NCBI GenBank assembly: GCA_016795295.1
Contig: JAEUHP010000171.1
Span: forward strand, 1-64,000
DNA from: Planctomycetota bacterium
GTDB taxonomy: Bacteria > Planctomycetota > UBA1135 > UBA2386
Direction: 5' to 3'
DNA: 64,000 nucleotides
In this document: positions 1 to 64,000 of the stretch, in pieces
Layout of the letters: every line of letters starts with the position of its first letter
Position numbering within the stretch: position 1 is the first letter of the stretch
Translations under genes and position numbers: made by a program
Notes under the pieces: model-generated
Told to the model about the DNA's origin: nothing
The model's database searches: none
Seen by the model: the letters and a program-made list of their open reading frames with translations, nothing else

Positions 1-46
1 CTCCAGCACTTCGCTGGCAGCGATCCCCTTTTTCCCCGAGGTTCAG

Positions 47-553
47 ATGAAGCTGCAACTCGTTCTCAAGGTGTCGGGTGCGCTGCTCGTGGCCGCCCTT
101 GCCGGCGCGAGCAGCATGCTGCTGTATCTCCGCCAGGAGCAATCGAGCGCCGTCTCGCTCGGCGGTTCGGATCCTCACGGATTCGAGCTGCTGTGTCGGG
201 ACTGGGTCAGCACCGACCGCACCGTTCGTTTCGAGCAGGTCCGGGCGCAAATTCTGCTCGGCCGGGAAGAGCGACTCCGTCAGGTGAGCTTCCTCGTCTA
301 CGTCGATGTCGACGACGACGGGTGGTACTCACGTGGCGACAAGCTCGTCCAGGCCGGGTCAGTCGAAGCACCGGACGGGGCGTGCAGACTCGACCTCGGG
401 AGCTTCGAGGTTGTGGATGCGGGCACGATTATCGATGCGGCGACCGGCAGGCCTCCGCACGGCTATCTGCGCTGGCAGATTGACGTGCGCAAGGTCAATG
501 CCGACGAGCCGTGGTCCATCGCCCGCGATACCGGGGTCAGACGTCTGCAGTAG
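47..553 (+). CDS. Membrane-anchored hypothetical protein
   Basis: 168 residues. A hydrophobic stretch at about residues 7-27 looks like a signal anchor, followed by a soluble domain of about 140 residues that would sit outside the cytoplasm. The soluble part contains DVDDDGWYSRGDK, an acidic loop resembling a calcium-binding or beta-sandwich turn, but I do not recognise a family. GAGG lies 5 nt before the ATG and supports this start. The gene ends a few bases from the decayed transposase fragment on the opposite strand. Its upstream context lies outside the window. Function unknown. Confidence 0.6.
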   Translation: MKLQLVLKVSGALLVAALAGASSMLLYLRQEQSSAVSLGGSDPHGFELLCRDWVSTDRTVRFEQVRAQILLGREERLRQVSFLVYVDVDDDGWYSRGDKLVQAGSVEAPDGACRLDLGSFEVVDAGTIIDAATGRPPHGYLRWQIDVRKVNADEPWSIARDTGVRRLQ

Positions 554-556
554 CTG

Positions 557-885
557 GTGCCAGCGCGCAGAGACGTTCCATCAACACATCCTGCGTCATC
601 ACCACCGCGGTCGTGCCATCCCGCCAACGCTTCTTCGCCGCATACCCGACCCTGCCCCCACCGAGCCCCACCAGCCGCGACTCGGCCACCGCTGGACGGC
701 CAGCATGGCGTTACAGCTTCTCGAGACGTTCCCGATCCCCGGCCGCCACCCACGCGCCTGCGTGCAGCGAGAAGCCGTCAGCTTCCACGCACAGCGGCCC
801 CTTGCGCCGCGGTCCCGAGCCACTGCGCGTGCTGGCGATCCCGGCGGGTGCTGTGATCAACACCCGATCACCACGGCGCAGCTCA
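557..885 (-). pseudogene. Decayed IS91-family (Y2) transposase fragment
   Basis: Read on the minus strand, this stretch encodes GPLCVEADGFSLHAGAWV, then AAGDRERLEKL, a TAA stop at about 711, and in the same frame RHAGRPAVAESRL, AAKKRWRDGTTAVV and DVLMERLCAL. From memory of the family, this order (GFSLHA, then D-R-x-x-LE-x-L-C-R-Y, RPAVA-x-x-RL, K-x-x-W-x-DGT, LLERL-x-ALVP) belongs to the C-terminal half of IS91-type transposases. Only about 110 codons remain. There is an internal nonsense codon, no catalytic tyrosine region, and the C-terminal end is cut. It abuts the stop codon of the pre-peptidase gene, so the element probably decayed in place or arrived as a fragment. No terminal repeats were recognised. 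Confidence 0.7.
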
Positions 886-892
886 CCGCAGA

Positions 893-2593
893 TCAGTAGC
901 TGCGTTCGCCGACCAGCATGCGCGCGTCGTTGGACATCGACACCCCGAGCGGGTTGTTCGCCATGTCCACCAGCATCGCCTGCATGAAGAACGGCAGCCC
1001 GCGCACCGCCTGGCTCGCCGGGAACCGGTACTCGATCCAGCCCACGCCGGCACCGTCGGTGACCATGAACGACGACATCAGCGGATCGACGCGCACCATG
1101 CATTTGTTGAACGCGTTCGGTTCGGCCGGGGTCAGGTCGTACGGCAGCGGGATGGTGTTGCCGACCGCCAGCTCCCGCGAGAAGCCGAAGATCGGGATCG
1201 CGATGGCGTTCGGCAGGGTGTTCTGCAGGCGCACCACGAACGTCGAGCCGGCCATCGGCACCTCGGTGGAAGCAACCGTCAGCGCCGGCCGCAGGCCGTT
1301 GGAGCCTGGGCAGGCGTTGGTCGACGGCGGCTGCGCGTTCCACGCGGCCGCGACGAACATGGCGTCCGTGGCCGCGGTGTAGACCACGTAGTCCCCGGTG
1401 GCGGCGAACGCACCGCCATAGGCCGCCAGGAAGTAGACGCCGGCCTGGGGCAAGGTGAAGATCAAGCGGCCGTGGCTGCCCGGACCGCCGCTGGTGGCGG
1501 TGGACAGCAGTGTGCCGCTCAGATCGTACAGGCGCAGATCCTGGTTGGTGGTCGGCGTCGGCGAACCACTGTCACACATCGCGGCGATGGTGGTCGGGCC
1601 GTTGACGGAGAACGCGAACCAGTCCTCTTCGTTGCTGCCGCTGCAGAAGCCCGTCAGCGTGTCGCCGAGCTGGAACGCGGCCGCGCCGAAGGTGGTGTTG
1701 TTCGGTTCCGGACCTTCGGCGATCAGGTTGGTGCCCGGCATGGCCAGGAGCCGCGTGCGCAGCGCGTACTTGCCGGTCTTGGTGTAGTTGAAGGGTGCCG
1801 TGCCAGCCGCGGCGGTGCCCGCGTCGACCTGGATCGCATAGTTGCCCGGCAGCAGGGCGGTCGGGTGCGCCAGGTTGAACGCGCGGTGGCTGGTCGCCAG
1901 CGAGCTGGCGGTGCCGAACGCGGTGTAGACACCCGGGTTCACTTCCTGGAAGAACGACAGCCGCGTGTTGTCGAGCTGGGGCACACCGCCGTCGTCGTAG
2001 CAGATCGCCTGCACGATGCTGCGCGTGGTCACGCTGAACGTGTACCAATCGGTGTCGGTCGGTGCGGCCAGCGAACCCTCGATGGTGTCGCCGAGCGTGA
2101 TCGGCGTCGGCACGCCACCCAGGCCCGGGTCGCCGTTCGGCTCCGGACCTTCGACGGTCTGGATCGCGAGCGCCGGCAGCACGATGAAGTCGAGACCGTA
2201 GTCACCGGCCGTGGTGCCGGTCTTGCCGACCACCTGCACGGTGTAGCTGCCGGCCGGCAGCGTGGCGCCCAGGTCGCTGAGCAGGCCGGAGGCGTTGTCG
2301 TTCCAGGCCAACCGGGTGGTGCCGGCGGCATCGAACAAGAACACCACGGTGTCGACGCTCGGATTGACGCTGAAGTTGCCGGTGGTGCGCAGGTGCACCT
2401 GCCCGCTGCCGGCCAAGGTGAACTGGAACCAGTCCTGGTCGCCGGCGGCGAGGTTTGCGGTGACTTGGCTGCCCGGGATCAGGACCTGGGCCTGGGCCAG
2501 GGTGTCGTTGGGCTCGACTTCAGCGACACGCTGAGCCGTAAGACCGCCGGCGAGCGCCAGCACGGACGGGAGAAGGGGCGAAATGCGGAGCAT
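893..2593 (-). CDS. Secreted protein with three pre-peptidase (PPC) domains
   Basis: 566 residues starting MLRISPLLPS, with a clear signal peptide ending near LTAQ. Three successive bacterial pre-peptidase C-terminal (PPC) beta-sandwich domains can be seen, each opening with an E-x-EPN motif (VEPNDT, GPEPNGD, GPEPNNT) and carrying a DWF/DWY-x-F strand (DQDWFQF, DTDWYTF, EEDWFAF). The last ~130 residues form a separate module starting near NACPGSNGLRP; a similar module ends the Kelch-like protein at 36327-38528. There is no protease domain, so a structural or adhesive role outside the cell is likely. It is the last gene of a minus-strand run and lies 80 bp after the DUF4139-like gene. A longer in-frame reading upstream lacks a signal peptide and was rejected. 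Confidence 0.8.
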   Translation of the reverse strand: MLRISPLLPSVLALAGGLTAQRVAEVEPNDTLAQAQVLIPGSQVTANLAAGDQDWFQFTLAGSGQVHLRTTGNFSVNPSVDTVVFLFDAAGTTRLAWNDNASGLLSDLGATLPAGSYTVQVVGKTGTTAGDYGLDFIVLPALAIQTVEGPEPNGDPGLGGVPTPITLGDTIEGSLAAPTDTDWYTFSVTTRSIVQAICYDDGGVPQLDNTRLSFFQEVNPGVYTAFGTASSLATSHRAFNLAHPTALLPGNYAIQVDAGTAAAGTAPFNYTKTGKYALRTRLLAMPGTNLIAEGPEPNNTTFGAAAFQLGDTLTGFCSGSNEEDWFAFSVNGPTTIAAMCDSGSPTPTTNQDLRLYDLSGTLLSTATSGGPGSHGRLIFTLPQAGVYFLAAYGGAFAATGDYVVYTAATDAMFVAAAWNAQPPSTNACPGSNGLRPALTVASTEVPMAGSTFVVRLQNTLPNAIAIPIFGFSRELAVGNTIPLPYDLTPAEPNAFNKCMVRVDPLMSSFMVTDGAGVGWIEYRFPASQAVRGLPFFMQAMLVDMANNPLGVSMSNDARMLVGERSY

Positions 2594-2673
2594 CGTGCCC
2601 AGGAGGCGCCATCCCGCGGCTTTCGGCCGGCAGATTCTGCGTTCCCAGCGCTCCCGCTCGCCGTGATTCCCCT

Positions 2674-4356
2674 CTACTGCCAGAAGTAGTGCCACTTGGC
2701 ATCCAACTGCAGCGACTGCCCGGGCTCCAGGCGCACGGTCCACTTCGCCTCGCCAAAGCCGTTGTGGCGGAACCACCACCAGGGCCAGCTCCACCACGAC
2801 CACCACACTGGCCGCTCCTGACCATCCCACAGCTGCGCGCCATCGAGCTGGCGCTGCTGTCCGCCGCCGCCGACCTCGTCGAGCAGGCCGAGCACCCGCC
2901 GGGTCACTTCCAGGTCGATCGCCACGGCCTTGCGGTTCTGCAGCGCGACGGCGCCCGTGAGATCGATGCGGTTGTAGGTTTCGTTGCCGAACCGCTGCCC
3001 ACCCGGTTGGCGTTTGCTCTCCTGACACTGCACCTCGACGTGCACGTCGATCGCGGTGTTGATCTCCAGGTCGGTCGAAGCCCCAACCGGCGTGTAACGC
3101 ATGCGCCCCTGGGCCAGGATCCGCCCGCGCTGCAACACCAGCGCCGGCGCGGTGGTGAACGGCGCCGAGCCACCGTTGGTGAGCCGCAACACGTGCCGCG
3201 CCTTCGGCGCCGCCAGTTCGCGCAGCAGGTCGAAAGCGCGCTGGTCGTTCGCCGCCTGCTGCAGTTCGACCGGCGGCGTGAACGGCACGTCGAGCCGGTA
3301 GACGTCGCGGTAGGCGATCGCGAACGACGCGATCGGCACCACCAGCCGCTCCCCCTTGGCCACGGTGACCCCGTCCAGGGTGTAGACGAACAAGTCCTCG
3401 GCCTGTTCGCCGCCTTGCACCGTCGGGTCGTTGGGCTGGGGCGGAGGTTCGACGGCGAACCCGGCCCCCTGGGTCATGATCGAGTTGCCGAGCACCTGCG
3501 CGAACTGGCTGTCGTGCCGCGCCCGGTGCGCCACTTGCGCCACTTCCTGCTGCAAGGAGATGGGATCGACCAATCCGGCGAACTCGAACTTCGGCACGCC
3601 GACGACCAGGTGCACGCGGGCGTCCACGAGGTCGATCAAGTCGTTCTGCAGCGTCGCTTCGAGCTGCACCTGGGCGCCGCCCTTGCCGTCGACGTCGATG
3701 CGGTAGGCGGGAATCCAGCGCAGGCCGCTCTGCACGTACATGACACCAACCCGGGCCCCGGCCGCACCTGCGTCCACGTCGAGCGTGAGGCGTTGGCGCT
3801 CGCGGGCAACCCGCTGGGAAGTCGCCACGGCGCCGCGGATCTCGACCTCGCGCAGGCTGGCCAGCGAAACGGCCCGCACCGAGGTCTCGGTGGCGATCAG
3901 CACCAGATCCCCGTCCTGTCCAGGCTGCACCGCGGGCAGTTCGCGCACGGTGCCTTCGCAGCGCTGGTTCTGCTGGTCCGTCAGCACCACCTGCTTGCCG
4001 AGATTGGCCCGCAGCAGGCGCCGAAAGTCGGCCGCCGGCTCGTCCACCTCGACCTTCTGCACGGAAGACCGAGCGGCGACCAGACGCGCCCCTTCGGTGG
4101 CGTACGGCCAGAAGGTGCCGAGCACCGGAACGGGCAGTTCGTCGAGCACCACCTGGCGGCGGCCCGTGCCGCCCAGCGGCTGGTCGCGCAGCAGGTAGGC
4201 GTGGCCATCCTTGAAGACGGTGACCTCGCGCACCGGCAGGTTGGCGGCGGAACTGGCCGTCGGGGCCTGGGCGTCGAGAGGCCCAAAGGCCGAGTGCAGA
4301 GCGACGAACAGCAGGAACGGTGCGGGGAGCGCGCCAGCGGCAATCGGGTTACGCAT
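2674..4356 (-). CDS. DUF4139/DUF4140-like exported protein with Trp-rich tail
   Basis: 560 residues with an N-terminal signal peptide (hydrophobic core about residues 8-28, cleavage near LDAQ). The mature start, REVTVFKDGHAYLLRD, resembles the DUF4140 N-terminal domain, and SGLRWIPAYRIDV at about residue 210 matches the DUF4139 pattern W-x-P-x-Y. Members are annotated as mucoidy-inhibitor-A-like or as uncharacterised beta-rich exported proteins. The unusual part is near the C terminus: residues 518-528 hold eight tryptophans in eleven residues (WWSWWSWPWWW), encoded by a run of TGG codons, followed by an ordinary beta-like end. It may form an aromatic binding patch. The family call is moderate. 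Confidence 0.7.
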   Translation of the reverse strand: MRNPIAAGALPAPFLLFVALHSAFGPLDAQAPTASSAANLPVREVTVFKDGHAYLLRDQPLGGTGRRQVVLDELPVPVLGTFWPYATEGARLVAARSSVQKVEVDEPAADFRRLLRANLGKQVVLTDQQNQRCEGTVRELPAVQPGQDGDLVLIATETSVRAVSLASLREVEIRGAVATSQRVARERQRLTLDVDAGAAGARVGVMYVQSGLRWIPAYRIDVDGKGGAQVQLEATLQNDLIDLVDARVHLVVGVPKFEFAGLVDPISLQQEVAQVAHRARHDSQFAQVLGNSIMTQGAGFAVEPPPQPNDPTVQGGEQAEDLFVYTLDGVTVAKGERLVVPIASFAIAYRDVYRLDVPFTPPVELQQAANDQRAFDLLRELAAPKARHVLRLTNGGSAPFTTAPALVLQRGRILAQGRMRYTPVGASTDLEINTAIDVHVEVQCQESKRQPGGQRFGNETYNRIDLTGAVALQNRKAVAIDLEVTRRVLGLLDEVGGGGQQRQLDGAQLWDGQERPVWWSWWSWPWWWFRHNGFGEAKWTVRLEPGQSLQLDAKWHYFWQ

Positions 4357-4464
4357 GCAGGATCCGTGGGAGCCGCCTTGGACGGCACGCCGCGCCGTTT
4401 GTTCCCGGCAATGGTTGTTCCCAGCAATGGCGCAGGTTCGCGACGGCCCGCGCCCGGCCGGCGC

Positions 4465-5577
4465 CTACTTCGACCCGTCCATCCACAGCTCCTTGGCCTT
4501 CTTCAGGTTGTCGTTCTTCGGGTCGGTGGCGATCGCCTTGTCCATCAGCGCGAACGCCTCCTTGCGCAGGTTGTTCACGTTCAGCAGCGCCGCGTGCAAG
4601 TACATCGCGTTGGCGAAGAACGCCGGATCCGGCGTGGCCTTGTGCTCCTTCTCGACTTCCTTCAGCACCTTGTCGCTGACGTCGAGCACGCGCTTCAGGA
4701 TGGTCTTGTCGAGCTTCTCCAGCTCCTTCCACGCCTCGTAGGCCTTGGCCACGACGTTCTGCCCCCAGCCCAGCACCTGCTCCGGCGGGATGTACTTCCA
4801 CGCCTTCTCGGCGGCGTCCACTGCGACCCGCAGGTTGTCGCGCTGCCACTCGACCGAGGCGACCCGGTCCCAACCGAGGAACAGGATGCGCTTGCTCTTC
4901 TGCCGCGCCAAGAACTCGCGCAGCGGCCGCAGGTCGTAGTCCTTCAGGTCGCCCGCGGCGGCCATCTGGTCGGTCAGCTTGAGCAGCATCGCTTCGGCGG
5001 CCGGTTCGCTCAGCGCCTTCGGCTCCTTCGCCACCACCGCGTCGAGCACCGCGACCGACGCGGCGCGGTCGCCGAGGGCGCGCAGTTTGCGCACCAGCTC
5101 CATCTGCAGGCCGAGGTCCGCGGGCGCGTCCGCCGCCGCCTTGCGCAGCGTCGGGAGGGTCTTGGTGCCAGCCTTGATGCGTTGCACTTCGGTCAGGAAC
5201 TCGGCCTTCGGCACATAGCCGACCACGCCGTCGACGACCTTGCCGTCCGGGTCCAGGAACAGCACCGTCGGCACTTTGGCCACGCCGTACTTCTTCAGCA
5301 CCGCGTCGTGGGCGGCTTCGCCGAACTTCGCGCCCATGCAGACGAAGTCGCCGAGCACGGCGGCGACGTCCTTCTCCGCCAGCGTGCCGCCGAACATCGC
5401 CTTGCAATTGCCGTCGTCGTCGCGCCAGGCGTACAGCACCAGCTGGCCCGCAGGCTTGGCCTTGGCCGCCGCGAGGGCCTCGTCGAACGGTTTCGACCAC
5501 CATTCGATCGACTGAGCGGACAGCGGCAGGGCCGCGAGAGTGAGGATCAGGGCGAACCGGGCAGCGCGCATGGCCAT
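4465..5577 (-). CDS. Exported thioredoxin-fold protein with helical repeat tail
   Basis: 370 residues. Signal peptide about 1-24 (MAMRAARFALILTLAALPL). Residues ~25-130 have a thioredoxin-like layout: a YAWRDDDGNCKAM segment where WCxxC would be, then KYGVAKVPTVLFLDPDG, which contains the cis-proline strand (VPT). Only one cysteine occupies the active-site region, so a normal CxxC dithiol is absent. The remaining ~230 residues are helical with a TPR-like flavour (KEAFALMDKAIATDPKNDNL). A role in the envelope, possibly as a scaffold rather than an oxidoreductase, is inference. Two in-frame ATGs (5577 and 5571) lie two codons apart; neither has a good Shine-Dalgarno. Confidence 0.75.
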   Translation of the reverse strand: MAMRAARFALILTLAALPLSAQSIEWWSKPFDEALAAAKAKPAGQLVLYAWRDDDGNCKAMFGGTLAEKDVAAVLGDFVCMGAKFGEAAHDAVLKKYGVAKVPTVLFLDPDGKVVDGVVGYVPKAEFLTEVQRIKAGTKTLPTLRKAAADAPADLGLQMELVRKLRALGDRAASVAVLDAVVAKEPKALSEPAAEAMLLKLTDQMAAAGDLKDYDLRPLREFLARQKSKRILFLGWDRVASVEWQRDNLRVAVDAAEKAWKYIPPEQVLGWGQNVVAKAYEAWKELEKLDKTILKRVLDVSDKVLKEVEKEHKATPDPAFFANAMYLHAALLNVNNLRKEAFALMDKAIATDPKNDNLKKAKELWMDGSK

Positions 5578-5645
5578 AGCATGGCTCGCGACCTCGAAAC
5601 GCGCACGTACAACCGAGCCACCCCGCGCCGCGGGGTGGCCGCAGC

Positions 5646-6557
5646 TCAATCCAGCATGGCGCTGGCCAGCACCGCCACCCCGGCGATGTCCTCGGCCGAA
5701 CAGCCCCGGGACAGGTCCAGGTAGGGCTTCGCCAGGCCTTGCAGCAACGGCCCGTACGCCGCGAACCCCGCCAGGCGCTCGGTGAGCTTGTAGGCGATGT
5801 TGCCGGCGTCGAGATCCGGGAACACGAACACGTTCGCCCGCCCCGCGAGCGGACTGTCCGGGCACTTGCGCGCCGCCACCGCCGGCACGTAGGCGGCGTC
5901 GAACTGCAGCTCGCCGTCGCTCGCCAACTCGGGGTGGGCCGCGCGGAACTTCGCCGCCGCCGTCCGCATCTTGTCCACGCGCGCGTGCTCGGCACTGCCG
6001 CGGGTGCTGAACGACAAGAATGCCACGCGTGGGGCCTGCCCGGTGAAGCGCCGGTGGTTCGCGGCCGTGGCCGCGGCGATGTGCACGAGCTGGTCGGCGT
6101 CCGGATCGGGCACCACCCCGCAGTCGGCGAACGACAGCACTTCGGCGCCGCGCACCATCAAGAACAGCGACGACACCAGCGGCAATCCCGGCGCGGTGCC
6201 GATGCAGTGGAGTCCGGCGCGGATCACCGCGGCGGTGGCGTGCGCAGCTCCGGTCACGCCGGCATCGGCGTGGCCGAGCGCCACCAGCCCCGCCCCGAAC
6301 ACCACCGGATCGCTGGCCAGGGTCGCCGCCGCCGCCGCCGTGAGCCCTTTCGCGCCGCGCCTCTGCAGCAGCAGCTCCACCACTGCGGCGTGCCGCGCAT
6401 CGGCGGCCGGCTCGGGCACCCAGACCACTTCGCACAGTTGGTCGCGCTGCAGCAGTTCGCGGGCCGCGACCGTGCGCGGATCACGCGTCTCGGGCAGCAC
6501 GATGCGGGCGCGGCGCGCCTTGGCGCGGCGCCGCAGTTCGGCCAGGACATCGCTCAT
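5646..6557 (-). CDS. pta: Phosphate acetyl/butyryltransferase
   Basis: 303 residues, the size of the stand-alone catalytic domain of phosphotransacetylase. It begins [24 protein letters not shown], the usual N-terminal RIVLPE-x-xDPR motif, and carries [34 protein letters not shown] and [12 protein letters not shown], all family hallmarks. It interconverts acetyl-CoA plus phosphate and acetyl phosphate plus CoA. No acetate kinase is adjacent. It lies between the sigma-54 activator (83 bp upstream) and the thioredoxin-fold gene, in the same direction, so co-transcription is possible. A related phosphobutyryltransferase cannot be excluded from motifs alone. Confidence 0.88.
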
Positions 6558-6639
6558 GGCGGCAGGACTCTCGGCGACCTCACGGCTGTTTGCAAGGCGG
6601 GCGAGCGCTGCGCCAACCGGCCCGCCCTGGCCGTCCGGC

Positions 6640-8262
6640 TCAACCGTCAGGGCCCTCGCGCCCGAGTTTGCCGTAGAGCGTGCGCCGTCCGATGCCCAAC
6701 AACCGCGCCGCTTCGGCCTTGTTGCCTTTGGTGGCCAGCAGCGCCTGCTCGATCGCCCAGCGCTCCAGCGCGCCCAGGTCGAACGTGGCCGGCGGCGCCG
6801 CATGGCTCGCGGCCCCGGCACCGCCACTCGCGAGACCAGCAGCCCCCGCCGGGCCGCCGATTTCCGGCGACAGCCACTCGGCGCGGAGTTCGCCCCCGGC
6901 AGCCAAAGCGCACAAACGCTGCAGTTCGTTGCGCAACTGCCGCACGTTGCCCGGCCAGGTCCGCGCCCGCAGCGCGGCGCGCAGTTCGACCCCACACGGC
7001 GGCACGGCCCGGCCCGCCGCGGCAGCGATCTGCTGCAGGAAGTGGTCGACCAGGAGGCCGAGATCGTCGCCGCGCTCGCGCAGCGGCGGCAGCTGCACGG
7101 TCACCACCGCCAGCCGGAAATAGAGGTCCTCGCGCAGCCGCCCCTCGGCCACGGCCCGCGCCGGCTCCCGGTTGGTCGCCGCCACCACCCGCGCATCGAT
7201 CGCGAACTCGCGGTCGCCTCCCACCGGGCGGACCATCCGCTGCTCCAGCGCCCGCAGCAGCTTGGCCTGGGCCTCGGGCGGCAGCTCGGTGACTTCGTCG
7301 AGGAACAGCGTGCCACCGGCCGCCTGGCGCAGCAGTCCGGCGCGTTCGCGATCGGCACCGGTGAAGGCACCCTTGACGTGGCCGAACAGCTCCGATTCGA
7401 ACAGCTCCGGCGTGATCGCCGCGCAGTTCACCGCCACGAACTCGCCGCGCCGGCGGGCCGACGCGCCGTGCAGGCCCCGGGCCGCCAGCTCCTTGCCGGT
7501 GCCACTCTCTCCGGTCAGCAACACCGGAAGCTCGGTCTCGGCGATGCGGTCGAGCACCGACAGCGCGCGCACCAGGGCGGGCGATTCGCCGACCAGGCCC
7601 GGGAACGGGTGCCGCAGCTCCCGCCTGGGCAGCTCGGGTGCCGCCAGCACCGCCGCCTGGACCGCCACGCTCGCCTGCAGAGACTGGTTGTCCTGCGCGA
7701 GCTGCGCCGCCTGCGCGCGATTCTGCGCCAACAAGGCGTGCAGGTGCACGACGATCGCGCCCTGGTCGGCGAACGCCATGAGCCACGGCAGATCGGCTTC
7801 GCCGAAGGCCTTGGTCTGGAACCGATGGTCGAGGTAGAGGCAGCCCAACACGGCGTCCCCGACCCGCAGTGGCACGGCCAGGACCGAACGCAAGCGCAGG
7901 TCGGCGACGCTGCGCGCCGCCCCGAGTTCGCCGTCCTGGGCGTCCTCGCTCCACACCGCCTCGCCGCGCAGCGCCCGCTGCAGGATGGTCGACGAGAGCT
8001 TGCGCTCGGCGTTGGCGATCGCTTCGCGGTCGAGGTTGCGCGCCAACTCGACCTTCGCACCCTGCGGCCCCTGCACGACCAGGAAGCCGCGCTCGGCACC
8101 GAACAAGCGCACCGCTTCGTCGACCAGCACGGTCAGCACCTTCTGCTGGTCGGCGGCCGCGGCCAGGCGGTGGTTCACCTGCAGGATCGCCAGGGCGCGC
8201 TGCTGGTCGGCGGGGCGCGGTTCGCCGCGCAGCCGCTTCAGGAACTCGGGCCAGTGTGGCAT
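6640..8262 (-). CDS. GAF-domain sigma-54-dependent transcriptional activator
   Basis: 540 residues. A GAF-type sensory domain occupies about residues 25-175, followed by a short coiled coil and an AAA+ domain (about 215-440) with Walker A GESGTGKE (251-258), the sigma-54 contact loop GAFTGA (298-303) and Walker B GTLFLDE (317-323). A Fis-type helix-turn-helix closes the protein ([20 protein letters not shown]). All residues needed for ATP hydrolysis and sigma-54 remodelling appear intact. The GAF ligand is unknown. It starts 9 bp after the ogt stop codon, so the two genes are almost certainly co-transcribed. A sigma-54 dependent target could not be identified in the window. Confidence 0.92.
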
Positions 8263-8271
8263 GGGCGACGC

Positions 8272-8829
8272 TCAGGAAGCCGCAGCCGAGGCCGCGCCGG
8301 TGCGTTCGCGCTGCAGCAGCGCCGCTTTGCGCGCGAGGCCCCAGCGGTAGCCGCCGAGGCGGCCATCGCCGCGCACGACGCGATGGCAGGGCACCACCAC
8401 GGCCAGCGGATTGCGGGCGCAAGCCCCGGCGACGGCACGCACCGCGGTGGGCAGGCCGAGGTCGTTCGCCAGCTGGGCATACGAACGGGTGGTGCCGGCG
8501 GGGATCGCGCGCAAGCCCCGCCAAACGCGCTGCTGGAACGGGCTGCCGCGCGGATCGAGGAGTAGGTCGGCGCGGCCGCCGCCATCGACGGCGGCGAGCA
8601 CGGCGGCGAACCAGGGCGCCCCGGCGCTGGCAGGTTCGCAGTGGGCTCCGGGCAGGCGGGAGCGCAGGTCTTCGAGCAGAGCCGCGGGGTCCTCCCCGAG
8701 CAGGATGGCGACCAGGCCGCGAGCACTGGTGGCCGCCACCACCGTGCCCAGGGTGGAGCTGCCGGAGGCGAACTGCAAGGTCTCGGCGCGGTGCGTGGCG
8801 AGGACCGCGCGCGGCAGGGTGGTCGGCAT
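8272..8829 (-). CDS. ogt: Methylated-DNA-protein cysteine methyltransferase
   Basis: 185 residues. The C-terminal half has the complete acceptor motif VVVPCHRVV with the reactive cysteine at residue 148, preceded by SPFQQRVWRGLRAIPAGTTRSY and followed by LGGYRWGLARKAALL. It transfers alkyl groups from O6-alkylguanine to its own cysteine. The N-terminal ~80 residues match the ribonuclease-like domain of Ada-C/Ogt proteins. No Ada-type N-terminal sensor (zinc-binding four-Cys domain) is present. It faces the beta-lactamase-like gene across a 99-bp divergent region. Its pairing with a sigma-54 activator is unusual and may be incidental. Confidence 0.92.
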   Translation of the reverse strand: MPTTLPRAVLATHRAETLQFASGSSTLGTVVAATSARGLVAILLGEDPAALLEDLRSRLPGAHCEPASAGAPWFAAVLAAVDGGGRADLLLDPRGSPFQQRVWRGLRAIPAGTTRSYAQLANDLGLPTAVRAVAGACARNPLAVVVPCHRVVRGDGRLGGYRWGLARKAALLQRERTGAASAAAS

Positions 8830-8928
8830 GGGCGAGAGCGTGGGCGCCTCGGCCCGCGGGCGCCAGCCCTTCGGCGCGATTCGTCCGCCACCCGAGACAC
8901 GGGGGCCCGTTGCCGAGAGACTACGGCC

Positions 8929-10359
8929 ATGTCCATGGCAACCTCCCGGTGCATCTCCTCCACGGCGGCGCTGGCCAGTGCGCTCACCAGCGTGCTGCTC
9001 GCCCAGGCCCCGACGCCGAGCACGACGCCCCGCTCCGCCGAGGCCATCACCGCCGAGCTCGACGCCCTGTTCCAGCCCCTGGTGGCCGGCGGCCTCTGCC
9101 CCGGCCTCGTGGTCGGCGTGCTCGACGGCGATTTCCGCTGCGTGCGCGGCTACGGCCAGCGCGCCGCCGACCAACCGACCCAGCCCACTGGCGCGACCCT
9201 CTACGAAATCGGCTCCAACAGCAAGGTCTTCACCGGCCTCCTGCTGGCCGATGCCGTGGTGCGTGGCGTGGTGCGCCTCGACGACCCGGTGCAGAAGTTC
9301 CTGCCCGAAGACGTGCCGCTGCCGAGCCACGAGCCGGACCAGCCGATCCTGCTGTGGCACCTCGCCACCCACAGTTCGGGGCTGCCACGGCTGCCCGACA
9401 TGAAGGGCAGCGACCCCCAGGACCCCTACGCACACTTCACGGTCGAACGCCTGCATCAGGCCCTGCCCAAACTGCGCGTGCGGCGCGCGCCTGGCGCCAA
9501 GTACGAATACAGCAACCTCGGTGCGGGCCTGTTGGGCCACGTGCTCGCCCGCGCCCAGGGCTGTGCCGACTACGAGAGCCTGCTGCGCGAACGCCTCTGC
9601 AAGCCACTCGGCCTCGCCGACACCGTGGTGGCGCTCACGCCGGAGCTGCAGCAGCGCCTCGCGCCGCCACACGACGCCGATGGCGACCCGGACCACCTCT
9701 GGGACCTGGCCGCGCTGGCCGGTGCTGGCGGCATCCGCAGCACGGTCGACGACCTGCTGCGCTTCCTCGGCGCCCAGATCACCCCACCGGAGCCCCTGGC
9801 GGCGGCCGTGCGGCTCAGCCAGCAGAAGCACCACGACGGCCAGAACGGCATCGCCATGGCGCTTGGCTGGCACCTGGCACGCGACGGCGCGACGTTCGTG
9901 CACAGCGGCCAGACCGGCGGCTACCACTCCTACTGCGCGGTGGTGCCGAGCACGCGCCGCGCAGTGTGTGTGCTGACCAACAGCCCGACCGGCCAGATCG
10001 ACGTGGCCGGTGAACGCTTGGTGCAGTTCCTGCACGGCATGTCGGTGGCCCCGCTGGCCGTCGCGCCGCCGGTGGCGCTCGAACGCAGCGTGCTGGCGCG
10101 CTACGTCGGCAGCTACCGCATGAACACGCTGCTCAAGTTCACGGTGACGCTCGGCGAACGTGGCCTCTCGGCGCAATTGACCGGCCAGCCGGCGTTGCGC
10201 ATCCACCCCCGTTCGGCCACCGAGTTCGCCTACCGCGCGGTCGACGCCAGCATCACGTTCGAACTGGACGGCGAGACGGTGACGGCCTTGGTCTTGCACC
10301 AGAACGGCCAAGACGTCCGCTGCGAACGCATCGCAGCGCCAGCGGCAGCCGGCAAGTGA
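8929..10359 (+). CDS. Serine beta-lactamase/DD-peptidase-like exported hydrolase
   Basis: 476 residues with a signal peptide (about 1-26, ending LLAQ). It belongs to the class C beta-lactamase / AmpC-EstB / penicillin-binding family: catalytic S96-N-S-K99 in EIGSNSKVFTG, Y194-S-N196 in YEYSNLG, and H325-S-G in VHSGQTGGY in place of KTG. A C-terminal domain of about 100 residues (from about residue 385) resembles DUF3471-type lipocalin-like tails. The HSG triad is common in esterases and D-aminopeptidases of this family, so true beta-lactamase activity should not be assumed. Periplasmic. It is followed by two strong hairpins. Confidence 0.85.
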   Translation: MSMATSRCISSTAALASALTSVLLAQAPTPSTTPRSAEAITAELDALFQPLVAGGLCPGLVVGVLDGDFRCVRGYGQRAADQPTQPTGATLYEIGSNSKVFTGLLLADAVVRGVVRLDDPVQKFLPEDVPLPSHEPDQPILLWHLATHSSGLPRLPDMKGSDPQDPYAHFTVERLHQALPKLRVRRAPGAKYEYSNLGAGLLGHVLARAQGCADYESLLRERLCKPLGLADTVVALTPELQQRLAPPHDADGDPDHLWDLAALAGAGGIRSTVDDLLRFLGAQITPPEPLAAAVRLSQQKHHDGQNGIAMALGWHLARDGATFVHSGQTGGYHSYCAVVPSTRRAVCVLTNSPTGQIDVAGERLVQFLHGMSVAPLAVAPPVALERSVLARYVGSYRMNTLLKFTVTLGERGLSAQLTGQPALRIHPRSATEFAYRAVDASITFELDGETVTALVLHQNGQDVRCERIAAPAAAGK

Positions 10360-10366
10360 CGCATGG

Positions 10367-10415
10367 GCCGGCCGCCACCGGCGGCCGGCGCGGGACCCGC
10401 CCTCAGGTGGGCGGG
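10367..10415 (+). terminator. Tandem GC-rich hairpins after the beta-lactamase-like gene
   Basis: Two perfect inverted repeats follow each other within 8-56 bp of the stop codon. The first has 9-bp arms (GCCGGCCGC 10367-10375 and its complement 10381-10389) around a 5-nt loop. The second has 7-bp arms (CCCGCCC 10396-10402 and GGGCGGG 10409-10415) around 6 nt. There is no T-run, so this is a hairpin-type end or mRNA-stabilising structure rather than a classical intrinsic terminator. Confidence 0.5.
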
Positions 10416-10454
10416 GCGAACTGCCGATAGCACGGGGACCAAGGAGACGGCGCA

Positions 10455-11510
10455 ATGACCGAGACAGGCAATCCCCGAGTGGTGCTGGTGGTTCCAACCG
10501 TGCGGCAGGAGTGCATGCGGCAGTTCCTGGACGCGTGGGAACCCGAGTTCGCGGGCCACGAACTGATCGTCGTGGAAGACAACCCCGAACGCACCTTCGA
10601 ACTGCGCAGCAGCGCGCGCATCACGCACTACAGTTGGCGCGACATCGACCAGACGCTCGGCGAGAACCGCTGGATCGTGCCGCGGCGGACCGACTGCGTG
10701 CGCAGCTTCGGCTACTGGCAGGCGTGGCGCAGGAAGCCCGACCTGATCGTCACCCTCGACGACGATTGCCTGCCGCCGGCGTCCGGCCCGCGCGGCTTCC
10801 TGGCCGCGCACTGGCGGCGGCTGGAGCAGGGCGGCGGCCACGACGCGTGGGTGTCGACCACCAGCGGCACCGTGCCGCGCGGTGTGCCCTACCACGAACG
10901 GCAGCGCCGCCAGCGCGCGGTGATCAACCACGGCCTGTGGACCAACGTCATCGACTACGACGCGATCACGCAATTGAGCCAGGTGCGCACGCCGACGCCG
11001 GTCGACTTCCCGGACCAGACCATCCCGCGCGGCGCCTTCTATCCGATGTGCGGCATGAACCTGGCGTTCCGGCCGGAGATCACGCCGGCGCTGTACTTCC
11101 TGCTGATGGGCCGCGACTTTGGCGTCGACCGCTTCGGCGACATCTGGGCCGGCCTGTTCAGCAAGCGCATCTGCGACCATCTCGGTTGGGCGGTCAACAG
11201 CGGCAGCCCGACCGTGCACCACGCGCGCGCCTCGAACGTGTGGGCCAACCTGCGCAAGGAAGCGCCCGGCATGGAACGCAACGAGACGCTGTGGCGGCTG
11301 GTCGACGGCACGGTGCTGACCGCGACCACGCCGGCCGGTTGTTACCGCGAACTGGCCGCGGCGGTGGCGGCGGTCGCCGGCGACGATGCGTGGCTGCAGA
11401 AGGTGGCCACGGCGATGCGCCTCTGGAGCGAGCTGTTCGTCGAACCCACCGTGGCTCTGCAGCCGCAGCCGGGCCAGCGCGAGAAGGTGCCCGCCGGAGT
11501 GTTGGCGTGA
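10455..11510 (+). CDS. Reversibly glycosylated polypeptide / UDP-arabinopyranose mutase-like protein
   Basis: 351 residues closely matching the plant RGP/UAM layout: TLDDDCLPP (acidic D102-D104), SGTVPRGVPYHER, FYPMCGMNLAF, YFLLMGRDFGVDRFGDIWAG, CDHLGWAV and ASNVWANLRKE. From memory, two arginines seven residues apart (R158 and R165 in rice) are needed for reversible glycosylation and mutase activity. Here R142 and R149 have the same spacing. The predicted reaction is UDP-arabinopyranose to UDP-arabinofuranose, or transfer of another sugar nucleotide, in the cytosol. GGAG 8 nt before the ATG supports the start. The stop overlaps the GTG start of the next glycosyltransferase, which implies translational coupling and a glycan-building role. 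Confidence 0.85.
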   Translation: MTETGNPRVVLVVPTVRQECMRQFLDAWEPEFAGHELIVVEDNPERTFELRSSARITHYSWRDIDQTLGENRWIVPRRTDCVRSFGYWQAWRRKPDLIVTLDDDCLPPASGPRGFLAAHWRRLEQGGGHDAWVSTTSGTVPRGVPYHERQRRQRAVINHGLWTNVIDYDAITQLSQVRTPTPVDFPDQTIPRGAFYPMCGMNLAFRPEITPALYFLLMGRDFGVDRFGDIWAGLFSKRICDHLGWAVNSGSPTVHHARASNVWANLRKEAPGMERNETLWRLVDGTVLTATTPAGCYRELAAAVAAVAGDDAWLQKVATAMRLWSELFVEPTVALQPQPGQREKVPAGVLA

Positions 11511-14500
11511 GTGCTGGGGCCGCGGTGGCGCTGCCCCGGGTGGCGGTGGTGTTCGCCGTCTGCAACCACCGCGCCACCTTGCCAGCGCTGCTGGCGGCAC
11601 TCGAACGCACCGACTGGCCGGAGCTGCAGATCGTCGCCGTCGACTGCGGTTCGACCGACGGTTCCCTGACGCTGCTGCGCCAACGCGCCGCGGCCTCAGG
11701 GCTGCCGTTCACACTGCTCGAACTCCCCGGGGTCGGCCGCGCCACGGCCCTGCAAGCCGGCTTCGACACCGCCGGCACCGCCGACGTGGTGCGCGTGCAC
11801 GCCGACGTGGTGCCCGACGGCACCGCGTGGCTGCACGGCCTGCACCGCGTGCTGGTCCAGCATCCCGAGTGCGGCATCGTCGGCGCGAAGATCGCGCTGG
11901 CCACCGGCCGCCTGCAATCGTGCGGTCGCAGCCTGATCTCCGGTCTCGGCATCGCCGGCGACTGGAGCAACCTGCGCTGGCAGGAGGGCGACCGCGACGA
12001 AGCAACCCGTCCGACCGAAGTCGACGGCGTGGCCGGCGAACTGTGCTGGATCCGCCGCACCGTGCTCGACCGGACCGGTGGCCTCGACGCCAACTTCGAT
12101 CCGGTGTTCGGCGACGACGACGATCTGTGCCTGCGTGCGCGCTGGCACGGCTTCGCGGTGTTCGTCGAACCCGCCGTGCGCGGCGTGCACTTCGGCCCGC
12201 GCTGGACGCCGTCGACCAACGCCAGCATGGCGGAGCCCAGCGGCCAACTCGAGCGCTGGCTCACCGACCGCACCGCCCTCGCCACCGCGCACCGCGACTA
12301 CTGGCAGCGCAAGTGGGGTTTCGACCCGGCCGCCCCCGACCTGCACGAGGTGCGCCGCCGCTATGGCCACACGCGCATCTGCTGGCGCATCGGCGAACGG
12401 CTCACCGAACGGCTCGCTGCGCAACCGGCCGTCGACGCCTGCCTGGTGACGTGGAACAGCCGGCAGCTGCTGCCGCGCATGCTGGACGCGCTGGCCGAGA
12501 CGCAGTACCCGAACCTCGAAGTCTGGATCGCCGACAACGGCAGCACCGACGGCACGCGCGAGTACCTGGCCGAACGCCGGGCCGACTTCCCGTTCCCGCT
12601 GCACGTGCTGGAACTGCCGCAGAACATGGGCGTGGCGCAGGGCCTCAACGTGGCGTTCGCCGCGGGCAAGGCGCCGCTGGTCGCCCGACTCGACGACGAC
12701 ACCATCGTCTCGCCCGAGTGGCTCGAACGGCTGGTGCCGCGTTTCCACCAGCGTCCCTACGCCGGCATGGTCGGCCCAGCCATCGACAACGACAACGAAG
12801 GCGCGGGCCTGCAAGCCGGTCCGTGCCGCGAATGGCCCGCAGGCCTGCCCGGCAACCGCGCGCAGGACCACGGCGTGGCACAGGGCCTGGTGCGGGTGGT
12901 CACCGTGCGCGGCTGCTGCAACCTGTACCGGCGCTCGGTGTTCTCGACCATCGGCCTGCTCGACGTGCGCTTCTCACCGAGCCAGTTCGACGAGTGGGAC
13001 CACCACGTGGCCTTGTGCGTCGCCGGCTACGAGGCGCTGTACGACGGCTCGGTCACGGTGCGCCACCAATTGACGCAAGGGCGCGTGGCCACGCCGGCGG
13101 CCCGCGCCAATTCGTTCGGCAACCACGCGAAGTCGCGCGGCAAGTGGAGTCCCGACCACGTCGAAGCGCTGCACCGTGGCATCGATCTGTCGATCGACGG
13201 CCGCCTGCTGCCGCCCGACGGCGACACCTCGGCCTTGCGCGCCCACCTGCCGCGAGTGCCGGCCGGGCCGCCCGGCCCAGTGCCCCGCGACCCGGACGAA
13301 TTGGCGGAGCTCACGGCGCGGGCCCGGCGCTGCAGCCTGCTGCGTTCGCCGGACGGGCCGCTGGCGCCATGGTGGCACCACCAGCTCGAGTTCGCGGAAG
13401 AAGCGCAGCGCCTCGGCGACCCGCGCAGCGCTGCGGTGGCCCAATGCGTGCAGGATCTCTGGAGCCACGAGCCGCGCACGCTCCTGTTGGTGGCCAGGCA
13501 GTGGGCCGCGGACGGCGACCTGGAGCGCGCCAGGACCCTGGCCGAACGGGCGACCTGGCTGGCGCCCGATCGCCCGGAGGTCGCGCTCGCTGCGGCCGAG
13601 CTGCGCACGCCCCGCGGGGCCCCGGCGGTGCCTCGCACCGATCGCACCGAACCGCCCCAACCGCGCGTGCTGTTGCTGCCACCGCTCGACGACGGCCAGG
13701 AGCAGGCCCAGCGTTCCGCGCGGCTGGTCCAGGCCGCGCTGCACAGCATCGGGATCGCCGCGGCGATCGAAACCCGCCTGACTCCGGACCTGCGCGGCGC
13801 CACGGTGGTGCACGCGTTCGGCCTGCTCGATGCGCCGACCTTGCTCGGCCGTCTGCAGGTCGTGCGCGCCATGCAAGCGCCGACCCGCATCGTCCTGTCG
13901 CCGCTGCTCGGCGACGCTGGCCGCGCGCGCTGGCTCGAGCAGGTGCTCGGCAGCAACCAGCTGCGCAGCGCCCAGGAACTGCGCGGCGTGTTCGCCGCGC
14001 TCGCCAACGGCAAGGTGCGGCTGGAGGGCTGCAAGGACGGTCGCTACGACCCGCCCGAGCCGAGCCACGTGCGCGCCTACGAGGCTCGGTGTCTGTCGTT
14101 CTGCGACGCCGTGCTCGCCCACCGTGCCGAGGATCTGACCTGGCTCGCCACACGCCACCCCGGACTGCCGCCGCGACACTGCGTGCCCGAAGGCGTGCCC
14201 TGCATCCCCACGCCGCCGCCGACCCAGCGCGAACCGATGGCGCACGGGGCGCTGTTCGTCGGCCCGCTCGATCTGGTCGACGGGCACCTGGCCACCGTGC
14301 TCGCGCTGCAGGGCTCGGGGCTGCCGCTGACCTTGTACGGCCGCAGCCAGCCGAAGGTCGCCGGCTGGCATCTGCGCAGCCTCGGTGGTCCCGCAGTGCA
14401 CTGGCGCGGCCCCCTGGACGATCAGGGCCTGCTGGCCGCGTGTGCCGCCAGTGCCGTGCTGGTCTGGCTGCCCGCGGCACCGGTGTCGTTCGATCTGCCG

Positions 14501-14830
14501 CTGCGCGCCGCCGTGGCCGGCTGTGGCCTGGTGCTGCCGAAGGGTGTCGGTGCCGAGGCGGTGTTCGGCGCACTCGCGAGCTACGTCGACCCCGCCGACC
14601 TCGCCGGCGTGCGCACCGCGGCGCTCGCCGAGGCCGCACACGCGCGCGACCCGGCACGCGCGCCTGCGCGCGCGGCACTGCGCGAGGCCGCCTCGCTGCA
14701 GCGCTACGGCGCCGCGCTGGCAGCGGTCTATGGCCTGCCAGGGTCCTACACGTTGCCGCAAGCGGTGCGCCAAGCCGGCCAGACGCACGGGCTGCCGGCG
14801 GCCGCGCACCTCGCCTGCCGCACGGGGTGA
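11507..14830 (+). CDS. Multidomain glycosyltransferase (GT2-GT2-helical-GT4-like)
   Basis: 1,107 residues from a GTG start that overlaps the previous stop (GTGA) and has GGAG 7 nt upstream. The first GT2 domain (~10-285) shows VAVVFAVCNHRATLPALL, VDCGSTDGS and FGDDDDLCLRAR. The second (~307-575) shows CLVTWNSRQLLPRML, ADNGSTDGT, ARLDDDTIVSPEW and a DEWDH acceptor motif. Residues ~595-715 are helical and TPR-like. The remainder (~718-1107) looks like a GT4/GT-B fold with a degenerate first half. It likely adds two or three different sugars to a surface glycan. Which donors it uses is unknown, though a furanose supplied by the upstream mutase is plausible. Confidence 0.85.
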   Translation: MSAGAAVALPRVAVVFAVCNHRATLPALLAALERTDWPELQIVAVDCGSTDGSLTLLRQRAAASGLPFTLLELPGVGRATALQAGFDTAGTADVVRVHADVVPDGTAWLHGLHRVLVQHPECGIVGAKIALATGRLQSCGRSLISGLGIAGDWSNLRWQEGDRDEATRPTEVDGVAGELCWIRRTVLDRTGGLDANFDPVFGDDDDLCLRARWHGFAVFVEPAVRGVHFGPRWTPSTNASMAEPSGQLERWLTDRTALATAHRDYWQRKWGFDPAAPDLHEVRRRYGHTRICWRIGERLTERLAAQPAVDACLVTWNSRQLLPRMLDALAETQYPNLEVWIADNGSTDGTREYLAERRADFPFPLHVLELPQNMGVAQGLNVAFAAGKAPLVARLDDDTIVSPEWLERLVPRFHQRPYAGMVGPAIDNDNEGAGLQAGPCREWPAGLPGNRAQDHGVAQGLVRVVTVRGCCNLYRRSVFSTIGLLDVRFSPSQFDEWDHHVALCVAGYEALYDGSVTVRHQLTQGRVATPAARANSFGNHAKSRGKWSPDHVEALHRGIDLSIDGRLLPPDGDTSALRAHLPRVPAGPPGPVPRDPDELAELTARARRCSLLRSPDGPLAPWWHHQLEFAEEAQRLGDPRSAAVAQCVQDLWSHEPRTLLLVARQWAADGDLERARTLAERATWLAPDRPEVALAAAELRTPRGAPAVPRTDRTEPPQPRVLLLPPLDDGQEQAQRSARLVQAALHSIGIAAAIETRLTPDLRGATVVHAFGLLDAPTLLGRLQVVRAMQAPTRIVLSPLLGDAGRARWLEQVLGSNQLRSAQELRGVFAALANGKVRLEGCKDGRYDPPEPSHVRAYEARCLSFCDAVLAHRAEDLTWLATRHPGLPPRHCVPEGVPCIPTPPPTQREPMAHGALFVGPLDLVDGHLATVLALQGSGLPLTLYGRSQPKVAGWHLRSLGGPAVHWRGPLDDQGLLAACAASAVLVWLPAAPVSFDLPLRAAVAGCGLVLPKGVGAEAVFGALASYVDPADLAGVRTAALAEAAHARDPARAPARAALREAASLQRYGAALAAVYGLPGSYTLPQAVRQAGQTHGLPAAAHLACRTG

Positions 14831-14863
14831 CGCCCATCGCTTGTGCGGCGATCGGCAGCCCAC

Positions 14864-14869
14864 TAGCGT
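14864..14869 (+). promoter_or_regulatory. TANNNT -10-like element of the FkbM gene
   Basis: TAGCGT lies 6 nt before the ATG at 14876. A TTG-type hexamer (TTGTGC, weak) sits 17 bp upstream of it. With the start codon so close to the -10, transcription would begin at or next to the ATG, giving a leaderless message. There is no Shine-Dalgarno. Confidence 0.45.
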
Positions 14870-14875
14870 ACGCGG

Positions 14876-15703
14876 ATGAATGTGGCCCTGGTCGACCAGC
14901 GCTCCGCGTGGCGTTCGCTGTCGTACTTCGTCTTGCGCCATGTGCTCCGCCACGAACAGATCACGGCGCGGCTGCCGGGCCTCGACCTGCGCATCCGCGC
15001 CTACACCCGCGACTTGATGGGGCGGCACCTGTACAAGCGCGGGCAATACGAGCAGATCCTCAGCAACTTCGTGTTGCACGAACTGCAACTCGCCGACGAC
15101 GCCGTGGCGCTCGATCTCGGGGCCAATCTCGGCTGGTACTCGCTGTTGCTGGCCCGGCGCTGGCCACAGCTGCGCATCCACGCCTTCGAGCCCGAGCCGC
15201 GCAATCTGGCGCTGCTCGAGCGCAATGTCCGAGACAACGGCATCACCAACGTCACCGTGCACGGCGCAGCGGTCGCGGAGCGCGGTGGCACCATGGAGTT
15301 CTATCCCTACCCGGAGAAGAACATGGGGCGCCACTCCCTGGTCCCGCAGCCCGGGTGCACGCCGATCACGGTGCCGGTGACGACCGTCGACGATTTTCTG
15401 CAGCGCGCGCAGCTGGATCCGGGCGCCGTCCAGTTCGTGAAGCTCGACGTCGAAGGCTACGAGCTGCCGGCGCTGCAAGGCGCCCGATCCCTGCTCGCGG
15501 CACGACCTCGCATCCTCGCCGAGTTCGCGCCGAAGTACCTGCGCCGCGCCGGCCAGGACCCCGCGGCGCTGCTGCAGTTCCTGCAGGATGCGGGGTTCCG
15601 GCCGTTCTCGTGCACGGCTCGCGGTGTGCAGCCATTGGACTTGACCGGCCTCGCGGACGGCATGCGCCGCGTGGACATCCTGTGGCAGAAAGCGGGCTCC
15701 TGA
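14876..15703 (+). CDS. FkbM-family SAM-dependent methyltransferase
   Basis: 275 residues. The SAM-binding motif I is ALDLGANLGWYS (D80-G86), followed by the acidic loop HAFEPEPRNLALLERN and the FkbM signature FVKLDVEGYELPALQGA. The family O-methylates sugars or other acceptors. In this position, after two glycan enzymes and before a sugar aminotransferase, methylation of a surface polysaccharide residue is the likely role. It is separated from the glycosyltransferase gene by 45 bp and has its own TANNNT element, so it may be independently transcribed. Confidence 0.88.
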   Translation: MNVALVDQRSAWRSLSYFVLRHVLRHEQITARLPGLDLRIRAYTRDLMGRHLYKRGQYEQILSNFVLHELQLADDAVALDLGANLGWYSLLLARRWPQLRIHAFEPEPRNLALLERNVRDNGITNVTVHGAAVAERGGTMEFYPYPEKNMGRHSLVPQPGCTPITVPVTTVDDFLQRAQLDPGAVQFVKLDVEGYELPALQGARSLLAARPRILAEFAPKYLRRAGQDPAALLQFLQDAGFRPFSCTARGVQPLDLTGLADGMRRVDILWQKAGS

Positions 15704-15783
15704 GCCCCGCCGAGTGCGCCGCAGCCACGCGGCCACTCGGCTCGCAGTGCCTGCAGATCCGTGCCCCGCGGGGCCGGATGCGG

Positions 15784-15789
15784 TAGCCT
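15784..15789 (+). promoter_or_regulatory. TANNNT -10-like element of the aminotransferase gene
   Basis: TAGCCT lies 12 nt before the ATG at 15802, after a GC-rich stretch. No convincing -35 or Shine-Dalgarno is visible. It fits the recurring short-leader pattern seen at 14864, 20760 and 55486. Confidence 0.35.
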
Positions 15790-15801
15790 CGGCGGCCTCG
15801 C

Positions 15802-16953
15802 ATGCGCTCTTCCTACTTGGTGTTCGGTCAGCCCCTGATCGAGCCACCCGAAATCGACGAAGTGCTCGCCTCGCTGCGCTCGGCGTGGCTCGGCACCGGA
15901 CCCAAGGTCGCCGAGTTCGAACGCCGCGTGGCCGCCTACAAGGGCGTGCCGCACGCCCTGGCCCTGAACTCCTGCACCGCCGGACTGCACCTCGCCTGCC
16001 TGGTGCTCGGCCTCGGGCCGGGCGACGAAGTCATCACCACGCCCCTGACCTTCTGCGCGTCGGTGAACGCCATCGTGCACGCCGGGGCCACCCCGGTGCT
16101 GGCCGACGTCGATCCGCTGACCATGAACCTCGATCCGGCCGAGGTGCGGCGCAAGATCACCAAACGCACCAAGGCGCTGCTGCCGGTGCACTTCGCCGGG
16201 CGCCCCTGCGCGATGGCCGAACTGATGGCGATCGCGGCCGAACACCGCCTCAAGGTGATCGAAGACTGCGCCCACGCCATCGAAACCGAGTACCGCGGCC
16301 AACGCGCCGGCACCATCGGCGACCTCGGCGTGCTGTCGTTCTACTCGACCAAGAACATCGTCACCGGCGAGGGCGGCATGGTGCTGACGCGCGATCCGGA
16401 GCTGGCCCGCCGCATCAAGGTGATGGGCCTGCACGGCATGTCGGCCGACGCCTGGAAGCGCTTCTCCGACGACGGCTACAAGCACTACGACGTCGAGGAG
16501 ATCGGCTTCAAGTACAACATGATGGACCTGCAGGCGGCGATCGGCATGCACCAGATCGGCCGCGTCGAAGCGTGGTGGCAACGGCGCTGGCAGATCTGGC
16601 AGCGCTACCTGCGCGAACTCGGCGATCTGCCGCTCGGCTTGCCGGCTGGCTGGCCGGCCGACGAACGCCACGCACTGCACCTGTTCGTGCTGCAAGTGGA
16701 TCGCGCCCGCTGCGGCCGTTCGCGCGATGAGCTGCTGATGGATCTGCATCGGCAGAACATCGGTTCCGGGGTGCACTACCGGTCGATTCCGAGCCTCTCG
16801 GTCTACCAGCGACGCTTCGGCTGGCGACGCGAGGACACGCCGGTGGCGACGGCACTCGGCGACCGCGCCCTGTCGCTGCCGTTGTCGCCGAAGCTCACCG
16901 ACGACGACGTGGGCGACGTGATCGCGGCGGTGCGGCACGCGCTGCGGCGCTGA
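15802..16953 (+). CDS. DegT/DnrJ/EryC1/StrS sugar aminotransferase
   Basis: 383 residues. PLP-dependent fold with the family motifs ALNSCTAGLHLAC, ITTPLTFCASVNA, VIEDCAHA (D155 contacts the PLP ring nitrogen) and SFYSTKNIVTGEGG, where K184 forms the Schiff base. The C-terminal part has VHYRSIPSLSVYQRRFGW, which binds the sugar nucleotide in homologues. It should aminate a keto-sugar nucleotide for polysaccharide assembly, in keeping with the glycosyltransferase and methyltransferase genes just upstream. The sugar cannot be told from sequence. Full length for the family (about 370-400 residues). Confidence 0.92.
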   Translation: MRSSYLVFGQPLIEPPEIDEVLASLRSAWLGTGPKVAEFERRVAAYKGVPHALALNSCTAGLHLACLVLGLGPGDEVITTPLTFCASVNAIVHAGATPVLADVDPLTMNLDPAEVRRKITKRTKALLPVHFAGRPCAMAELMAIAAEHRLKVIEDCAHAIETEYRGQRAGTIGDLGVLSFYSTKNIVTGEGGMVLTRDPELARRIKVMGLHGMSADAWKRFSDDGYKHYDVEEIGFKYNMMDLQAAIGMHQIGRVEAWWQRRWQIWQRYLRELGDLPLGLPAGWPADERHALHLFVLQVDRARCGRSRDELLMDLHRQNIGSGVHYRSIPSLSVYQRRFGWRREDTPVATALGDRALSLPLSPKLTDDDVGDVIAAVRHALRR

Positions 16954-16991
16954 GCGGCGCGCAGGCCGTGCCCAGGCACCGAGCCGAGCGC

Positions 16992-16997
16992 TAGAAT
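16992..16997 (+). promoter_or_regulatory. TAGAAT -10-like element of the HEAT/VWA gene
   Basis: TAGAAT (one change from TATAAT) lies 25 nt before the ATG at 17023 and overlaps an earlier in-frame ATG at 16996. If it is a real -10, the message would start near 17004 and only the 17023 start could be used, which argues for the shorter protein. Confidence 0.4.
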
Positions 16998-17022
16998 GCC
17001 CGGCTTGCCCGCCACCCGCACC

Positions 17023-19131
17023 ATGCCTTCCATCCACAGTTTCCTGCCGGGCCTCGCCCTGCTGCTCGCTCTCCTCGCGTCCAGCCTCACCGCCCAGCGG
17101 CCGAAGACCGCGAGCGATGCGCTCGAACGCTGGCAGAAGGTCCAGGACCAACCCGAGGCCGAGCGCAAGCGCGCGGTGCAGGACCTCGGCGACTTCGACA
17201 GCCCGGAGATCACCGCGGCCCTGCTGGCCGAAGCGGAACGCGCCCAGGAGCTGGCCCACGTACAGACCGTGGTGCGCGCACTCGGCAGCAAACCGCGGCC
17301 GGGAGCCGTGCCCGCGCTGCGCAAGGCGTTCCAGCAGGCGAGCAACAACCGCCTGATGGAGAGCGCCGCCGAAGGCCTGGCCAACCAAGGCGATGCCGGC
17401 GTGCAAGCCCTGGGCGAACTGCTCGCCGCCGAACCGAAGGCCGGCACCCGCCGGTTCGCCCTGTGCGACGGCTTGGGCCGCGCCACCGGCGACCGCGCCC
17501 GCGACCTGCTGCTCGGCGAACTCAAACTGGTCGGCGGCCGCGACCGCCTGCCGCTGCTGCGCGCCCTGGCCAACCGCGCCGACGATGCCTTGGTCGACGC
17601 AGCCCGCCTGTCCCTGTGCAGCGACAAGGACGCGCTGGTGGCCGCCACGGCGTTGCGCCAGCTCGCCGACCACCGCCACGCCGAAGCGCAGAACCAGGCC
17701 CGCTTGCTGTTGAAGCGCCTCGGTGCCGATGCCTCCTCCGAGCACTACACCGCAGCCCTGCGCGGCCTCCTGGTGGCGCCCACCACCGCCGAGCCCGAAC
17801 TGGTGCTGGCCGCCGCTGCACGCGCCGAGGATCCGTTCGGCCAGGCACTGGCGCCGGCCTGGGCCGAGGCATTGGGCCACGCGGCGTTCCTGCGCTGGTT
17901 CGTCGACCAGGCCGCCCAGCGCAAGGCCCCAGCCGAACGCACCCTGGCCGCGCAGGTGCTCGGCATGGCCCCCGCCGCGCAGCGGCCCAGCACCGTGCCG
18001 ACGCTGCTGCGCCTGCTGGGCAACAAAGAGATCGAAGTGGTGCGCGCCACCGTGCAGGCCCTGGTCGGCTGCGGTGCCGAAGCCGCCGAGCCACCGCTGC
18101 AGAAGCTGCTGCAAACCGGCGCCGAGTCGCTGCAGCCGATCGCCCTCCACGCGCTGCACGAACTGCAGGGCCGCACCCCGGCGTTCGCCGAACAACTGGT
18201 GCAGCTGGCGACCACCGCCAAGGGCGCCCCCCTGCGCGCCGCTGCGCTGCAGCTGCTGCCGCGGCTGCCCCAACTGGCCCCCGACAGCGCCCTGGCCGCG
18301 GCCACCGGCAACCTCGGCCACGCCGCCTGGCCGGTGCGCAGCGCGGCGATCGACGTGCTGGTGCACCTGCGCCACAAAGAGGCCATCCCCCTGCTGATCG
18401 ACCGCCTCGAAGCCGAACGCGGCCGCCTGCAGCTCGACGTCACCGATGCGCTCTACGAGTTGACGGCGCTGCGCTTCGCCGACGCAACCGCCTGGCGGGC
18501 GTTCTGGGCCCGTGACGGGGCTGGCTTCACCGTGCCGGCATCGCCGAAGCAGAAGGCCAAGGACAAAGCCCGCGAGACTGCGCGCGACAAAGCGCCGCAG
18601 ACGGTCGCCAGCTACTGGAACATTCCCGTGCGCAGCGACCGGGTGGCGTTCGTGGTCGACGTCTCGGGCAGCATGAACCAGCCGTTCGGCACTGGCGGCA
18701 GCACGCGCCTCGACGAAGCGAAGCGCCAGCTGGTGCGGGTGTTCGGCATGCTGCCGGCCAAGGCCAAGGCCAACGTCATCACCTTCGCCACGGGCACCGA
18801 CGCCTGGGCGACCGGCCTGCAGGCGATCGACGACAAGGTGAAGAAGGCGTTCGAGCCCTGGGCCCAGGCCCTCGCCACCAAGGGCGCCACCAACGTGCAC
18901 GCGGGGCTGCAGCGCGCCTTCGCCGATCCGGAAGTCGACACGATCTTCCTGCTCACCGACGGGCAGCCGAGCACCGGCGAGATCGTCGCCACCGACGCGT
19001 TGGCCCGCGCGGTGCAGCAGTGGAATCTCGGCCGCAGCCTGCGCATCCACACGATCGCGCTCGGCGGCAGGAGCGACTTCCTCGAGCGCCTGGCACGCGA
19101 ATCCGGCGGCGAGCACACGGTTGCGCGCTGA
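17023..19131 (+). CDS. Secreted HEAT-repeat and VWA-domain protein
   Basis: 702 residues from 17023 (MPSIHSFLPG), with a signal peptide ending LTAQ; an alternative ATG at 16996 would add nine residues. About 480 residues of HEAT/armadillo-like helical repeats follow, then a basic linker, then a von Willebrand A domain from about residue 530. Its MIDAS motif D546-x-S-G-S is in VVDVSGSMN, with a later LLTDGQPSTGE for the second metal loop. Such proteins bind partners through a metal ion outside the cell. A second gene with the same architecture is at 58424-60139. The upstream ATG overlaps a TAGAAT element, which favours the start chosen. Confidence 0.82.
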   Translation: MPSIHSFLPGLALLLALLASSLTAQRPKTASDALERWQKVQDQPEAERKRAVQDLGDFDSPEITAALLAEAERAQELAHVQTVVRALGSKPRPGAVPALRKAFQQASNNRLMESAAEGLANQGDAGVQALGELLAAEPKAGTRRFALCDGLGRATGDRARDLLLGELKLVGGRDRLPLLRALANRADDALVDAARLSLCSDKDALVAATALRQLADHRHAEAQNQARLLLKRLGADASSEHYTAALRGLLVAPTTAEPELVLAAAARAEDPFGQALAPAWAEALGHAAFLRWFVDQAAQRKAPAERTLAAQVLGMAPAAQRPSTVPTLLRLLGNKEIEVVRATVQALVGCGAEAAEPPLQKLLQTGAESLQPIALHALHELQGRTPAFAEQLVQLATTAKGAPLRAAALQLLPRLPQLAPDSALAAATGNLGHAAWPVRSAAIDVLVHLRHKEAIPLLIDRLEAERGRLQLDVTDALYELTALRFADATAWRAFWARDGAGFTVPASPKQKAKDKARETARDKAPQTVASYWNIPVRSDRVAFVVDVSGSMNQPFGTGGSTRLDEAKRQLVRVFGMLPAKAKANVITFATGTDAWATGLQAIDDKVKKAFEPWAQALATKGATNVHAGLQRAFADPEVDTIFLLTDGQPSTGEIVATDALARAVQQWNLGRSLRIHTIALGGRSDFLERLARESGGEHTVAR

Positions 19132-19183
19132 GCCGAGGCTTCGGGAGCTCCGGCAGGCAACCCCTGCCCGCACGCTACCGATG

Positions 19184-19239
19184 CTGCGCGCCGGCAGGCG
19201 CGCAGCGAGGACCTGAGCAAGGGCGCGCCTACGGCGCGC
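19184..19239. terminator. Two perfect hairpins between convergent genes
   Basis: CTGCGCGCC (19184-19192), GGCA loop, GGCGCGCAG (19197-19205) form a perfect 9-bp stem. A second perfect 7-bp stem, GCGCGCC (19223-19229) with GGCGCGC (19233-19239), lies 17 bp on. They sit between the plus-strand HEAT/VWA gene and the minus-strand porin gene and probably end both transcripts. No U-run follows on either strand. Confidence 0.5.
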
Positions 19240-19245
19240 GCAGGC

Positions 19246-20493
19246 TCAGAACACCACCTGGAAGAACACGCCGAACAGGTTGTTCCAGTCCGAATCGCCG
19301 CCGATCCGGAGCTGCTGGCGCGTCATCTCGAACTGCGTCTTGCAGCTGTGGCCGTGGTAGAAGGCGTTGACGACGGCCGACACCTCGCGGATGCGGGCGT
19401 TCTGGAGGGGCGTGCCGCCGTCCAAAGTGGTTGGGTCGATCTCGTCACCGCGCAGATCGCTGTAGCGCAGACCCACGCCCCAGCGCAGGTCACTGCTGCC
19501 CAGCTTCGGCAGCACGTACATGCCCTGCCCGTAGAAGCCACTGCTGCTGAGGCCGGTGTCGCCCTGCGGCTCGTCGCGGCGGAAGAAGCACTCCGCCTGC
19601 ACGCCGAAGCCGCAACCGAAGTCCCACGCGGTGTTCAGGTTCAGCTGGGTCGCTTCGACATCCGCTTCGTCCTCGACCGGCTTGTTGTTGCCGAACATGC
19701 CGCCGGCACCCACCGTGCCGCGGGTCTTGCCGTCGTTGTTGACGTTGCCCTGCTGCCAGAACTCGCGCAAGTCGCCACCGAACAGGTTGCCGAACACGTC
19801 GTAGGCGACGCTGCCGACGAACGTCAGCTCATTGTCGTCGTTGGCCGACTGGGCCGGCCGGGCCTGACGCAGCGGGCTCACGTCGCCGTTCTGCGCACCG
19901 GCCGTCCAGTGCAACCGGCCGTCGAGGTTGCGCCCGTGCAGCCAGGCACCTTGGTTGCGCTGGCTGGAGAACGCCTGGCTGGTGGTCGAACGGTTGGCGA
20001 AGAAGAACCCGGTGGCGAAGCCAGTGGCTTCGAGGCCCAGGTAGGACTTCGCGAGACCCACGCGCAGGCCGATGGAGTCGTTGCCGTTCTCCAGGAAGTT
20101 CCACTGCGCCCAGGCGTCGAGCACCGGGCCCGTGTCGGCAACCCCATCGACCTCGTCGGCTTCGTCGAACAGCACCGTGCCGCGGTCGGTGTACTCGAGC
20201 TGCAGGAAGTACTGGATGCTCCGGCGGAACACATGGCCGCGCAGGGCGCTGCGGGCGCGCGTCAGGTCGAAGTCGTTGGTGTCTTCGCCGTCACCCATCC
20301 GGCCGTACTGCCAACCCGCTTGGGCGTAGTTGAGCAGCGTCAAGGAGAATGCCTCACCGGCATCGAACGTGAGACCCCTGCCGGGCGTGTAGCTGGTGTC
20401 GAGCTTGACACCGCTGGGGGCGCCGTCTTGGGCAACGGCGAGGGACGCGAGGACAGCAACGGCCAGGATACGGGAACCGAGGTGGTTGGTCAT
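19246..20493 (-). CDS. Outer-membrane porin of the phosphate-selective (OprO/OprP) type
   Basis: 415 residues starting MTNHLGSRIL with a signal peptide ending VAQ. The mature protein begins VKLDTSYTPGRGLTFDAGEAFSL and shows the Porin_O_P pattern: alternating short beta strands, DFDLTRARSALRGHVF and FLQLEYTDRG, DAWAQWNFL, RVGLAKSYLG, and a C-terminal strand ending in aromatic FFQVVF, the usual barrel-assembly signal. It would form an anion-selective or polymer channel. An outer membrane with a beta-barrel fits the lpxA and BamE-like genes in the window. The upstream region carries DnaA-box-like sites. Confidence 0.85.
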   Translation of the reverse strand: MTNHLGSRILAVAVLASLAVAQDGAPSGVKLDTSYTPGRGLTFDAGEAFSLTLLNYAQAGWQYGRMGDGEDTNDFDLTRARSALRGHVFRRSIQYFLQLEYTDRGTVLFDEADEVDGVADTGPVLDAWAQWNFLENGNDSIGLRVGLAKSYLGLEATGFATGFFFANRSTTSQAFSSQRNQGAWLHGRNLDGRLHWTAGAQNGDVSPLRQARPAQSANDDNELTFVGSVAYDVFGNLFGGDLREFWQQGNVNNDGKTRGTVGAGGMFGNNKPVEDEADVEATQLNLNTAWDFGCGFGVQAECFFRRDEPQGDTGLSSSGFYGQGMYVLPKLGSSDLRWGVGLRYSDLRGDEIDPTTLDGGTPLQNARIREVSAVVNAFYHGHSCKTQFEMTRQQLRIGGDSDWNNLFGVFFQVVF

Positions 20494-20619
20494 GCTTGTC
20501 GGGTTGCTCCCCGAAGGGAGTGGGTTTGGAAGACGAACCCGTCCAGGTGCGGCCGGCCGCAATGCGGTCCGCCGCGCGAGAACGAGGAAGTGCCCATGGT
20601 AAGGCACCCCCCCGAGGCG

Positions 20620-20660
20620 CTTTCCACCTCTTTCCACATCAATCTACGAACTTATCCACA
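20620..20660. promoter_or_regulatory. DnaA-box-like cluster in an AT-richer intergenic patch
   Basis: TTATCCACA at 20652-20660 is a perfect match to the consensus DnaA box. CTTTCCACC (20620-20628) and CTTTCCACA (20630-20638) precede it as a 10-bp-spaced direct repeat with partial matches. They lie in the divergent region between the porin and GH2 genes, locally much richer in A+T than the surroundings. This may be a DnaA-controlled promoter region or a site for another regulator. No dnaA, dnaN or other origin marker is nearby, so it is not called an origin. Confidence 0.4.
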
Positions 20661-20759
20661 TACACAATCCGACGGCGCCGTAGCCGGCCTGGGCAGCACC
20701 ATCCAGGAGAAACGGTGCACCGAAGCCTGAGGACCCAGGCCTGACAACCCACCCACCCC

Positions 20760-20765
20760 TATCCT
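20760..20765 (+). promoter_or_regulatory. TANNNT -10-like element of the GH2 gene
   Basis: TATCCT ends 6 nt before the ATG at 20772, the same geometry as 14864-14869. No Shine-Dalgarno is present. A leaderless message is likely. Confidence 0.45.
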
Positions 20766-20771
20766 GTCCGG

Positions 20772-23700
20772 ATGCGCTGCCTCCTCCCCCTGCTTCCCGT
20801 GGCGCTGTGCGCCCCTGGCTTGGCGGCCCAGGAACGCCTGCCTCTGCGCGACGGCTGGACGATCACCGCCGAAGGCCTTGCCGGCGCCGAGCCACGTCCC
20901 GTGACGCTGCCGCACACCTTCGAAGACGTGTTCGGCTCGCAGTTCGACGGCGTGGCCAGGTACCGACTGCGCTTGCCCCTGCCCGCCGCACGCCGCGCCG
21001 CCGTGCGCGTCGAGTTCGCCGGGGTCGCGACCCATGCCACGGTGTTCTGCAACGGCCAGCCCGTGGCCGAACACCTGGGCGGCTGGACGCCATTCCGCGC
21101 CGACCTGACCGCGGCGCTGCGCTGGAACGGCGAAGACGTGCTCGAAGTGCGCGTCGACGAGCGGGTGGGCCACAACACCCAAGGCTTCCTGCCGATCGTG
21201 CAACCACACTTCGGCGGCATCTGGCAGGGTGTCACCCTCTGCCTCGACGACGGGCCGGTGCTGGACCACCTGGCGGCTTTCTGGTTCGGCAGCGCCGACG
21301 GCGTACTGCGCTACCAGTTCGCCGCGCTGCCGCCGAGCGCCGAGGGACTGCAGCTCGAACTGCACGTGCTCGACGGCGGCAAGACGGTGGCGAGCACCAC
21401 CGTGCCGTTCGCTGCTGCAACCGCGGTGCAAGGCGAACTGACCGTTCCCGGGGCCGCGCCGTGGTCGCCGCACGACCCGCACCTGTACACCGTGCAAGCC
21501 CGCCTGCTCGCGGGCGAAGTCGAGCGCGACCGCATCCAGGGCCGAGTCGGGTTCCGCACCCTGGCCGCGGACGGCACCCGGATCACCTGGAACGGCGCGC
21601 CGCTGCAACTGCGCGGCGTGCTGCACTGGGGCTACGCACCGCCCCACTTCGCCCCACCGAACGACCGCGAGTTCTGGCGGCGGCAGCTGCGCGACTTCCA
21701 GAGCCTCGGTTTCAACTGCCTGAAGTGCTGCCTGTGGGTGCCGCCGCGCTGCGTGTACGAACTGTGCGACGAACTCGGCATGCTGGTGTGGCAGGAGTAT
21801 CCCACTTGGCATCCGCGCATGGACCAGGCGCACCAGGCCGAACTGCTGCGCGAATACGGCGAGTTCTTCGGCCACGACCGCAACCACCCGTCGGTCGCGT
21901 TCCGCAGCATCACCTGCGAGACCGGGCACGGCGCGGACTTCGCGGTGGTGAAGGCGCTGTTCGACGCGTGCAAGGCAGCGGTGCCGAACACGCTGGTGGT
22001 CGACGACAGTTCGTGGATCGGCTGGCAGCGCATCACGGATTTCTGGGACGAACACCCCTACGGCAACAACTCGTGGCTGCCCGGACGCCTCGCCGACTTC
22101 CGTCGGCACCTGGCGGAGAAAGGGCAGAAGCCACTGCTGCTCGGCGAGTGCATCGCCGCCGACACCTGGCTGCCGAGCGACCGCTGGCGCGCGCAGCACG
22201 GCAGCGAGGTGCGCTGGTGGCAGCCGAGCTGCTGGCAGTCGCAACTGGAGTTCGAGACGTGGCTCGGCGGGCGATTCGGCCCCGCCACACTGGCGTCGCT
22301 GCTGCCGCTGTCGCTCGACTTCGGCCTGCGCAACCGGCAGTTCCAGATCGAGCAACTGCGGCTCGGCATTCCCGACGCCGGCTACGTGGTGTCGGTGGCG
22401 CGCGACATCCCCAAGTGCCGCATGGGCCTCTACGACGAGCATGACCAGCTCAAGTGGCCAGCCAGTGCGTGGGCCTGGCACGGCAACACCATGCTGTGCC
22501 TGGACCTCGGCGGCGCGCGCCGCGCACTCGACCCCGGGGAACTCGAGGTGCCGGTGCGCATCAGCCACTACGGCCGCGGCGCCGTGCGCGGCCGCCTGCA
22601 GCTCGCGTGCCCGCAGCTCCACGTGCGCACGTCGTTCGAGGTCGACCTGGCACCCGGCACCGTCAGCGAACCGTTCGTGCTGCGCCTGCCCGAAGCCGCG
22701 ACCACACTCGAACGGGTGCGGATCACCGCCCAGCTCACCGACAGCCACCCGGCGCAGAGCCACTGGGATCTCTGGCGGGTGCCGGCGTGGCGCGACGCGG
22801 GAGACCGCAGCGTGCTCGAAGTCGACCGCCTGACGCCCGAAGTGCTGGCCCTGCTCGAACAGGGCGCCCGGGTGCTGCTGCACGCCGGTGACCGTCCAGG
22901 CTCGCTGCGCACCGAGGGCATGTGGTTTCTGAAAGGTGCGCCGTTCGCGCCGCCGCACCCCTGCCACACGCGCCTGCCGCGCGAACTCTTGTGTGAGCTG
23001 GCGTCGTTCGATCTCGAATCGGGGCGCACGCTGCCTTGGGACCTGCTGCGCGCGGAATTCGAGCCGATCCTGGCGTTCTGGGAGACGCACGACATCGACC
23101 AGGTGCGCGCGCACCTGCTGGCCGGCGAGACGCGGGTCGGCAAGGGCCGCTTGCTCGCCACCACGCTGCGGCTCGACGGCGCACCACACGCACTCGGCAG
23201 CTACGTCGCCCACCAACTGCGCGAGCACCTGCGCACGGGGCATGAACCGCACACGGCCCTCGCCCCGGCAACCCTCGCCGCGCTGCGCGCGAAGTTGGCC
23301 GAGAAAGTGCGCGATCTGCCGGTGTGGCGGTTCCGCACCGATCCCGAGGACCAGGGACGCGCCGGCGGCTGGATGGCGTCCGACTTCGACACCAGTGGCC
23401 CCGAGTGGCGCGACCTGAAGGCCGGTTCGCACTGGGAGAACCAGGCCGAGGACCTGAAGCACTACACCGGCGTGGCCTGGTATCGGGTGACGGTCGAAGT
23501 GCCGCAGGACTGGGCCGGGCTGCCGGTGCGCGCGGTGTTCGACGGCGTCGACGATTCGTTCGAACTGTGGGTCGACGGCGCACCTGCCGGCACGTTCGGC
23601 GACGCCGCGACCAAGCATTCGATCTGGCTCGAACGGCAGGTTGCCGAGCTCGGCGAACGGCTGCCCCCCGGCCCCCACACCCTGACGCTGCGCGTGGTCG

Positions 23701-23783
23701 ACCACGCCGGGGCCGGCGGGCTGTGGAAGCCGGTGTTCTTGACCACCGGGCCCACCGACGCGCGCAGCCGGCTCCTGCACTGA
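20772..23783 (+). CDS. Exported glycoside hydrolase family 2-like protein
   Basis: 1,003 residues with a signal peptide (to about LAAQE). The order is a GH2 jelly-roll sugar-binding domain (~25-180), an immunoglobulin-like domain (~185-275), a TIM barrel (~280-580, from LRGVLHWGYAPPHF) and a long C-terminal region including a second jelly roll (~860-1000). The predicted acid/base is E383 in NHPSVAFRSITCE, and LLLGE (E459) is a plausible nucleophile. In most GH2 enzymes the acid/base is preceded by Asn (NE); here it is Cys. It would trim glycosides in the periplasm or outside. Substrate unknown; galactosidase, mannosidase or glucuronidase are all possible. Confidence 0.8.
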   Translation: MRCLLPLLPVALCAPGLAAQERLPLRDGWTITAEGLAGAEPRPVTLPHTFEDVFGSQFDGVARYRLRLPLPAARRAAVRVEFAGVATHATVFCNGQPVAEHLGGWTPFRADLTAALRWNGEDVLEVRVDERVGHNTQGFLPIVQPHFGGIWQGVTLCLDDGPVLDHLAAFWFGSADGVLRYQFAALPPSAEGLQLELHVLDGGKTVASTTVPFAAATAVQGELTVPGAAPWSPHDPHLYTVQARLLAGEVERDRIQGRVGFRTLAADGTRITWNGAPLQLRGVLHWGYAPPHFAPPNDREFWRRQLRDFQSLGFNCLKCCLWVPPRCVYELCDELGMLVWQEYPTWHPRMDQAHQAELLREYGEFFGHDRNHPSVAFRSITCETGHGADFAVVKALFDACKAAVPNTLVVDDSSWIGWQRITDFWDEHPYGNNSWLPGRLADFRRHLAEKGQKPLLLGECIAADTWLPSDRWRAQHGSEVRWWQPSCWQSQLEFETWLGGRFGPATLASLLPLSLDFGLRNRQFQIEQLRLGIPDAGYVVSVARDIPKCRMGLYDEHDQLKWPASAWAWHGNTMLCLDLGGARRALDPGELEVPVRISHYGRGAVRGRLQLACPQLHVRTSFEVDLAPGTVSEPFVLRLPEAATTLERVRITAQLTDSHPAQSHWDLWRVPAWRDAGDRSVLEVDRLTPEVLALLEQGARVLLHAGDRPGSLRTEGMWFLKGAPFAPPHPCHTRLPRELLCELASFDLESGRTLPWDLLRAEFEPILAFWETHDIDQVRAHLLAGETRVGKGRLLATTLRLDGAPHALGSYVAHQLREHLRTGHEPHTALAPATLAALRAKLAEKVRDLPVWRFRTDPEDQGRAGGWMASDFDTSGPEWRDLKAGSHWENQAEDLKHYTGVAWYRVTVEVPQDWAGLPVRAVFDGVDDSFELWVDGAPAGTFGDAATKHSIWLERQVAELGERLPPGPHTLTLRVVDHAGAGGLWKPVFLTTGPTDARSRLLH

Positions 23784-23793
23784 GCCACGCCGC

Positions 23794-25854
23794 TCACTCC
23801 AGTCGGAACTGCAGCCGCTTGGCCTGCCGCAGCACCACGCCGGCATCCATGTCGAAGTCGCAGAGGCGCACGGCGAAATAGACCGAACGCGAGCCGTCGC
23901 GGTGTTCGTCCACCGCCCATTTGCCGTCCCAGCCGAGCGGCGCCGGCGGCCGGGCCACCGCCACCACCTTGTCCACCACACGCTTGGTGCGCACTTCGAC
24001 CGTGAACAGCAGGTCGTCGCGGTTGCGCCGGTGTTCGCCGTCCCAACTGCAATCGACGCCGACCCCGGCACCGCGCCAGGTGGTGATGCTCGGACCGAGT
24101 GTGTAGTTCCAGTCCGGCACCACGCATGCGGCCACCGGCCACCACTCGGCGGGCGCGTGCACCGTGATCTCGTTGCCGCGCAACTCGGCACGCGCCGGCA
24201 ACACCCGCGGGGCGGCCGGCACGCGCAGCACGAACGCCGGATCGCCATAGCAGGCGGCGTTGTAGTACTGGTAGCGGTGCAGGCCACGCTCGGTTTCCCC
24301 GCGGGCCTGCAGCAACGCCTGCACACGATTCAGGGCGTGGCGGTGGGCGCGGCCGAGCGGCTGCCCGGCCAGCAGCGCATGCCAGAACTCACTGCGGTAG
24401 AACTCGCTCTGGCCCACCGCACGCCGCACGTTGCCGACGAACGCCACCGCGCCATTGCGCAACAGCCGCAGCGCCACCGACCGGTGCTCCGGATCCTGGT
24501 CGAGCGCCGCGGCGCTGCAGCCCGAGGACTCGACGACACACGGCGCCAGCAGCACCTTGGCATCGTGCTTCGCCGTGGTCCCGAGTTCGAGCCAGGAGGA
24601 ATGGGAACCGTGGACCAGCACGCGCGCCGCGGCGAGCGGCGACGTCGCGTCGAACGGCTGCCCGCCCGGGTGCAGCGTCGGAGCTGCGAACCCATGGTTC
24701 TGCAACAGTGGCGCGGCGGCGCGTTCCCACTCGGCCATCGCCCAGGCGCTGTCGCTGCCGTCTGGCAGCAACCACTCGTAGGCGAGGTTCCGCGCCGCCT
24801 GCAGGAGGCCGGCGTGGCCGTCCTCGGCGACGAAGCGCGCGAACGCCACTTCGACGAACGGATCCGCGTCGGTGTCGCCGTAGCGCAGATCCGACGGCGG
24901 GTCGGTGTCGATGCCTTCGCCGGACGGCACCACGAAACTCGGCAGCAGCTCCGGCATCGCGCACAGAGACAGCAATTCCGGCTCGGCACCGAGCGACTTG
25001 CGGAACCCCGCCAGCGCCGCGCGCGCCGCGTCGGCGCTGGCCGGCGGCGTGTCGGCCGTGCCGAGCGGCACCACAGCACCGCCGCGTCCCGCAGCCAGCA
25101 CCGCGGCCGCCAGCGACAGTTTGCGCACCTGGCCGCAGCCGCGGTCGGCCGGCACCGCCGCGGCGAGGTAGTCCACCGGCAGGTCGTGCCGACGCAGCCA
25201 GCGCGCCGCTTCGGCCGGCGTGCGCAGGGCTTCGCTGGTGGCGGCCGCCAAGGTCGGGCGCGCCTTGCCGAAGTCGCCGACCAGCAGCAGCGAACGGGTG
25301 CCGCGGGCCGTGAGCACGGCACGGGCGGCGGCGGTCAGGCCTTCGGCACCGGCGAACAGCAGCGGTGCACGGCAGCGGGTCGCCACCACCGCGCCGACCA
25401 GCGCCGCCGCGTAGTCGGCCGCTGGCACCACCACGGCCCGCGCACCGGGCGGCATGCGCAGAGCGAAGTCCGCCGCGGCGTGGTCCGCGTCGTCGACGGG
25501 CAGCCGTTCGCCAGGAATGCCGGCGATCGCCAGTTCGGCCGGAGCCGCGCCGAGCCACAGCAGGCGCGGCGGCTGCAAGCGGCGCACGAAATCGACCTGT
25601 TCGGGTGTGGGCACGCCGTGCTCGGGCACGGCGAGCACCAGCGGTGCACCGCCGTGCTGTGCCGCCGCCACCGGCAGCGCGGCGAGCAGGGCCAGGTCCT
25701 GCCAGGCAGCCGCAGCCGGCAGCGCAACCACCCACAGTGGGCCGCGCGCCGCGGTTTTTGGCGCCACCTGCGGTGCGGCCTGGGATGCCGCCTGGGCCAT
25801 CGCGCCGGCGAGTGTGGCACCCAGGCCGAGGGCGAAGGCGGCAACGCGGCGCAT
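23794..25854 (-). CDS. Gingipain-like (peptidase C25, clan CD) exported protein
   Basis: 686 residues from MRRVAAFALG, with a signal peptide ending MAQ. The middle carries features of the C25 fold: SDLRYGDTDADPFVEVAFARF (like the gingipain D-G-D-x-x-P-D-I-A-V-GR strand), VLVHGSHSSW with a candidate catalytic His (about 415 or 418), and LLAPCVVESSGCSAAA with candidate Cys 439 or 446, followed by ALRLLRNGAVAFVGNVRRAV and YYNAACYGDPAFVLRV. The last ~140 residues form a beta-rich domain. It would act outside the cytoplasm as a cysteine peptidase. Assignment is from motif order only. It converges on the GH2 gene with 10 bp between stops. Confidence 0.55.
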   Translation of the reverse strand: MRRVAAFALGLGATLAGAMAQAASQAAPQVAPKTAARGPLWVVALPAAAAWQDLALLAALPVAAAQHGGAPLVLAVPEHGVPTPEQVDFVRRLQPPRLLWLGAAPAELAIAGIPGERLPVDDADHAAADFALRMPPGARAVVVPAADYAAALVGAVVATRCRAPLLFAGAEGLTAAARAVLTARGTRSLLLVGDFGKARPTLAAATSEALRTPAEAARWLRRHDLPVDYLAAAVPADRGCGQVRKLSLAAAVLAAGRGGAVVPLGTADTPPASADAARAALAGFRKSLGAEPELLSLCAMPELLPSFVVPSGEGIDTDPPSDLRYGDTDADPFVEVAFARFVAEDGHAGLLQAARNLAYEWLLPDGSDSAWAMAEWERAAAPLLQNHGFAAPTLHPGGQPFDATSPLAAARVLVHGSHSSWLELGTTAKHDAKVLLAPCVVESSGCSAAALDQDPEHRSVALRLLRNGAVAFVGNVRRAVGQSEFYRSEFWHALLAGQPLGRAHRHALNRVQALLQARGETERGLHRYQYYNAACYGDPAFVLRVPAAPRVLPARAELRGNEITVHAPAEWWPVAACVVPDWNYTLGPSITTWRGAGVGVDCSWDGEHRRNRDDLLFTVEVRTKRVVDKVVAVARPPAPLGWDGKWAVDEHRDGSRSVYFAVRLCDFDMDAGVVLRQAKRLQFRLE

Positions 25855-25915
25855 TCGCGCAGTAGAGCCGAGTGCACCTGCCAACGCAGCCAGGAAGTCT
25901 TTAGCCAGACTTATT

Positions 25916-25942
25916 CTGCGGTTGTAACCGCAGTTTTTCTTT
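25916..25942 (+). terminator. Intrinsic-terminator-like hairpin with T-run
   Basis: CTGCGGTT (25916-25923), GT, AACCGCAG (25926-25933) form a perfect 8-bp stem directly followed by TTTTTCTTT. This is the only classical stem plus U-run noticed in the window. It points along the plus strand, where no protein gene ends nearby, so it may end a short untranslated transcript or antisense RNA. On the minus strand it would lie in the 5' leader of the gingipain-like gene. Confidence 0.5.
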
Positions 25943-25957
25943 GGTTACGATCCCATC

Positions 25958-26062
25958 GCGGCCGTGGCCGCAACCGAACCACGGTTGCAAGAATTGGCCA
26001 CGGCCGCTTGTTGCTGGGGGCCTTGCGCTTACGAGAATCCTCGCGCAGCGCGAGGATTCTCG
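25958..26062. other. Nested long inverted repeats, possible structured RNA or leader
   Basis: Two strong symmetric structures are packed here. GCGGCCGTGGCC (25958-25969) pairs perfectly with 25996-26007 and encloses GCAACCG (25970-25976) paired with CGGTTGC (25982-25988), an extended stem with a 7-nt bulge. Then 26032-26046 and 26048-26062 form a perfect 15-bp palindrome around one base. With the hairpin at 25916 this fills the ~300 bp between the gingipain-like start (25854) and the gene ending at 26152. No protein gene is supported. TAGTCT on the minus strand at 26064-26069 could be a -10 reading into this region. Confidence 0.45.
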
Positions 26063-26151
26063 AGACTACGGCCTAGAATGCGCTCGGCCGACGGTCGCGA
26101 AGTCGATCGCCTCGTGGCGCTGCCGATCGCGGACCTGGTCGGCCGAGGCTC

Positions 26152-26652
26152 TCAATCGGGCAAGAACTCGACCGAGTAGACATGCCCGGTGTCGTCGAGC
26201 CGCACCACCCCCCAATCGCTGTTGTAGTGCGGCAAGTCGCTGTGGCGGAACACCAGCGTGTTCTCCACGCGCATCTCGCCATCCGGCGTCTGCCAGCCGG
26301 TGCCGATCCTGTATCCGGCCATGACGGCCTTCGCCTGCATCATCGACATGCCGATCTGGACCCGCTCCAGGTCCCGGAGGAACACCTTGCGCGAACTCCA
26401 CGGCACCCAATGCAGGACCGCCAGCGCCACGAGCGCGGCGGCCAGCAGGAGCTTCGTCGAACGCGGCACCGGCGTGCGCAACAACAGGCGCGCCAGCAGC
26501 GTCCAGCCGACCAGGACCCCGGCTGCGATGCCGTAGCAGCCGCGCGGCAATGGCGTGTCCACCAACAGCTCGACCAGCCCCGCACCCAGAATCGCAAGCC
26601 CGGCCAACACCCACAGGAAACAGCACAACGGCGCCACGGAACGCACCCGCAT
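26152..26652 (-). CDS. Membrane protein with BamE/SmpA-like C-terminal domain
   Basis: 166 residues. Three hydrophobic segments (about 8-30, 40-58 and 68-85) precede a soluble ~80-residue domain with ERVQIGMSMMQAKAVMAGY, then VRLDDTGHVYSVEFLPD. The GM-S-x-x-x-A pattern and the final strand recall SmpA/OmlA (BamE) domains, in which a helix pair is followed by a three-stranded sheet. The domain would face the periplasm. It is the last gene of a three-gene minus-strand set, 20 bp after the SGNH hydrolase. Function unknown; the fold call is moderate. Confidence 0.6.
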   Translation of the reverse strand: MRVRSVAPLCCFLWVLAGLAILGAGLVELLVDTPLPRGCYGIAAGVLVGWTLLARLLLRTPVPRSTKLLLAAALVALAVLHWVPWSSRKVFLRDLERVQIGMSMMQAKAVMAGYRIGTGWQTPDGEMRVENTLVFRHSDLPHYNSDWGVVRLDDTGHVYSVEFLPD

Positions 26653-26672
26653 GGGCCCCACGGGATTCGTCG

Positions 26673-27515
26673 TCAATGCACCCACACCTGCACCTCTTGC
26701 GTCACGGACCTCCCGCGAACGGGAATGGCACCGCGGACCCGCACCCCGGCGAACCCGGCACCGGCCGGCAGCGCGCACGCCAGCCGCAGGTGCGGCCACC
26801 ATGGCACCACGGTCGCGTGCGGCGCGCGCACCGCGCTGGGCGCGACCGTCCACGCGGCGAAGATGTGCTGCCACGCGGCAGCCGCTGCAGCACGTCGAAT
26901 GTGGATCGGATCGACGCCGTACCACACCTCCTCCGGCACCACGACGGCGGCGTCGTGCCGGCGCGCGAGTTCGGCCAGGCCCTGGTCGACGCACTCGGCG
27001 CGGCGCAGCGCTTCGGCCCACGAGAAGCGCACGTGCCGCGGGAACAGCAGCGCACGCATGCATTCGTAGCCGAACGGATGCAGCCGGCGCAGGCGCACCA
27101 TCGGCAGTCGAACCAACGTGAGCCGGGCCCCGTGGGCCCGGAGCCGGGCCGCCGCGGCATCGACCCATGCCAGCACCGTGTCGGGCGACTGCCCATACAT
27201 CAGGTCGTTGCCCACATCGGTGATCAGGGCGTGCGCCACCGGGGTCGCTTCCAGCGTGCGCCACAGAGTGCTCGCCAGAACCGACGGCAGGGTGCGCACC
27301 ACCACGCGGCTGTCGAGGCCGAACGAACGGCCCCGGCCGGCGGCGACGTGCAAATCGGCCCTGCCGCCGAGGGCCGTGGCCGCAGCAGCCACCACTTGGC
27401 CGATGCCGCGCGACACGTTGCTGGCGCCGACCACCACCCCGACCGGGCGCGCGGCACCGCTGCCGGCGAGCTCGGTCGACGCACGGGTTCGACCAACCGC
27501 CGCAGCCTCAGCCAT
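26673..27515 (-). CDS. SGNH-hydrolase-like protein
   Basis: 280 residues. Three blocks of the SGNH/GDSL superfamily are visible in order: VVVGASNVSRGIG near the N terminus (block I, with GAS in place of GDS), LITDVGNDLMYG (block III GxND) and GVDPIHIRR (block V DxxH). No signal peptide, so probably cytoplasmic. Members hydrolyse esters on lipids or glycans. The start codon overlaps the end of the Uma2 gene by 8 bp, implying coupling. Substrate unknown. Confidence 0.7.
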   Translation of the reverse strand: MAEAAAVGRTRASTELAGSGAARPVGVVVGASNVSRGIGQVVAAAATALGGRADLHVAAGRGRSFGLDSRVVVRTLPSVLASTLWRTLEATPVAHALITDVGNDLMYGQSPDTVLAWVDAAAARLRAHGARLTLVRLPMVRLRRLHPFGYECMRALLFPRHVRFSWAEALRRAECVDQGLAELARRHDAAVVVPEEVWYGVDPIHIRRAAAAAAWQHIFAAWTVAPSAVRAPHATVVPWWPHLRLACALPAGAGFAGVRVRGAIPVRGRSVTQEVQVWVH

Positions 27516-28197
27516 GGACCGCCAAGCCCACCGCGAACGCGCGGTGTTCGGCAGTGGCGCAACCCAGGTCGACCGCGCCGTGCAGCGCGGCAAGATCCTG
27601 CTGCAACGCCGCTGCCACCGGCAGCCACAGCCCGGGAAACTGCCCGCTGCGCAGCCAACCTGCGGCGTCGGGGCGCAATGCCACATAGCCGCCATGCACC
27701 AAGACGAACCAGTCCAGCGCCGCGTCTTCGGTGCGCCAGACCAGGTACTCACGCACGCCGTTGCGCCGGTAGACGTGCAGCTTCTGATGCAGGTCGTAAC
27801 TGCTCGAACTGGCCGCGATTTCGACCACCAGCTCCGGTGCCCCGACCAGAAAACCATCGGCGGCAAGGCGCAGGCCGCCCCCGGCCTGCTTCGGCAGCGC
27901 CAAGAGCAGATCCGGCTGGGGTTCGTTGTCGAGATCGAGCCGCAGCGACGCGTCGATGCCGAACTGCAAGCCAGGAGTATGGGCCCGGTAACGGGCCAGC
28001 CATCCGGCCAACACCCCGTGGGGTGCTCCGTGTTGCAGATGTCGAACCGGTGACGCCATGAAGACAACTCCCTCGATGAGTTCGGCCTTCTTCAGGTGCG
28101 GCATCGCGGCATAACGCCGCTCGAACTCCGCCTGGGACAGGTTGTCCCCGGGGTGCAGGATCGGCGGTCGATGGGATGTCGGCATGAGTTGGGCCAT
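27508..28197 (-). CDS. Uma2-family PD-(D/E)XK restriction-endonuclease-like protein
   Basis: 229 residues from 28197; a second in-frame ATG at 28185 would remove four residues. The DUF820/Uma2 pattern is clear: a helical start with LSQAEFERRYA and KKAELIEGVVFMASPV, then EPQPDLLLAL, APELVVEIAASSSSYDLHQKLHVYRRNGVREYLVW, which supplies the catalytic D, E and K. The family is widespread in cyanobacteria and planctomycetes with no settled role. It leads a minus-strand set with the SGNH hydrolase (8-bp overlap) and the BamE-like gene. Confidence 0.85.
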   Translation of the reverse strand: MAQLMPTSHRPPILHPGDNLSQAEFERRYAAMPHLKKAELIEGVVFMASPVRHLQHGAPHGVLAGWLARYRAHTPGLQFGIDASLRLDLDNEPQPDLLLALPKQAGGGLRLAADGFLVGAPELVVEIAASSSSYDLHQKLHVYRRNGVREYLVWRTEDAALDWFVLVHGGYVALRPDAAGWLRSGQFPGLWLPVAAALQQDLAALHGAVDLGCATAEHRAFAVGLAVHG

Positions 28198-28328
28198 ACC
28201 CACAGGGAACGGCGACCCGCGAATCGTACCAGATTTCCCCCGACCAGGGCCCGGCCACCCCAACCTCCGGCGACTCCGCCGAAAGCCCCGGTGACGAACC
28301 ACCCGCCGAGGGCCATGATGCTGAGCCC

Positions 28329-31300
28329 ATGCCCTCGCTCCTCCGGCAGCTCCTGCCGTGGCTGTGCTCCGCCGCGGCACTCGCCCAGACTCCGCCCAAC
28401 CAGGTGCGCTACGGCCGCGACGTGCGGCCGATCCTGGCCGACAAGTGCTTTCGCTGCCATGGCCCGGACGCCGGCACCCGCGAAGGCAAGCTGCGCCTCG
28501 ACGAGCGCGACGCCGCGGTCGCCGTGCGCGCCGACGGCAGCCGCGCGATCGCGCCCGGCGACCACCGGCAGAGCTTGGTCTGGCAGCGCATCGGCCACAC
28601 CGACCCGGCCGAACGCATGCCGCCGCGCAACAGCGGCAAGAGCGCGCTGACCGCCGCCGAACAGGCCACGCTGGCCGCGTGGATCGACGCCGGCGCCAGC
28701 TACGAGCCGCATTGGGCGTTCGTGCCGCCGCAGCGGCCCGCGGTGCCGCAGGTGCCGGGCGCCGAGCCGATCGAAGCGTTCTTGCGCGCGGCCCAGGACG
28801 CGCACGGCCTCACGCCAGCGCCCCTGGCCGACCGCAGCACGCTGGTGCGCCGCGCCTTCCTGGTGCTCACCGGACTGCCGCCGACGCCGGCCGAAACCGC
28901 GGCGTTCCTCGCCGACGCGCGGCCGGATGCGTTCGCCCGCCTGGTCGACACCCTGCTCGACAGCGAACCCTACCGCACTCGGTACGCCGAGCATCTGGCG
29001 TCGGTGTGGCTCGACGCCGCGCGCTACGCCGACACCTGCGGCATCCACATGGACGCCGGCCGGCAGATCTGGCCGTGGCGCGATTGGCTCTTGCGCGCGC
29101 TGCGCGACGACCTGCCGTTCGATCGGTTCGTGATCGAACAGCTGGCCGGCGACCAGCTGCCCGAGGCCACGCTCGACCAGCGCGTGGCGACCGGCTTCCT
29201 GCGCGCGCACGTGACCACCGACGAAGGTGGGGCGATCGACGAGGAGTACCGCGTCGAGTACGCGGCCGAACGCACCAGCACGGTGGGCAGCGTGTTCTTG
29301 GGCCTCACCGTCGGCTGCGCGCGCTGCCACGACCACAAGTACGACCCGGTGCGCCAGGAGGACTACTACCGCCTGTTCGCCTTCTTCAACCAGAACCAGG
29401 AGCCGGGCCTCTACTCCCAGGTGCCCGATCCGAACCGCGCGCTCGAGCCGTTCCTGAAGGTCCCGGACGCAGCGCTCGAGGCCGAGGCCCAGCGCACGAC
29501 CGCGGCCCTGGCCGCCGCGGCAGCACAGCTCGAGGTGGTGCCGCCCGAGGAAGCCGCGCAGCGCGCCGCGTTCGACGCCGACCTGAACGCCCTCGGTGCG
29601 GTGCAGTGGCCCGCGACCCACGTGCTGGCGGCGCGCTCGCGGCACGGTGCTCGGTTGACGCTGCAGGGCGATGGCTCGGTGCTCGCCAGCGGCCCGAATC
29701 CCAAGCGCGACGTGCACGAACTGCAGCTGGCGACCGAAGGCGGCAACCTGCGGCTCCTGTGCCTCGAAGCGCTGCCCGATGCCAGCCTGCCCAATGGCCG
29801 GGTCGGCCGCGCGCCGAACGGCAACGCCGTGCTCGGTTCGTTGCGCCTGTGGGCGCGGCCGCTGGCCGGCGGTGAGTGGCAGCGCGTGCCCCTGGTATGG
29901 GCGGCCGCCGACTACGAACAGGACAACGGCGACTTCTTCGTCACCAACACGCTGCGCGACGACCCGCACGGTTTCGCGGTCGGCGCGCACCTGCGCCCGC
30001 CGCAGCCGGTGCGCGTGCTGTTCCTGGCCGCAGCCCCGTTCGGCGATGCCGCGGGCACCGAACTGCGCGTGGAACTGCACTACGACACGGTCTACGACCA
30101 CCACGTGTTCGGCCGGGTGCGGCTCTCGGCCGGCGCGCTCGGCGACGGCCTCTTGGCGCGGCTCGGCAGCGCGCGCGGCGGCCTGCACTACGCGGGTCCG
30201 TTCGCGGCGAACGGCCCCGAAGCCCTCTACGGCACGGCGTTCGGCCCCGAACAGGCCGCGGCGTTCGCGCCGCAGCAGACCTGGGGCAAAGTCGGCTGGC
30301 GCTTCGACCCGGCGCTGCGCGAAGGCCAGGCCTATGACCGCCTGCCGGAAGGCCAGAACGCCACCTACGTGGCCCAGGAGCTGTTCCTGCCGCATGCCCG
30401 CGAAATCCGCCTGGGGCTCGGCAGCGACGATGGTTTCCAGCTCTACCACAACGGCCGCGAAGTCGCGGCCCGCCGCGTCGACCGTGCCGTGGCGCCCGAC
30501 CAGGACCGCGCGGCGTTCACGGCCCCGGCCGGCCGTTCGCTGCTGGTGCTCAAGGTCGTCAACACCGGCGGCCAGGGGGGCGCCTACCTGCGCCACGACG
30601 AAGCGCCCGAACTGCTGTCGGGCGACCTGCGCCTGTGGCTCTTGCCGCCATGGGCGCGCGACGCGGCCCTCGACGCGCGCCTCGCCGCCGCCTGGCGGCA
30701 ACGCTTCTCGCCGACCTTCGCCGCCGGCCGCGCGCGCGTGCAGGCGCTGCGCGACCAACTGGCCGAGCTCGACCGGCGCACGCCGCGCACCATGGTGATG
30801 CAGGATGCGCCGATGCCGCGGCCGACGTACGTGCTGCGCCGCGGCGACTACGACAAACCCGATCCGAACCGGCCCGTGACCGCCAGCCTGCCGGCGATGT
30901 TCGGCAGCCTGCCGGCCGACCAGCCGGCGAACCGCGCCGCGCTGGCGCGCTGGCTGGTCGCCGAGTCGAACCCGCTGCTGCTGCGCGTGCAAGTGAACCG
31001 TCTGTGGGAGTTCGTGTTCGGCACCGGCATCGTGCGCACCAGCGAGGACTTCGGCTTGCAGGGCGAATGGCCGAGCCACCCCGAACTGCTCGATTGGCTG
31101 GTCGCCGAGTACCGCAACCGCGGCCTCAGCACCAAGGCGCTGCTCAAACTCCTGTGCACCAGCACGGCGTTCCAACGCCAGAGCACCCTGCCGGCAGCCG
31201 CGCGCGCGCAGGATCCGCAGAACCGCCTGCTCACCGCGTTCCCACGGCGCCGGCTCGGCGCCGAAGCGATCCGCGACCAGGCGCTCTACGCGGCCGGGCT

Positions 31301-31877
31301 CCTGGTCGAACGGCTCGGCGGCCCCAGCGTGAAGCCCTACCAGCCCGACGGCCTCTGGCAAGAAGTGGCGATGCTGCAGTCGAACACCCGCGTCTACGAG
31401 CGCGGCAGCGGCGAGGCGCTCTGGCGCCGCAGTCTCTACACCTACTGGAAACGCGCCTGCCCGCCGCCGACCCTCCAGGCCTTCGACGCGCCGACCCGTG
31501 AGTTCTGCACCATCCGCCGCAGCAGCACCAACACGCCGCTGCAGGCCCTGGCGCTGTGGAACGACGAACAGTTCGTCGAAGCCGCGCGCCTCCTGGCCCA
31601 GCGCGCGCTGCAGGCCAGCGCCGACGATGCCACCCGCCTCGACACGGCCCACCAGCTCGCCACCGGCCGCCCGCTCGACGCCGACGAACGCACCGACGCC
31701 TTGGCCCTGCTCGCCACGCTGCGCACGCGCTACGGCAGCGACCGAACCGCCGCCGAGGCACTGGTCGCCGTGGGCCAGGCCCCGCGCGCTGCCAACCTCG
31801 ACCCGGCCGAGCTGGCGGCGTTCACGCTGCTGGCCTCGGCGTTCCTGAACCTCGACGCCACGCTGTGCATCGATTGA
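28329..31877 (+). CDS. Planctomycete cytochrome-like PSCyt1-DUF1549-DUF1553 protein
   Basis: 1,182 residues with a signal peptide (to about ALAQ). The N-terminal PSCyt1 domain has a haem-binding CFRCH (C40-H44). PSCyt2/DUF1549 follows (~130-350; DSEPYRTRYAEHLASVWLDAARY and CARCHDHKYDP). A central insert includes a PA14/jelly-roll-like part (~590-740; LGSDDGFQLYHNGREV). The C-terminal DUF1553/PSD1 runs from about residue 860 (NRAALARWLVAESNP, RVQVNRLWEFVFGTGIVRTSEDFG, STPLQALALWND-like text). This architecture is almost confined to Planctomycetota and is typically paired, as here, with DUF1501. Predicted periplasmic; roles in sulfated glycan degradation or redox have been suggested. A 17-bp tandem repeat spans its stop. 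Confidence 0.93.
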   Translation: MPSLLRQLLPWLCSAAALAQTPPNQVRYGRDVRPILADKCFRCHGPDAGTREGKLRLDERDAAVAVRADGSRAIAPGDHRQSLVWQRIGHTDPAERMPPRNSGKSALTAAEQATLAAWIDAGASYEPHWAFVPPQRPAVPQVPGAEPIEAFLRAAQDAHGLTPAPLADRSTLVRRAFLVLTGLPPTPAETAAFLADARPDAFARLVDTLLDSEPYRTRYAEHLASVWLDAARYADTCGIHMDAGRQIWPWRDWLLRALRDDLPFDRFVIEQLAGDQLPEATLDQRVATGFLRAHVTTDEGGAIDEEYRVEYAAERTSTVGSVFLGLTVGCARCHDHKYDPVRQEDYYRLFAFFNQNQEPGLYSQVPDPNRALEPFLKVPDAALEAEAQRTTAALAAAAAQLEVVPPEEAAQRAAFDADLNALGAVQWPATHVLAARSRHGARLTLQGDGSVLASGPNPKRDVHELQLATEGGNLRLLCLEALPDASLPNGRVGRAPNGNAVLGSLRLWARPLAGGEWQRVPLVWAAADYEQDNGDFFVTNTLRDDPHGFAVGAHLRPPQPVRVLFLAAAPFGDAAGTELRVELHYDTVYDHHVFGRVRLSAGALGDGLLARLGSARGGLHYAGPFAANGPEALYGTAFGPEQAAAFAPQQTWGKVGWRFDPALREGQAYDRLPEGQNATYVAQELFLPHAREIRLGLGSDDGFQLYHNGREVAARRVDRAVAPDQDRAAFTAPAGRSLLVLKVVNTGGQGGAYLRHDEAPELLSGDLRLWLLPPWARDAALDARLAAAWRQRFSPTFAAGRARVQALRDQLAELDRRTPRTMVMQDAPMPRPTYVLRRGDYDKPDPNRPVTASLPAMFGSLPADQPANRAALARWLVAESNPLLLRVQVNRLWEFVFGTGIVRTSEDFGLQGEWPSHPELLDWLVAEYRNRGLSTKALLKLLCTSTAFQRQSTLPAAARAQDPQNRLLTAFPRRRLGAEAIRDQALYAAGLLVERLGGPSVKPYQPDGLWQEVAMLQSNTRVYERGSGEALWRRSLYTYWKRACPPPTLQAFDAPTREFCTIRRSSTNTPLQALALWNDEQFVEAARLLAQRALQASADDATRLDTAHQLATGRPLDADERTDALALLATLRTRYGSDRTAAEALVAVGQAPRAANLDPAELAAFTLLASAFLNLDATLCID

Positions 31878-31897
31878 CCGTCTGCATCGATTGACCG
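31864..31897 (+). repeat. 17-bp tandem duplication across the PSCyt stop codon
   Basis: 31864-31880 and 31881-31897 are adjacent copies differing at one position, and each contains TGCATCGATTGACCG. The first copy contains the TGA stop (31875-31877); the second TGA is out of frame by 17 nt. Similar stop-spanning duplications occur at 60137 and 61214. Confidence 0.9.
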
Positions 31898-31904
31898 AGG
31901 CCCC

Positions 31905-33356
31905 ATGACCGACGATTCGCTGTTCTGGACCCGCCGCCGCTTCTTCCGCAGCAGCGCGGCCACCGTCTCCGGTGCCCTCGGCGCCATGGCCATGGGCGAT
32001 CTGCTGCGCGCCAGCGCACCGCCGCCCCGGCCCCAGCCCGGGCCGCGCCCCAGCACCCACCACGCGCCGCGCGCCAAACGCGTGATCTACCTGCACATGG
32101 AGGGCGGGCCGAGCCACCTCGACCTGTTCGACCACAAGCCAGGGCTGGTCGATCGTTACGACCAGGACCTGCCCGAATCGGTGCGCAACGGCCAACGCCT
32201 CACCGGCATGACCTCCGGCCAGCAGCGCTTCCCGGTGGCGCCCTCCATGTTCCGCTTCCACCGCCGTCCCAACCGCCAGGACGGCGCCTGGATCAGTGAA
32301 CTGCTGCCCCACCTGGGCCAACAGGCACACGAACTGTGCATCGTGCGCAGCATGCACACCGAGGCGATCAACCACGAGCCGGCGATCACCTTCGCCCAGA
32401 CCGGCACGCAGCAGCCGGGCCGGCCGAGCATCGGCGCCTGGTGCAGCTACGGCCTCGGCAGCGACAACCGCGACCTGCCGACCTTCGTGGTGATGATCAC
32501 GCAGGGCTTCGGCAACATGCAGGCACTCGCGGCCCGGTTCTGGGGCAGCGGCTTCCTGCCCAGCGAGCACCAAGGCTGCAAACTGCGCAACAGCGGCGAT
32601 CCGGTGCTGTTCCTGCGCGATCCGCCCGGGGTCACGCGCCAGGACCGCCGCGCGATGCTGGATCTGGTCACGGCCTTCGGCCGGCGGCAGGCCGAGCGCA
32701 GCCTCGATCCCGAACTCGAAGCGCGTCTGGCGCAGCAGGAGATGGCGTTCCGCATGCAGATGTCGGTACCCGATCTCACCGACCTGCGCGACGAGCCCGA
32801 GTCGACCTGGCAGCTCTACGGCGAAGAGGCGAAGAACCCGGCCACGTTCGCCAGCAGCTGCCTCCTGGCGCGGCGGCTGTGCGAGCGCGGGGTGCGGTTC
32901 GTGCAGCTCTACATGCGCGGCTGGGACGCGCACGGCAATCTGCCGAGCGAGATGCGGGCGCAGTGCAAGGCGGTCGACCAGCCGATCGCCGGGCTCTTGG
33001 TCGATCTACGGCGGCGCGGGCTGCTCGACGACACGCTGGTGGTCTGGGGCGGGGAGTTCGGGCGCACGGTCTACAGCCAGGGCGGGCTGAGCCGCGACAA
33101 CTACGGGCGCGACCACCACCCGCGCTGTTTCAGCATGTGGCTCGCCGGCGGCGGGGTGCGGGCGGGGACGGTGTTCGGGGAGACCTGTGACTACGGGTAC
33201 AACATCGTGCGGGATCCGGTGTCGGTGCACGATCTGCACGCGACGATGCTGCATCTGCTGGGGTTCGACCACGAGCGGCTGGTGTTCCGGCACCAAGGCC
33301 GGGACTTCCGGTTGACGGACGTGGCGGGGCGGGTGGTCGGGGAGTTGCTGGGCTGA
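31905..33356 (+). CDS. DUF1501 twin-arginine exported protein
   Basis: 483 residues. It opens with a Tat-type signal (TRRRFFRSSAATVSGALGAMA) and then the DUF1501 hallmarks: YLHMEGGPSHLDLFDHKP, GAWCSYGLGSDNRDLPTFVVM, FLPSEHQGCKLRN, YMRGWDAHGNLPSEMRAQ and DTLVVWGGEFGRT. The fold is related to alkaline phosphatase/sulfatase proteins and it is probably secreted folded. It sits 27 bp after the PSCyt gene, the usual planctomycete pairing, and the two very likely work together. The precise reaction is unknown. Confidence 0.93.
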   Translation: MTDDSLFWTRRRFFRSSAATVSGALGAMAMGDLLRASAPPPRPQPGPRPSTHHAPRAKRVIYLHMEGGPSHLDLFDHKPGLVDRYDQDLPESVRNGQRLTGMTSGQQRFPVAPSMFRFHRRPNRQDGAWISELLPHLGQQAHELCIVRSMHTEAINHEPAITFAQTGTQQPGRPSIGAWCSYGLGSDNRDLPTFVVMITQGFGNMQALAARFWGSGFLPSEHQGCKLRNSGDPVLFLRDPPGVTRQDRRAMLDLVTAFGRRQAERSLDPELEARLAQQEMAFRMQMSVPDLTDLRDEPESTWQLYGEEAKNPATFASSCLLARRLCERGVRFVQLYMRGWDAHGNLPSEMRAQCKAVDQPIAGLLVDLRRRGLLDDTLVVWGGEFGRTVYSQGGLSRDNYGRDHHPRCFSMWLAGGGVRAGTVFGETCDYGYNIVRDPVSVHDLHATMLHLLGFDHERLVFRHQGRDFRLTDVAGRVVGELLG

Positions 33357-33390
33357 CCGCGGCAGCGATTGCGGCCAACCTGGGACGCAC

Positions 33391-33846
33391 TCACCAAGTG
33401 TCGCTGTCCGGCGGGGCGGCGCACGAATTGCACTTGAACTGCACGTGCGCAACGACGCCAGCGCCACCGGCGTCGAAGTTGATGTCCCTGGTCTGTCCGC
33501 AATTGAGCAACTCAGCCCCCGTGGCAAAGTCTCCCGTGGCGCCCGGAGCTATCGGTGTCCCACCGGACACCCCCTTCCAATTCACAGTGACGCTCCATGT
33601 CGAGTTGTTCTTGATCGTCAGCGTGCCGTTCACACGGCAAGCATAGCCGGCACTGCAGCTGGAATCGCAGTCCCCATGGCCATGAGCCGTATTTGGGGCG
33701 GGATAGGGATTCTTGGTGAAACTGACCTCAAACTTGTCCGCGTGAGCACCGAGCGTGCTGCGCTCCAGCATGCAGACGCATGGCCCAAAGCCATCAATAG
33801 GCAGGGACACAGCAAAGAGAAAAGCAACCGAGACCATCGTGTTCAT
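33391..33846 (-). CDS. Small secreted cysteine-containing protein
   Basis: 151 residues. Hydrophobic start (MNTMVSVAFLFAVSLPI) fits a signal peptide. The mature part has about nine cysteines (GPCVCM, GDCDSSCSAGYACR, LLNCG, FKCNSCAAP), suggesting disulfide bonding outside the cell, with a beta-rich middle (GTLTIKNNSTWSVTVNW). AGGAG 6 nt before the ATG is a strong ribosome-binding site. No family recognised. It is the third gene of a set with a sigma-like factor and a membrane-anchored protein, and base composition is lower in G+C than its neighbours. Confidence 0.6.
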   Translation of the reverse strand: MNTMVSVAFLFAVSLPIDGFGPCVCMLERSTLGAHADKFEVSFTKNPYPAPNTAHGHGDCDSSCSAGYACRVNGTLTIKNNSTWSVTVNWKGVSGGTPIAPGATGDFATGAELLNCGQTRDINFDAGGAGVVAHVQFKCNSCAAPPDSDTW

Positions 33847-33855
33847 GACTATCTC

Positions 33856-34596
33856 CTATTTTCCGTCGCCATTGAAGAAGTTTCTCGAAAGCATGCCAAT
33901 CTTCGCGTCAATTTCATCGGCAAGTTTCTTGCCGTAAGCGACCTGCGGCACCTGCTCAATCGGAATACTGACCACATGGTACACAATTTTTCCCTCCGCA
34001 TTTCTTTGGCTCCTCCATCCATAGACATCGGTTGAATTTTTGGACTCTCCGGAACGCTCTGTGACCTTGTATTGCCCCGTCTCCAGTCTCAATCGAATCG
34101 CTTCTTGAGCAGCTTTCATGCCCTGATTCGCCACGAGTTCGCGCTCCTGCAACAGGGGCTGCAGGAGCAAGCCCAAGCGCTCCCAGGAATCGAGGGACAT
34201 TTCGGAAGGCATGGCACAATCGAGCCCCGCGAAGGCCATCGAGTGCGCAAGCTGCCGCAAGAGCTTGCTCTGGGCATCGTCCGGCGCGCGACCGCCGATT
34301 GCGGGCAACGGAACCGGCTCGGGGCAGGGCTTTGCGCTCGCACTTGGGCGTGGAGCACCGGAAACCGGGGGGGCGGCGTCGCCTACGCCGGGAATGGAAA
34401 CGAGTTCGCGGAGAGCGGGACCAATGTCTACTTCCACAGATTGGACGGCCACGTCCCTCGCAGCAAGCTCGGGCTCCAAGCGCGGCTCCAAGGAAGGGGC
34501 AGCTTGTGGTTCCTGGGGAGGCCTGGTGGCCAACCAGCCCAGAGCCCCCAGGACAACCAGGCTTAGGGCCGCCAAGTTCACTCGTTTCGTCATCAT
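33856..34596 (-). CDS. Single-pass membrane protein beside a sigma-like factor
   Basis: 246 residues starting MMTKRVNLAALSLVVLGALGW, a signal anchor at about 6-24, then a Pro/Ala/Glu-rich linker (~26-110) and a C-terminal domain of about 135 residues (QSKLLRQLAHSMAF through KIGMLSRNFFNG). Its ATG overlaps the stop of the upstream sigma-like gene (ATGATGA), so translation is probably coupled. The position suggests a regulator or sensor partner of that factor, but no anti-sigma motif (HxxxCxxC or similar) is present. Function not recognised. Confidence 0.6.
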   Translation of the reverse strand: MMTKRVNLAALSLVVLGALGWLATRPPQEPQAAPSLEPRLEPELAARDVAVQSVEVDIGPALRELVSIPGVGDAAPPVSGAPRPSASAKPCPEPVPLPAIGGRAPDDAQSKLLRQLAHSMAFAGLDCAMPSEMSLDSWERLGLLLQPLLQERELVANQGMKAAQEAIRLRLETGQYKVTERSGESKNSTDVYGWRSQRNAEGKIVYHVVSIPIEQVPQVAYGKKLADEIDAKIGMLSRNFFNGDGK

Positions 34597-35237
34597 GAGG
34601 GATCAGCTCCAACGGATTCAACCAGATCGGGGGTTGGGGGTTGGGGCGAAACACCCAAAGGCAAATCGCCAGCCACCATCCTGAACAAACGTTCTCGCAC
34701 CTCCGGATCAGACAAGATTCTGAGCATTCCACGCCGCACCGATGCCGCCGCGACCCCACCGAGGCCCAACTGCCGCTGCGCATCCGCCAGTGTCCCGCCG
34801 CCCCAGTCCATGACCAGGAACATGCCCGCGCCATCCTGATCCAGACCGATCGCTGCCAACGCCAAGGGCAGCCGCGCCTCGATCTCCGCACTCTCGACTT
34901 CGTCACCCTGCACCCGACCACCCCCGCTCAGCCGCTCCGCCTCCTCGAGGTCCGCCAGATCCCCGGCGGCCTGGACCAGTGCCCGCCTCTCCCGCCGACG
35001 GCTGTCCAGCACCTCGTGCCACGCCACCTTCTTGGCGTAGGCCCACCGAGCAGCCGGCCCAGACAGCGCATCGGCCAGGAACACGCGGCACAGTCTTGCC
35101 ATGACGGCGCCCGCCAAGTCGTCGAGATCGTCGCCTCGACCGCCCCCTAGCGTGCGCATGGTCCGCGACACCGCTCGGAACAGGGAGGCCCACTCCTCGT
35201 GAGTCGGGCCCTGGTCTGCGTGTGCACCTACTTCCAT
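34593..35237 (-). CDS. ECF-like RNA polymerase sigma factor (divergent)
   Basis: 214 residues. Residues ~38-90 fit sigma-70 region 2: DDLDDLAGAVMARLCRVFL, then ARWAYAKKVAWHEVLDSRRRERR, as in region 2.3-2.4 of extracytoplasmic-function factors. Residues ~135-195 could be region 4 (ADAQRQLGLGGVAAASVRRGMLRIL). GGAG 8 nt upstream supports the start at 35237; a longer reading from 35285 lacks such a site. It heads a three-gene set with an anchored protein and a small secreted protein. The match is weak and it might be a related DNA-binding protein. Confidence 0.55.
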   Translation of the reverse strand: MEVGAHADQGPTHEEWASLFRAVSRTMRTLGGGRGDDLDDLAGAVMARLCRVFLADALSGPAARWAYAKKVAWHEVLDSRRRERRALVQAAGDLADLEEAERLSGGGRVQGDEVESAEIEARLPLALAAIGLDQDGAGMFLVMDWGGGTLADAQRQLGLGGVAAASVRRGMLRILSDPEVRERLFRMVAGDLPLGVSPQPPTPDLVESVGADPS

Positions 35238-35474
35238 GGCATTCGCTCCAAGATGCAGCTCGTCCAGAACTACACGCCAGCACATTGTGCGGGCTCCTGA
35301 TCGTAATGCCAGTCGAACGCAGAGCAACCCCCTGCGGCACCACGTCAATGCGTCGCCCGAAGTGCTCCGGCACGTGACAGTGGCAGCGTCCGCGCCACAT
35401 GCAGCCCACCGCTCGACACTGGGCAACCGACCCACCACCGGGTACGCCAGACACCCGCACCCCGCCGACCCCGC

Positions 35475-36278
35475 ATGCTCGACCCCCTCACCATCCCCCC
35501 CCTCCTGGCCACCGACCCCTCCCCGTGGCTCCAGGTGTTCGGCCGCACTCACCCACTGCTCCTGCACACCCCCATCGGCCTCCTGCCCGGCGTCGCCATG
35601 CTCGAATTCGGCGCCGCCCTGCTGCGCCGCCCCAGCCCGCGCGGCGCCGTGCTGGCCCTCGCCTGGTGCAGCGCCCTGTCCGCCGCCGCCGCGGCCGCGG
35701 CCGGCCTCGTGCTGGCCGGCGAAGGGGGCTACGCAGACGAACTGCTCGGCTGGCACAAGATCACCGGCCTTTCGTTCGCCGGCACCTGCCTGCTCGCCGC
35801 TCTCCTGGCTGCGCGCAGCGGCCGCGGGCCGTTCCGCCTGGCGCTGGTCGTGGCCCTGCTCGCCATGGTGCCTGCAGGACACCTCGGGGCTGGCATCACC
35901 CACGGCGAAGGCTTCCTGCTGGCGCCGCTGCAGACGAAGGCCAAGCCAGTGCCGCCTGCAGGAGCCGGGACGACGCCGGCGAGTGTGTTCGCGCGCGAAG
36001 TGCTGCCGATCCTCGAGCGCTCGTGCACCAAGTGCCACAATCCCGAGAAGCACAAGGGCGACCTCGACCTCACCACGGCAGCGGGGGTGCAGAAGGGCGG
36101 CGAGAACGGCGCCGTGCTGGTGGCCGGGGACGCGCCGGGCAGCAAGCTGCTGCGCGTCTGCCGGCTGCCCGAGGACGACGACGAAGTGATGCCGCCGAAG
36201 GGCAAGTCGCCGCGGCCGAGCGCGCAGGAACTCGAAGTGCTGGAACGCTGGATCGCCGCCGGGGCGAAGTTCGACTGA
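35475..36278 (+). CDS. DUF2231 membrane protein with planctomycete cytochrome c (PSCyt1) tail
   Basis: 267 residues. Four hydrophobic segments between about residues 30 and 135 match DUF2231 (FGRTHPLLLHTPIGLLPGV, LGWHKITGLSFAGTC, LALVVALLAMVPAGHLGAGITHG). After a short linker, a PSCyt1 domain begins at about 170 with VFAREVLPILERSCTKCH; C184-x-x-C187-H188 should bind haem c covalently. VMPPKGK near the end could give the axial Met. It is probably an inner-membrane redox protein with a periplasmic haem. It lies divergent to the sigma-like triad. Confidence 0.85.
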   Translation: MLDPLTIPPLLATDPSPWLQVFGRTHPLLLHTPIGLLPGVAMLEFGAALLRRPSPRGAVLALAWCSALSAAAAAAAGLVLAGEGGYADELLGWHKITGLSFAGTCLLAALLAARSGRGPFRLALVVALLAMVPAGHLGAGITHGEGFLLAPLQTKAKPVPPAGAGTTPASVFAREVLPILERSCTKCHNPEKHKGDLDLTTAAGVQKGGENGAVLVAGDAPGSKLLRVCRLPEDDDEVMPPKGKSPRPSAQELEVLERWIAAGAKFD

Positions 36279-36326
36279 AGGCGGCAGGAAAACGAGGGGT
36301 CAGTTACCCCCCGTGGGCGGCGCACT

Positions 36327-38528
36327 ATGCGCAATGGCATGCACCGCCCCACGCCGAACGCCGCCTTGCCGAGGGCCGCGGCCGCTCTGTCGGCTCTGCT
36401 GATCGCGACTGAGAACCCGGCCAGCGCGCAAACACCCCGCTGGCTTTGCGAGCCCAACTTGGTCACCACCGCCGACCTGCACCTGGTCCACGACTCGGTG
36501 CGTGGGGAACCCCTCCTGTTCGAGTGCGATGTGCTCGGCGCTGCGCCGCGCCTGTGGGGCTTCCGCCAGGGTGGATGGGCGCTGCGCCGCACCCCCAACC
36601 TGCCCCCGCCGCGCAAAGGCCACGCCTTCGGCTTCGACCCGGTGCGCGGCGTAGCCCTCTTGTTCGGCGGGGCCAGCCAGTACTACGCACTGAGGACAAC
36701 GGTCCTAGACGACACCTGGCAATACGACGGAGTCGATTGGCGCCAGCTCCAACCGAACACCCGCCCCGCCTTCCAAACCGGCGGCTGGCTGGTCCACGAC
36801 CCCGCCAACGGATCCATGTTGCTGTGCGGCGGCACGGCCTGGTTTGGTGGATTGCGGGACTACTGGTTCGACGGCACGGACTGGCAGGTGGCGCCGCCGT
36901 CCCCCTTCCTGGGGCACCTCAGCTCGGTGGCGAGCGATCCACTCCGCCAGCGCATCGTCGTGCTGCTGGACCGGACCACTCCGAGCCGGGTCTTCGAGTT
37001 CGACGGCACGGCCTGGACGACGGCCGGCCCGGGACCCCAGCCCCACGCGGCAGGCCGCGCGATCCACTTCGACCACACCCTGGGTTCGATCGTGGCACAG
37101 GGAGACTCGGGCACCACCCCGCCGTACAGCATTCGCCAGCAGTGGCTCGGCGGCAGCTGGAGCAACCTGCCTGCGAACGGCGCAGTGCCACGCAGCAACC
37201 AGCGCGTCCTGCACGATCCGGCCACCGACACCTTGTTGCACATCGGCGGCTTCGACAATTCCTTCAACCCCCATCGGGCGACGCAATTCCTACAGGCGGG
37301 GCGTTGGACCACCCTCGAGCACTCGGCTGGCTGGCAGACGTTCGAGAACATCTGCTACGACCCGCGCCGCGATCTGTTCGTGGCGTTCGATGCTCAAGCG
37401 CGCGAAGGCACGGCGTGGCACCGCCGCGCGTTCGTGCGGCACGATCCGCCGCCGCAAGGCACCGCGCTCCTGGGACTCGCATTCGACGTCCTGCGCTCAC
37501 GCATGGTCGCGGTCGGCGAAGCCGGAGCGGGCAACCCACGGGTCTGGGAACACGACGGCCAGCAATGGCTGCCGGGCACGCCCATGCCGGCGGCCGCAGT
37601 CGGCTACTTGGTCTGGCACGATCGCCTGCAGCGCGTGGTGTCCCTCGGTGCCACCCATCTCCACAGCTACGACGGCGTCAGCTGGACCGCGCAGGGATCC
37701 GCCGTGCCGCTGCAAGGCGCAACCCTGGCCTACGATCCCGCACGCGACCGCATCGTGTTGACGGTGGTGCGCAGCCAACTGCCCTGGCTCATGGCCGAGT
37801 GGGACGGCATCGCCTGGCAGACGGTCCAACCAACCCAATCACCGCCCTACCGGTCCTCCTTCGAGCGGCAGAACGTCCCTGCCTACGACGCCTCGCGCAA
37901 CCGGCTGGTCGTGTTCGGCGGTCGCGACCGCGCCCCCCCCAACACCCCGCTCCAGAACTACATCTTTCGGGACGACCTGTGGGAGTGGGATGGCACCGGC
38001 TGGAGCCAGCGCATCCTGCCCAATGCCCCGCAAGGCCGCGAAGGCGCCGCTTGCGTGTTCGACCCGATCGCGGGCGAACTGCTGGTGCTCGGCGGCAAAC
38101 GCGAGGAATACAACGGTGCCGGCCGCATGTTCGGCGAAGTGTGGCGCATCACCAGCAACCAGCCCGGCGCCGTGCAGGTGCTGGGGCCCGGTTGCGGTGG
38201 CATCCCAGGCATCCACCTGTCGGTGGACGCTCCGTTTCCAGGCAATCCGCGCTTCGGCATCGGCGCACTTGGCGCACCGCCGCGAGCCCCGTGCCTGTTC
38301 CTGTTCGCCTTTGCCAATGCCTCGACCGTGGTGTGGCCCGGATGCACGAGCTTCGTGCCCCAGCCCGAGGCGATCGCCCCGGTCTCGAGCAATGACGCCG
38401 GCTACGCGCAGGCGCGCACCAGCATCCCACCAGCGGCCCTCGGCCTGCAATGGTCGACGCAAGTGGTGACCCTGCGCGGTGGCGCAATCGAACTCAGCGA
38501 GAGCGTGCGCACTCGAGCGGGGCTCTGA
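36327..38528 (+). CDS. Secreted Kelch-like beta-propeller protein
   Basis: 733 residues with a signal peptide (to about SAQ). Repeating blades read like Kelch/galactose-oxidase units: GHAFGFDPVRGVALLFGGAS, ...DDTWQYDGVDW, WLVHDPANGSMLLCGGTAW, RVFEFDGTAWT, RNRLVVFGGRDR and LWEWDGTGWS, with about seven to ten visible. Residues ~615-733 form a separate C-terminal module beginning VQVLGPGCGGIPG, similar in placement to the end of the PPC protein at 893-2593. Probably an extracellular binding protein. Two in-frame ATGs (36327, 36339) are possible starts. Confidence 0.8.
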   Translation: MRNGMHRPTPNAALPRAAAALSALLIATENPASAQTPRWLCEPNLVTTADLHLVHDSVRGEPLLFECDVLGAAPRLWGFRQGGWALRRTPNLPPPRKGHAFGFDPVRGVALLFGGASQYYALRTTVLDDTWQYDGVDWRQLQPNTRPAFQTGGWLVHDPANGSMLLCGGTAWFGGLRDYWFDGTDWQVAPPSPFLGHLSSVASDPLRQRIVVLLDRTTPSRVFEFDGTAWTTAGPGPQPHAAGRAIHFDHTLGSIVAQGDSGTTPPYSIRQQWLGGSWSNLPANGAVPRSNQRVLHDPATDTLLHIGGFDNSFNPHRATQFLQAGRWTTLEHSAGWQTFENICYDPRRDLFVAFDAQAREGTAWHRRAFVRHDPPPQGTALLGLAFDVLRSRMVAVGEAGAGNPRVWEHDGQQWLPGTPMPAAAVGYLVWHDRLQRVVSLGATHLHSYDGVSWTAQGSAVPLQGATLAYDPARDRIVLTVVRSQLPWLMAEWDGIAWQTVQPTQSPPYRSSFERQNVPAYDASRNRLVVFGGRDRAPPNTPLQNYIFRDDLWEWDGTGWSQRILPNAPQGREGAACVFDPIAGELLVLGGKREEYNGAGRMFGEVWRITSNQPGAVQVLGPGCGGIPGIHLSVDAPFPGNPRFGIGALGAPPRAPCLFLFAFANASTVVWPGCTSFVPQPEAIAPVSSNDAGYAQARTSIPPAALGLQWSTQVVTLRGGAIELSESVRTRAGL

Positions 38529-38587
38529 CTGCACCGCGCCCCCCCGCTGCGCCATGCCAGCCCAGGATCCGATCCAGCCTGTCGCGA

Positions 38588-39475
38588 TCAGATCAGATCC
38601 GCGAACTTGTGCTTGCTGCTGGTGAACATGCTGTAGCCGACCACCAGGAACGCTGCCGCCCAAGCCGCCGCAACCCCCAGATGCGACCAGAAGTCGCCGA
38701 GCTGCGGATCCACCCCACCGAGCGCCAGGCGGTGCGCCATGATCAGCGGATACGCAGGATTGCCCGTCTCCAGCAGCGTGAAGGCGAAGCTGGGCAGCTT
38801 GCCGGCCACGACCTTGTCGAGCAGCAGCTCAGGCCGCCAGAACACCGGCGACAGGAACTGCCAGGTCATCGCCACGATCCGCCAGAGCTGCGTCGTGTCG
38901 CGCACGAACACGTTCAGGTTGGCCAGGAACAGCCCGAACCCGACCGTGAACACGAACTGGACCGCCAGCACCAGCGGCAGCGCCAGCAGCAGCCAGCCCG
39001 GCTGCAGCACCCCAAGGGCCCACCCGCACACGAGGCACACCACGGCGCCGACCAGGTAGGTCACCAGGGACACCGACGCGATGTGGATCGGCAGCACCTC
39101 GGACGGAAAGGCCACCTTCTTCACCAGGTTGCCGTTGTCGACCACCACCGCACAGCTCTGGGTGGTCGCCTCGATCAGGGCGTGGAAGACGATCACGCCG
39201 GAGAACAGGTAGAGCGCGTAGCTGGGATCGGGTCCGGCACCGAACACGAGCCCGAAGACGAAGAAGTAGATCGCGAACAGGAACAGCGGCTGCAGCAGCA
39301 ACCAGTACACGCCCAGGAACGACCCGTGCACACGACCGAGCAGGTCGCGGCGCAGGAAGTTGTAGACCATGTAGCGGTTGTGCCAGACCAGGGCTGGATA
39401 CCCGGCGAGCGGCAACAGGTGGCGCAGCACCCCGCGCGGTTCGGTGGCGGTGTCGTAGTGGCGGGCGAAGGTCAT
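38588..39475 (-). CDS. ABC-2-type polysaccharide export permease
   Basis: 295 residues with about six membrane segments. It carries the RfbA/TagG-type features: LLRRDLLGRVHGSFLGVYWLLLQPLF near the N terminus (the amphipathic helix and first membrane segment), VVDNGNLVKKVAFPSEVLP (intracellular coupling loop) and FWRPE near the fifth segment. It should export undecaprenyl-linked glycans with an ATPase, but no ATPase gene is adjacent here. TAGTCT lies 10 nt upstream of the ATG. In this context it belongs with the CysQ-like and GT-C genes. Confidence 0.85.
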   Translation of the reverse strand: MTFARHYDTATEPRGVLRHLLPLAGYPALVWHNRYMVYNFLRRDLLGRVHGSFLGVYWLLLQPLFLFAIYFFVFGLVFGAGPDPSYALYLFSGVIVFHALIEATTQSCAVVVDNGNLVKKVAFPSEVLPIHIASVSLVTYLVGAVVCLVCGWALGVLQPGWLLLALPLVLAVQFVFTVGFGLFLANLNVFVRDTTQLWRIVAMTWQFLSPVFWRPELLLDKVVAGKLPSFAFTLLETGNPAYPLIMAHRLALGGVDPQLGDFWSHLGVAAAWAAAFLVVGYSMFTSSKHKFADLI

Positions 39476-39485
39476 CGGCGGGTGG

Positions 39486-39491
39486 AGACTA
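39486..39491 (-). promoter_or_regulatory. TAGTCT -10-like element of the ABC permease gene
   Basis: On the minus strand TAGTCT ends 10 nt before the ATG at 39475. The same octamer GTAGTCTC also appears on the minus strand at about 8917-8924 (90 nt before ogt) and about 26063-26070 (210 nt before the gingipain-like gene), so it may be a shared promoter core. Confidence 0.35.
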
Positions 39492-39605
39492 CGCGCAGCG
39501 CCGACCGGCACCAACGCAGTGTTCGTTCATCGACCCGGCCCCGCGCCGACTGGAGCACCGGCGCAGAGGCGGCCAAAGCCCCATCGCAGCGTCGCTTGCG
39601 CCCCG

Positions 39606-40418
39606 TCAGGCGCGCGCCGCCGCCACCGCCGCGAGCAGCCGTTCGCGCAGCTCGGGACGGCACACCACGAACTGGTCGTTGCGCGGGTTGGGCTGGTTGT
39701 AGCGCTGCGCGCTGCCGTCGAGCCGGCACACGGCGAAGCCCGCGCTGCGCGCCACCACTTCGGGAGCGCAGGTGTCCCACTCCTTCAGGCCGCGGTCGTG
39801 CACGTAGACGTCGGACCGCCCGAACAGCAGCATCGCCACCTTGAAACCGACGCTGCCACAGGGCACCAGTTCGGCGTCGCCGAGTGCTGCGGCGAGCCGG
39901 CGCACCCAATCGGGCGTGTGGCTGCGGCTGCAGACGATGCGCAGACGCTGCCCGGGACTGGGCGGCGGCGCGAGCCGTTCGGGCCAATCGCCGCCAGCAC
40001 CATGCACCGCGGTCGCCCCCAGGCCGGCAGCGGCGACCAGCACCCGACCGATCGCCGGCAGAGCCACGGCGCCGAGCAGCGGCACGCCGTCCCGCGCGTA
40101 ACCCACGTGCACGGCGAAGTCGTGGCGCTGCGCCGAGTACTCCTTGGTGCCGTCGAGGGGATCGACGATCCAAACGCCGGCACGGTCGAGGCGCTGCCGG
40201 TCGTCCGCGGTCTCTTCCGACAGAATGCCATCGTGTGGGTAGCGACCGCGCAGGGCCCCCTGCAGGTAACCATCCGCAGCCTGATCGCCGACGTCGCCCA
40301 GCAGGTCCGGCGCGGACCAGCGGCCACTGCTGCGCAGCGCGAGCAAGCGGCGGCCGACGATCTCGGCGATCTCGGCGGCGAACGCGAGACGGGGCGCGAG
40401 GTCCAAGGCGGTGGTCAT
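39606..40418 (-). CDS. Inositol-monophosphatase-family phosphatase, CysQ-like
   Basis: 270 residues. Metal-binding motifs are intact: ILSEE (E68/E69), WIVDPLDGTKEY (D86, D89) and EWDTCAPEVVARSAG near residue 220. The GTKEY and EWDTCAPE wording is closer to 3'(2'),5'-bisphosphate nucleotidases (CysQ) than to classical inositol monophosphatases. It would remove phosphate from PAP/PAPS, linked to sulfate assimilation or sulfated polysaccharide metabolism. Sugar-phosphate activity is an alternative. It starts 55 bp from the end of the GT-C-like gene on the same strand. Confidence 0.82.
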   Translation of the reverse strand: MTTALDLAPRLAFAAEIAEIVGRRLLALRSSGRWSAPDLLGDVGDQAADGYLQGALRGRYPHDGILSEETADDRQRLDRAGVWIVDPLDGTKEYSAQRHDFAVHVGYARDGVPLLGAVALPAIGRVLVAAAGLGATAVHGAGGDWPERLAPPPSPGQRLRIVCSRSHTPDWVRRLAAALGDAELVPCGSVGFKVAMLLFGRSDVYVHDRGLKEWDTCAPEVVARSAGFAVCRLDGSAQRYNQPNPRNDQFVVCRPELRERLLAAVAAARA

Positions 40419-40473
40419 GCCCCGTAGCTACCCGATGGGCGCGCTGCAGGCCAGCGCCGCCCATCTTCGCCAC

Positions 40474-42504
40474 TCAAGGGAACTTGTAATCGACCAGCTG
40501 CGCCTGCGGCACGGCCTCGGGACCGGCTCCCTGCACGCGCAGTTGCACGAACCGACCCCGCGCCCGCCGCAGGTCCAGAGCGCGCCAGCCGTTGTCGGCG
40601 GCCGTGAACACGAGCGGGACCTCGGCGCCGTGCAGTTCGGCGCGCGCGCCTTCGGGCAGATCGAGCTTCAGGCGCACCACATCGCCGCCAAAAGCTGGGA
40701 TCCCGGCCAACAAGCGATCGCGGTCGCCGGTGAGCACCCGCCGCCGCGCCGGATCGTTGGGGAACAACACGCCGAAGCCCGGGGACGCGAGCGACAGCGG
40801 GTCGGGGGCCGCGGTGCGCGCCGGCCGCACCAACTGGAACCAGCGCCGTTCCGACCAGCCGAGATCCCAATCGGGGTACGGCAGCCAGACCACTTCGTGG
40901 TTCGGCCCCGCATCGCCCGGCCGCGCCGGCAACGCCCCGTACTGGCTCGGCTGCCCTGGCAGGCCAGCACCGGCCAAGTAGGCGATCTGCAGCTCGTCGA
41001 TGCAGGCCTGCGGCAGGCCGAACGGATCGGTGGTGAACCGCCGCTGGTACTCGAGGGAGTTCATCAGCGGATCGAGGCTGATGGTGGTGCCACCGCGAAA
41101 GTAGGCCACGACTCCCGGGTCCCAGATCGCAACCCGGCAGTCGGCGGGCAGGTTGCGCCGCAACCACAGCCCCATCTCCAGCAACTGCGCGCGCTGCGGC
41201 GGCGCCACCAGCAGGTCCTGGCGCAAACCGCGCGCGAGCGACGGCGGCAACGGCCATTGCCAGGCCGCGAAGCCGGCCAAGAGCGCCGTGGCACCGCACC
41301 ACCAGAACCGCGCGCGCGCGGCGGCCAGGGCACTGAGGCCCAGCCCCGCCGCGAGCGGCAGCAGCACGAACTCGGCGACCGCGTACCAGTTCGCGTAGCC
41401 CAGGTACTTCTCGAGGCACAGCACGTTGCTGGTCGAAGCCACGGCGGCGAGGGCCAGGGCCGCCAGCAGCGGCAGCCCACCGGCGCGCGGCTCGCGGCGG
41501 GCAAACGGCAGGATGCGCAGCAGCCCACCACAGGCGGCCACCACCAACAAGGGGCCACCCGCCGCTCCGAACCCGGTGCCGAGCAGGAACTGCGCATACC
41601 CTGGAGTCGCGGCGAGGGCGTGCCGCAGGTGGCCGAGCCCGAGCCACGGCAGCTGCAGGACCAGTTCGACATGGCCGCGCATCACCAGCATCTTCCAACT
41701 GCCACTGGTCGGCAACATGGCGCCAAAGTGCCAGAGAGCGAAGGCGTACCAGGGCAGCGCGACGCCGAGCGCCACCCCCGCAGCGACTGCGGCGGTGGCC
41801 AACCGCACCCGCCCACTGCGGCCGGGCAACCAGAGGCACAGCGGCACCACCACCCCGACCGCCAGCACGGCGTTGACGCGCGTCAGCACCGCGAGGCCGA
41901 GCCAGAGGCCGAGCCGCAGGCCGTGGCCGCGCCGTTCGGGCTGCGCCACCGCGCGCTGCAGGGCGCCGAGCGCAGCGACCCAGCACAGCGCGTAGAGAGC
42001 GTTCTCCTTGAGTCCCCAGCACCACACCCAGAGGGCCGGGTTGGCGAGCCAGGCGAGACCCGCCAGCGCCGCCGGCCATGGTCCGGCCATGGCACGCACC
42101 AGCCGCCACAAGCCGTAGCCGGTCGCCACGTGCAGCACCGCACACACCGCCAACACCGTGTAGAGCAGGCTGCCGGGATCCCGCGCGAACGGTTCGATTG
42201 CGACCACCACCAACTGCCAGAGCGGTTGGAAGCCGTAGGTCGACGACAAGCCGTCGAAGCTGAACTCGCCAGTGGCCCAGAACCGCTGGGCGATGTGCAG
42301 GTAGAAGAAACTGTCGTCGGGAATCAGCGCCACCAGATCGGTGAGCGGCAGCCGCCACTGCAGCAGCAGTTCGATGCCCAACACCGCCAACAGCACCACC
42401 ACGACGGCGCGGCGCTCGACCGCGCCGCGGAGCGCCGCGCCGAGGGGATGGAGCTCGGGGGCGGGACGGTCGGCAGCGGCTGGGTCGGGTGGCACGTGGA
42501 TCAC
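40474..42504 (-). CDS. GT-C-type membrane glycosyltransferase-like protein
   Basis: 676 residues from a GTG start. About ten to twelve hydrophobic segments are followed by a soluble C-terminal domain from about residue 440. The first external loop has IPDDSFFYLHIAQRFWATGEFSFDG, matching the acidic (DD/DE) catalytic loop of GT-C enzymes that use polyprenyl-phosphate sugars, with STYGFQPLWQL after it. It is probably an inner-membrane transferase with the active site outside. Gene order (permease, phosphatase, GT-C on the same strand) supports an envelope-glycan role. Weak or no Shine-Dalgarno. Confidence 0.75.
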   Translation of the reverse strand: MIHVPPDPAAADRPAPELHPLGAALRGAVERRAVVVVLLAVLGIELLLQWRLPLTDLVALIPDDSFFYLHIAQRFWATGEFSFDGLSSTYGFQPLWQLVVVAIEPFARDPGSLLYTVLAVCAVLHVATGYGLWRLVRAMAGPWPAALAGLAWLANPALWVWCWGLKENALYALCWVAALGALQRAVAQPERRGHGLRLGLWLGLAVLTRVNAVLAVGVVVPLCLWLPGRSGRVRLATAAVAAGVALGVALPWYAFALWHFGAMLPTSGSWKMLVMRGHVELVLQLPWLGLGHLRHALAATPGYAQFLLGTGFGAAGGPLLVVAACGGLLRILPFARREPRAGGLPLLAALALAAVASTSNVLCLEKYLGYANWYAVAEFVLLPLAAGLGLSALAAARARFWWCGATALLAGFAAWQWPLPPSLARGLRQDLLVAPPQRAQLLEMGLWLRRNLPADCRVAIWDPGVVAYFRGGTTISLDPLMNSLEYQRRFTTDPFGLPQACIDELQIAYLAGAGLPGQPSQYGALPARPGDAGPNHEVVWLPYPDWDLGWSERRWFQLVRPARTAAPDPLSLASPGFGVLFPNDPARRRVLTGDRDRLLAGIPAFGGDVVRLKLDLPEGARAELHGAEVPLVFTAADNGWRALDLRRARGRFVQLRVQGAGPEAVPQAQLVDYKFP

Positions 42505-42717
42505 GGGGGCAGGAGCAAGGGCCCCTGCCGGGCCGCAGCAGACCGGCCACCCCGGCGCGGGTCAACCCATCACACCCTGGCCACCGCGCCACGCCGCGGC
42601 GCCCGGCCCTGCGCCTGGGTGGCCGCCGCCAGAGATCGTGGAATACGGCGCGCGGTTGGTCGTCGCACGGAGTTCCGGTATCGTCGCTGGTGGCCGGACC
42701 GGCCACCGCCCACGCGC

Positions 42718-43980
42718 ATGACCAGAACCTCGCTGCTCCTGCCGGCCTTGCTACTGGCCGCTTGCACCACCCGCACGCTGCTCGAAGAGAGCCGCAACTA
42801 CAGCCGGCTCGGCGAGCACGCGCGGGCGTTCCAGGTGCTCGACGAATACCGCGACGACCGGCTGCGGGCGGGTGCCGAGATCGACCCGGAGTTCGAACGC
42901 GAGTACGCGGCCGCCCGCCAGCGCTTCCTGGTCGACCGCGGTCGCTCGCGGATCTTCGAAGACCGCGAAGACGAGGCGTTCGTCGACCTGGCCTCGGTGC
43001 TGGCGCTCGATCCCGACCATGCGGAGGCCAAGACCCTGCGCGACCGGGCGATCGCGAAGAAGGCGGCCCGCGCGACCAACCGCGGCAACGAGTTCCTGAA
43101 CAAGAACGATCTGCAGCAGGCCCTGGTGCACTTCGTCGACGCCGAGACCTGGATCCCCGGCTACCAGCCCGCCGTGGAAGGCGCCCAGAAAGTCCGCGAG
43201 GCCGTGGGCCGTTCGGAGGTCCGCGCCCAACAGCAGTTCCTCGAAGCGCTGCGCAAGTTGCCCGAGTTCCGCTTCTACGAAGCTCGCTGGCACGCCAGCA
43301 ACGCCACCCGCAACGACCCCTCGCGCGAGGACGCGAACGGCCTGCGGGTGAAGGCCGACCGCGAGCTGGCGCAACACGCCTTCGCGCGCGGCCAACAGGC
43401 CCAGCAGAAGGACCGCTTCGGCGCTGCGTTGGTGGACTACCGGCAGGCCAAGCGCCTCAACCCGGACCTGCCGGGCGTCGACGCGGCGATCGCCGAGATG
43501 CAGACCGAAATCGATGCGAACGCCAAGGCGGACAAGGCGTCGCTGCGCATTCGCCAGGGGCGTTTCGCGGAGGGCCGCGCCTTGCTGGCCGAAGCGTTCG
43601 CGGTGGCGAAGTACTCGCGCCCCCTGCTCAGCGAGCTGATGCTGGAGGCCGACCGCCTCGAACGCGAGCGCCAATACACGGCCTGCCGCGACCTCGAGAT
43701 CCTCGGCAAGAAGGCCGAGGCCCTGGCCGCGTTCGAAGCCCTGCAGACGCGCTGGCCGACCGGCGTGAGCGACGAAAAAGCGCGCATCGAAGCCCTGCGG
43801 ATCGACGTCGAGGGCGCGCGCAGCGAGTACGCCGCCGGGGAAGCAGCCGAAGCCGCAGAGAAGTGGCAGGAGGCGCTGGACCACTACCGTCAGGCCGAGC
43901 GCTTCTACCCCGGGTACCAGCACGCCAAGGCGCGCATGCAGGCGCTGCGCGAACGGCTGGCCGGCGCCGCCGGCAGCTGA
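42718..43980 (+). CDS. TPR-repeat lipoprotein
   Basis: 420 residues. The signal peptide ends in a lipobox (LLLAAC, Cys near residue 16). The rest is almost wholly helical, with TPR-like units such as RAFQVLDEYRDDRL, FVDLASVLALDPDHAEAKTLRD, ALVHFVDAETWIPGY, ALVDYRQAKRLNPDLPG, ALAAFEALQTRWP and ALDHYRQAERFYPGYQHA. It is likely a periplasm-facing scaffold anchored by lipid. Its stop is 9 bp before the sensor kinase start, so the two are probably co-transcribed and the lipoprotein may feed signals to it. TATCGT at 42679-42684 is a possible -10, 33 nt upstream. Confidence 0.82.
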   Translation: MTRTSLLLPALLLAACTTRTLLEESRNYSRLGEHARAFQVLDEYRDDRLRAGAEIDPEFEREYAAARQRFLVDRGRSRIFEDREDEAFVDLASVLALDPDHAEAKTLRDRAIAKKAARATNRGNEFLNKNDLQQALVHFVDAETWIPGYQPAVEGAQKVREAVGRSEVRAQQQFLEALRKLPEFRFYEARWHASNATRNDPSREDANGLRVKADRELAQHAFARGQQAQQKDRFGAALVDYRQAKRLNPDLPGVDAAIAEMQTEIDANAKADKASLRIRQGRFAEGRALLAEAFAVAKYSRPLLSELMLEADRLERERQYTACRDLEILGKKAEALAAFEALQTRWPTGVSDEKARIEALRIDVEGARSEYAAGEAAEAAEKWQEALDHYRQAERFYPGYQHAKARMQALRERLAGAAGS

Positions 43981-43989
43981 GCGCAGGCG

Positions 43990-45936
43990 ATGGCCGCATC
44001 GGGCCACGACCAAGCCGCTGCCACCGCCGCGCCCGGCGCTGTGACGGCGCCGCCGACCGAGCGCGGGTGGCGACCGCGTTCGTTGGCGGGCCGGTTCCTG
44101 GCCACCCTGGTGGTGTCCGCAGTGCTGCCGCTGCTGCTCTACGGCGTCTACTCACTGCGCGGCATGCGCGCGCAGATCGACGAGCAGGTGGTGCGGGTGT
44201 TTCTCCCGCAATTGGCCCTCGACCACGGCCAGCGCCTCAGCGACCACCTCGCCCGTGTCGATCAGGCCTGCGCGGTCGTACGTGAGATCGCGCGGCGTGC
44301 GCTCGACAGCCCGGACGAGCTCGACGCCTTCGTCGAACAGGTCGAGCTGGTGCCGGACCTGCTCGACAACCTGCTCGACCTGCTGCTGCTCGCCGATCCC
44401 GAAGGCCGAGTGGTGTACTGGCAGGACGGCCAACGCCTGGGGCCGGACAGCCACGAGAGCCGGGCTGCCTTGATCCCGACGCACGTGACCGACCAGGCGT
44501 GGTTCCGCGCCGTGCAGACGGGCGGCGGCACGCTGCACCTGCCGTGGGGCCGCTCGGCGCTGCTCCATCGCGGTCTCGACCACCGCTCGCTCGATCCGGC
44601 GAGCCACCATCTCGGCGTGGCCCTCGACGTGCCGCGCCCCACCGGTCGACCGGGGGTACTGTTCGCGCTGGTGCGCTGGGCCGAAGTGCAGCAGATCCTC
44701 GACGCCGCCCGCACCGTGCTCACCGAGGACGCGCACCTGCCCGGCGCCGAAGTGTTCCTGGTCGATCCGAGCGGCCGGATCGTCGGGCACACCGACCGCA
44801 GCCGCTATGGCTTGGCCTTGGCCCCCACGAGCCTCGCCCAGGCCCTGCAGCGCCAGGGCCCTGCCGGGCGCGCCGAGTTCGTCGACGCAGGTGGAGCCGC
44901 CGGCCGCGTCGGCTACGCCGCCTGTGGCGACGATCCCGCCCGCCAATTCGTCCTCGGCGTGACCGTCGCCGAACGGGAACTGTTCGCGCAGAGCGAGGCG
45001 TTCGCCCGGGCCCTGTGGTGGACGATCGCGGCTTCGGTGGGCGTCCTGGTGCTGTGGTCCTTGCTCGCCTCGCGCACCATCACGGCTCCGGTGCAGACGC
45101 TGGCTGCGGCGGCACGCCGGATCGCCGCCGGCGACCTCGCGGTGACGGTGCCGGCCCGCGGCGGTGCCGAACTGGCCGCACTGGCCGCCACCTTCAACCA
45201 GATGGCCGGAGAACTCGCCGCCGGACGCGCCCGGCTGGCTGCAGCCGAACGCGACCAAGCCTGGGCCGAGATGGCGCGGCAGGTGGCTCACGAGGTCAAG
45301 AACCCGCTGCAACCGATGCGGCTCACTGCGCAACTGCTGCAGCGGGCGGCCCGCGACGGCGACCCCCGGGCCCCGGCGATCGCCGAACGGCTGGCGCGCA
45401 CCGTGCTCGAGCAGACCGACGCCCTCGACCGCATCGCCTCCGATTTCCGCGCCTTCGCCGGCCCGGCGGCCGCCGCACGCAGCGTGGTGGCACTCGACAC
45501 CTGGCTCGGCGAACTGCTGGCGGCCTGCCGCGGCCTGTTCGCCAGCCGCCCCCTGCAGCTCGACCTGCTGACCCCGGTGCCCAACGCCCAATTGGCGCTC
45601 GATCCGCGCGCGCTGTCGCGGGTGTTCGTCAACCTGATCCAGAACGCACTCGACGCCGCTCCGGAGGGCGCCCACGTGACCCTGCAGGCCACCACCACCG
45701 CGAACGCCGTGGGGCTCGCGGTGGTCGACCGCGGCCCAGGCATCCCCGAAGCCCAGCGCCGCCACCTGTTCGAACCCTACTTCACGACCAAAACCTCGGG
45801 CACCGGCCTGGGGCTGGCCATCTGCCGGCGGCTGGTCGAAGCCCATGGCGGCACCATCCGCCTCTGCCGGTCCGAACCCGGGCACACCGAATTCGCCATC
45901 GAACTGCCCCGGCTGGACCACCCGTCGGCGGGCTGA
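43990..45936 (+). CDS. NtrY-like sensor histidine kinase
   Basis: 648 residues. Membrane segments at about 35-57 and 340-362 bracket a periplasmic sensor domain of roughly 280 residues (Cache-like: LLADPEGRVVYW and VFLVDPSGRIVGHTD). A HAMP domain follows (SRTITAPVQTLAAAARRIAAGDL), then the H-box QVAHEVKNPLQPMRL (His about 433), N-box NLIQNALDAA, G1 DRGPGIPEA and G2 GTGLGLAICRRLVEAHGG. All catalytic boxes are present. No response-regulator gene is next to it, so it is an orphan here. A GCGGGC/GCCCGC stem straddles its stop. Confidence 0.92.
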   Translation: MAASGHDQAAATAAPGAVTAPPTERGWRPRSLAGRFLATLVVSAVLPLLLYGVYSLRGMRAQIDEQVVRVFLPQLALDHGQRLSDHLARVDQACAVVREIARRALDSPDELDAFVEQVELVPDLLDNLLDLLLLADPEGRVVYWQDGQRLGPDSHESRAALIPTHVTDQAWFRAVQTGGGTLHLPWGRSALLHRGLDHRSLDPASHHLGVALDVPRPTGRPGVLFALVRWAEVQQILDAARTVLTEDAHLPGAEVFLVDPSGRIVGHTDRSRYGLALAPTSLAQALQRQGPAGRAEFVDAGGAAGRVGYAACGDDPARQFVLGVTVAERELFAQSEAFARALWWTIAASVGVLVLWSLLASRTITAPVQTLAAAARRIAAGDLAVTVPARGGAELAALAATFNQMAGELAAGRARLAAAERDQAWAEMARQVAHEVKNPLQPMRLTAQLLQRAARDGDPRAPAIAERLARTVLEQTDALDRIASDFRAFAGPAAAARSVVALDTWLGELLAACRGLFASRPLQLDLLTPVPNAQLALDPRALSRVFVNLIQNALDAAPEGAHVTLQATTTANAVGLAVVDRGPGIPEAQRRHLFEPYFTTKTSGTGLGLAICRRLVEAHGGTIRLCRSEPGHTEFAIELPRLDHPSAG

Positions 45937-45944
45937 CGGCCCGC
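45928..45944 (+). terminator. Stop-spanning hairpin after the sensor kinase
   Basis: GCGGGC (45928-45933) and GCCCGC (45939-45944) form a perfect 6-bp stem with a 5-nt loop containing part of the stop codon. No T-run. It could be a weak terminator or a modulator ahead of the next gene. Confidence 0.3.
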
Positions 45945-46084
45945 GGCCGACTGCATCGCCGGCCCCGGCACCGACGAACCCAAGCGCGGACCGGCCACCT
46001 GCCACTCCGCCAGCCCGAGCCCCAGGACTTTCGTCTTGGTGGTCCCCAACCGTCCACCGACCGCCAATCCCGCGCGCCGCTTCG

Positions 46085-49000
46085 ATGACCGCACGCACCC
46101 GCACCAACCTGTTCGTCGCCCTCGCCGTGGCCCTGCTGCTCGGCATTTGGTGGCTGGGCCACGACCCCGCACCGGCGCTGGCGCCCTCGACACCCAAGGC
46201 CGACGCGCCAGCGGCTGCCGACCCGGCGCAGGCGCAGCTCGGCGACGCCGGCCCCGGTGCGATGGCCGCGAGCAGCGATCTGGCGCGCCAGGCAACCGGC
46301 CCGACCGCACCGCCGACCGGCGTGCGCGGCATCGTCGTCGACCAACGAACCGGCGCGCCCCTGGCCGGTGTCGAAGTGCTCGCCGTCGCCGACGAACCGG
46401 GCCTCGAGCCGCTGGTCGCGCGCTTCCGCGGCCTGTTCCAGGGTGGCATGTACACCGAGACCAGGGCCCCGCGGCGCGAACTCGGCCGCACGTTGAGCGG
46501 CCCCGACGGGCAGTTCGAGATCCTCGGCCTGCCGCCGGGCCGCGTGTTCCTCGACGGCCGCAGCGACGGCTGGTTCGTGCGCACCCCGGGCACCGCGCGG
46601 CTGGCACACGGCGAAGTCCAGACGGGCCTCGAACTGCGCGCCAGCCCCGGCGGCCGCGTGCGCGGCATCGTGCTCGGCGCCGACGGTGGCCCGGCACCGT
46701 TCGCCCACGTGCACCTGCGGCCCGGCCTCAACGCCTTCTTCGGCCAGCTGACCGAACGCCAATACCGCTGGCTGGAAACCACCGCCGACGCACAAGGGCG
46801 CTTCGATCTGCCCGGCGTGCCACCCGGCCAGGGCTACACCGCGTCCGCGAGCGCCACAGGCATCGCGCTCGAGGAGCAATTCGGCATCGCGGTGGCCCAG
46901 GGTCAGGTCACCGAACTCACCCTGCGCGGCCACACCGGCGCCACGGTCAGCGGCCGCGTGCTCGACGCCGCGGGCCAGCCGGTGGCCGCGGCGGCGGTGG
47001 CGATGGTCTACCTCGACATCAGCCGGGTGCTGTTCTCCGCCGACGGCAAGAGCGCACCGATCGTCACCGACGAACGCGGCGCCTTCCGCATCGAACACAT
47101 CGCCGCCGGCCGCGTGGCGTTCGTCGCTGCCGCCGCCGATCTGGCGCCGAGCGCCATCGAAGAGCTCGCCGTGGTCGACGGCGGGCGCTACGAGGACTTG
47201 GTGCTGCAACTCGACACCGGCGCCACCATCCAGGGCCGCGTGCTCGACGACCTGGGCCAGCCGGTGGCCGCTGCGCAGCTGGAGTTGCGGCCGTTCGAAC
47301 GGCCGAACGACCCGCAGTTCCTGAAGATGATGCTGAAGATCCGGCGCGTCAGCACCGAGAGCGGTGCCGATGGCCGCTTCACCGCGCGCGGGCTCACCGG
47401 CGAACGCCTGGTGGTGCAGGCGCAGAAGCCCGGCTACGCGACCACCATGCGCTTCGGGGTGAAGCTCGACGATCCGGACCTGGTGATCGAACTGCAGCGC
47501 GGCGTGGTGGTGCGGGGCCGCGTCGAACAGGACGGCGCCCCGGTGCCGCGATTCCGCGTCGAAACGCGCACGCGCGCGCTGCCAGCACCCGGTACCGAAG
47601 CACCCGCGGCCACCGCCGACGCACGCCCGAACCGCCGCACCGACGGCCAGAGCGCACCGACGTGGGCCAACGACGACAACGGCATGCGCATGCGCTTCGG
47701 CCGCGGTGGCGAGCCGCCGACCGGCACCCTGCACCTGCCCGAAGGCCAGACGCTGCTCGACCGCGGCATCGACGGCAACTGGCGCGAAGTGGCCGACGCC
47801 GCGGGGCACTTCGAGCTGCGCGGCATCCCGCCGGGCCGCGTGCGGGTGCGGGTGCGCGGCGACGGCCAGCTCGACGCCACCGAGCAAGAGATCGACCTGC
47901 AACCGGGCCAGACCAGCGCCGAGCTGCTGTTCCAGTTGGCGCCCGGCCTGCTGCTCACCGGCACGGTGGTCGACGACACCACCGGCCTGCCGATCAGCGA
48001 CGCGCAGGTGACGGCCTATCCGCAGCGCACCGACCGCCCGCGCAACGGCCTGTTCGCCGTCGACCTCGATCCCGAGGACTTCGACTTCCTGGCCCTCGCC
48101 GCCGCCACCGGCCGGCGCAGTGCGATCAGCGACAGCAAGGGCCGGTTTCGCATCGACGGCCTCGCCGCCGGCACCTTCCGCGTCACCGCGCGCCACCCGG
48201 ATCTGGCCAAAGCCTCGGCCAAGGACGTGCGGCTCGAAGCCGCGGCACCACCCCCCGACGTGCAGATCCGCCTCGGCAGCGGCGGCGGGGTCGAAGGGCT
48301 GGTCACCGGCCGCGGCCAACGGCCGCTGGCCGACGCGCTGATGGTCGCCTTCAGCCTGCAGACCGGCACGGTGCGCAGCCACACCAGCGACGCCCGTGGC
48401 CACTACGCGATCGACGGGTTGCCGCCGGGCCAGTACCTGGTGTTCAAGTCCCGGCTCGACGAACGCGCCGACAACATCCCGCTCGAGTTGTTGTCCAACA
48501 TGCGGCTCAAGGCCACCACGGTGAAGGCCGGCAAGCTGACCCGTGTCGACGTACACGACGAGAGCGACGACGGCGTGCGCGTGTTCGGCACGGTGCGCGA
48601 AGGGCCCACGCCGGTGCCGCGCGCCCTGGTCACGTTGCTCGGCAGCGACCGCGACGGCATCCTCGGCATGGGCGTGCGTTCGGGCGCTGCCGGTCTCGAC
48701 GGCCGCTACGAACTCACCGGCATCAAGCCGGGCACCTACGCCCTGCAGGTGACGCGCTTCCTCGGCCAACCGCTGCAGAGCACCTTCGAGATCGAAGTGC
48801 CCGGCGACAGCGGCGAGTTCCTGTTCGACATCGTGCTGCCGACCAGCGAACTCTCCGGCACGGTGGTCGACACGCGCGGCCAAGTGGTCGCCGGCATCCA
48901 GGTGTCGCTGGCCAGCGAGCAGGGCACGGCGAGCTCCGCCGACGGCCTGCTCGGGCTGATCGCGCAGGGCGGCTTCGCGCAGGCGCGCACCGACGGCAAC

Positions 49001-49792
49001 GGCGCGTTCCGCCTGCGGGCGGTCGCCGCGGGCACCTACCGGCTCACGGCCGGCGCGCCGCGCGGGCGGCGCGGCGGCGGTGCCACACCCGTGCATGGCG
49101 AAGGCAGTCTCAGTGGCATCACCGTCGACGGCATCGGCAACGTCCAAGGGCTGGTGGTCACCGTGCCGCTCGCCGGCCGTATCACCGGCCTCGTGCTGGA
49201 CGGCTCGGGGCAGCCGGTCGCGAACGCCGAGATCGCCTGCGTGGCCACCGGCACGACGGGCCGCAAGAGCGCGGGCAATCCGCTGTTCGAACTGCTGCGC
49301 GCCGGCAACCGGGCGATCCGCACCGGCGACGACGGGCGGTTCACGGTGCCAGGGCTCACGCCGGGCCGTTACGACCTGCGGGTCGAGAGCGAAGCACTCG
49401 AAGCCGGCAAGGCGCTCGACGTGCCGGTCGCCGAAGACGGCACCAGCGACGTGACGCTGCGCATGGTGCGCGGCGCGCGGCTGCGGGTGCGCGCCACCAA
49501 CGTGGCCAAGGAACGCATTCCGCTGGCGCAGATCTCGCTGCTCGACGGCCAGGGCAAGGCAGTGGTGAGCCGCGTGTCGACGCTGTCGGTGATGAAGCGG
49601 TTCCTGGCGCAGAAGGACGAAGTGGCGGATTCGGGTTGGTACGAGTTCGGCAGCGTGCCGCCAGACACCTACACGGCGGTGATCGCCGAGAAGGGCAAGC
49701 CGGAGCTGCGCATCGTGCGCACCATCGCGGACGGTGAGACGGTGGAGTGGGAAGTGGATGTCGGGGCAGAACTGGCGCGGCGGGAGCGCTGA
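46085..49792 (+). CDS. Giant protein of carboxypeptidase-regulatory-like repeats
   Basis: 1,235 residues from ATG 46085. One membrane anchor at about 8-28 (TNLFVALAVALLLGIWWLG) precedes an Ala/Pro-rich linker and roughly ten to twelve beta-sandwich units of the CarboxypepD_reg/SpaA-like type. Units open with phrases such as GVRGIVVDQRTGAPLAGVEVLA, VSGRVLDAAGQPVAAAAVAM, IQGRVLDDLGQPVAAAQLEL, GTVVDDTTGLPISDAQVTAY and GLVLDGSGQPVANAEIACV, and close with GxFxIxGLPPGxY-like strands. No catalytic domain is present. It is probably a long periplasmic stalk or envelope-spanning scaffold. It follows the sensor kinase by 148 bp on the same strand. Confidence 0.85.
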   Translation: MTARTRTNLFVALAVALLLGIWWLGHDPAPALAPSTPKADAPAAADPAQAQLGDAGPGAMAASSDLARQATGPTAPPTGVRGIVVDQRTGAPLAGVEVLAVADEPGLEPLVARFRGLFQGGMYTETRAPRRELGRTLSGPDGQFEILGLPPGRVFLDGRSDGWFVRTPGTARLAHGEVQTGLELRASPGGRVRGIVLGADGGPAPFAHVHLRPGLNAFFGQLTERQYRWLETTADAQGRFDLPGVPPGQGYTASASATGIALEEQFGIAVAQGQVTELTLRGHTGATVSGRVLDAAGQPVAAAAVAMVYLDISRVLFSADGKSAPIVTDERGAFRIEHIAAGRVAFVAAAADLAPSAIEELAVVDGGRYEDLVLQLDTGATIQGRVLDDLGQPVAAAQLELRPFERPNDPQFLKMMLKIRRVSTESGADGRFTARGLTGERLVVQAQKPGYATTMRFGVKLDDPDLVIELQRGVVVRGRVEQDGAPVPRFRVETRTRALPAPGTEAPAATADARPNRRTDGQSAPTWANDDNGMRMRFGRGGEPPTGTLHLPEGQTLLDRGIDGNWREVADAAGHFELRGIPPGRVRVRVRGDGQLDATEQEIDLQPGQTSAELLFQLAPGLLLTGTVVDDTTGLPISDAQVTAYPQRTDRPRNGLFAVDLDPEDFDFLALAAATGRRSAISDSKGRFRIDGLAAGTFRVTARHPDLAKASAKDVRLEAAAPPPDVQIRLGSGGGVEGLVTGRGQRPLADALMVAFSLQTGTVRSHTSDARGHYAIDGLPPGQYLVFKSRLDERADNIPLELLSNMRLKATTVKAGKLTRVDVHDESDDGVRVFGTVREGPTPVPRALVTLLGSDRDGILGMGVRSGAAGLDGRYELTGIKPGTYALQVTRFLGQPLQSTFEIEVPGDSGEFLFDIVLPTSELSGTVVDTRGQVVAGIQVSLASEQGTASSADGLLGLIAQGGFAQARTDGNGAFRLRAVAAGTYRLTAGAPRGRRGGGATPVHGEGSLSGITVDGIGNVQGLVVTVPLAGRITGLVLDGSGQPVANAEIACVATGTTGRKSAGNPLFELLRAGNRAIRTGDDGRFTVPGLTPGRYDLRVESEALEAGKALDVPVAEDGTSDVTLRMVRGARLRVRATNVAKERIPLAQISLLDGQGKAVVSRVSTLSVMKRFLAQKDEVADSGWYEFGSVPPDTYTAVIAEKGKPELRIVRTIADGETVEWEVDVGAELARRER

Positions 49793-49801
49793 GTCGAGGG
49801 T

Positions 49802-50401
49802 TCACCCACCACCCGCCGGCTCCGGATCCACCATGCCCTGCAACGCCAACGCCTGCTCCAGCGCCGCGAAGAACCGCTGGTACGGCTCGGCTGACTCCAC
49901 CGCACGCAGATAGAACTGCGCATTGGCCCGCACCACCAGATCGCGGGTGCCGCTGCGCCGCACCGTGACCGTCACCCGCACCAGATCGGCGCGGTGCCAG
50001 AACGGCCCCCACGACCGGTAGCTGCGCGACAGGCACAGCAGCGTGTCACCGTGGTAGAGGTGGTAGGTCGGGTCGAAGCTGCCGGCACCTTCGCTCGGAT
50101 CGAAGCGCGATCCTGAGACGATGCCGAGCCGTTCGTCGAGCGCTTCGATCTGGAACCCCAGATCCTGGAGCGACTGCACCACGCCCGCCAACACCCGTGG
50201 CCGGTCCGCCGTGGCGAACCGCCGCGATTGCGCGGCGCGCAGCAGCACCTGGCTGTCGTCGGCGCGCCAGATCTGCTCCCGCGCGTCGCCCTGCGTCTGA
50301 TGCCGGCTTTCGAAGGCGGACATGCAGCCAGCCGCCAGCAACAGCGCTGCGCCGGCAACCGACCGCAACACCCACCCACACCCGCTCGCGGCATCGGCCA
50401 T
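49802..50401 (-). CDS. Lipoprotein of a tandem paralogous family (copy 1)
   Basis: 199 residues. Lipobox near residues 22-26 (LLLAAGC). The core RAAQSRRFATADRPRVLAGVVQSLQDLGFQIEALDERLGIVSGSRF and the late YQRFFAALEQALALQG align with the two genes upstream at 50405 and 50845. The LQDLGF-x-I-E-x3-E-x-LG signature is shared by all. The fold seems alpha/beta with a long beta sheet (LVRVTVTVRRSGTRDLVVRANAQF). It starts 3 bp after the neighbouring copy stops. Probably outer-membrane-anchored. No family name recognised. Confidence 0.75.
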   Translation of the reverse strand: MADAASGCGWVLRSVAGAALLLAAGCMSAFESRHQTQGDAREQIWRADDSQVLLRAAQSRRFATADRPRVLAGVVQSLQDLGFQIEALDERLGIVSGSRFDPSEGAGSFDPTYHLYHGDTLLCLSRSYRSWGPFWHRADLVRVTVTVRRSGTRDLVVRANAQFYLRAVESAEPYQRFFAALEQALALQGMVDPEPAGGG

Positions 50402-50404
50402 GGC

Positions 50405-50833
50405 TCAACCCCGCTCGACGAACAGCGACCGCTCGAGCGCGGCGAAGAAGTTCTGGTAGACCTCCGGCGTGTCGATCGGCTTGTTGTTGTAGATCGCGTT
50501 CACCCGCACCAGGAACTTGCCGCCGTCCTGTGGCCGCACCGTCACCGTGATCGCCACCACGTCGAAGTAGTTCGGCTCAGCGAAGCGCGCGCCGGTGACC
50601 AGCCCGAGCGCTTCGTTGGCGCGTTCGATGACGAAGCCGAGATCCTGCAGCACCGCCATCACCCCGCGCAGCGCCGTCAGGCGGTCGGGCAGTTCGAAGG
50701 TGCGGGACTGGATGGCCCGCAGCTTGGTCTGGGCTTCGCTGGGCGAGAGCAGGTCGACGCGCGGCTTGGGCGTGGCGCACGCCGCGGCGAGGGCGAGGAC
50801 CAAGGACATCGGGAACAGCGCGCAGCGGGACAT
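50405..50833 (-). CDS. Lipoprotein of a tandem paralogous family (copy 2)
   Basis: 142 residues, the shortest copy. Signal peptide with lipobox LAAAC near residues 15-19. Core: RAIQSRTFELPDRLTALRGVMAVLQDLGFVIERANEALGLVTGARF, then VVAITVTVRPQDGGKFLVRVNAIYNNK and VYQNFFAALERSLFVERG. It aligns end to end with copy 1 and with most of copy 3. It is 11 bp after copy 3 and 3 bp before copy 1, giving a tight operon. Role unknown. Confidence 0.78.
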   Translation of the reverse strand: MSRCALFPMSLVLALAAACATPKPRVDLLSPSEAQTKLRAIQSRTFELPDRLTALRGVMAVLQDLGFVIERANEALGLVTGARFAEPNYFDVVAITVTVRPQDGGKFLVRVNAIYNNKPIDTPEVYQNFFAALERSLFVERG

Positions 50834-50844
50834 GGGTGAAGGGC

Positions 50845-51507
50845 TCAGAGAGTGAAGGCTTCGAGGAACACGGCCTTCGCCAGCTTGGCGAAGAACAACT
50901 GGTAGACGAGCGGGTCGCGCACCATCTCCATGCGCTGCTCGCCCGGCGCGATGTAGTTGCGGTCGACCACGCCGTCGCCCTTCCAGACCACGCGGTGGAA
51001 CAGCACGCGCACCTCGTGGCGGGTGCCCGTGGTGCCGGTCGGCCGCGCCACCAGCGTGGCGACGATCTGCTGCTGCAGGTCGACCGGCATCAGCACCCGA
51101 CCGAGCGACAGCACCAGCAGGAAGCCGCGCGCCGTCAGTTGCCCGTTCTGCACCGCGCTGCGCTCCTTGGCGGCGCGCAGGAAGCCGAGTTCGGGCACAC
51201 TCTCTTCGACGTGGAAGCCGAGGTCCTGCAGCACGGCGGCCGAGGCGGACAGCAGTTCGTCGGCGTCCTTGGTCTCGAAGTGCCGCGTCTGCGCCGCCTT
51301 GTGCGCTGCCGCCTCGGGCGCCAGCTGGAAGAACGGCTGCGGCGAAGGACTCTGGCACCCGGCCAGGAGCAACGCGCAGCAGCTCCACAGCAGCGCCGTT
51401 GCCGTGCGCAACCGCGGTCGGGACGGCTGCCGTGGCGACGCTGCAGTGGGCTGGCTGGTGCGTCTCGCCCGCGGCCGTTCCCCGCGTTGCAGCGGCGCCC
51501 GCGGCAT
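50845..51507 (-). CDS. Lipoprotein of a tandem paralogous family (copy 3)
   Basis: 220 residues from ATG 51507; the N terminus is uncertain. A signal-like stretch with lipobox LLLAGC lies about 50 residues in, so the real start may be further downstream (TTG 51411 would put LRTATALLW first). The core KAAQTRHFETKDADELLSASAAVLQDLGFHVEESVPELGFLRAAKE and VYQLFFAKLAKAVFLEAF match the other copies, with an extra ~60 residues in the middle. A 21-bp repeat in the 5' region duplicates SRPRLR in frame, which may explain the confused start. Confidence 0.68.
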   Translation of the reverse strand: MPRAPLQRGERPRARRTSQPTAASPRQPSRPRLRTATALLWSCCALLLAGCQSPSPQPFFQLAPEAAAHKAAQTRHFETKDADELLSASAAVLQDLGFHVEESVPELGFLRAAKERSAVQNGQLTARGFLLVLSLGRVLMPVDLQQQIVATLVARPTGTTGTRHEVRVLFHRVVWKGDGVVDRNYIAPGEQRMEMVRDPLVYQLFFAKLAKAVFLEAFTL

Positions 51508-51545
51508 CGTGAGCTGCGCCGCCCGCAACCGCGGGCGGGACGGCT
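51408..51545. repeat. 21-bp imperfect direct repeat at the 5' end of copy 3
   Basis: 51408-51428 and 51525-51545 share 20 of 21 bases (GCAACCGCGG, then T or G, then CGGGACGGCT), 117 bp apart. The intervening ~96 bp is GC-rich with no gene of its own. The spacing is a multiple of three, so both copies encode SRPRLR in the frame of lipoprotein copy 3. Confidence 0.75.
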
Positions 51546-51946
51546 CAGAACTGCGTGTAGTTGTAGGCAAAGTCCCGGACCTTCTTGTCGGCGTCGTACT
51601 TGATCAGGATCGTCAGCGTGCGCTGCCGGGTGCTGGTGTCGCGGCGGCTCTGGCTGCCGCCGAACAACAGCAGGGTGCCGTACGAGGAACGCCCCGCGTC
51701 CATGCGGTCGGTCGACACCTTGTCGTAGACCCAGACTTCGCGGCGCTCGTCGTCGGTGGTGACGATGTTCGGCGCACCGAGCACTTCGAGCACCTGGACG
51801 GACGACATGCCGACCTTGATCTCGCCCTGGACCTTGCCCACCGTGAGCTCGCCCGGCGCGGGCGCAGCAGCTTCGGGGTGGCTGGCACAGGACGCGGGCA
51901 GCCAGACGAACAGCAAGAGCAGGGCGAGGCAGGGGAGCTGGTTCAT
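51545..51946 (-). CDS. BamE/SmpA-like small lipoprotein
   Basis: 133 residues. MNQLPCLALLLLFVWLPASC provides a signal with lipobox Cys at about residue 20. The mature domain has KVQGEIKVGMSSVQVLEVLGAPNIVTTDDERREVWVYD, the SmpA/OmlA pattern of a helix with G-M-S/T-x-x-x-V-L-x-x-L-G-x-P and an aromatic strand (VWVYDK), followed by beta strands ending in YNYTQF. BamE proteins help the beta-barrel assembly machine. Many planctomycete proteins have the fold without being BamE. It is upstream of, and in the same direction as, the three paralogous lipoproteins. Confidence 0.8.
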   Translation of the reverse strand: MNQLPCLALLLLFVWLPASCASHPEAAAPAPGELTVGKVQGEIKVGMSSVQVLEVLGAPNIVTTDDERREVWVYDKVSTDRMDAGRSSYGTLLLFGGSQSRRDTSTRQRTLTILIKYDADKKVRDFAYNYTQF

Positions 51947-52123
51947 GGCACTGGACGAACACGTAGAACCGCTGCGCGCGGCGACCGCGGCGCGCAACCG
52001 GAAGTTGGCAGTGTAGCGCCAGCGCCGCGGCGGCGTTGCACGAGGCCCACGCTGCGGGCATCGTTCGGCAGAAGTGCCCGACACCCCCCCCTTCGCCTGC
52101 CAGCGGCCCTGCCGCCCTGGGCC

Positions 52124-53695
52124 ATGAGCCTCCTGCGCGCGGCCACGTCGATCTCGGCCTTCACCCTGCTGTCGCGCATCCTGGGCCTCTACCGCGACCG
52201 GTTGATGGCGCAGACCCTGGGGGCGAGCTGGGTGCACGGCACGTTCTTGCTGGCCTGGGTGTTCCCCAACCTCCTGCGCCGCCTGCTCGGCGAAGGGGCC
52301 CTGTCGGCGGCGCTGGTGCCCGCCTACGCCCAGGCCCTGCGGCGCGGCGAGCGCGACGGGGCACGGCAACTGCTCGCCGCAGTCGGCGGCACCGTGCTGA
52401 CGATCCTCACCCCGGTGTGTGGGGTGGTCGCGGTGGCGAGCCTGTTGCTGCCCGCGGAGTGGCTGCCGGCGCCCACCCACGGCGGCGTGCCGGCGATGCG
52501 GCTGTTGCTGGCGCTGAACGCGGTGCTGTTCGCCTACGCCGTGCCGGTGTGCCTCACCGCGGTCTACTCGGGGGCACTGAACACCCTGGGGCACTTCGCC
52601 TTGCCGGCCGCAGTGCCGATCGTGCTCAACCTGTTCTGGATCGCGGCCCTGCTGCTGGCCAAGCCGCTCGGCGTGACGGTCGACGTCGAGATCGCGAACT
52701 TCGCCGCCTGGTGGCTGCTGGTCGGTGGCTGCCTGCAGTTGCTGGTGGTCGTGGTGCCGCTGCATTTGCGCGGCGAGCTGCTGCGGCCGCGCTTCGGCCT
52801 GCCCGAACGCGGCACGGCAGCGTTCGCGGTGTTCGTGGCGATGGGACCGATGGTGCTCGGCATGTCGCTGAACCAGATCAGCAGCCTGCTCGACCAGCTG
52901 ATGGCCTACTACCTGGTCGCGCCGGGTGCCGTCACCTACATCTACCTGGCGAACCGCCTGCTGCTGTTCCCGCACGCGCTCACGGCGATGTCGGTCGCCG
53001 TCGCCGTGTTCCCGAAACTGGCCCACGAGGCGAACGAGCCGGACCGCGCGCAGCTGCGGCAGACGCTCGATCTGGCGGCGGCGGCCACCATCCTGGTCAC
53101 CCTGCCGGCGGCCACCGGCCTGATCGTACTGGGCGAAGACGTGGTCCGGGTGCTGTTCCACGGCGGCGAGTTCGGCGACGGCGATGTGTGGCCGACCGTG
53201 CTCACTTCGTCGTGCCTGGTCGCCGGCCTGCCGTCGATCGGCCTGGCCCAGCTCTACGCACGCGCCTTCTATGCGGTCGGCGACGCCGCGACACCGGCCC
53301 GGCTCGCGGTGTGGCTGGTGGTGGGCAACGCGGCGCTGAACGCCGTGTTGCTGTCGATCACGAACCTCGGCACCGCAGCGCTGACCCTGTCCAGCAGTGT
53401 GTCGGCGACCGTGAACGCCGCCGTGCTGGCCCGGCGCTTCCACCGCCACGCACCACCGCGGCCGGGGCTCCGGCACGCATGGCTGCGCAGCAGTGCGGCC
53501 ACCGCGGCGATGGCGCTGGCGCTGCCGTGGTTGCGCCTGTTCCCGGCGACCGCGCCGTTGTGGCAACGAGGGCTGGGCAACGTGGCGCTGCCGATCGTAG
53601 CCGGCGTCGTCGTGTACCTGGGCGGGCACTGGCTGCTGCGTTCGCCCGAACTGCTGGCCCTGCGCGCGCGGCGCCAGCGGCGCGCCAAACCGTAG
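52124..53695 (+). CDS. murJ: Lipid II flippase MurJ
   Basis: 523 residues with about 14 membrane segments. It begins SLLRAATSISAFTLLSRILGLYRDRLMAQTLGAS, the MurJ/MviN signature (SR-x-x-G-x-x-RD), then FLLAWVFPNLLRRLLGEGALSAALVPAYAQAL (N-x-x-R-x-x-x-x-EG). Conserved arginines and the central-cavity motif GMSLNQISSLLDQLMAYYL are present. It moves lipid II across the inner membrane for peptidoglycan synthesis. The start ATG lies after a long GC-rich region with no Shine-Dalgarno. It diverges from the lipoprotein operon. Confidence 0.95.
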   Translation: MSLLRAATSISAFTLLSRILGLYRDRLMAQTLGASWVHGTFLLAWVFPNLLRRLLGEGALSAALVPAYAQALRRGERDGARQLLAAVGGTVLTILTPVCGVVAVASLLLPAEWLPAPTHGGVPAMRLLLALNAVLFAYAVPVCLTAVYSGALNTLGHFALPAAVPIVLNLFWIAALLLAKPLGVTVDVEIANFAAWWLLVGGCLQLLVVVVPLHLRGELLRPRFGLPERGTAAFAVFVAMGPMVLGMSLNQISSLLDQLMAYYLVAPGAVTYIYLANRLLLFPHALTAMSVAVAVFPKLAHEANEPDRAQLRQTLDLAAAATILVTLPAATGLIVLGEDVVRVLFHGGEFGDGDVWPTVLTSSCLVAGLPSIGLAQLYARAFYAVGDAATPARLAVWLVVGNAALNAVLLSITNLGTAALTLSSSVSATVNAAVLARRFHRHAPPRPGLRHAWLRSSAATAAMALALPWLRLFPATAPLWQRGLGNVALPIVAGVVVYLGGHWLLRSPELLALRARRQRRAKP

Positions 53696-53734
53696 TCGGC
53701 ACGCGCGCAGATCGGTGCGCTCACCGCCGCGCCG

Positions 53735-54214
53735 TCATTCCACGCGTTCGAATTCGAGGTGGCTCTGGTCGTCCTGCCAGATGCGCAGCACGCGCCGTTC
53801 GCCGTCCCACTCGATGCGCTTCTGCTCGACGGTGCCCGGCGCTTCGACGTGGATGCCACCTTCGGCATCGGTGAAGTAGCCGAGCTTGCACTCGGTGCGG
53901 TAGCGCTGGTCCGTGCCAACCTGCCAGGTGCGCACACCGGCGCGCAGCAGCGCCAGTTCGGGAGTCGGGCCCTCGGCGACCAAGCAGACGAACAGGTGCC
54001 GCTTGGTGATCGCAACGTAGCCGGTGCTCTTGGCCGCGATCTCGGTGCCGCTGGCGATGCGCCGGCGCAGCTCGTAGACGCCTTCGAGAGTTGGCTGGGC
54101 GGCGGGCGCCGCCACCGCAGCCGGCGCCGCAGGCTTGGCCGGTGGCGGATCCTGCAGTCCAGCGACCAACAGGGCCCCGAGCCCCAGCCACCACGCACAG
54201 GTCGATCCAGTCAT
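53735..54214 (-). CDS. Small exported protein, unrecognised family
   Basis: 159 residues. Signal-like MTGSTCAWWLGLGALLVAG, then an Ala/Pro linker and a compact domain of about 110 residues with YELRRRIASGTEIAAKSTGYVAITKRHLFVCLV, KLGYFTDAEGG and VLRIWQDDQSHLEFERVE, apparently beta-rich. AGGAG 6 nt upstream is a good ribosome-binding site. It starts 8 bp after the anchored repeat protein and is likely its operon partner. It converges with murJ. Function unknown. Confidence 0.65.
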   Translation of the reverse strand: MTGSTCAWWLGLGALLVAGLQDPPPAKPAAPAAVAAPAAQPTLEGVYELRRRIASGTEIAAKSTGYVAITKRHLFVCLVAEGPTPELALLRAGVRTWQVGTDQRYRTECKLGYFTDAEGGIHVEAPGTVEQKRIEWDGERRVLRIWQDDQSHLEFERVE

Positions 54215-54222
54215 GAGCTCTC

Positions 54223-55458
54223 CTAATCGATGTGGATCACGCAGTCGGTGCGCACTTCGCCGGCGCGCAGCTCGAAGGCCGCGGTGCCCACCCGCACCAA
54301 GTCGTTGGCTTTGCGGCGCAGAGTCTTGCGCCACTGCGCCGTGAGTTCGTTGGGGCCGGGCAGCAGCCGGTCCAGCACGAAGCGCCCGTCGTCGTCGGCG
54401 CGCACAGCGTCGCCGTCGCCGCTCCAGACCAGGACACCGGCCATCGGCGCCCCCGTGACGCGGTCGCGCACCTGCCCACGCACCACCGCCGCCGCGATCA
54501 CTTCGACCACCAGGGGCTTGCCCGGGAGGGACTGCACCGGCAGTTGGGCGAAGCCCGGCGGCAAGCCGTGGACCAAGAGACGCGGCGTGCCGGTGGCTTC
54601 GACATGGTCGAGCACGAACTGCCCGCGGGTGTCGGGCAGCGCTTCGACCCCGGGCAGGCCGCGCGCCAGGATGCGCAGCGAACGCGGCAGGATCTCGGGC
54701 GGCGTGAGCAACTGGCCTGGGCGCGGCGTGGTCGCTTCGAGTTCGAGTTCGGCCGCGGGCCAGGCCTCGGCCGTGCGCTGCAGATCGTGGTGCAGCAGCA
54801 CGTGGCTCGGGGCGCGCACGCGCAGCGACAACGAGCGCAGGCTGCTGTCGAAGCCCTGCAGTTCGAAGCGGCCCAGGGCATCGCTCGCGGCACTGGCGAG
54901 CGGCACGCCGTGCTCCCCGCCCCCCATGGCGAGGATCTCGGCACCGGCCACCGGCAGCGTGAATTCCTGGCTCGAGCCGAACGCCGAAACCGCCCGACGC
55001 ACGAACACCCGGCCGCGCAGGGAGCCTGGCTGCTGCAGACGAATCGGTGCATTCGGCACGCCGCGGCGCACGAACGCGAAGCCGGTGCCGAGTCCCGCGC
55101 CCCGGTAGCGCACCACGGCTTCGTCGGGCACCAGATCGGCGCCGACTGCCGCCGCCGCCACTCCGGGGGCCACCTGCAGGCTGCCGAGCGGCGGTGGTGG
55201 CGACGGTGCGGCGAACGCGAGCTGTGCCGGAAAGAACGTGAGTTCGAGTTCGGGCACCGAGTCGGCGCCGGGCGCACCCACGAACTGCAGTTCGGCCCGG
55301 CCCGCGGTCCAGCTGGCGTGGCCCCAGCGCAGCGCGAAGACGAGCCCACACAGCCCCAGCGCGTACCACCACAACGGCCGGCGCACCGGCGGCGGCGGGC
55401 GGCGCAGGCGCGGACGGCGCACCGCGGCGGTCGCCAGAGCGTTGCTGGACTCGGTCAC
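54223..55458 (-). CDS. Anchored protein with carboxypeptidase-regulatory-like domains
   Basis: 411 residues from GTG 55458, chosen because TATCGT sits 7 nt upstream and the longer ATG reading would overlap the divergent sixA start. Membrane anchor at about 31-48 (LWWYALGLCGLVFALRW). Beta-sandwich repeats follow, with PVAGAEILAMGGGEHGVPLAS, SDALGRFELQGFD and a clear C-terminal unit VVRGQVRDRVTGAPMAGVLVWSGDGDAVRADDDGRFVLDRLLPG. It resembles the larger protein at 46085. Periplasmic, structural or carrier role inferred. Confidence 0.72.
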   Translation of the reverse strand: MTESSNALATAAVRRPRLRRPPPPVRRPLWWYALGLCGLVFALRWGHASWTAGRAELQFVGAPGADSVPELELTFFPAQLAFAAPSPPPPLGSLQVAPGVAAAAVGADLVPDEAVVRYRGAGLGTGFAFVRRGVPNAPIRLQQPGSLRGRVFVRRAVSAFGSSQEFTLPVAGAEILAMGGGEHGVPLASAASDALGRFELQGFDSSLRSLSLRVRAPSHVLLHHDLQRTAEAWPAAELELEATTPRPGQLLTPPEILPRSLRILARGLPGVEALPDTRGQFVLDHVEATGTPRLLVHGLPPGFAQLPVQSLPGKPLVVEVIAAAVVRGQVRDRVTGAPMAGVLVWSGDGDAVRADDDGRFVLDRLLPGPNELTAQWRKTLRRKANDLVRVGTAAFELRAGEVRTDCVIHID

Positions 55459-55465
55459 CCCGGCG

Positions 55466-55491
55466 ACGATACCCCACCGCGGCGCTATCGT
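55466..55491. promoter_or_regulatory. Divergent TATCGT promoter pair
   Basis: TATCGT occurs on the plus strand at 55486-55491, 7 nt before the ATG of sixA (55499), and on the minus strand at 55471-55466, 7 nt before the GTG at 55458. Start codons are only 40 bp apart. Both genes would have leaderless or near-leaderless messages. No Shine-Dalgarno is visible on either side. Confidence 0.55.
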
Positions 55492-55498
55492 CGTGGCG

Positions 55499-55996
55499 AT
55501 GCGCATCTACCTGCTGCGCCATGGCATCGCCGAAGACCGCGCCGCGAGCGGCCACGACCACGACCGCGCCCTGACCGAAGAGGGGTGGCGACGCCTGCGC
55601 AAAGCCGCCCGCACTTGGCGCGCCCTGGTGCCGAAGCCGGCCCAGGTCTGGGTGAGTCCGCTGCGACGGGCCCGCGAAACCGCCGAAGTGTTCTGCGCAG
55701 CACTCGACGCCCCCCCCGCACGGGTCGAACCTAGCCTCACGCCGGAGTCGGGCTGCCAGACGGTCGCCCGCCTGCTGGAAGCCGAACAAATCGCCGGCGT
55801 CGACAGCATCGCAGTGATCGGCCACGAACCCCACCTCGGCCACTTGCTGGGCCTCTTGCTGACCGGCCAGCGCCACCTGCCGATGCCACTGAAGAAGGGC
55901 ATGCTGGTCGCGGTCGAAACACCATCGATCGCCAGCCTGTTGGCCGAGCTGCGCTTCGCCCTGAGCCAACGTGCGGCGGCGGACTGCCGGGATTGA
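55499..55996 (+). CDS. sixA: SixA-type phosphohistidine phosphatase
   Basis: 165 residues. Histidine-phosphatase fold: MRIYLLRHGIAEDRA carries the RHG catalytic motif (H8), VWVSPLRRARETAEVF the second arginine region, and IAVIGHEPHLGHLLGLLL the second catalytic His. It matches SixA proteins in length. SixA dephosphorylates His-containing phosphotransfer or PTS proteins. A divergent PTS enzyme I lies 6 kb downstream; a link is only suggestive. The start follows a TATCGT element by 7 nt. Confidence 0.88.
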   Translation: MRIYLLRHGIAEDRAASGHDHDRALTEEGWRRLRKAARTWRALVPKPAQVWVSPLRRARETAEVFCAALDAPPARVEPSLTPESGCQTVARLLEAEQIAGVDSIAVIGHEPHLGHLLGLLLTGQRHLPMPLKKGMLVAVETPSIASLLAELRFALSQRAAADCRD

Positions 55997-56024
55997 ACAC
56001 GCGGTCGGGATCGCCCGGCCCCGT

Positions 56025-57374
56025 TCAGCGGTTGCGCAAGTACCAGAGTTCGGCGCGGCGCAGGGCGTCGCGATTGCCGGCTTCGTCGCGGCTCGCCTCG
56101 TAGCCGAACGTCTCCCCGGCCAACTTGGCCAAAGCCGCAGCCGCGGCGCGGCGCTGGGGCAGCACGTCGCTGCGCAGCGCCCGCAGCACTTCGGGCAAGG
56201 CTTCGCGCCCCCGGGCCACGAGCTGCTCGGCGCACAGCGACACCAGCTCGTCCTTGCTGTGGGGTCCGAGTGCCGCCAAAGACACCAAGGTGGGCGTCAC
56301 CGGCCCAGCGTGCTTCTGGAACTTGCGCCGCAGGAACAGCACGGCGAACGCGGTGGCCACCGGCTCGCCCGGGTCCGGCCCCTTCGCCCTGGGCCCGCCG
56401 AAGCCGGCGACGCGGCCATCCTGCCAGCCACCTCCGGGTCCCTGCGCATCGACCAGCATCGCAGCCCCGTGCGCGTACCAGTCCTTGCCTCCGACCTTCT
56501 CGACGTCACACAGGATCGCCGCTCGTTCGAGGCCGTAGTGGAAGTAGTAGGTCCAGGTCTGCTCCAGCGAGCCGATGCACTCGGGGGTGCGCACGAACCA
56601 CTGCCAACCCCGCGCGATGTGCTTGCTCCACACCGATTCCGGGGTCTCCTGGTCCAGCGCCTGGCGGCAGATCGCCAGCACCGCGATGCCTGCCGCGGTC
56701 ATCGACGCATACCCGCTGTCCTTGGCCCCGGCACTGGCGTAGCCGAAGCCGCCGTAGTTGCCCTGTTGCGCGATCACGTGCCGGCCGAGGCGTTCGAACA
56801 CCGCTTTCGGCACCGTGGCGCCCAGCGAGCGCGCCGCGCGCAGGCCGAGTGCGGCATACTGGGTGTTGCTCAGGTCCCAGCCGCCGCCGTGGCCGTAACC
56901 AAACGAACCACTGCTGTCCTGATGGCGCAGCAACTGCGCCGTGTCGACCTTCGCCAGTTCGGTGCGCTTCGGAAAATCCGGCCACGCGTCGAGCACCAGA
57001 AGGCGCAGGGCCAGGCTGTAGGTGTCGTTCGGCTTGCCTTTGGCCAGCGCCGCGAGGCCAGCCTGCAACCCTGGGTCGTCCGCGGCAACCCCGTCGTGGA
57101 TCGCCGCGAGCAGGAGCAGGGCCAGCAACCCAGGCCCCGTGATCGAGTCCGTGGTTGCCTGCTGTAGATGCCGCAACAACGCCGGCCGCGCGCGATCGAG
57201 CGCCAGATCGATCGCCGAGCGCAGGGCGGGCGCATCGTCGGGATCGGTGCCGCGCTGCGCCGCGGCTTTGCCCTGGGCACGGGCAGCCGGCTTCTGCTGG
57301 GCAGACAAACCGGGGCCGATGCAGAGGGCGATGGCCGTGCCGAACATCACGCAGCGATCGAGGAGCGACGACAT
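56025..57374 (-). CDS. Exported squalene-cyclase-fold (alpha/alpha barrel) protein
   Basis: 449 residues with a signal peptide (to about LSAQQ). The middle shows prenyltransferase/squalene-oxidase-type repeats: SSGSFGYGHGGGWDLSNTQYAALGLRAA, GNYGGFGYASAGAKDSGYASMTAAGIAVLAIC and QGPGGGWQDGRVAGFGG, each a Gly-rich turn after paired helices. The DxDD motif of hopene cyclases is absent, and the signal peptide makes lipid cyclase activity unlikely. The same fold is common in planctomycete secreted proteins of unknown role. Chosen start ATG 57374; an upstream TTG at 57407 is less likely. Confidence 0.75.
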   Translation of the reverse strand: MSSLLDRCVMFGTAIALCIGPGLSAQQKPAARAQGKAAAQRGTDPDDAPALRSAIDLALDRARPALLRHLQQATTDSITGPGLLALLLLAAIHDGVAADDPGLQAGLAALAKGKPNDTYSLALRLLVLDAWPDFPKRTELAKVDTAQLLRHQDSSGSFGYGHGGGWDLSNTQYAALGLRAARSLGATVPKAVFERLGRHVIAQQGNYGGFGYASAGAKDSGYASMTAAGIAVLAICRQALDQETPESVWSKHIARGWQWFVRTPECIGSLEQTWTYYFHYGLERAAILCDVEKVGGKDWYAHGAAMLVDAQGPGGGWQDGRVAGFGGPRAKGPDPGEPVATAFAVLFLRRKFQKHAGPVTPTLVSLAALGPHSKDELVSLCAEQLVARGREALPEVLRALRSDVLPQRRAAAAALAKLAGETFGYEASRDEAGNRDALRRAELWYLRNR

Positions 57375-57495
57375 CGCAGGGCCTGGGGCAGGCGAAGAGA
57401 GGGACAAACCGCACTAGCGTGCCGGCGGCATGGAGTATACCGGGAAACTCCGGTGTGACGCATCCGATGGCGATGCCCCGCCGAATTCTCCAGCC

Positions 57496-58413
57496 ATGGG
57501 CCAGCGCATCGCCATCTCCGGCGCCTCCGGCTTCGTCGGCCGAGCCCTCATCGCCCACCTCGAACGGAGCGGCCACGAAGTGCTGCGCCTGGTCCGGGGC
57601 AGTGCCAGCGAGCCGCACGGTGTGCGCTGGCAACCCGACACCGGCGAACTCGACGGGCGCGCCCTCGGCGCCGTGGACGCCGTGGTGCACCTCGCCGGGG
57701 AGAACGTCGCCGGCGGGCGCTGGACCCCGGCGCGCCGCGCGGCGATCGCAGCGAGCCGTGGCCCGACCACCGAACGCCTCGCCCGGTCGCTGGCCCGCCT
57801 GCCGGTGCCACCCAGAACCCTGATCTCGGCCTCGGCGACGGGCATCTACGGCGACTGCGGCGACGCGCGCCTCGACGAACGCACGCCACCCGGGCAGGGC
57901 TTCCTGGCCGAGGTGGCCCAGGCCTGGGAGGCCGCCACCCAGCCCGCGGCCAGCGCCGGCATCCGCGTGGTCCACCTGCGCATCGGCATGGTGCTCGACC
58001 AAAGCGGCGGCGCCTTGGCCCGCATGCTGTTGCCGTTCCGGCTCGGCCTCGGCGGTCGGCTCGGCTCCGGGCAGCAATGGGTGTCCTGGATCCACCGCCA
58101 GGACTTGGTGGCCGCCATCGCCTTCTTGCTCGGCCAGGAGTCGCTGCGCGGGCCGGTCCTGGCAGTGGCCCCCGAACCGGTGACGAACCGGGAATTCACC
58201 CGGGCCTTGGGCCGGGCGCTGCGCCGCCCAGCCGTCCTGCCGGTGCCCGCGTTCGCCTTGCGGCTCTTGTTCGGCGCCATGGCCGACGAGTTGCTGTTGT
58301 CGAGCCAGCGCGCCACGCCCAGGGCCCTGCTCACCGCAGGTTTCCAGTTCGCTCACCCCAACCTGGCCGAAGCGTTCGCCGCAGCCCTGGCGCCCGGCGC
58401 GCGCACCGCGTAA
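57496..58413 (+). CDS. TIGR01777-family NAD(P)-binding epimerase-like protein
   Basis: 305 residues from ATG 57496 (MGQRIAISGASGFVGRAL). The Rossmann motif GASGFVG is at the extreme N terminus, then VVHLAGENVAGGRWT, ISASATGIYGDCG and WISRQD-like WVSWIHRQDLVAAI, as in the SDR39U1/YfcH group. A longer in-frame start at 57430 follows a TAGCGT element by 9 nt and would add a 22-residue leader without family support. Substrate unknown; the family is widespread and uncharacterised. Stop is 10 bp before the HEAT/VWA gene start. Confidence 0.85.
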   Translation: MGQRIAISGASGFVGRALIAHLERSGHEVLRLVRGSASEPHGVRWQPDTGELDGRALGAVDAVVHLAGENVAGGRWTPARRAAIAASRGPTTERLARSLARLPVPPRTLISASATGIYGDCGDARLDERTPPGQGFLAEVAQAWEAATQPAASAGIRVVHLRIGMVLDQSGGALARMLLPFRLGLGGRLGSGQQWVSWIHRQDLVAAIAFLLGQESLRGPVLAVAPEPVTNREFTRALGRALRRPAVLPVPAFALRLLFGAMADELLLSSQRATPRALLTAGFQFAHPNLAEAFAAALAPGARTA

Positions 58414-58423
58414 GCCTGCGGTC

Positions 58424-60139
58424 ATGTTGCTGCGCGCCGCCAACATCCTGGCTCTCGGCTTGGTCTCGACGACGTGGGCACCGGCCCAGGGCAAACCGCC
58501 GGCGAAGCCGGGCGCCCAGGCTGCAACCCCCCAGGATCCCGCTGCCGCAGACACCGCCGCTCTGCAGAGCTGGCTCGGCCAATACCAGAAGGGTGCGATC
58601 CGGCTGGTGCGTGAGGACAAGGTCGACGCAGACGCCGTGGCCCAAGTCGACCAGCTGCTGGCCGCCGTCGCCAAGGCCAACACCCTGGCCGCGGCCCGGG
58701 CCTTGTTCGCGGCGGCGGCAGTCGAACCGCGCCCAGTGGGAACGGCCAACTCGGTCGAACTGATCGACTTCCACCGCGAGCTGCAGCCCTGGCGAGTCCA
58801 GGCGCTCGCCGCGCAGCACCTGCGCACGATGACCGGAGACGGCATCGTGCCCTGGCTCTGCGGCATGCTGAGCGCCCCCGGATTGCGCAGCGCCAAGGCA
58901 GGCCCCGAATTCGCGCAGGCCGCCGCCGCGCTCCGGGTGCTGGGCGGCCACCCCAGTGCCGAGGCCCAACTGGAGCTGTTGCGCGCCGCGCACACCATGC
59001 CGGTCGAGTTGCGGGTGCGCGCCGTCAATGCCCTCGCCGTCGACGCCCAGCTCGAACTGATCCCCACTCTGCTCGGGCTCCTGCGCGACACCGAGCCGAA
59101 CGTGCGCATCGCCGCAGCCAACGCCATCGGCACAGCCCTGCAGCCACACGTCGACGAGACGGCCGGCAAGAACCCCGAAGGCACGGCCTTGCAGCTGCGC
59201 GACCAGGCGATCGCCAAACTGGACGAAGTGCTGCTGCGGGAGACGGTCTGGCAGGTGCGCAGTGCCGCGGCCTACGCCCTGGCGGTCATGAAGTGCAAAG
59301 CGGCGATTCCGGCGTTGATCCGCGGCCTCGATGCAGAACTCCAGCGCAAGAAGGATCCGTGGGCGATGGACGTGCGCCTGCACCGGCTGCTCGAAGGCCT
59401 GACCGGCCAGAGTGTGGTGCGCGGCAGCATCGCGCCCTGGCAGGAGTTCTGGAGCCGCGAGGGCCCGTCGTTCCGGGTTCGCCCGACGCCAGCCCCCGGC
59501 ACGGCACCTGCCGCAGCCAACAAGTACGAGAAGTTCTTCAACCTGGAGATCGAGTCGGACCGCGTATTGTTCGTACTGGACTTCAGCGGCTCGATGGCGG
59601 AACCGGTCCAGGTGCAATCCGGCACCACCAGCGCCGGCGGCGGTGAGACCATCACCAAAGCCCAGCTCGTGGTCCGAGAACTGAAGAAGCTCATCATGTC
59701 CCTGCCCGACGGCGCCTTGATCAACTTGGTCGTGTTCAGCAGCGATGTGCGCATTTGGCGACTCGACGGCGGCCGCCCGGCCCTGGTCAAGCTCGACGAT
59801 GCCGCCAGGGACGACCTCCTGGGCACCTTCCTGGACAGCTTGCGGCCGAATGGGCCGACCAACCTCTACGACGCGCTCGACAAGGCCCTGGACTTCGGCG
59901 GCCGCGGGCTCCACGACAAGTACTACGCAGCCGGGTTCGACACCCTCTACGTCATCACCGATGGCGCCCCGACCGCCGGGCCCGTGGTCGACAAGGCGGA
60001 AATTCGGCGCCGCGTAAGAGAGGCGAACAATCTGCGGAAAGTCAGCATCCACTGCATCACCTTCGGCGATAAAAACGACACCGACTTCCTTCGCCCAATG
60101 GCAGAGGAAAACGGCGGTCGCCACATCCACATCGAGTAG
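58424..60139 (+). CDS. Second secreted HEAT-repeat and VWA-domain protein
   Basis: 571 residues. Signal peptide to about PAQG. HEAT-like helical repeats (~110-340; VRAVNALAVDAQLELIPTLLGLLRDTEPNVRIAAANAIG and VRSAAAYALAVMKCKAAIPALIRGLD) lead into a VWA domain from about 370 with the MIDAS motif D386-F-S-G-S in VLDFSGSMAE and YVITDGAPTAG. The architecture matches the gene at 17023-19131, with a shorter HEAT part. FWSREGPSFRV before the VWA domain has a counterpart in FWARDGAGFTV of the other copy. It lies 10 bp after the epimerase gene. The stop begins a 19-bp tandem repeat. Confidence 0.83.
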   Translation: MLLRAANILALGLVSTTWAPAQGKPPAKPGAQAATPQDPAAADTAALQSWLGQYQKGAIRLVREDKVDADAVAQVDQLLAAVAKANTLAAARALFAAAAVEPRPVGTANSVELIDFHRELQPWRVQALAAQHLRTMTGDGIVPWLCGMLSAPGLRSAKAGPEFAQAAAALRVLGGHPSAEAQLELLRAAHTMPVELRVRAVNALAVDAQLELIPTLLGLLRDTEPNVRIAAANAIGTALQPHVDETAGKNPEGTALQLRDQAIAKLDEVLLRETVWQVRSAAAYALAVMKCKAAIPALIRGLDAELQRKKDPWAMDVRLHRLLEGLTGQSVVRGSIAPWQEFWSREGPSFRVRPTPAPGTAPAAANKYEKFFNLEIESDRVLFVLDFSGSMAEPVQVQSGTTSAGGGETITKAQLVVRELKKLIMSLPDGALINLVVFSSDVRIWRLDGGRPALVKLDDAARDDLLGTFLDSLRPNGPTNLYDALDKALDFGGRGLHDKYYAAGFDTLYVITDGAPTAGPVVDKAEIRRRVREANNLRKVSIHCITFGDKNDTDFLRPMAEENGGRHIHIE

Positions 60140-60174
60140 ACAACAGCCAGTCACCTAGACAACAGGCGATCACC
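60137..60174 (+). repeat. 19-bp tandem duplication starting at the HEAT/VWA stop codon
   Basis: 60137-60155 and 60156-60174 are adjacent copies that agree at 15 or so of 19 positions: both begin TAGACAACAG and end TCACC. The first TAG is the stop codon of the upstream gene. Confidence 0.85.
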
Positions 60175-60337
60175 AGTGTAGTATCGTCCGGATTGCCGGC
60201 GCTTGGTCCAAGTGACCGGACATCCTCCGAAAGCTGGAGAGCACTCCGGTTTCCGGAGGCATGAATCTCCGAAGTCTGGAAGAAAGTTTGCAAACTCGGC
60301 CCACAAGCCGTATCCACCGCTGGGAGCGATTCCACCA

Positions 60338-61225
60338 ATGACCATGACAGGTCCGCAGCGACTCACACCTGAAGCTTTTGCCGTGGAACAACTTCGCGGC
60401 GATCCATCCCTCGATTACGCGGCGATCCGCCAGCGGGCGCGGGAGGTGGATTTGGTGATCCAGCCGATCCACTACGGCCGTGCGCGCAAGCAGCTTGGCC
60501 TGCCTGCCTTGGCCGCGCGCCCGGCAGCGCCTGCAGCCGGCGCGCCGGAAACCAACGCACCCCAGGCAGCCACCCCCCGCGGCGACGCGCCGGCGCTGTC
60601 CGTGCCGCGCAGCACCTGGGTTCCCGACCCCCGCTTCGGCGTCGGGGTGGACCCGCTCGAGAATCTGAACAGCCGTGCCAGCTCTTCGGGCGCGTCGAAG
60701 CCGGTCGCTGCGCCCACCACCGGGTCCGCCGCACAAGACGACGACGAAGCCGACGAGGCAGACGAAACCGAGACGAACGAAGCGGACACCGACGCGCCCG
60801 CCGCCGGGAGCAGCCCTGAGCTGGTCGCCCCGCGCCGCAAGGGCTCGCCAGCCTTCGACTACCTGCTGCAGCTGCTGCGCAACGAGCCGAACGCGATCTA
60901 CGCCGACCTGCGCAACCGCTGCGCCGAACGCGGTTTCAACATCGCGCCGATCATGTATGGCCGGGCGAAGGCCGTGCTCGGGCTGGTCCCGGTCAAGCCG
61001 CGCGGCAAGAAGGCCGCCGCCGCGGGGACCACGCCGCACAAGGCAGCGCCCCTGCAGCTGATGCAGGTCGAGTCGGTCGCGGCGGACCGGTTCGCCAAGC
61101 AGCTCGAGAACACGCAGAGCCTCGAGCAGCTGATGACGGTCGTGCGCGATCTCGACGCCGAGCGCAAGCGCCTGCGCGCCGTGCTGGAGCGGGTGATCGA
61201 CCTGCTCGACGAAGCTCTGGGCTAG
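60338..61225 (+). CDS. Protein with two copies of an unrecognised ~45-residue module
   Basis: 295 residues. Module 1 (about 13-57) and module 2 (about 172-217) align: LR-x2-P-x3-Y-x2-(I/L)R-x-R-x2-E-x5-I-x-PI-x-YGRA-(R/K)-x2-LGL. Between them is a Pro/Ala linker and a strongly acidic run (134-153, DDDEADEADETETNEAD). The C terminus (about 255-294) is a heptad-like coiled coil (LEQLMTVVRDLDAERKRLR). The modules look like compact helical DNA- or protein-binding units and the coiled coil suggests oligomers. I do not know the family. Start ATG 60338 has GGGAG 12 nt upstream. Convergent with the enzyme I gene. Confidence 0.75.
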   Translation: MTMTGPQRLTPEAFAVEQLRGDPSLDYAAIRQRAREVDLVIQPIHYGRARKQLGLPALAARPAAPAAGAPETNAPQAATPRGDAPALSVPRSTWVPDPRFGVGVDPLENLNSRASSSGASKPVAAPTTGSAAQDDDEADEADETETNEADTDAPAAGSSPELVAPRRKGSPAFDYLLQLLRNEPNAIYADLRNRCAERGFNIAPIMYGRAKAVLGLVPVKPRGKKAAAAGTTPHKAAPLQLMQVESVAADRFAKQLENTQSLEQLMTVVRDLDAERKRLRAVLERVIDLLDEALG

Positions 61226-61246
61226 TTCGCGCTCTGGGCTAGTTCG
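61214..61246 (+). repeat. 17-bp-period duplication across the stop of the two-module gene
   Basis: GCTCTGGGCTAGTTCG occurs at 61214-61229 and again at 61231-61246, separated by one base. The first holds the TAG stop (61223-61225); the second TAG is at 61240-61242. The same 17-bp period is seen at the PSCyt stop. Confidence 0.92.
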
Positions 61247-61251
61247 GGCCC

Positions 61252-62988
61252 TCAGGCAGGATCGAGGCTGAGCAGCACCTTCTGCACGTCGACCGTGCGC
61301 GGCGCTTCGAGGATGCGCGCGGCGAGCTTGCGGCACTCCTCGACCGTATGGCGGCCGAGCGTCTCCAGCACCGTGCGCAGCCGCACCGGTGCGATCGAGA
61401 AACTGCGGTAGCCGACACCGAGGTAGAACGGCACCCGCAACCGGTCCGCCGCGCTCTCACCGAACAGCACCAGCGGCTTGTGCCGCCGCTCCGCGTCCTT
61501 CTGCATGCGCGCCAGCAACTCGAACACGGCCGGGTGCACCAGTTCGTGGTAACCGCGCACCGCGGCGTTGTCGCGGTCGGCTGCCAGCAGGTGGGCCTGC
61601 AGGTCGTCGAGCGCGACCACCGCAAAATCGGCTTCGTCGAGCAGCGCCCCCACCGACATCGCCGCGGCAGGCACTTCGAGGATCGGGGCCAAGCGCGTGT
61701 CGGCGGCGCACGGCACGCCGGCTTTCTTCAGCGCCACGCGCTCTTCCAGCAGCGCCGCCTTGACCCGCTGCAGATCGACCACGGTGGTGACGAACGGCAC
61801 CAGCACCGAAACGTCCGGCACACCCGCAGCCGCGCGCAGGATGGCGCGCAGCTGCAGCCGCAGCACGTCCTGCTGCGCGAGCAGACCGCGCACACCTCGA
61901 GCACCCAGCGCCGGGTTGCGCTCGACCGGCGCATCCCCTGAGGCCAGGTTCGCCGGCGCCAAGTTGGCGGCAGCCAGGTCGAGCAGCCGAAACGACACCG
62001 GCCGGCCAGCCTGGCCGTCGAGCACTTGGCGGTAGCTGCGCACCAGATCGTCTTCGGCCGGCCGCTGCCGGTCGGCCAGGAACGGCAGCTCGGTGCGGCA
62101 CAGGCCGATGCCGGCCATGCCGAACGTGCGCACCAGGTCCGCTTCGCCGGCGCTGCCGCACGAACCGAACAGCAGCACCGGCGTGCCGTCGCGGGTCTGA
62201 TGCCGAACCTGCGGCAGATGCGCCTGCGCCTCGACTTGGCTCTGCCGCCAGCGCTGGGCCGCCAAAGTGCCCTCGGCGAGCGTGCGTTCGTCGGGTTTGG
62301 TCACCAGTTCGCCGGCGCTGGCGTCGAGCACCACACAATCGCCGTCGCGCAGCAGTTTGGGCAGATCGCGGATGCCGGTGACCGTCGGAATGCCCATGCT
62401 GCGCGCCAAGATCGCCGCGTGGGAGCTCATGCCGCCCTCTTCGGCGACGATGCCCTCGACCTTCTCGTTGTCGAGGTTGAACATGTCCGCAGTGGTCAGC
62501 TTCTTGGCCACCAGCACGTAGGGACCGACCGGCTTGGCGATGCCCGGAGTCGCGTCCTGCTCGAGGTTGCGCAGCAGGCGGGTCGCCACGTCGCGCAGGT
62601 CGCTGGCGCGCCGGCGCAGCAGATCGCTCTCGACCAGCTGGAAGATCCGGTCGTACTTGGCGAACACCAGCTGCACGGCCTCGCGCACCGTGAGGCGCTC
62701 CTGCAGCACCTGATTCTCGATTTCGGTGACGAACATCGCGTCCCCGAGGTAGGCGAGGTGCGCGTCGAAGATGCGCATCTCCGCCTCCCCGAGGCTGCCA
62801 GACTGCTTCTGCTTGATCTCCTCGATCTGCGCCCGGCTCTTGTGCAGGGCGGTGCGCAGGCGGTTCAGCTCCAGGTCGACTTCGTCGGCGGCGATGCGCC
62901 GGCCGGTGCTCTCGGCGGCGAAACCGCGCAGGTGGACCTGACCGACGGCCACTCCGGGGGCCACGGATTCCCCGCGCACGCGGGTCAT
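61252..62988 (-). CDS. ptsI: Divergent PTS enzyme I (phosphoenolpyruvate-protein phosphotransferase)
   Basis: 578 residues, the length of canonical enzyme I. The phospho-acceptor is H190 in EEGGMSSHAAILARSMGIPTV. R298 (GIGLCRTELPFL) and the arginine of NPALGARGVRG are kept. In the PEP-binding barrel, however, the usual D-I-G-G-D-K reads DLAAAN, the N-D-L-T-Q loop reads ALDDLQAH, and the active-site Cys (C502 in E. coli, in CGE) is Phe 509 in LFGESAAD. It may therefore not use PEP normally. No HPr gene is adjacent. Start ATG 62988; lpxA diverges 215 bp upstream. Confidence 0.82.
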   Translation of the reverse strand: MTRVRGESVAPGVAVGQVHLRGFAAESTGRRIAADEVDLELNRLRTALHKSRAQIEEIKQKQSGSLGEAEMRIFDAHLAYLGDAMFVTEIENQVLQERLTVREAVQLVFAKYDRIFQLVESDLLRRRASDLRDVATRLLRNLEQDATPGIAKPVGPYVLVAKKLTTADMFNLDNEKVEGIVAEEGGMSSHAAILARSMGIPTVTGIRDLPKLLRDGDCVVLDASAGELVTKPDERTLAEGTLAAQRWRQSQVEAQAHLPQVRHQTRDGTPVLLFGSCGSAGEADLVRTFGMAGIGLCRTELPFLADRQRPAEDDLVRSYRQVLDGQAGRPVSFRLLDLAAANLAPANLASGDAPVERNPALGARGVRGLLAQQDVLRLQLRAILRAAAGVPDVSVLVPFVTTVVDLQRVKAALLEERVALKKAGVPCAADTRLAPILEVPAAAMSVGALLDEADFAVVALDDLQAHLLAADRDNAAVRGYHELVHPAVFELLARMQKDAERRHKPLVLFGESAADRLRVPFYLGVGYRSFSIAPVRLRTVLETLGRHTVEECRKLAARILEAPRTVDVQKVLLSLDPA

Positions 62989-63203
62989 CGGCGGCCTCCG
63001 CACGGGCAGAGGACACAGCTCGGAACGGTGGAGACGGCTGGCGCGGAACTCGGCTTCACGGCGGCTTTGGGGCGGTCGGTCGCAAAAAGAGGCCGGGGCG
63101 GCAACCGCCGGCAGCACCGCGGTTGTGGCGCTGCACGGCGCACCCCGCGCGGTTCGAAGGGTAGCGCCCGGCCGCCGGTCCGGGTAGACATTGCTGCCAC
63201 CCG

Positions 63204-64000
63204 ATGGGCATCCACCCCACCGCCATCGTCGCCCAAGGCGCAGAACTCGGCCCCGACGTCGAGGTCGGACCGTTCTGCACGGTGGGGCCAAAGGTCCGAC
63301 TGGGCGCCCGCACCCGCCTGGTCAGCCATGTGGTGGTCGACGGCGACACCTGGCTCGGCGAAGACAACGAGGTGTTCCCGTTCGCCGCACTGGGCTGCAC
63401 CCCCCAAGACAAGAAGCTCAAGGCAGACACGCCGCTGGGCCGACTGCGCATCGGCAACCACAACCGGATCCGTGAGAACGCCACGCTGCACGGTGGCACC
63501 CCGTTCGGCGGCGGCGAAACCCGGATCGGCAACCACAACTTGCTGCTGGTCGGCTGCCACATCGGCCACGATGCCACGGTGGGCAACCACGTGGTGTTCA
63601 CCAACGGGGCGATGGCCGCCGGCCACACGCACATCGGGGACCGCGCGATCTTGGGTGCGATGAGCGGTGTGCACCAGTTCGCTCGCGTCGGCAAGCTGGC
63701 CATGGTCGGCGCCGGCGCCATGGTGTCGCACGACGCGCCGCCGTTCGGCACCGTGCAAGGGGACCGCGCCAAGCTGGTGGCAGTCAACTTGATCGGACTG
63801 CAGCGCAATGGCTATTCGGCGGAACAGAAGGCGCTGATCAAGCGCGCGTTCCGGCTGCTGTTCTGGCGCGCTGCGCCACTGCACCGCCGCCTGGAGTTGG
63901 TGCAGGGCACCCTGCTCGGCCGGGACCCGGTGGTGGCCGAGATCCTCGACTTCGTGGCCGCCAGCAAGCGCGGCGTGTGCAGCCCGCGCAGCAGTGCTCA
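63204..64000 (+). CDS. lpxA: UDP-N-acetylglucosamine acyltransferase LpxA (3' end outside window)
   Basis: At least 265 residues, reading open to the window edge; E. coli LpxA has 262. Left-handed beta-helix hexapeptide repeats start at once (IHPTAIVAQGAELGPDVEVGPF). IRENATLHGG and GCHIGHDATVGNHVVFTN carry the family catalytic His region, and the C-terminal helical part starts at about NLIGLQRNGYS. It performs the first step of lipid A synthesis, transferring an acyl chain to the 3-OH of UDP-GlcNAc. The start at 63204 lies 215 bp from the divergent enzyme I gene. Confidence 0.92.
   Translation, partial: MGIHPTAIVAQGAELGPDVEVGPFCTVGPKVRLGARTRLVSHVVVDGDTWLGEDNEVFPFAALGCTPQDKKLKADTPLGRLRIGNHNRIRENATLHGGTPFGGGETRIGNHNLLLVGCHIGHDATVGNHVVFTNGAMAAGHTHIGDRAILGAMSGVHQFARVGKLAMVGAGAMVSHDAPPFGTVQGDRAKLVAVNLIGLQRNGYSAEQKALIKRAFRLLFWRAAPLHRRLELVQGTLLGRDPVVAEILDFVAASKRGVCSPRSSA

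Follow-up and report, generated by a model that had tools for sequence, protein, structure and literature searches.

A planctomycete member of the GT75 family as a candidate flavin-free NDP-pyranose mutase

MtdL and Hyg20, two bacterial GT75 enzymes, are encoded in actinobacterial antibiotic clusters. In 2023 they were the only bacterial members of the family described as characterised, both as GDP-sugar mutases of antibiotic clusters, and CAZy GT75 already had bacterial and archaeal entries (PMC9937993, drawn on in part throughout). Work on MtdL and the plant enzyme AtRGP2 points to a diphosphate held by metal, attack by an arginine on C1, ring opening, closure through O4 and release, a mechanism that its authors regard as not unambiguously established; rice UAM2 is called inactive (PMC9937993). 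In Campylobacter jejuni HS:15, three steps lead to UDP-L-Arap, the last by an epimerase first annotated as UDP-glucose 4-epimerase (PMC10615251, also drawn on in part).

We followed up a gene in a 64,000-nucleotide stretch of DNA (the window) that an initial annotation had read as a bacterial homologue of plant UDP-arabinopyranose mutase from a planctomycete. The features are collected in Table 1. The protein matched PF03214, the reversibly glycosylated polypeptide (RGP) family, CAZy GT75, with 160.1 bits (cut-off 23.8, E 1.1e-46), residues 9-328 aligning with positions 6-337 of the 342 in the profile. No other Pfam family matched at E<=0.001, the FAD-dependent mutase family PF03275 included, and PF03214 occurs once in the genome, a 5.5-Mb MAG. 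The distinct sequences found by a phmmer search of the PDB (E up to 1) numbered five: four belong to bacterial MtdL (best E 3.5e-21) and one to rice UAM2 (8cid, titled Oryza sativa UAM 2; E 4.7e-24). A 456-aa antisense ORF at 10230-11600 was taken as a high-GC shadow frame. The planctomycete origin is supported: among the protein's five closest named relatives, all are Planctomycetota MAGs except one, which is labelled just 'bacterium'.

Table 1. Features of the GT75 locus in the window
Feature	Position	Strand	Basis
GT75/RGP-family NDP-pyranose mutase (predicted), 351 aa, ATG start	10455..11510	+	PF03214 160 bits, fold Z, active-site residues
Shine-Dalgarno-like AAGGAG, 8 nt 5' of GT75 ATG	10441..10446	+	Sequence read
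DDDC, residues 102-105, metal/nucleotide motif; DDD = MtdL D109-D111	10758..10769	+	Sequence, alignment
R142 = MtdL R159 / OsUAM1 R158, autoglycosylated or nucleophilic Arg	10878..10880	+	Alignment; role from PMC9937993
Large glycosyltransferase, GTG start	11507..14830	+	PF00535 twice, alignment of 8 homologues, model and fold
FkbM-family methyltransferase, 45 nt 3' of transferase	14876..15703	+	TIGR01444 109.7 bits (cut-off 37.7); PF05050
DegT/DnrJ/EryC1 sugar aminotransferase	15802..16953	+	PF01041 406 bits

The sequence blocks on which the homology had been proposed were all found: besides DDDC, the protein has PRGVPYHER (residues 141-149, the PRG-x-x-x-x-x-R block), YPMCGMNLAF (196-205), DIWAG (229-233) and ASNVWANLRKE (259-269). 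Chance is ruled out by the PF03214 E value and by the conservation of D102, D104, R142, D167, D229 and H256, which are among 20 columns that do not vary across 53 aligned rows. The order of the blocks is as described, but it is not specific to plants, as bacterial MtdL has the same order. Similarly, R142 and R149 do lie seven residues apart, but R149 is no constant of the family: half of the bacterial rows (18 of 36) and 14 of the 39 viral ones have Arg there.

An AlphaFold model of the protein, built on 53 aligned sequences, had a mean pLDDT of 94.2 and a pTM of 0.90. VIA-align matched it to MtdL at Z 33.4-34.2 and to rice UAM2 at Z 33.3, with the next enzyme at 15.3; the best MtdL superposition aligned 302 residues (Z 34.2, rmsd 2.5). 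The structures outside GT75 that VIA-align matched were generic GT-A enzymes. Foldseek gave E 1.1e-23 and 1.8e-21 for MtdL and UAM2 and 3e-6 for the next match. The match covers residues 1-330 and thus includes, alongside the GT-A Rossmann part, the core and C-terminal helices described as peculiar to GT75 (PMC9937993). In sequence the protein is 30% identical to MtdL over 310 columns and 25% to rice UAM2 over 308, while the two are tied in fold.

We mapped the MtdL residues studied in PMC9937993 on a 92-row alignment, counting over 36 bacterial, 39 viral and 10 archaeal rows. Kept in the window protein, with MtdL numbers first, are D40 (D42), D87 (D80), R90 (R83), D109-D111 (D102-D104), R159 (R142), D195 (D167), R257 (R226), D260 (D229), H287 (H256) and R289 (R258). 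These include the residues necessary in MtdL, here D80, D102, R142, D167, R226 and D229, and the metal histidine H256 (PMC9937993). The marks of GT75 are therefore in place: the DDD metal motif with H256, and R142 with the aspartate pair D167 and D229. Both R142 and H256 are conserved in every bacterial, viral and archaeal row (36/36, 39/39 and 10/10 for each). In rice UAM2, MtdL positions 111, 257 and 287 are occupied by N, T and R.

The changed positions are T13 (P14), N42 (P44), S86 (T79), N112 (C105), S228-Q229 (G200-M201) and H292 (S260), so the MtdL signature of Thr13, Ser86 and Gln229 is absent. Position 13 is Pro in all 36 bacterial rows, as in active plant RGPs, and the Gly at position 228 is also of the active plant type (PMC9937993). 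Of the plant base pocket, Pro, Asp and Asp at MtdL positions 13, 42 and 86 (PMC9937993), the window protein agrees at P14 and differs at P44 and T79. The Asp at position 87 is of the MtdL type; D80 stands where AtRGP2 has S91, in place of the Ser of active plant RGPs, and across the bacterial and phage group to which the protein belongs this position is Asp, Ser, Ala or Gly. Judged from the alignment, the pocket is a mixture of plant-type and MtdL-type residues. The mutants described in PMC9937993 bear on these positions: T13P lowers the GDP affinity of MtdL and Q229A kills its activity, Asp at position 86 abolishes GDP binding, and position 87 contacts O4 of fucose; active plant RGPs have Asp at 86 and Ser at 87, and S91D kills the mutase activity of AtRGP2. 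As base choice is ascribed mainly to positions 13 and 86 (PMC9937993), the sequence of the window protein alone does not fix UDP over GDP.

The family is patchily distributed: of 392 genomes from the phylum 9 carry it, as do 7 out of 61 relatives (the window's own genome is counted in both). A scan of named genomes found 50 GT75 loci, including Planctomycetota, Acidobacteria, Chloroflexi, Nitrospirae, Patescibacteria and archaea. For the 92-row tree and the residue counts, 16 of the 101 loci from the named-genome and viral scans were dropped as near-copies or fragments (L039, L046, L067, L068, L086, L093, L100, L113, L116, L119, L122, L123, L125-L128); loci L001-L004, L008 and L010-L015 from the genome search likewise lie outside both. 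A 46-row tree used a hand-picked subset of the 92 rows. The window protein groups with its planctomycete relatives (support 100 in the 92-row tree, 100/100 in the 46-row tree) within a group made up of both bacterial and viral rows. MtdL is distant from it in both trees, and so are the planctomycete proteins L006, L007 and L009. These three, from another planctomycete family, form their own GT75 type on the MtdL side, with Gln at the metal-histidine position and Ile at MtdL D87.

The single plant row has a very long branch and, in the 46-row tree, falls on the same side of a 96/94 branch as the window protein. Pairing it with MtdL by itself was rejected by an AU test (p 0.037); placing it with the MtdL group was not (p 0.164). 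The phylogeny proposed as a check thus places the protein within the RGP family, while a specifically plant kinship does not emerge from trees with one plant row. Origin from a plant by transfer is likewise unsupported by the 92- and 46-row trees, which include one plant sequence. Two further observations concern the wider family. In four loci of Methanomethylicota archaea (L072, L074, L076, L078), the genes close to GT75 include those for an M20 peptidase, a nucleotidyltransferase and an SDR, together with a homocitrate-synthase-like gene. L038 and L039 are 25,899-bp contigs with the same assembly contig name and match, binned to a Phycisphaerae MAG and a KSB1 MAG, probably a binning error in public data.

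The viral-contig scan found 51 loci (L080-L130), whose GT75 relatives range in identity from 53% down to 23%. Phage hallmark clusters, each identified by one representative, lay no more than six genes away in 14 of them (large terminase in 5 loci, portal in 4, DNA polymerase III in 5). Among 50,697 phage records the sole match was in a 595-kb uncultured phage record (LR756511.1:205987-206910), and no PHROGs family matched the window protein. Viral and bacterial rows interleave in the 92-row tree, its starred branches forcing at least five changes of viral label. In L094, L104, L105, L110 and L115, GT75 is part of a GT4-GT2-GT75-SDR series, the overlap with the SDR being 4 or 8 nt; in L083, L097, L111 and L116 it has a phage portal gene on one side and, on the other, a radical-SAM/B12-binding gene with a prohead-protease-like gene after it, and so lies inside the structural module. 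It is possible that phage GT75 proteins supply furanosyl donors with which virions or DNA are decorated; titles and opening lines of abstracts in the open-access literature yielded no paper on them.

In the window, the GTG start of the large glycosyltransferase gene (11507-11509) overlaps the GT75 stop codon TGA (11508-11510) in a 4-nt GTGA, as had been noted initially. The same overlap is present in six of seven relatives compared (L030-L035), the seventh, L036, having a 21-nt gap. The transferase comprises two GT-A domains (6-229 and 305-522), with PF00535 (GT2) matching in two stretches, TPR-like helices (about 596-700) and a GT-B/GT4-like domain (717-1080), whose fold resembles that of sucrose-phosphate synthase and of GT4 enzymes like BshA (Z up to 27.2). 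Over its full length the protein is modelled weakly (pLDDT 65.7), with better values in the Rossmann cores; TPR and GT4 parts were also found in the homologues of L035 and L036. The FkbM methyltransferase gene is likely to be in the same operon as the pair. A DegT aminotransferase lies near the pair in four of the five nearest relatives (L030, L031, L033, L034), and the contig ends in the fifth, L032. Upstream, the window has a sigma-54 regulator and a beta-lactamase-fold protein, and L030-L034 have phosphoglucose isomerase and a sodium:solute symporter. As the upstream genes vary while the pair is kept, GT75 and transferase form a conserved unit.

We think it likely that the window protein is a divalent-metal-dependent, flavin-free NDP-pyranose mutase that supplies a furanose donor to the coupled transferase. 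The chemistry would be that of MtdL and the plant enzymes. D102-D104 and H256 would hold Mn/Mg and the diphosphate, and D229 would deprotonate R142, which would then attack the anomeric carbon (C1). The sugar would be held briefly on R142 while the ring opens and recloses through O4 as a furanose, before being given back to the nucleotide. The multi-module glycosyltransferase would add the furanose to a glycan, the presumed acceptor, which may be destined for the cell surface, and the FkbM methyltransferase and DegT aminotransferase may modify that same glycan.

The genes for sugar donors bear on the substrate. Contig C19 of the same genome (G000:C19:4691-8031, L147), unlinked to the GT75 gene, carries in tandem on one strand genes for an NDP-sugar dehydrogenase (UGD; TIGR03026 475 bits, cut-off 189.8), a UDP-glucuronate decarboxylase (UXS; matching human-type UXS1 chains with E 2.9e-103 and, for the best, 2.5e-103, against 4.3e-40 for the nearest other kind of enzyme) and an epimerase of GalE type (TIGR01179 372 bits, cut-off 262.3), the last two overlapping by 4 nt. 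This is likely a UDP-xylose/UDP-L-arabinose operon and could make UDP-L-Arap, although its GalE may only make UDP-Gal. No GLF-type flavin UDP-galactopyranose mutase matched in this genome, and relatives gave weak short stretches only (<=34.4 bits); no GDP-mannose 4,6-dehydratase (Gmd) was over the cut-off (best 152 of 415 bits). The MAG is 91% complete with 5.5% contamination, so such absences weigh little. The tandem, the missing GLF match and the low Gmd score together make UDP-L-Arap or UDP-Galp the likelier substrates.

We looked at the operon context of 30 UXS loci, out of 56 genomes with a UXS match. Of the 19 close UXS loci, 18 have GalE next to UXS (5 GT75-positive, 13 negative), and all three genes were seen in 15 of the 19. 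Within the same family, 5/6 GT75-positive and 13/28 negative genomes had UXS-GalE, those unexamined being counted as lacking it (Fisher p 0.18). Gmd was over the cut-off in 1/7 GT75-positive genomes, with a split hit in G425 in addition, and in 22/54 negative ones (Fisher p 0.24). Neither association is significant, and the presence of UXS itself, found in 56/61 genomes at E<=1e-60, does not discriminate. The genome's donor genes favour a UDP sugar, yet GT75-negative relatives carry the tandem too. Ten SDR genes near GT75 genes were all under NCBIfam cut-offs, so they do not name the sugar.

Initially read as a homologue of plant UDP-arabinopyranose mutase, the protein is confirmed as a member of RGP/GT75 whose mutase active site is intact; UDP-Arap is a tentative choice of substrate, the other candidates being UDP-Galp, GDP sugars and further NDP sugars. 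UDP-L-Arap is our best reading of the sugar, at a little under an even chance, and D80 and T79 (MtdL positions 87 and 86), which on the alignment are unlike the Ser and Asp of active plant RGPs, count against it. UDP-Galp or some other UDP or dTDP sugar we regard as a serious contender, also short of even. The narrower proposal that the enzyme converts UDP-D-Galp to UDP-D-Galf in place of the flavin enzyme is unlikely, if by no means far-fetched: GalE is over its cut-off, GLF is unmatched, and AtRGP2 and OsUAM1 carry out this conversion in vitro (PMC9937993), but the operon holds no pointer to Galf over Araf and sequence cannot separate them.

If the same chemistry took place on a GDP sugar of the kind used by MtdL and Hyg20 (GDP-L-fucose or GDP-L-galactose), it would suit D80 at the fucose O4 contact and the small T79 where Asp abolished GDP binding. 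The Pro at 13 and Met at 229, where T13P and Q229A were harmful (PMC9937993), speak against it, as do the Gmd scores and the distance of MtdL in both trees. We consider this specific case improbable, and a GDP sugar of any kind only slightly less so. It is very unlikely that the protein is no mutase at all but an autoglycosylating or ordinary glycosyltransferase, or inactive like OsUAM2 or AtRGP5. Some plant GT75 proteins do lack activity (PMC9937993), and the GT-A fold is common to GT2 enzymes. AtRGP5, however, is inactive and without the equivalents of R257 and H287 (PMC9937993), both of which are present in the window protein and in 35/36 and 36/36 bacterial rows. Returning to the arabinose reading, we tentatively suggest, while holding it to be rather less than probable, a bacterial, flavin-free, plant-like UDP-L-Araf step, in which UGD, UXS and GalE would make UDP-L-Arap and GT75 would convert it for the coupled furanosyltransferase. 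The enzyme belongs to a large group of uncharacterised GT75 proteins from bacteria and phages, and in this reading the phage members may make furanosyl donors for virions or DNA.

The FAD-dependent UDP-galactopyranose mutase (GLF, PF03275) resembles GT75 mutases in reaction type, on an unrelated fold. GT75 enzymes, in contrast, bind no FAD (PMC9937993). The C. jejuni HS:15 pathway (HS15.16-19) runs, as may be the case here, through UGD, UXS and a GalE-annotated 4-epimerase to a pyranose-furanose step, but its mutase is a flavin enzyme (PMC10615251), whereas here none matched and GT75 is the candidate. MtdL of Marinactinospora thermotolerans (PDB 7xps, 7xpt, 7yua) shares with the window protein the fold, the DDD motif, the equivalents of R159, D195, R257, D260 and H287, and Asp at position 87. 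It differs in its modest identity and at the changed positions listed above, and it belongs to an antibiotic cluster and acts on GDP-L-fucose and GDP-L-galactose (PMC9937993). Rice UAM2 (8cid) is alike in fold and in the order of the blocks around the DD-C, RG-P, MN-AF and DIW motifs, but is more distant in sequence and has neither the metal histidine nor the phosphate arginine. Active plant RGPs have Asp-Ser where the window protein has Thr-Asp (PMC9937993).

We found no report in the open-access literature of a bacterial GT75 making UDP-L-Araf, nor any linking reversibly glycosylated polypeptides with Planctomycetota. The window protein's group, from Planctomycetota, Acidobacteria, Chloroflexi, Patescibacteria and phages, differs in its pocket residues and has glycan clusters as its setting, and the variation at MtdL position 87 within it makes this a candidate position for sugar specificity. 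GT75 mutases are already known from plants and bacteria; a bacterial GT75 making UDP-L-Araf would be new, and the activity of one member of this group would tell whether bacteria share the UDP-Araf chemistry of plants.

Follow-up and report, generated by a model that had tools for sequence, protein, structure and literature searches.

Results

A folded repeat unit upstream of a C25 peptidase gene

Positions 25952-26075 of the window, the 64,000-nt stretch of DNA that was analyzed, probably hold one copy of a small, non-autonomous mobile element with a folded structure, a reading to which we assign a probability of about 0.72. The first-pass annotation had described three stacked inverted repeats at 25916-26062, and re-reading of the sequence confirmed that all three are present and exact. 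They are an 8-bp stem (25916-25933) with a 2-nt loop, followed on the plus strand by TTTTTCTTT; a 12-bp stem (25958-25969/25996-26007) enclosing a 7-bp stem, GCAACCG-AACCA-CGGTTGC, at 25970-25988; and a palindrome with 15-bp arms and a 1-nt center (26032-26062). Ranked by length with loops of up to 30 allowed, the perfect hairpins of the 64-kb window are headed by the palindrome, with the 12-bp stem in third place. Fifteen shuffles of the window yielded zero to three stems of 12 bp or more, the longest measuring 11-15 bp. A 12-bp or a 15-bp stem is uncommon and could singly arise by chance; the pair within 110 bp is not expected. Folding of the 191-nt region gave z-scores of -9.2 on the plus and -8.5 on the minus strand, and no shuffle was equally stable.

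When the same 191-bp region was searched against its own genome (G000; 5.5 Mb in 309 contigs), eight further places were found at 84-92% identity, followed by many weaker ones. Seven of the eight span approximately 122 bp (window 25949-25952 to ~26073-26076) and one spans ~90 bp. Since the matches cover them together, the 12-bp/7-bp stem, the palindrome and TAGTCT are parts of one unit; the 8-bp stem was never included in a match, and of the three stacked repeats it is therefore the one that stands apart. TAGTCT itself does lie on the minus strand (26063-26068), but it complements AGACTA, part of the element's right end (GAGACTACGG), and is not an independent promoter; other copies keep GACYAC at this place.

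In the orientation of the covariance model (plus strand), the unit consists of a 116-bp body (25956-26071) and two flanking 4-mers, and the model matches the window copy at 25952-26078 with 143 bits. The left 4-mer, CCCA (25952-25955), is a direct repeat or target site, and the right one, CCTA (26072-26075), is a decayed CCCA. Domain 1 (25958-26007) is formed by the 12-bp helix P1 around the 7-bp hairpin P2 (25970-25976/25982-25988). Domain 2 (26016-26073) is closed by helix P4, in which GGGGGCC (26016-26022) pairs with GGCC (26070-26073) around the long hairpin P5, that is, the palindrome at 26032-26062; P4 follows from the plus-strand fold and from covariation in G013, a Planctomycetota MAG rich in copies. 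Domain 1 and P5 both display double-sided changes among copies. A perfect 10-bp inverted repeat, CTCGGCCGAC, adjoins the element at 26083-26092 and 26138-26147. On the reverse strand the model matches this repeat and the palindrome together, though weakly (31.5 bits), and they may be a decayed doublet such as that at C149.

The window copy is situated between two minus-strand genes. Downstream in their direction of reading is the gene (23794-25854) that had been called gingipain-like, a description borne out by a Peptidase_C25 match (PF01364, E = 8e-11); its ATG, read from the sequence, is at 25854, 97 bp from the left 4-mer. Upstream lies an ORF (26152-26673) without a Pfam match. No significant model match was found upstream of the C25 orthologues in G010, G013, G022 and G034. 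These four orthologues lead us to reject one form of the structured leader that had been suggested, a leader conserved in the mRNA of this gene, and indicate that the window copy is a local insertion for which a host role need not be assumed; most likely it has no host function. Elsewhere in the window, positions 510-788 (minus strand) carry a remnant IS91-type Y2 transposase gene with two internal stop codons (38 bits).

The 8-bp stem and its T-run (25916-25938, plus strand) lie outside the unit; a small RNA with its own terminator had been among the first-pass readings of the region. The terminator-like match at the stem is at chance level (one match found, 0.8 expected). Acting on the plus strand, the stem would stop transcription that runs antisense to the C25 gene, and it is thus a terminator for neither neighboring minus-strand gene; probably it is an operator, an antisense terminator or a product of chance. 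Beside it, upstream of the C25 gene, is a small inverted repeat, AAGTCT-TTAGCC-AGACTT (25896-25912), and the two may form an operator region.

Copies in other genomes

A covariance model built from 16 copies matched 20 places in G000, at least 90 in G013 (a lower bound, from 90 matches among 92 candidates scored), and 12 each in G022 and G004. One marginal match each was seen in two of the other 30 genomes of the family, and nothing convincing in the remainder of the 154-genome class set, leaving these four as the only carriers. G022 belongs to the same genus as G013. G018 and G024, which share the genus of G004, gave no model match, and such patchy spread is as expected for mobile DNA. In G000, a scan with the right-end pattern returned 11 places, as opposed to none for the reversed pattern. 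A scan of GTDB contigs for the exact palindrome yielded strong whole-element matches solely in contigs of the G013 MAG (L088, L089, L096 and L099); the remaining contigs score weakly, mostly over the palindrome alone. Among the refuting conditions of the first-pass annotation, a lack of extra copies and of conserved pairing did not hold: dispersed copies and covariation were both found. Of its readings the mobile element stands, in modified form: the sequence is probably a whole small element and not the end of a larger one.

Matches in G089 were rejected as copies, being a different dispersed hairpin repeat of ~100 bp with GAGAATCCGCGCGCGGCGCGCGGATTCTC (L186, L188 and L189), of another family in the same order. 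One copy in G004 (L121, from ~1502) begins ~2 nt past a tRNA-Ala(CGC) gene at 1424-1499. No Rfam family reached its gathering score, the best being sodF_sRNA at 20.5 bits against a required 46, and we found no description of the element in open-access texts.

Conserved pairing

Domain 1 contains its 12-bp helix around one hairpin in G000 and around two in G013, and in domain 2 the short helix P4 (GGGYCC/GGRCCC) surrounds the long hairpin. Across three genera, the covariation score was 0.194 compared to 0.096 in shuffles, and double-sided changes were seen in 10 of 32 scored pairs; alignment A2 alone (nine copies) likewise displays such changes. Among 45 copies from G013, 95% of cells pair, against 30-43% once the partners are shifted by 1-3 columns; double-sided changes occur in all five helices, and counts of them are inflated by the relatedness of the sequences and could be increased by repair between hairpin arms. 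As judged from these alignments, compensatory base changes support every helix. Since P4 joins segments ~50 nt apart, the simpler explanation is selection on a folded single strand, be it RNA or DNA. One G013 subfamily (L168, L171, L172 and L173) is set apart by 17 extra nucleotides, CACTGTGTTCCAAGAGG, inserted in the long hairpin's loop.

Ends, flanking 4-mers and interrupted genes

Across the carriers the element measures 120-160 nt. G013 contains ~50 full copies with a body of 137-157 nt, which runs from TCGCGG to CTTCGGG or ACTACGGA. A direct comparison of the ends (left, TCGCGGCC; reverse complement of the right, CCCGAAG or CCGTAGTC) revealed no terminal inverted repeats; subterminal hairpins are present at both ends. 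Bodies at different G013 loci are up to 98.6% identical, which indicates recent spread in that genome, and a crude GC-skew test gave no bias toward either strand.

Counts of flanks and guides were taken from G013-only sets, as a regular-expression sweep of all loci was dropped for its many false pairs. The G013 set comprises 55 flank pairs (53 under a stricter length limit), in which CCCA is the left 4-mer in 36 and the right 4-mer in 40. In three copies the two flanks agree on a 4-mer other than CCCA (TCCA, CGCA or CTCA; permutation p = 0.003), and these identical flanks argue for target-site duplication. In many others the two sides are unlike (GCCA/CCCA, CCCA/CCCG), and the flanking 4-mers may variously represent true duplication, an element-borne CCCA or later mutation. 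Guide and target change together in one copy only, L157, where the guide is GGAG and CTCA lies on both sides. Head-to-tail copies with one common CCCA occur at L142, L144, L146, L166 and L173. The right end in G013 often reads CCCATG (L011, L143, L150, L154, L161, L166 and others), its ATG opening ORFs of 163, 532, 289, 332, 126 and 329 aa, some of which end at the locus edge, and very short ones elsewhere; possibly, the element targets or supplies start codons.

Several G013 copies interrupt genes. Their flanks are coding-like on one strand, and removal of the body together with one 4-mer mostly restores the frame, so that the joined flanks read on as proteins. The clearest cases are an RND pump and an AAA_14/DUF4143 ATPase, both with the junction at residue 150: in the pump PF00873 extends across it (residues 1-300), and in the ATPase AAA_14 does so (residues 31-157), with DUF4143 following. 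In YhgA-like, AAA_30 helicase-like and nucleotidyltransferase-like joined proteins the domains are adjacent to the junction, or the match that crosses it is weak. No true empty site was seen in a second genome. The joined halves at L060 resemble parts of RecQ that we take to belong far apart, and this locus was excluded.

Candidate mobilizing enzymes

RAYT/Y1 genes were not found in G013, G022 (Y1 search) or G004, all incomplete draft MAGs. RAYTs are usually few per genome; RAYT-like genes number 63 in G034, 14 in G014 and 10 in G000, an odd expansion. Co-occurrence fails to point to RAYT/Y1 as the mobilizer, Y1 being present only in G000 among the carriers. The IS110 DEDD recombinase (PF01548) is absent from all four. 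Reverse transcriptase was rejected since its genes do not track the element (one in G000, three in G022, none in G013 and G004). The IS91 Y2 transposase shows no correlation with it (seven genes in G000, two in G022, one in G004 and none in G013, and found also in the element-free G018 and G024). No full-length insertion sequence combining a Y1 TnpA with the ends of the element was seen in the draft genomes. Multicopy transposase genes are easily lost from draft MAGs, and as all carriers are such assemblies, a Y1 enzyme may yet be involved.

Discussion

Proposed mechanism and rival explanations

We propose that the element would be mobilized in trans while single-stranded and folded. Its hairpins would be recognized by an enzyme that cuts beside CCCA at both ends and that most likely belongs to the HUH single-strand type. 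Pairing of the internal GGG with the right-end CCC would help to set where the cut falls, and perhaps also the target, in the manner of the IS200/IS605 guide tetranucleotides. A bolder version, in which the internal GGG sets, by base pairing, both the right-end cut and the CCCA target for a new guide-directed, single-strand class whose enzyme is recognizable as neither Y1, Y2, IS110 nor reverse transcriptase, seems unlikely.

The unit could instead be a REP or REPIN moved by a RAYT (TnpA_REP), as the minus strand reads GTAG-TCT-hairpin at its right end. GTRG beside the palindrome recurs on that strand in the G000 copies, this genome has its ten RAYT-like genes, and REPs are known in Planctomycetes (PMC3733652). 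Yet G013, the richest in copies, is among the carriers missing RAYT/Y1; around six G000 RAYT-like genes that were examined there was no significant model match; right ends in G013 often have CTTC instead of CTAC; and a single 120-160-nt composite with 4-bp direct repeats differs from a REP of 20-50 nt. We consider this origin quite unlikely. A classical MITE, derived by internal deletion from an insertion sequence with a DDE transposase and carrying its hairpins as passengers between 4-bp target duplications, would account for a small, non-coding, multicopy element with direct repeats of this length; missing terminal inverted repeats, the strong preference for one 4-mer and the structural constraint on the internal hairpins make it very unlikely.

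Covariation would also fit a structured RNA (a leader, small RNA or processing site, acting in cis or in trans) that has merely become multicopy, and some G013 copies abut the ATG of a long ORF. Copies in unrelated contexts and within genes, C25 orthologues devoid of the unit and the lack of an Rfam family all speak against this explanation, which we regard as highly improbable. Lastly, shuffles of the window do sometimes yield stems of 12-15 bp, and the symmetry might be ascribed to chance or repeat noise in GC-rich DNA; this reading is already refuted by copies at 84-92% identity together with covariation, and its probability is negligible. A small mobile element is thus the explanation that we prefer. 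With it, a little-studied phylum gains a well-marked family of small mobile DNA that depends on structure, and the interrupted genes, the 4-bp repeats and the compensatory changes open its mechanism to testing. Should none of the known transposases serve the element, the mobilizing enzyme is yet to be found. There is also a warning here: in such genomes a strong fold between genes can be a copy of a transposon instead of a riboswitch-like leader.

Comparison with known systems

Integron attC sites (PMC3053210) are likewise folded single-strand recombination sites in tandem arrays; unlike them, the element has no cassette genes between copies, its ends are not RYYYAAC/GTTRRRY, and its insertions into genes are scattered. 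Rickettsia palindromic elements (PMC3733652) are also folded repeats within and between genes with no known mobilizer, but their sequence is unrelated (by inspection only), and insertions of the present element mostly break the frame. Class 3 TnpA_Y1 of Planctomycetes and Acidobacteria is associated with high-copy atypical secondary structures (PMC6006769), a similarity that extends to the phylum; its reported foot, however, is CnGA, and its gene was not found in G013, G022 or G004.

With REP, BIME and REPIN sequences and their RAYTs (PMC3733652, PMC8266576) the element shares dispersed palindromes, GTRG by the hairpin in G000, insertions in genes and doublets, for example at C149. It differs in its composite length and 4-bp direct repeats, in GTRG not being kept in G013, and in missing RAYTs where copies are most numerous. 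IS200/IS605 elements lack terminal inverted repeats; they have hairpins at their ends and flanking tetranucleotides, the right one pairing with a guide (PMC6006769). Their derived PATEs (PMC6006769, PMC7290912) resemble the present element in these ends, in a tetranucleotide that flanks the left end with a similar one closing the right, in pairing between the last tetranucleotide and a guide located 5' to the right hairpin (here GGGYCC/GGRCCC), and in being short, gene-less forms moved in trans. Unlike PATEs, the element has no Y1 transposase in three carriers and no recognized left guide; its 4-mer can vary jointly on both sides, and its left domain has several helices. PATEs leave no target-site duplication, for which the three copies with identical non-CCCA flanks give some indication here. 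With Y1 missing from three of four carriers, IS110 absent, and reverse transcriptase and IS91 genes that do not track it, the element can be filed neither as a PATE nor as a REP; the closest logic is nevertheless that of IS200/IS605-derived PATEs and REPs.
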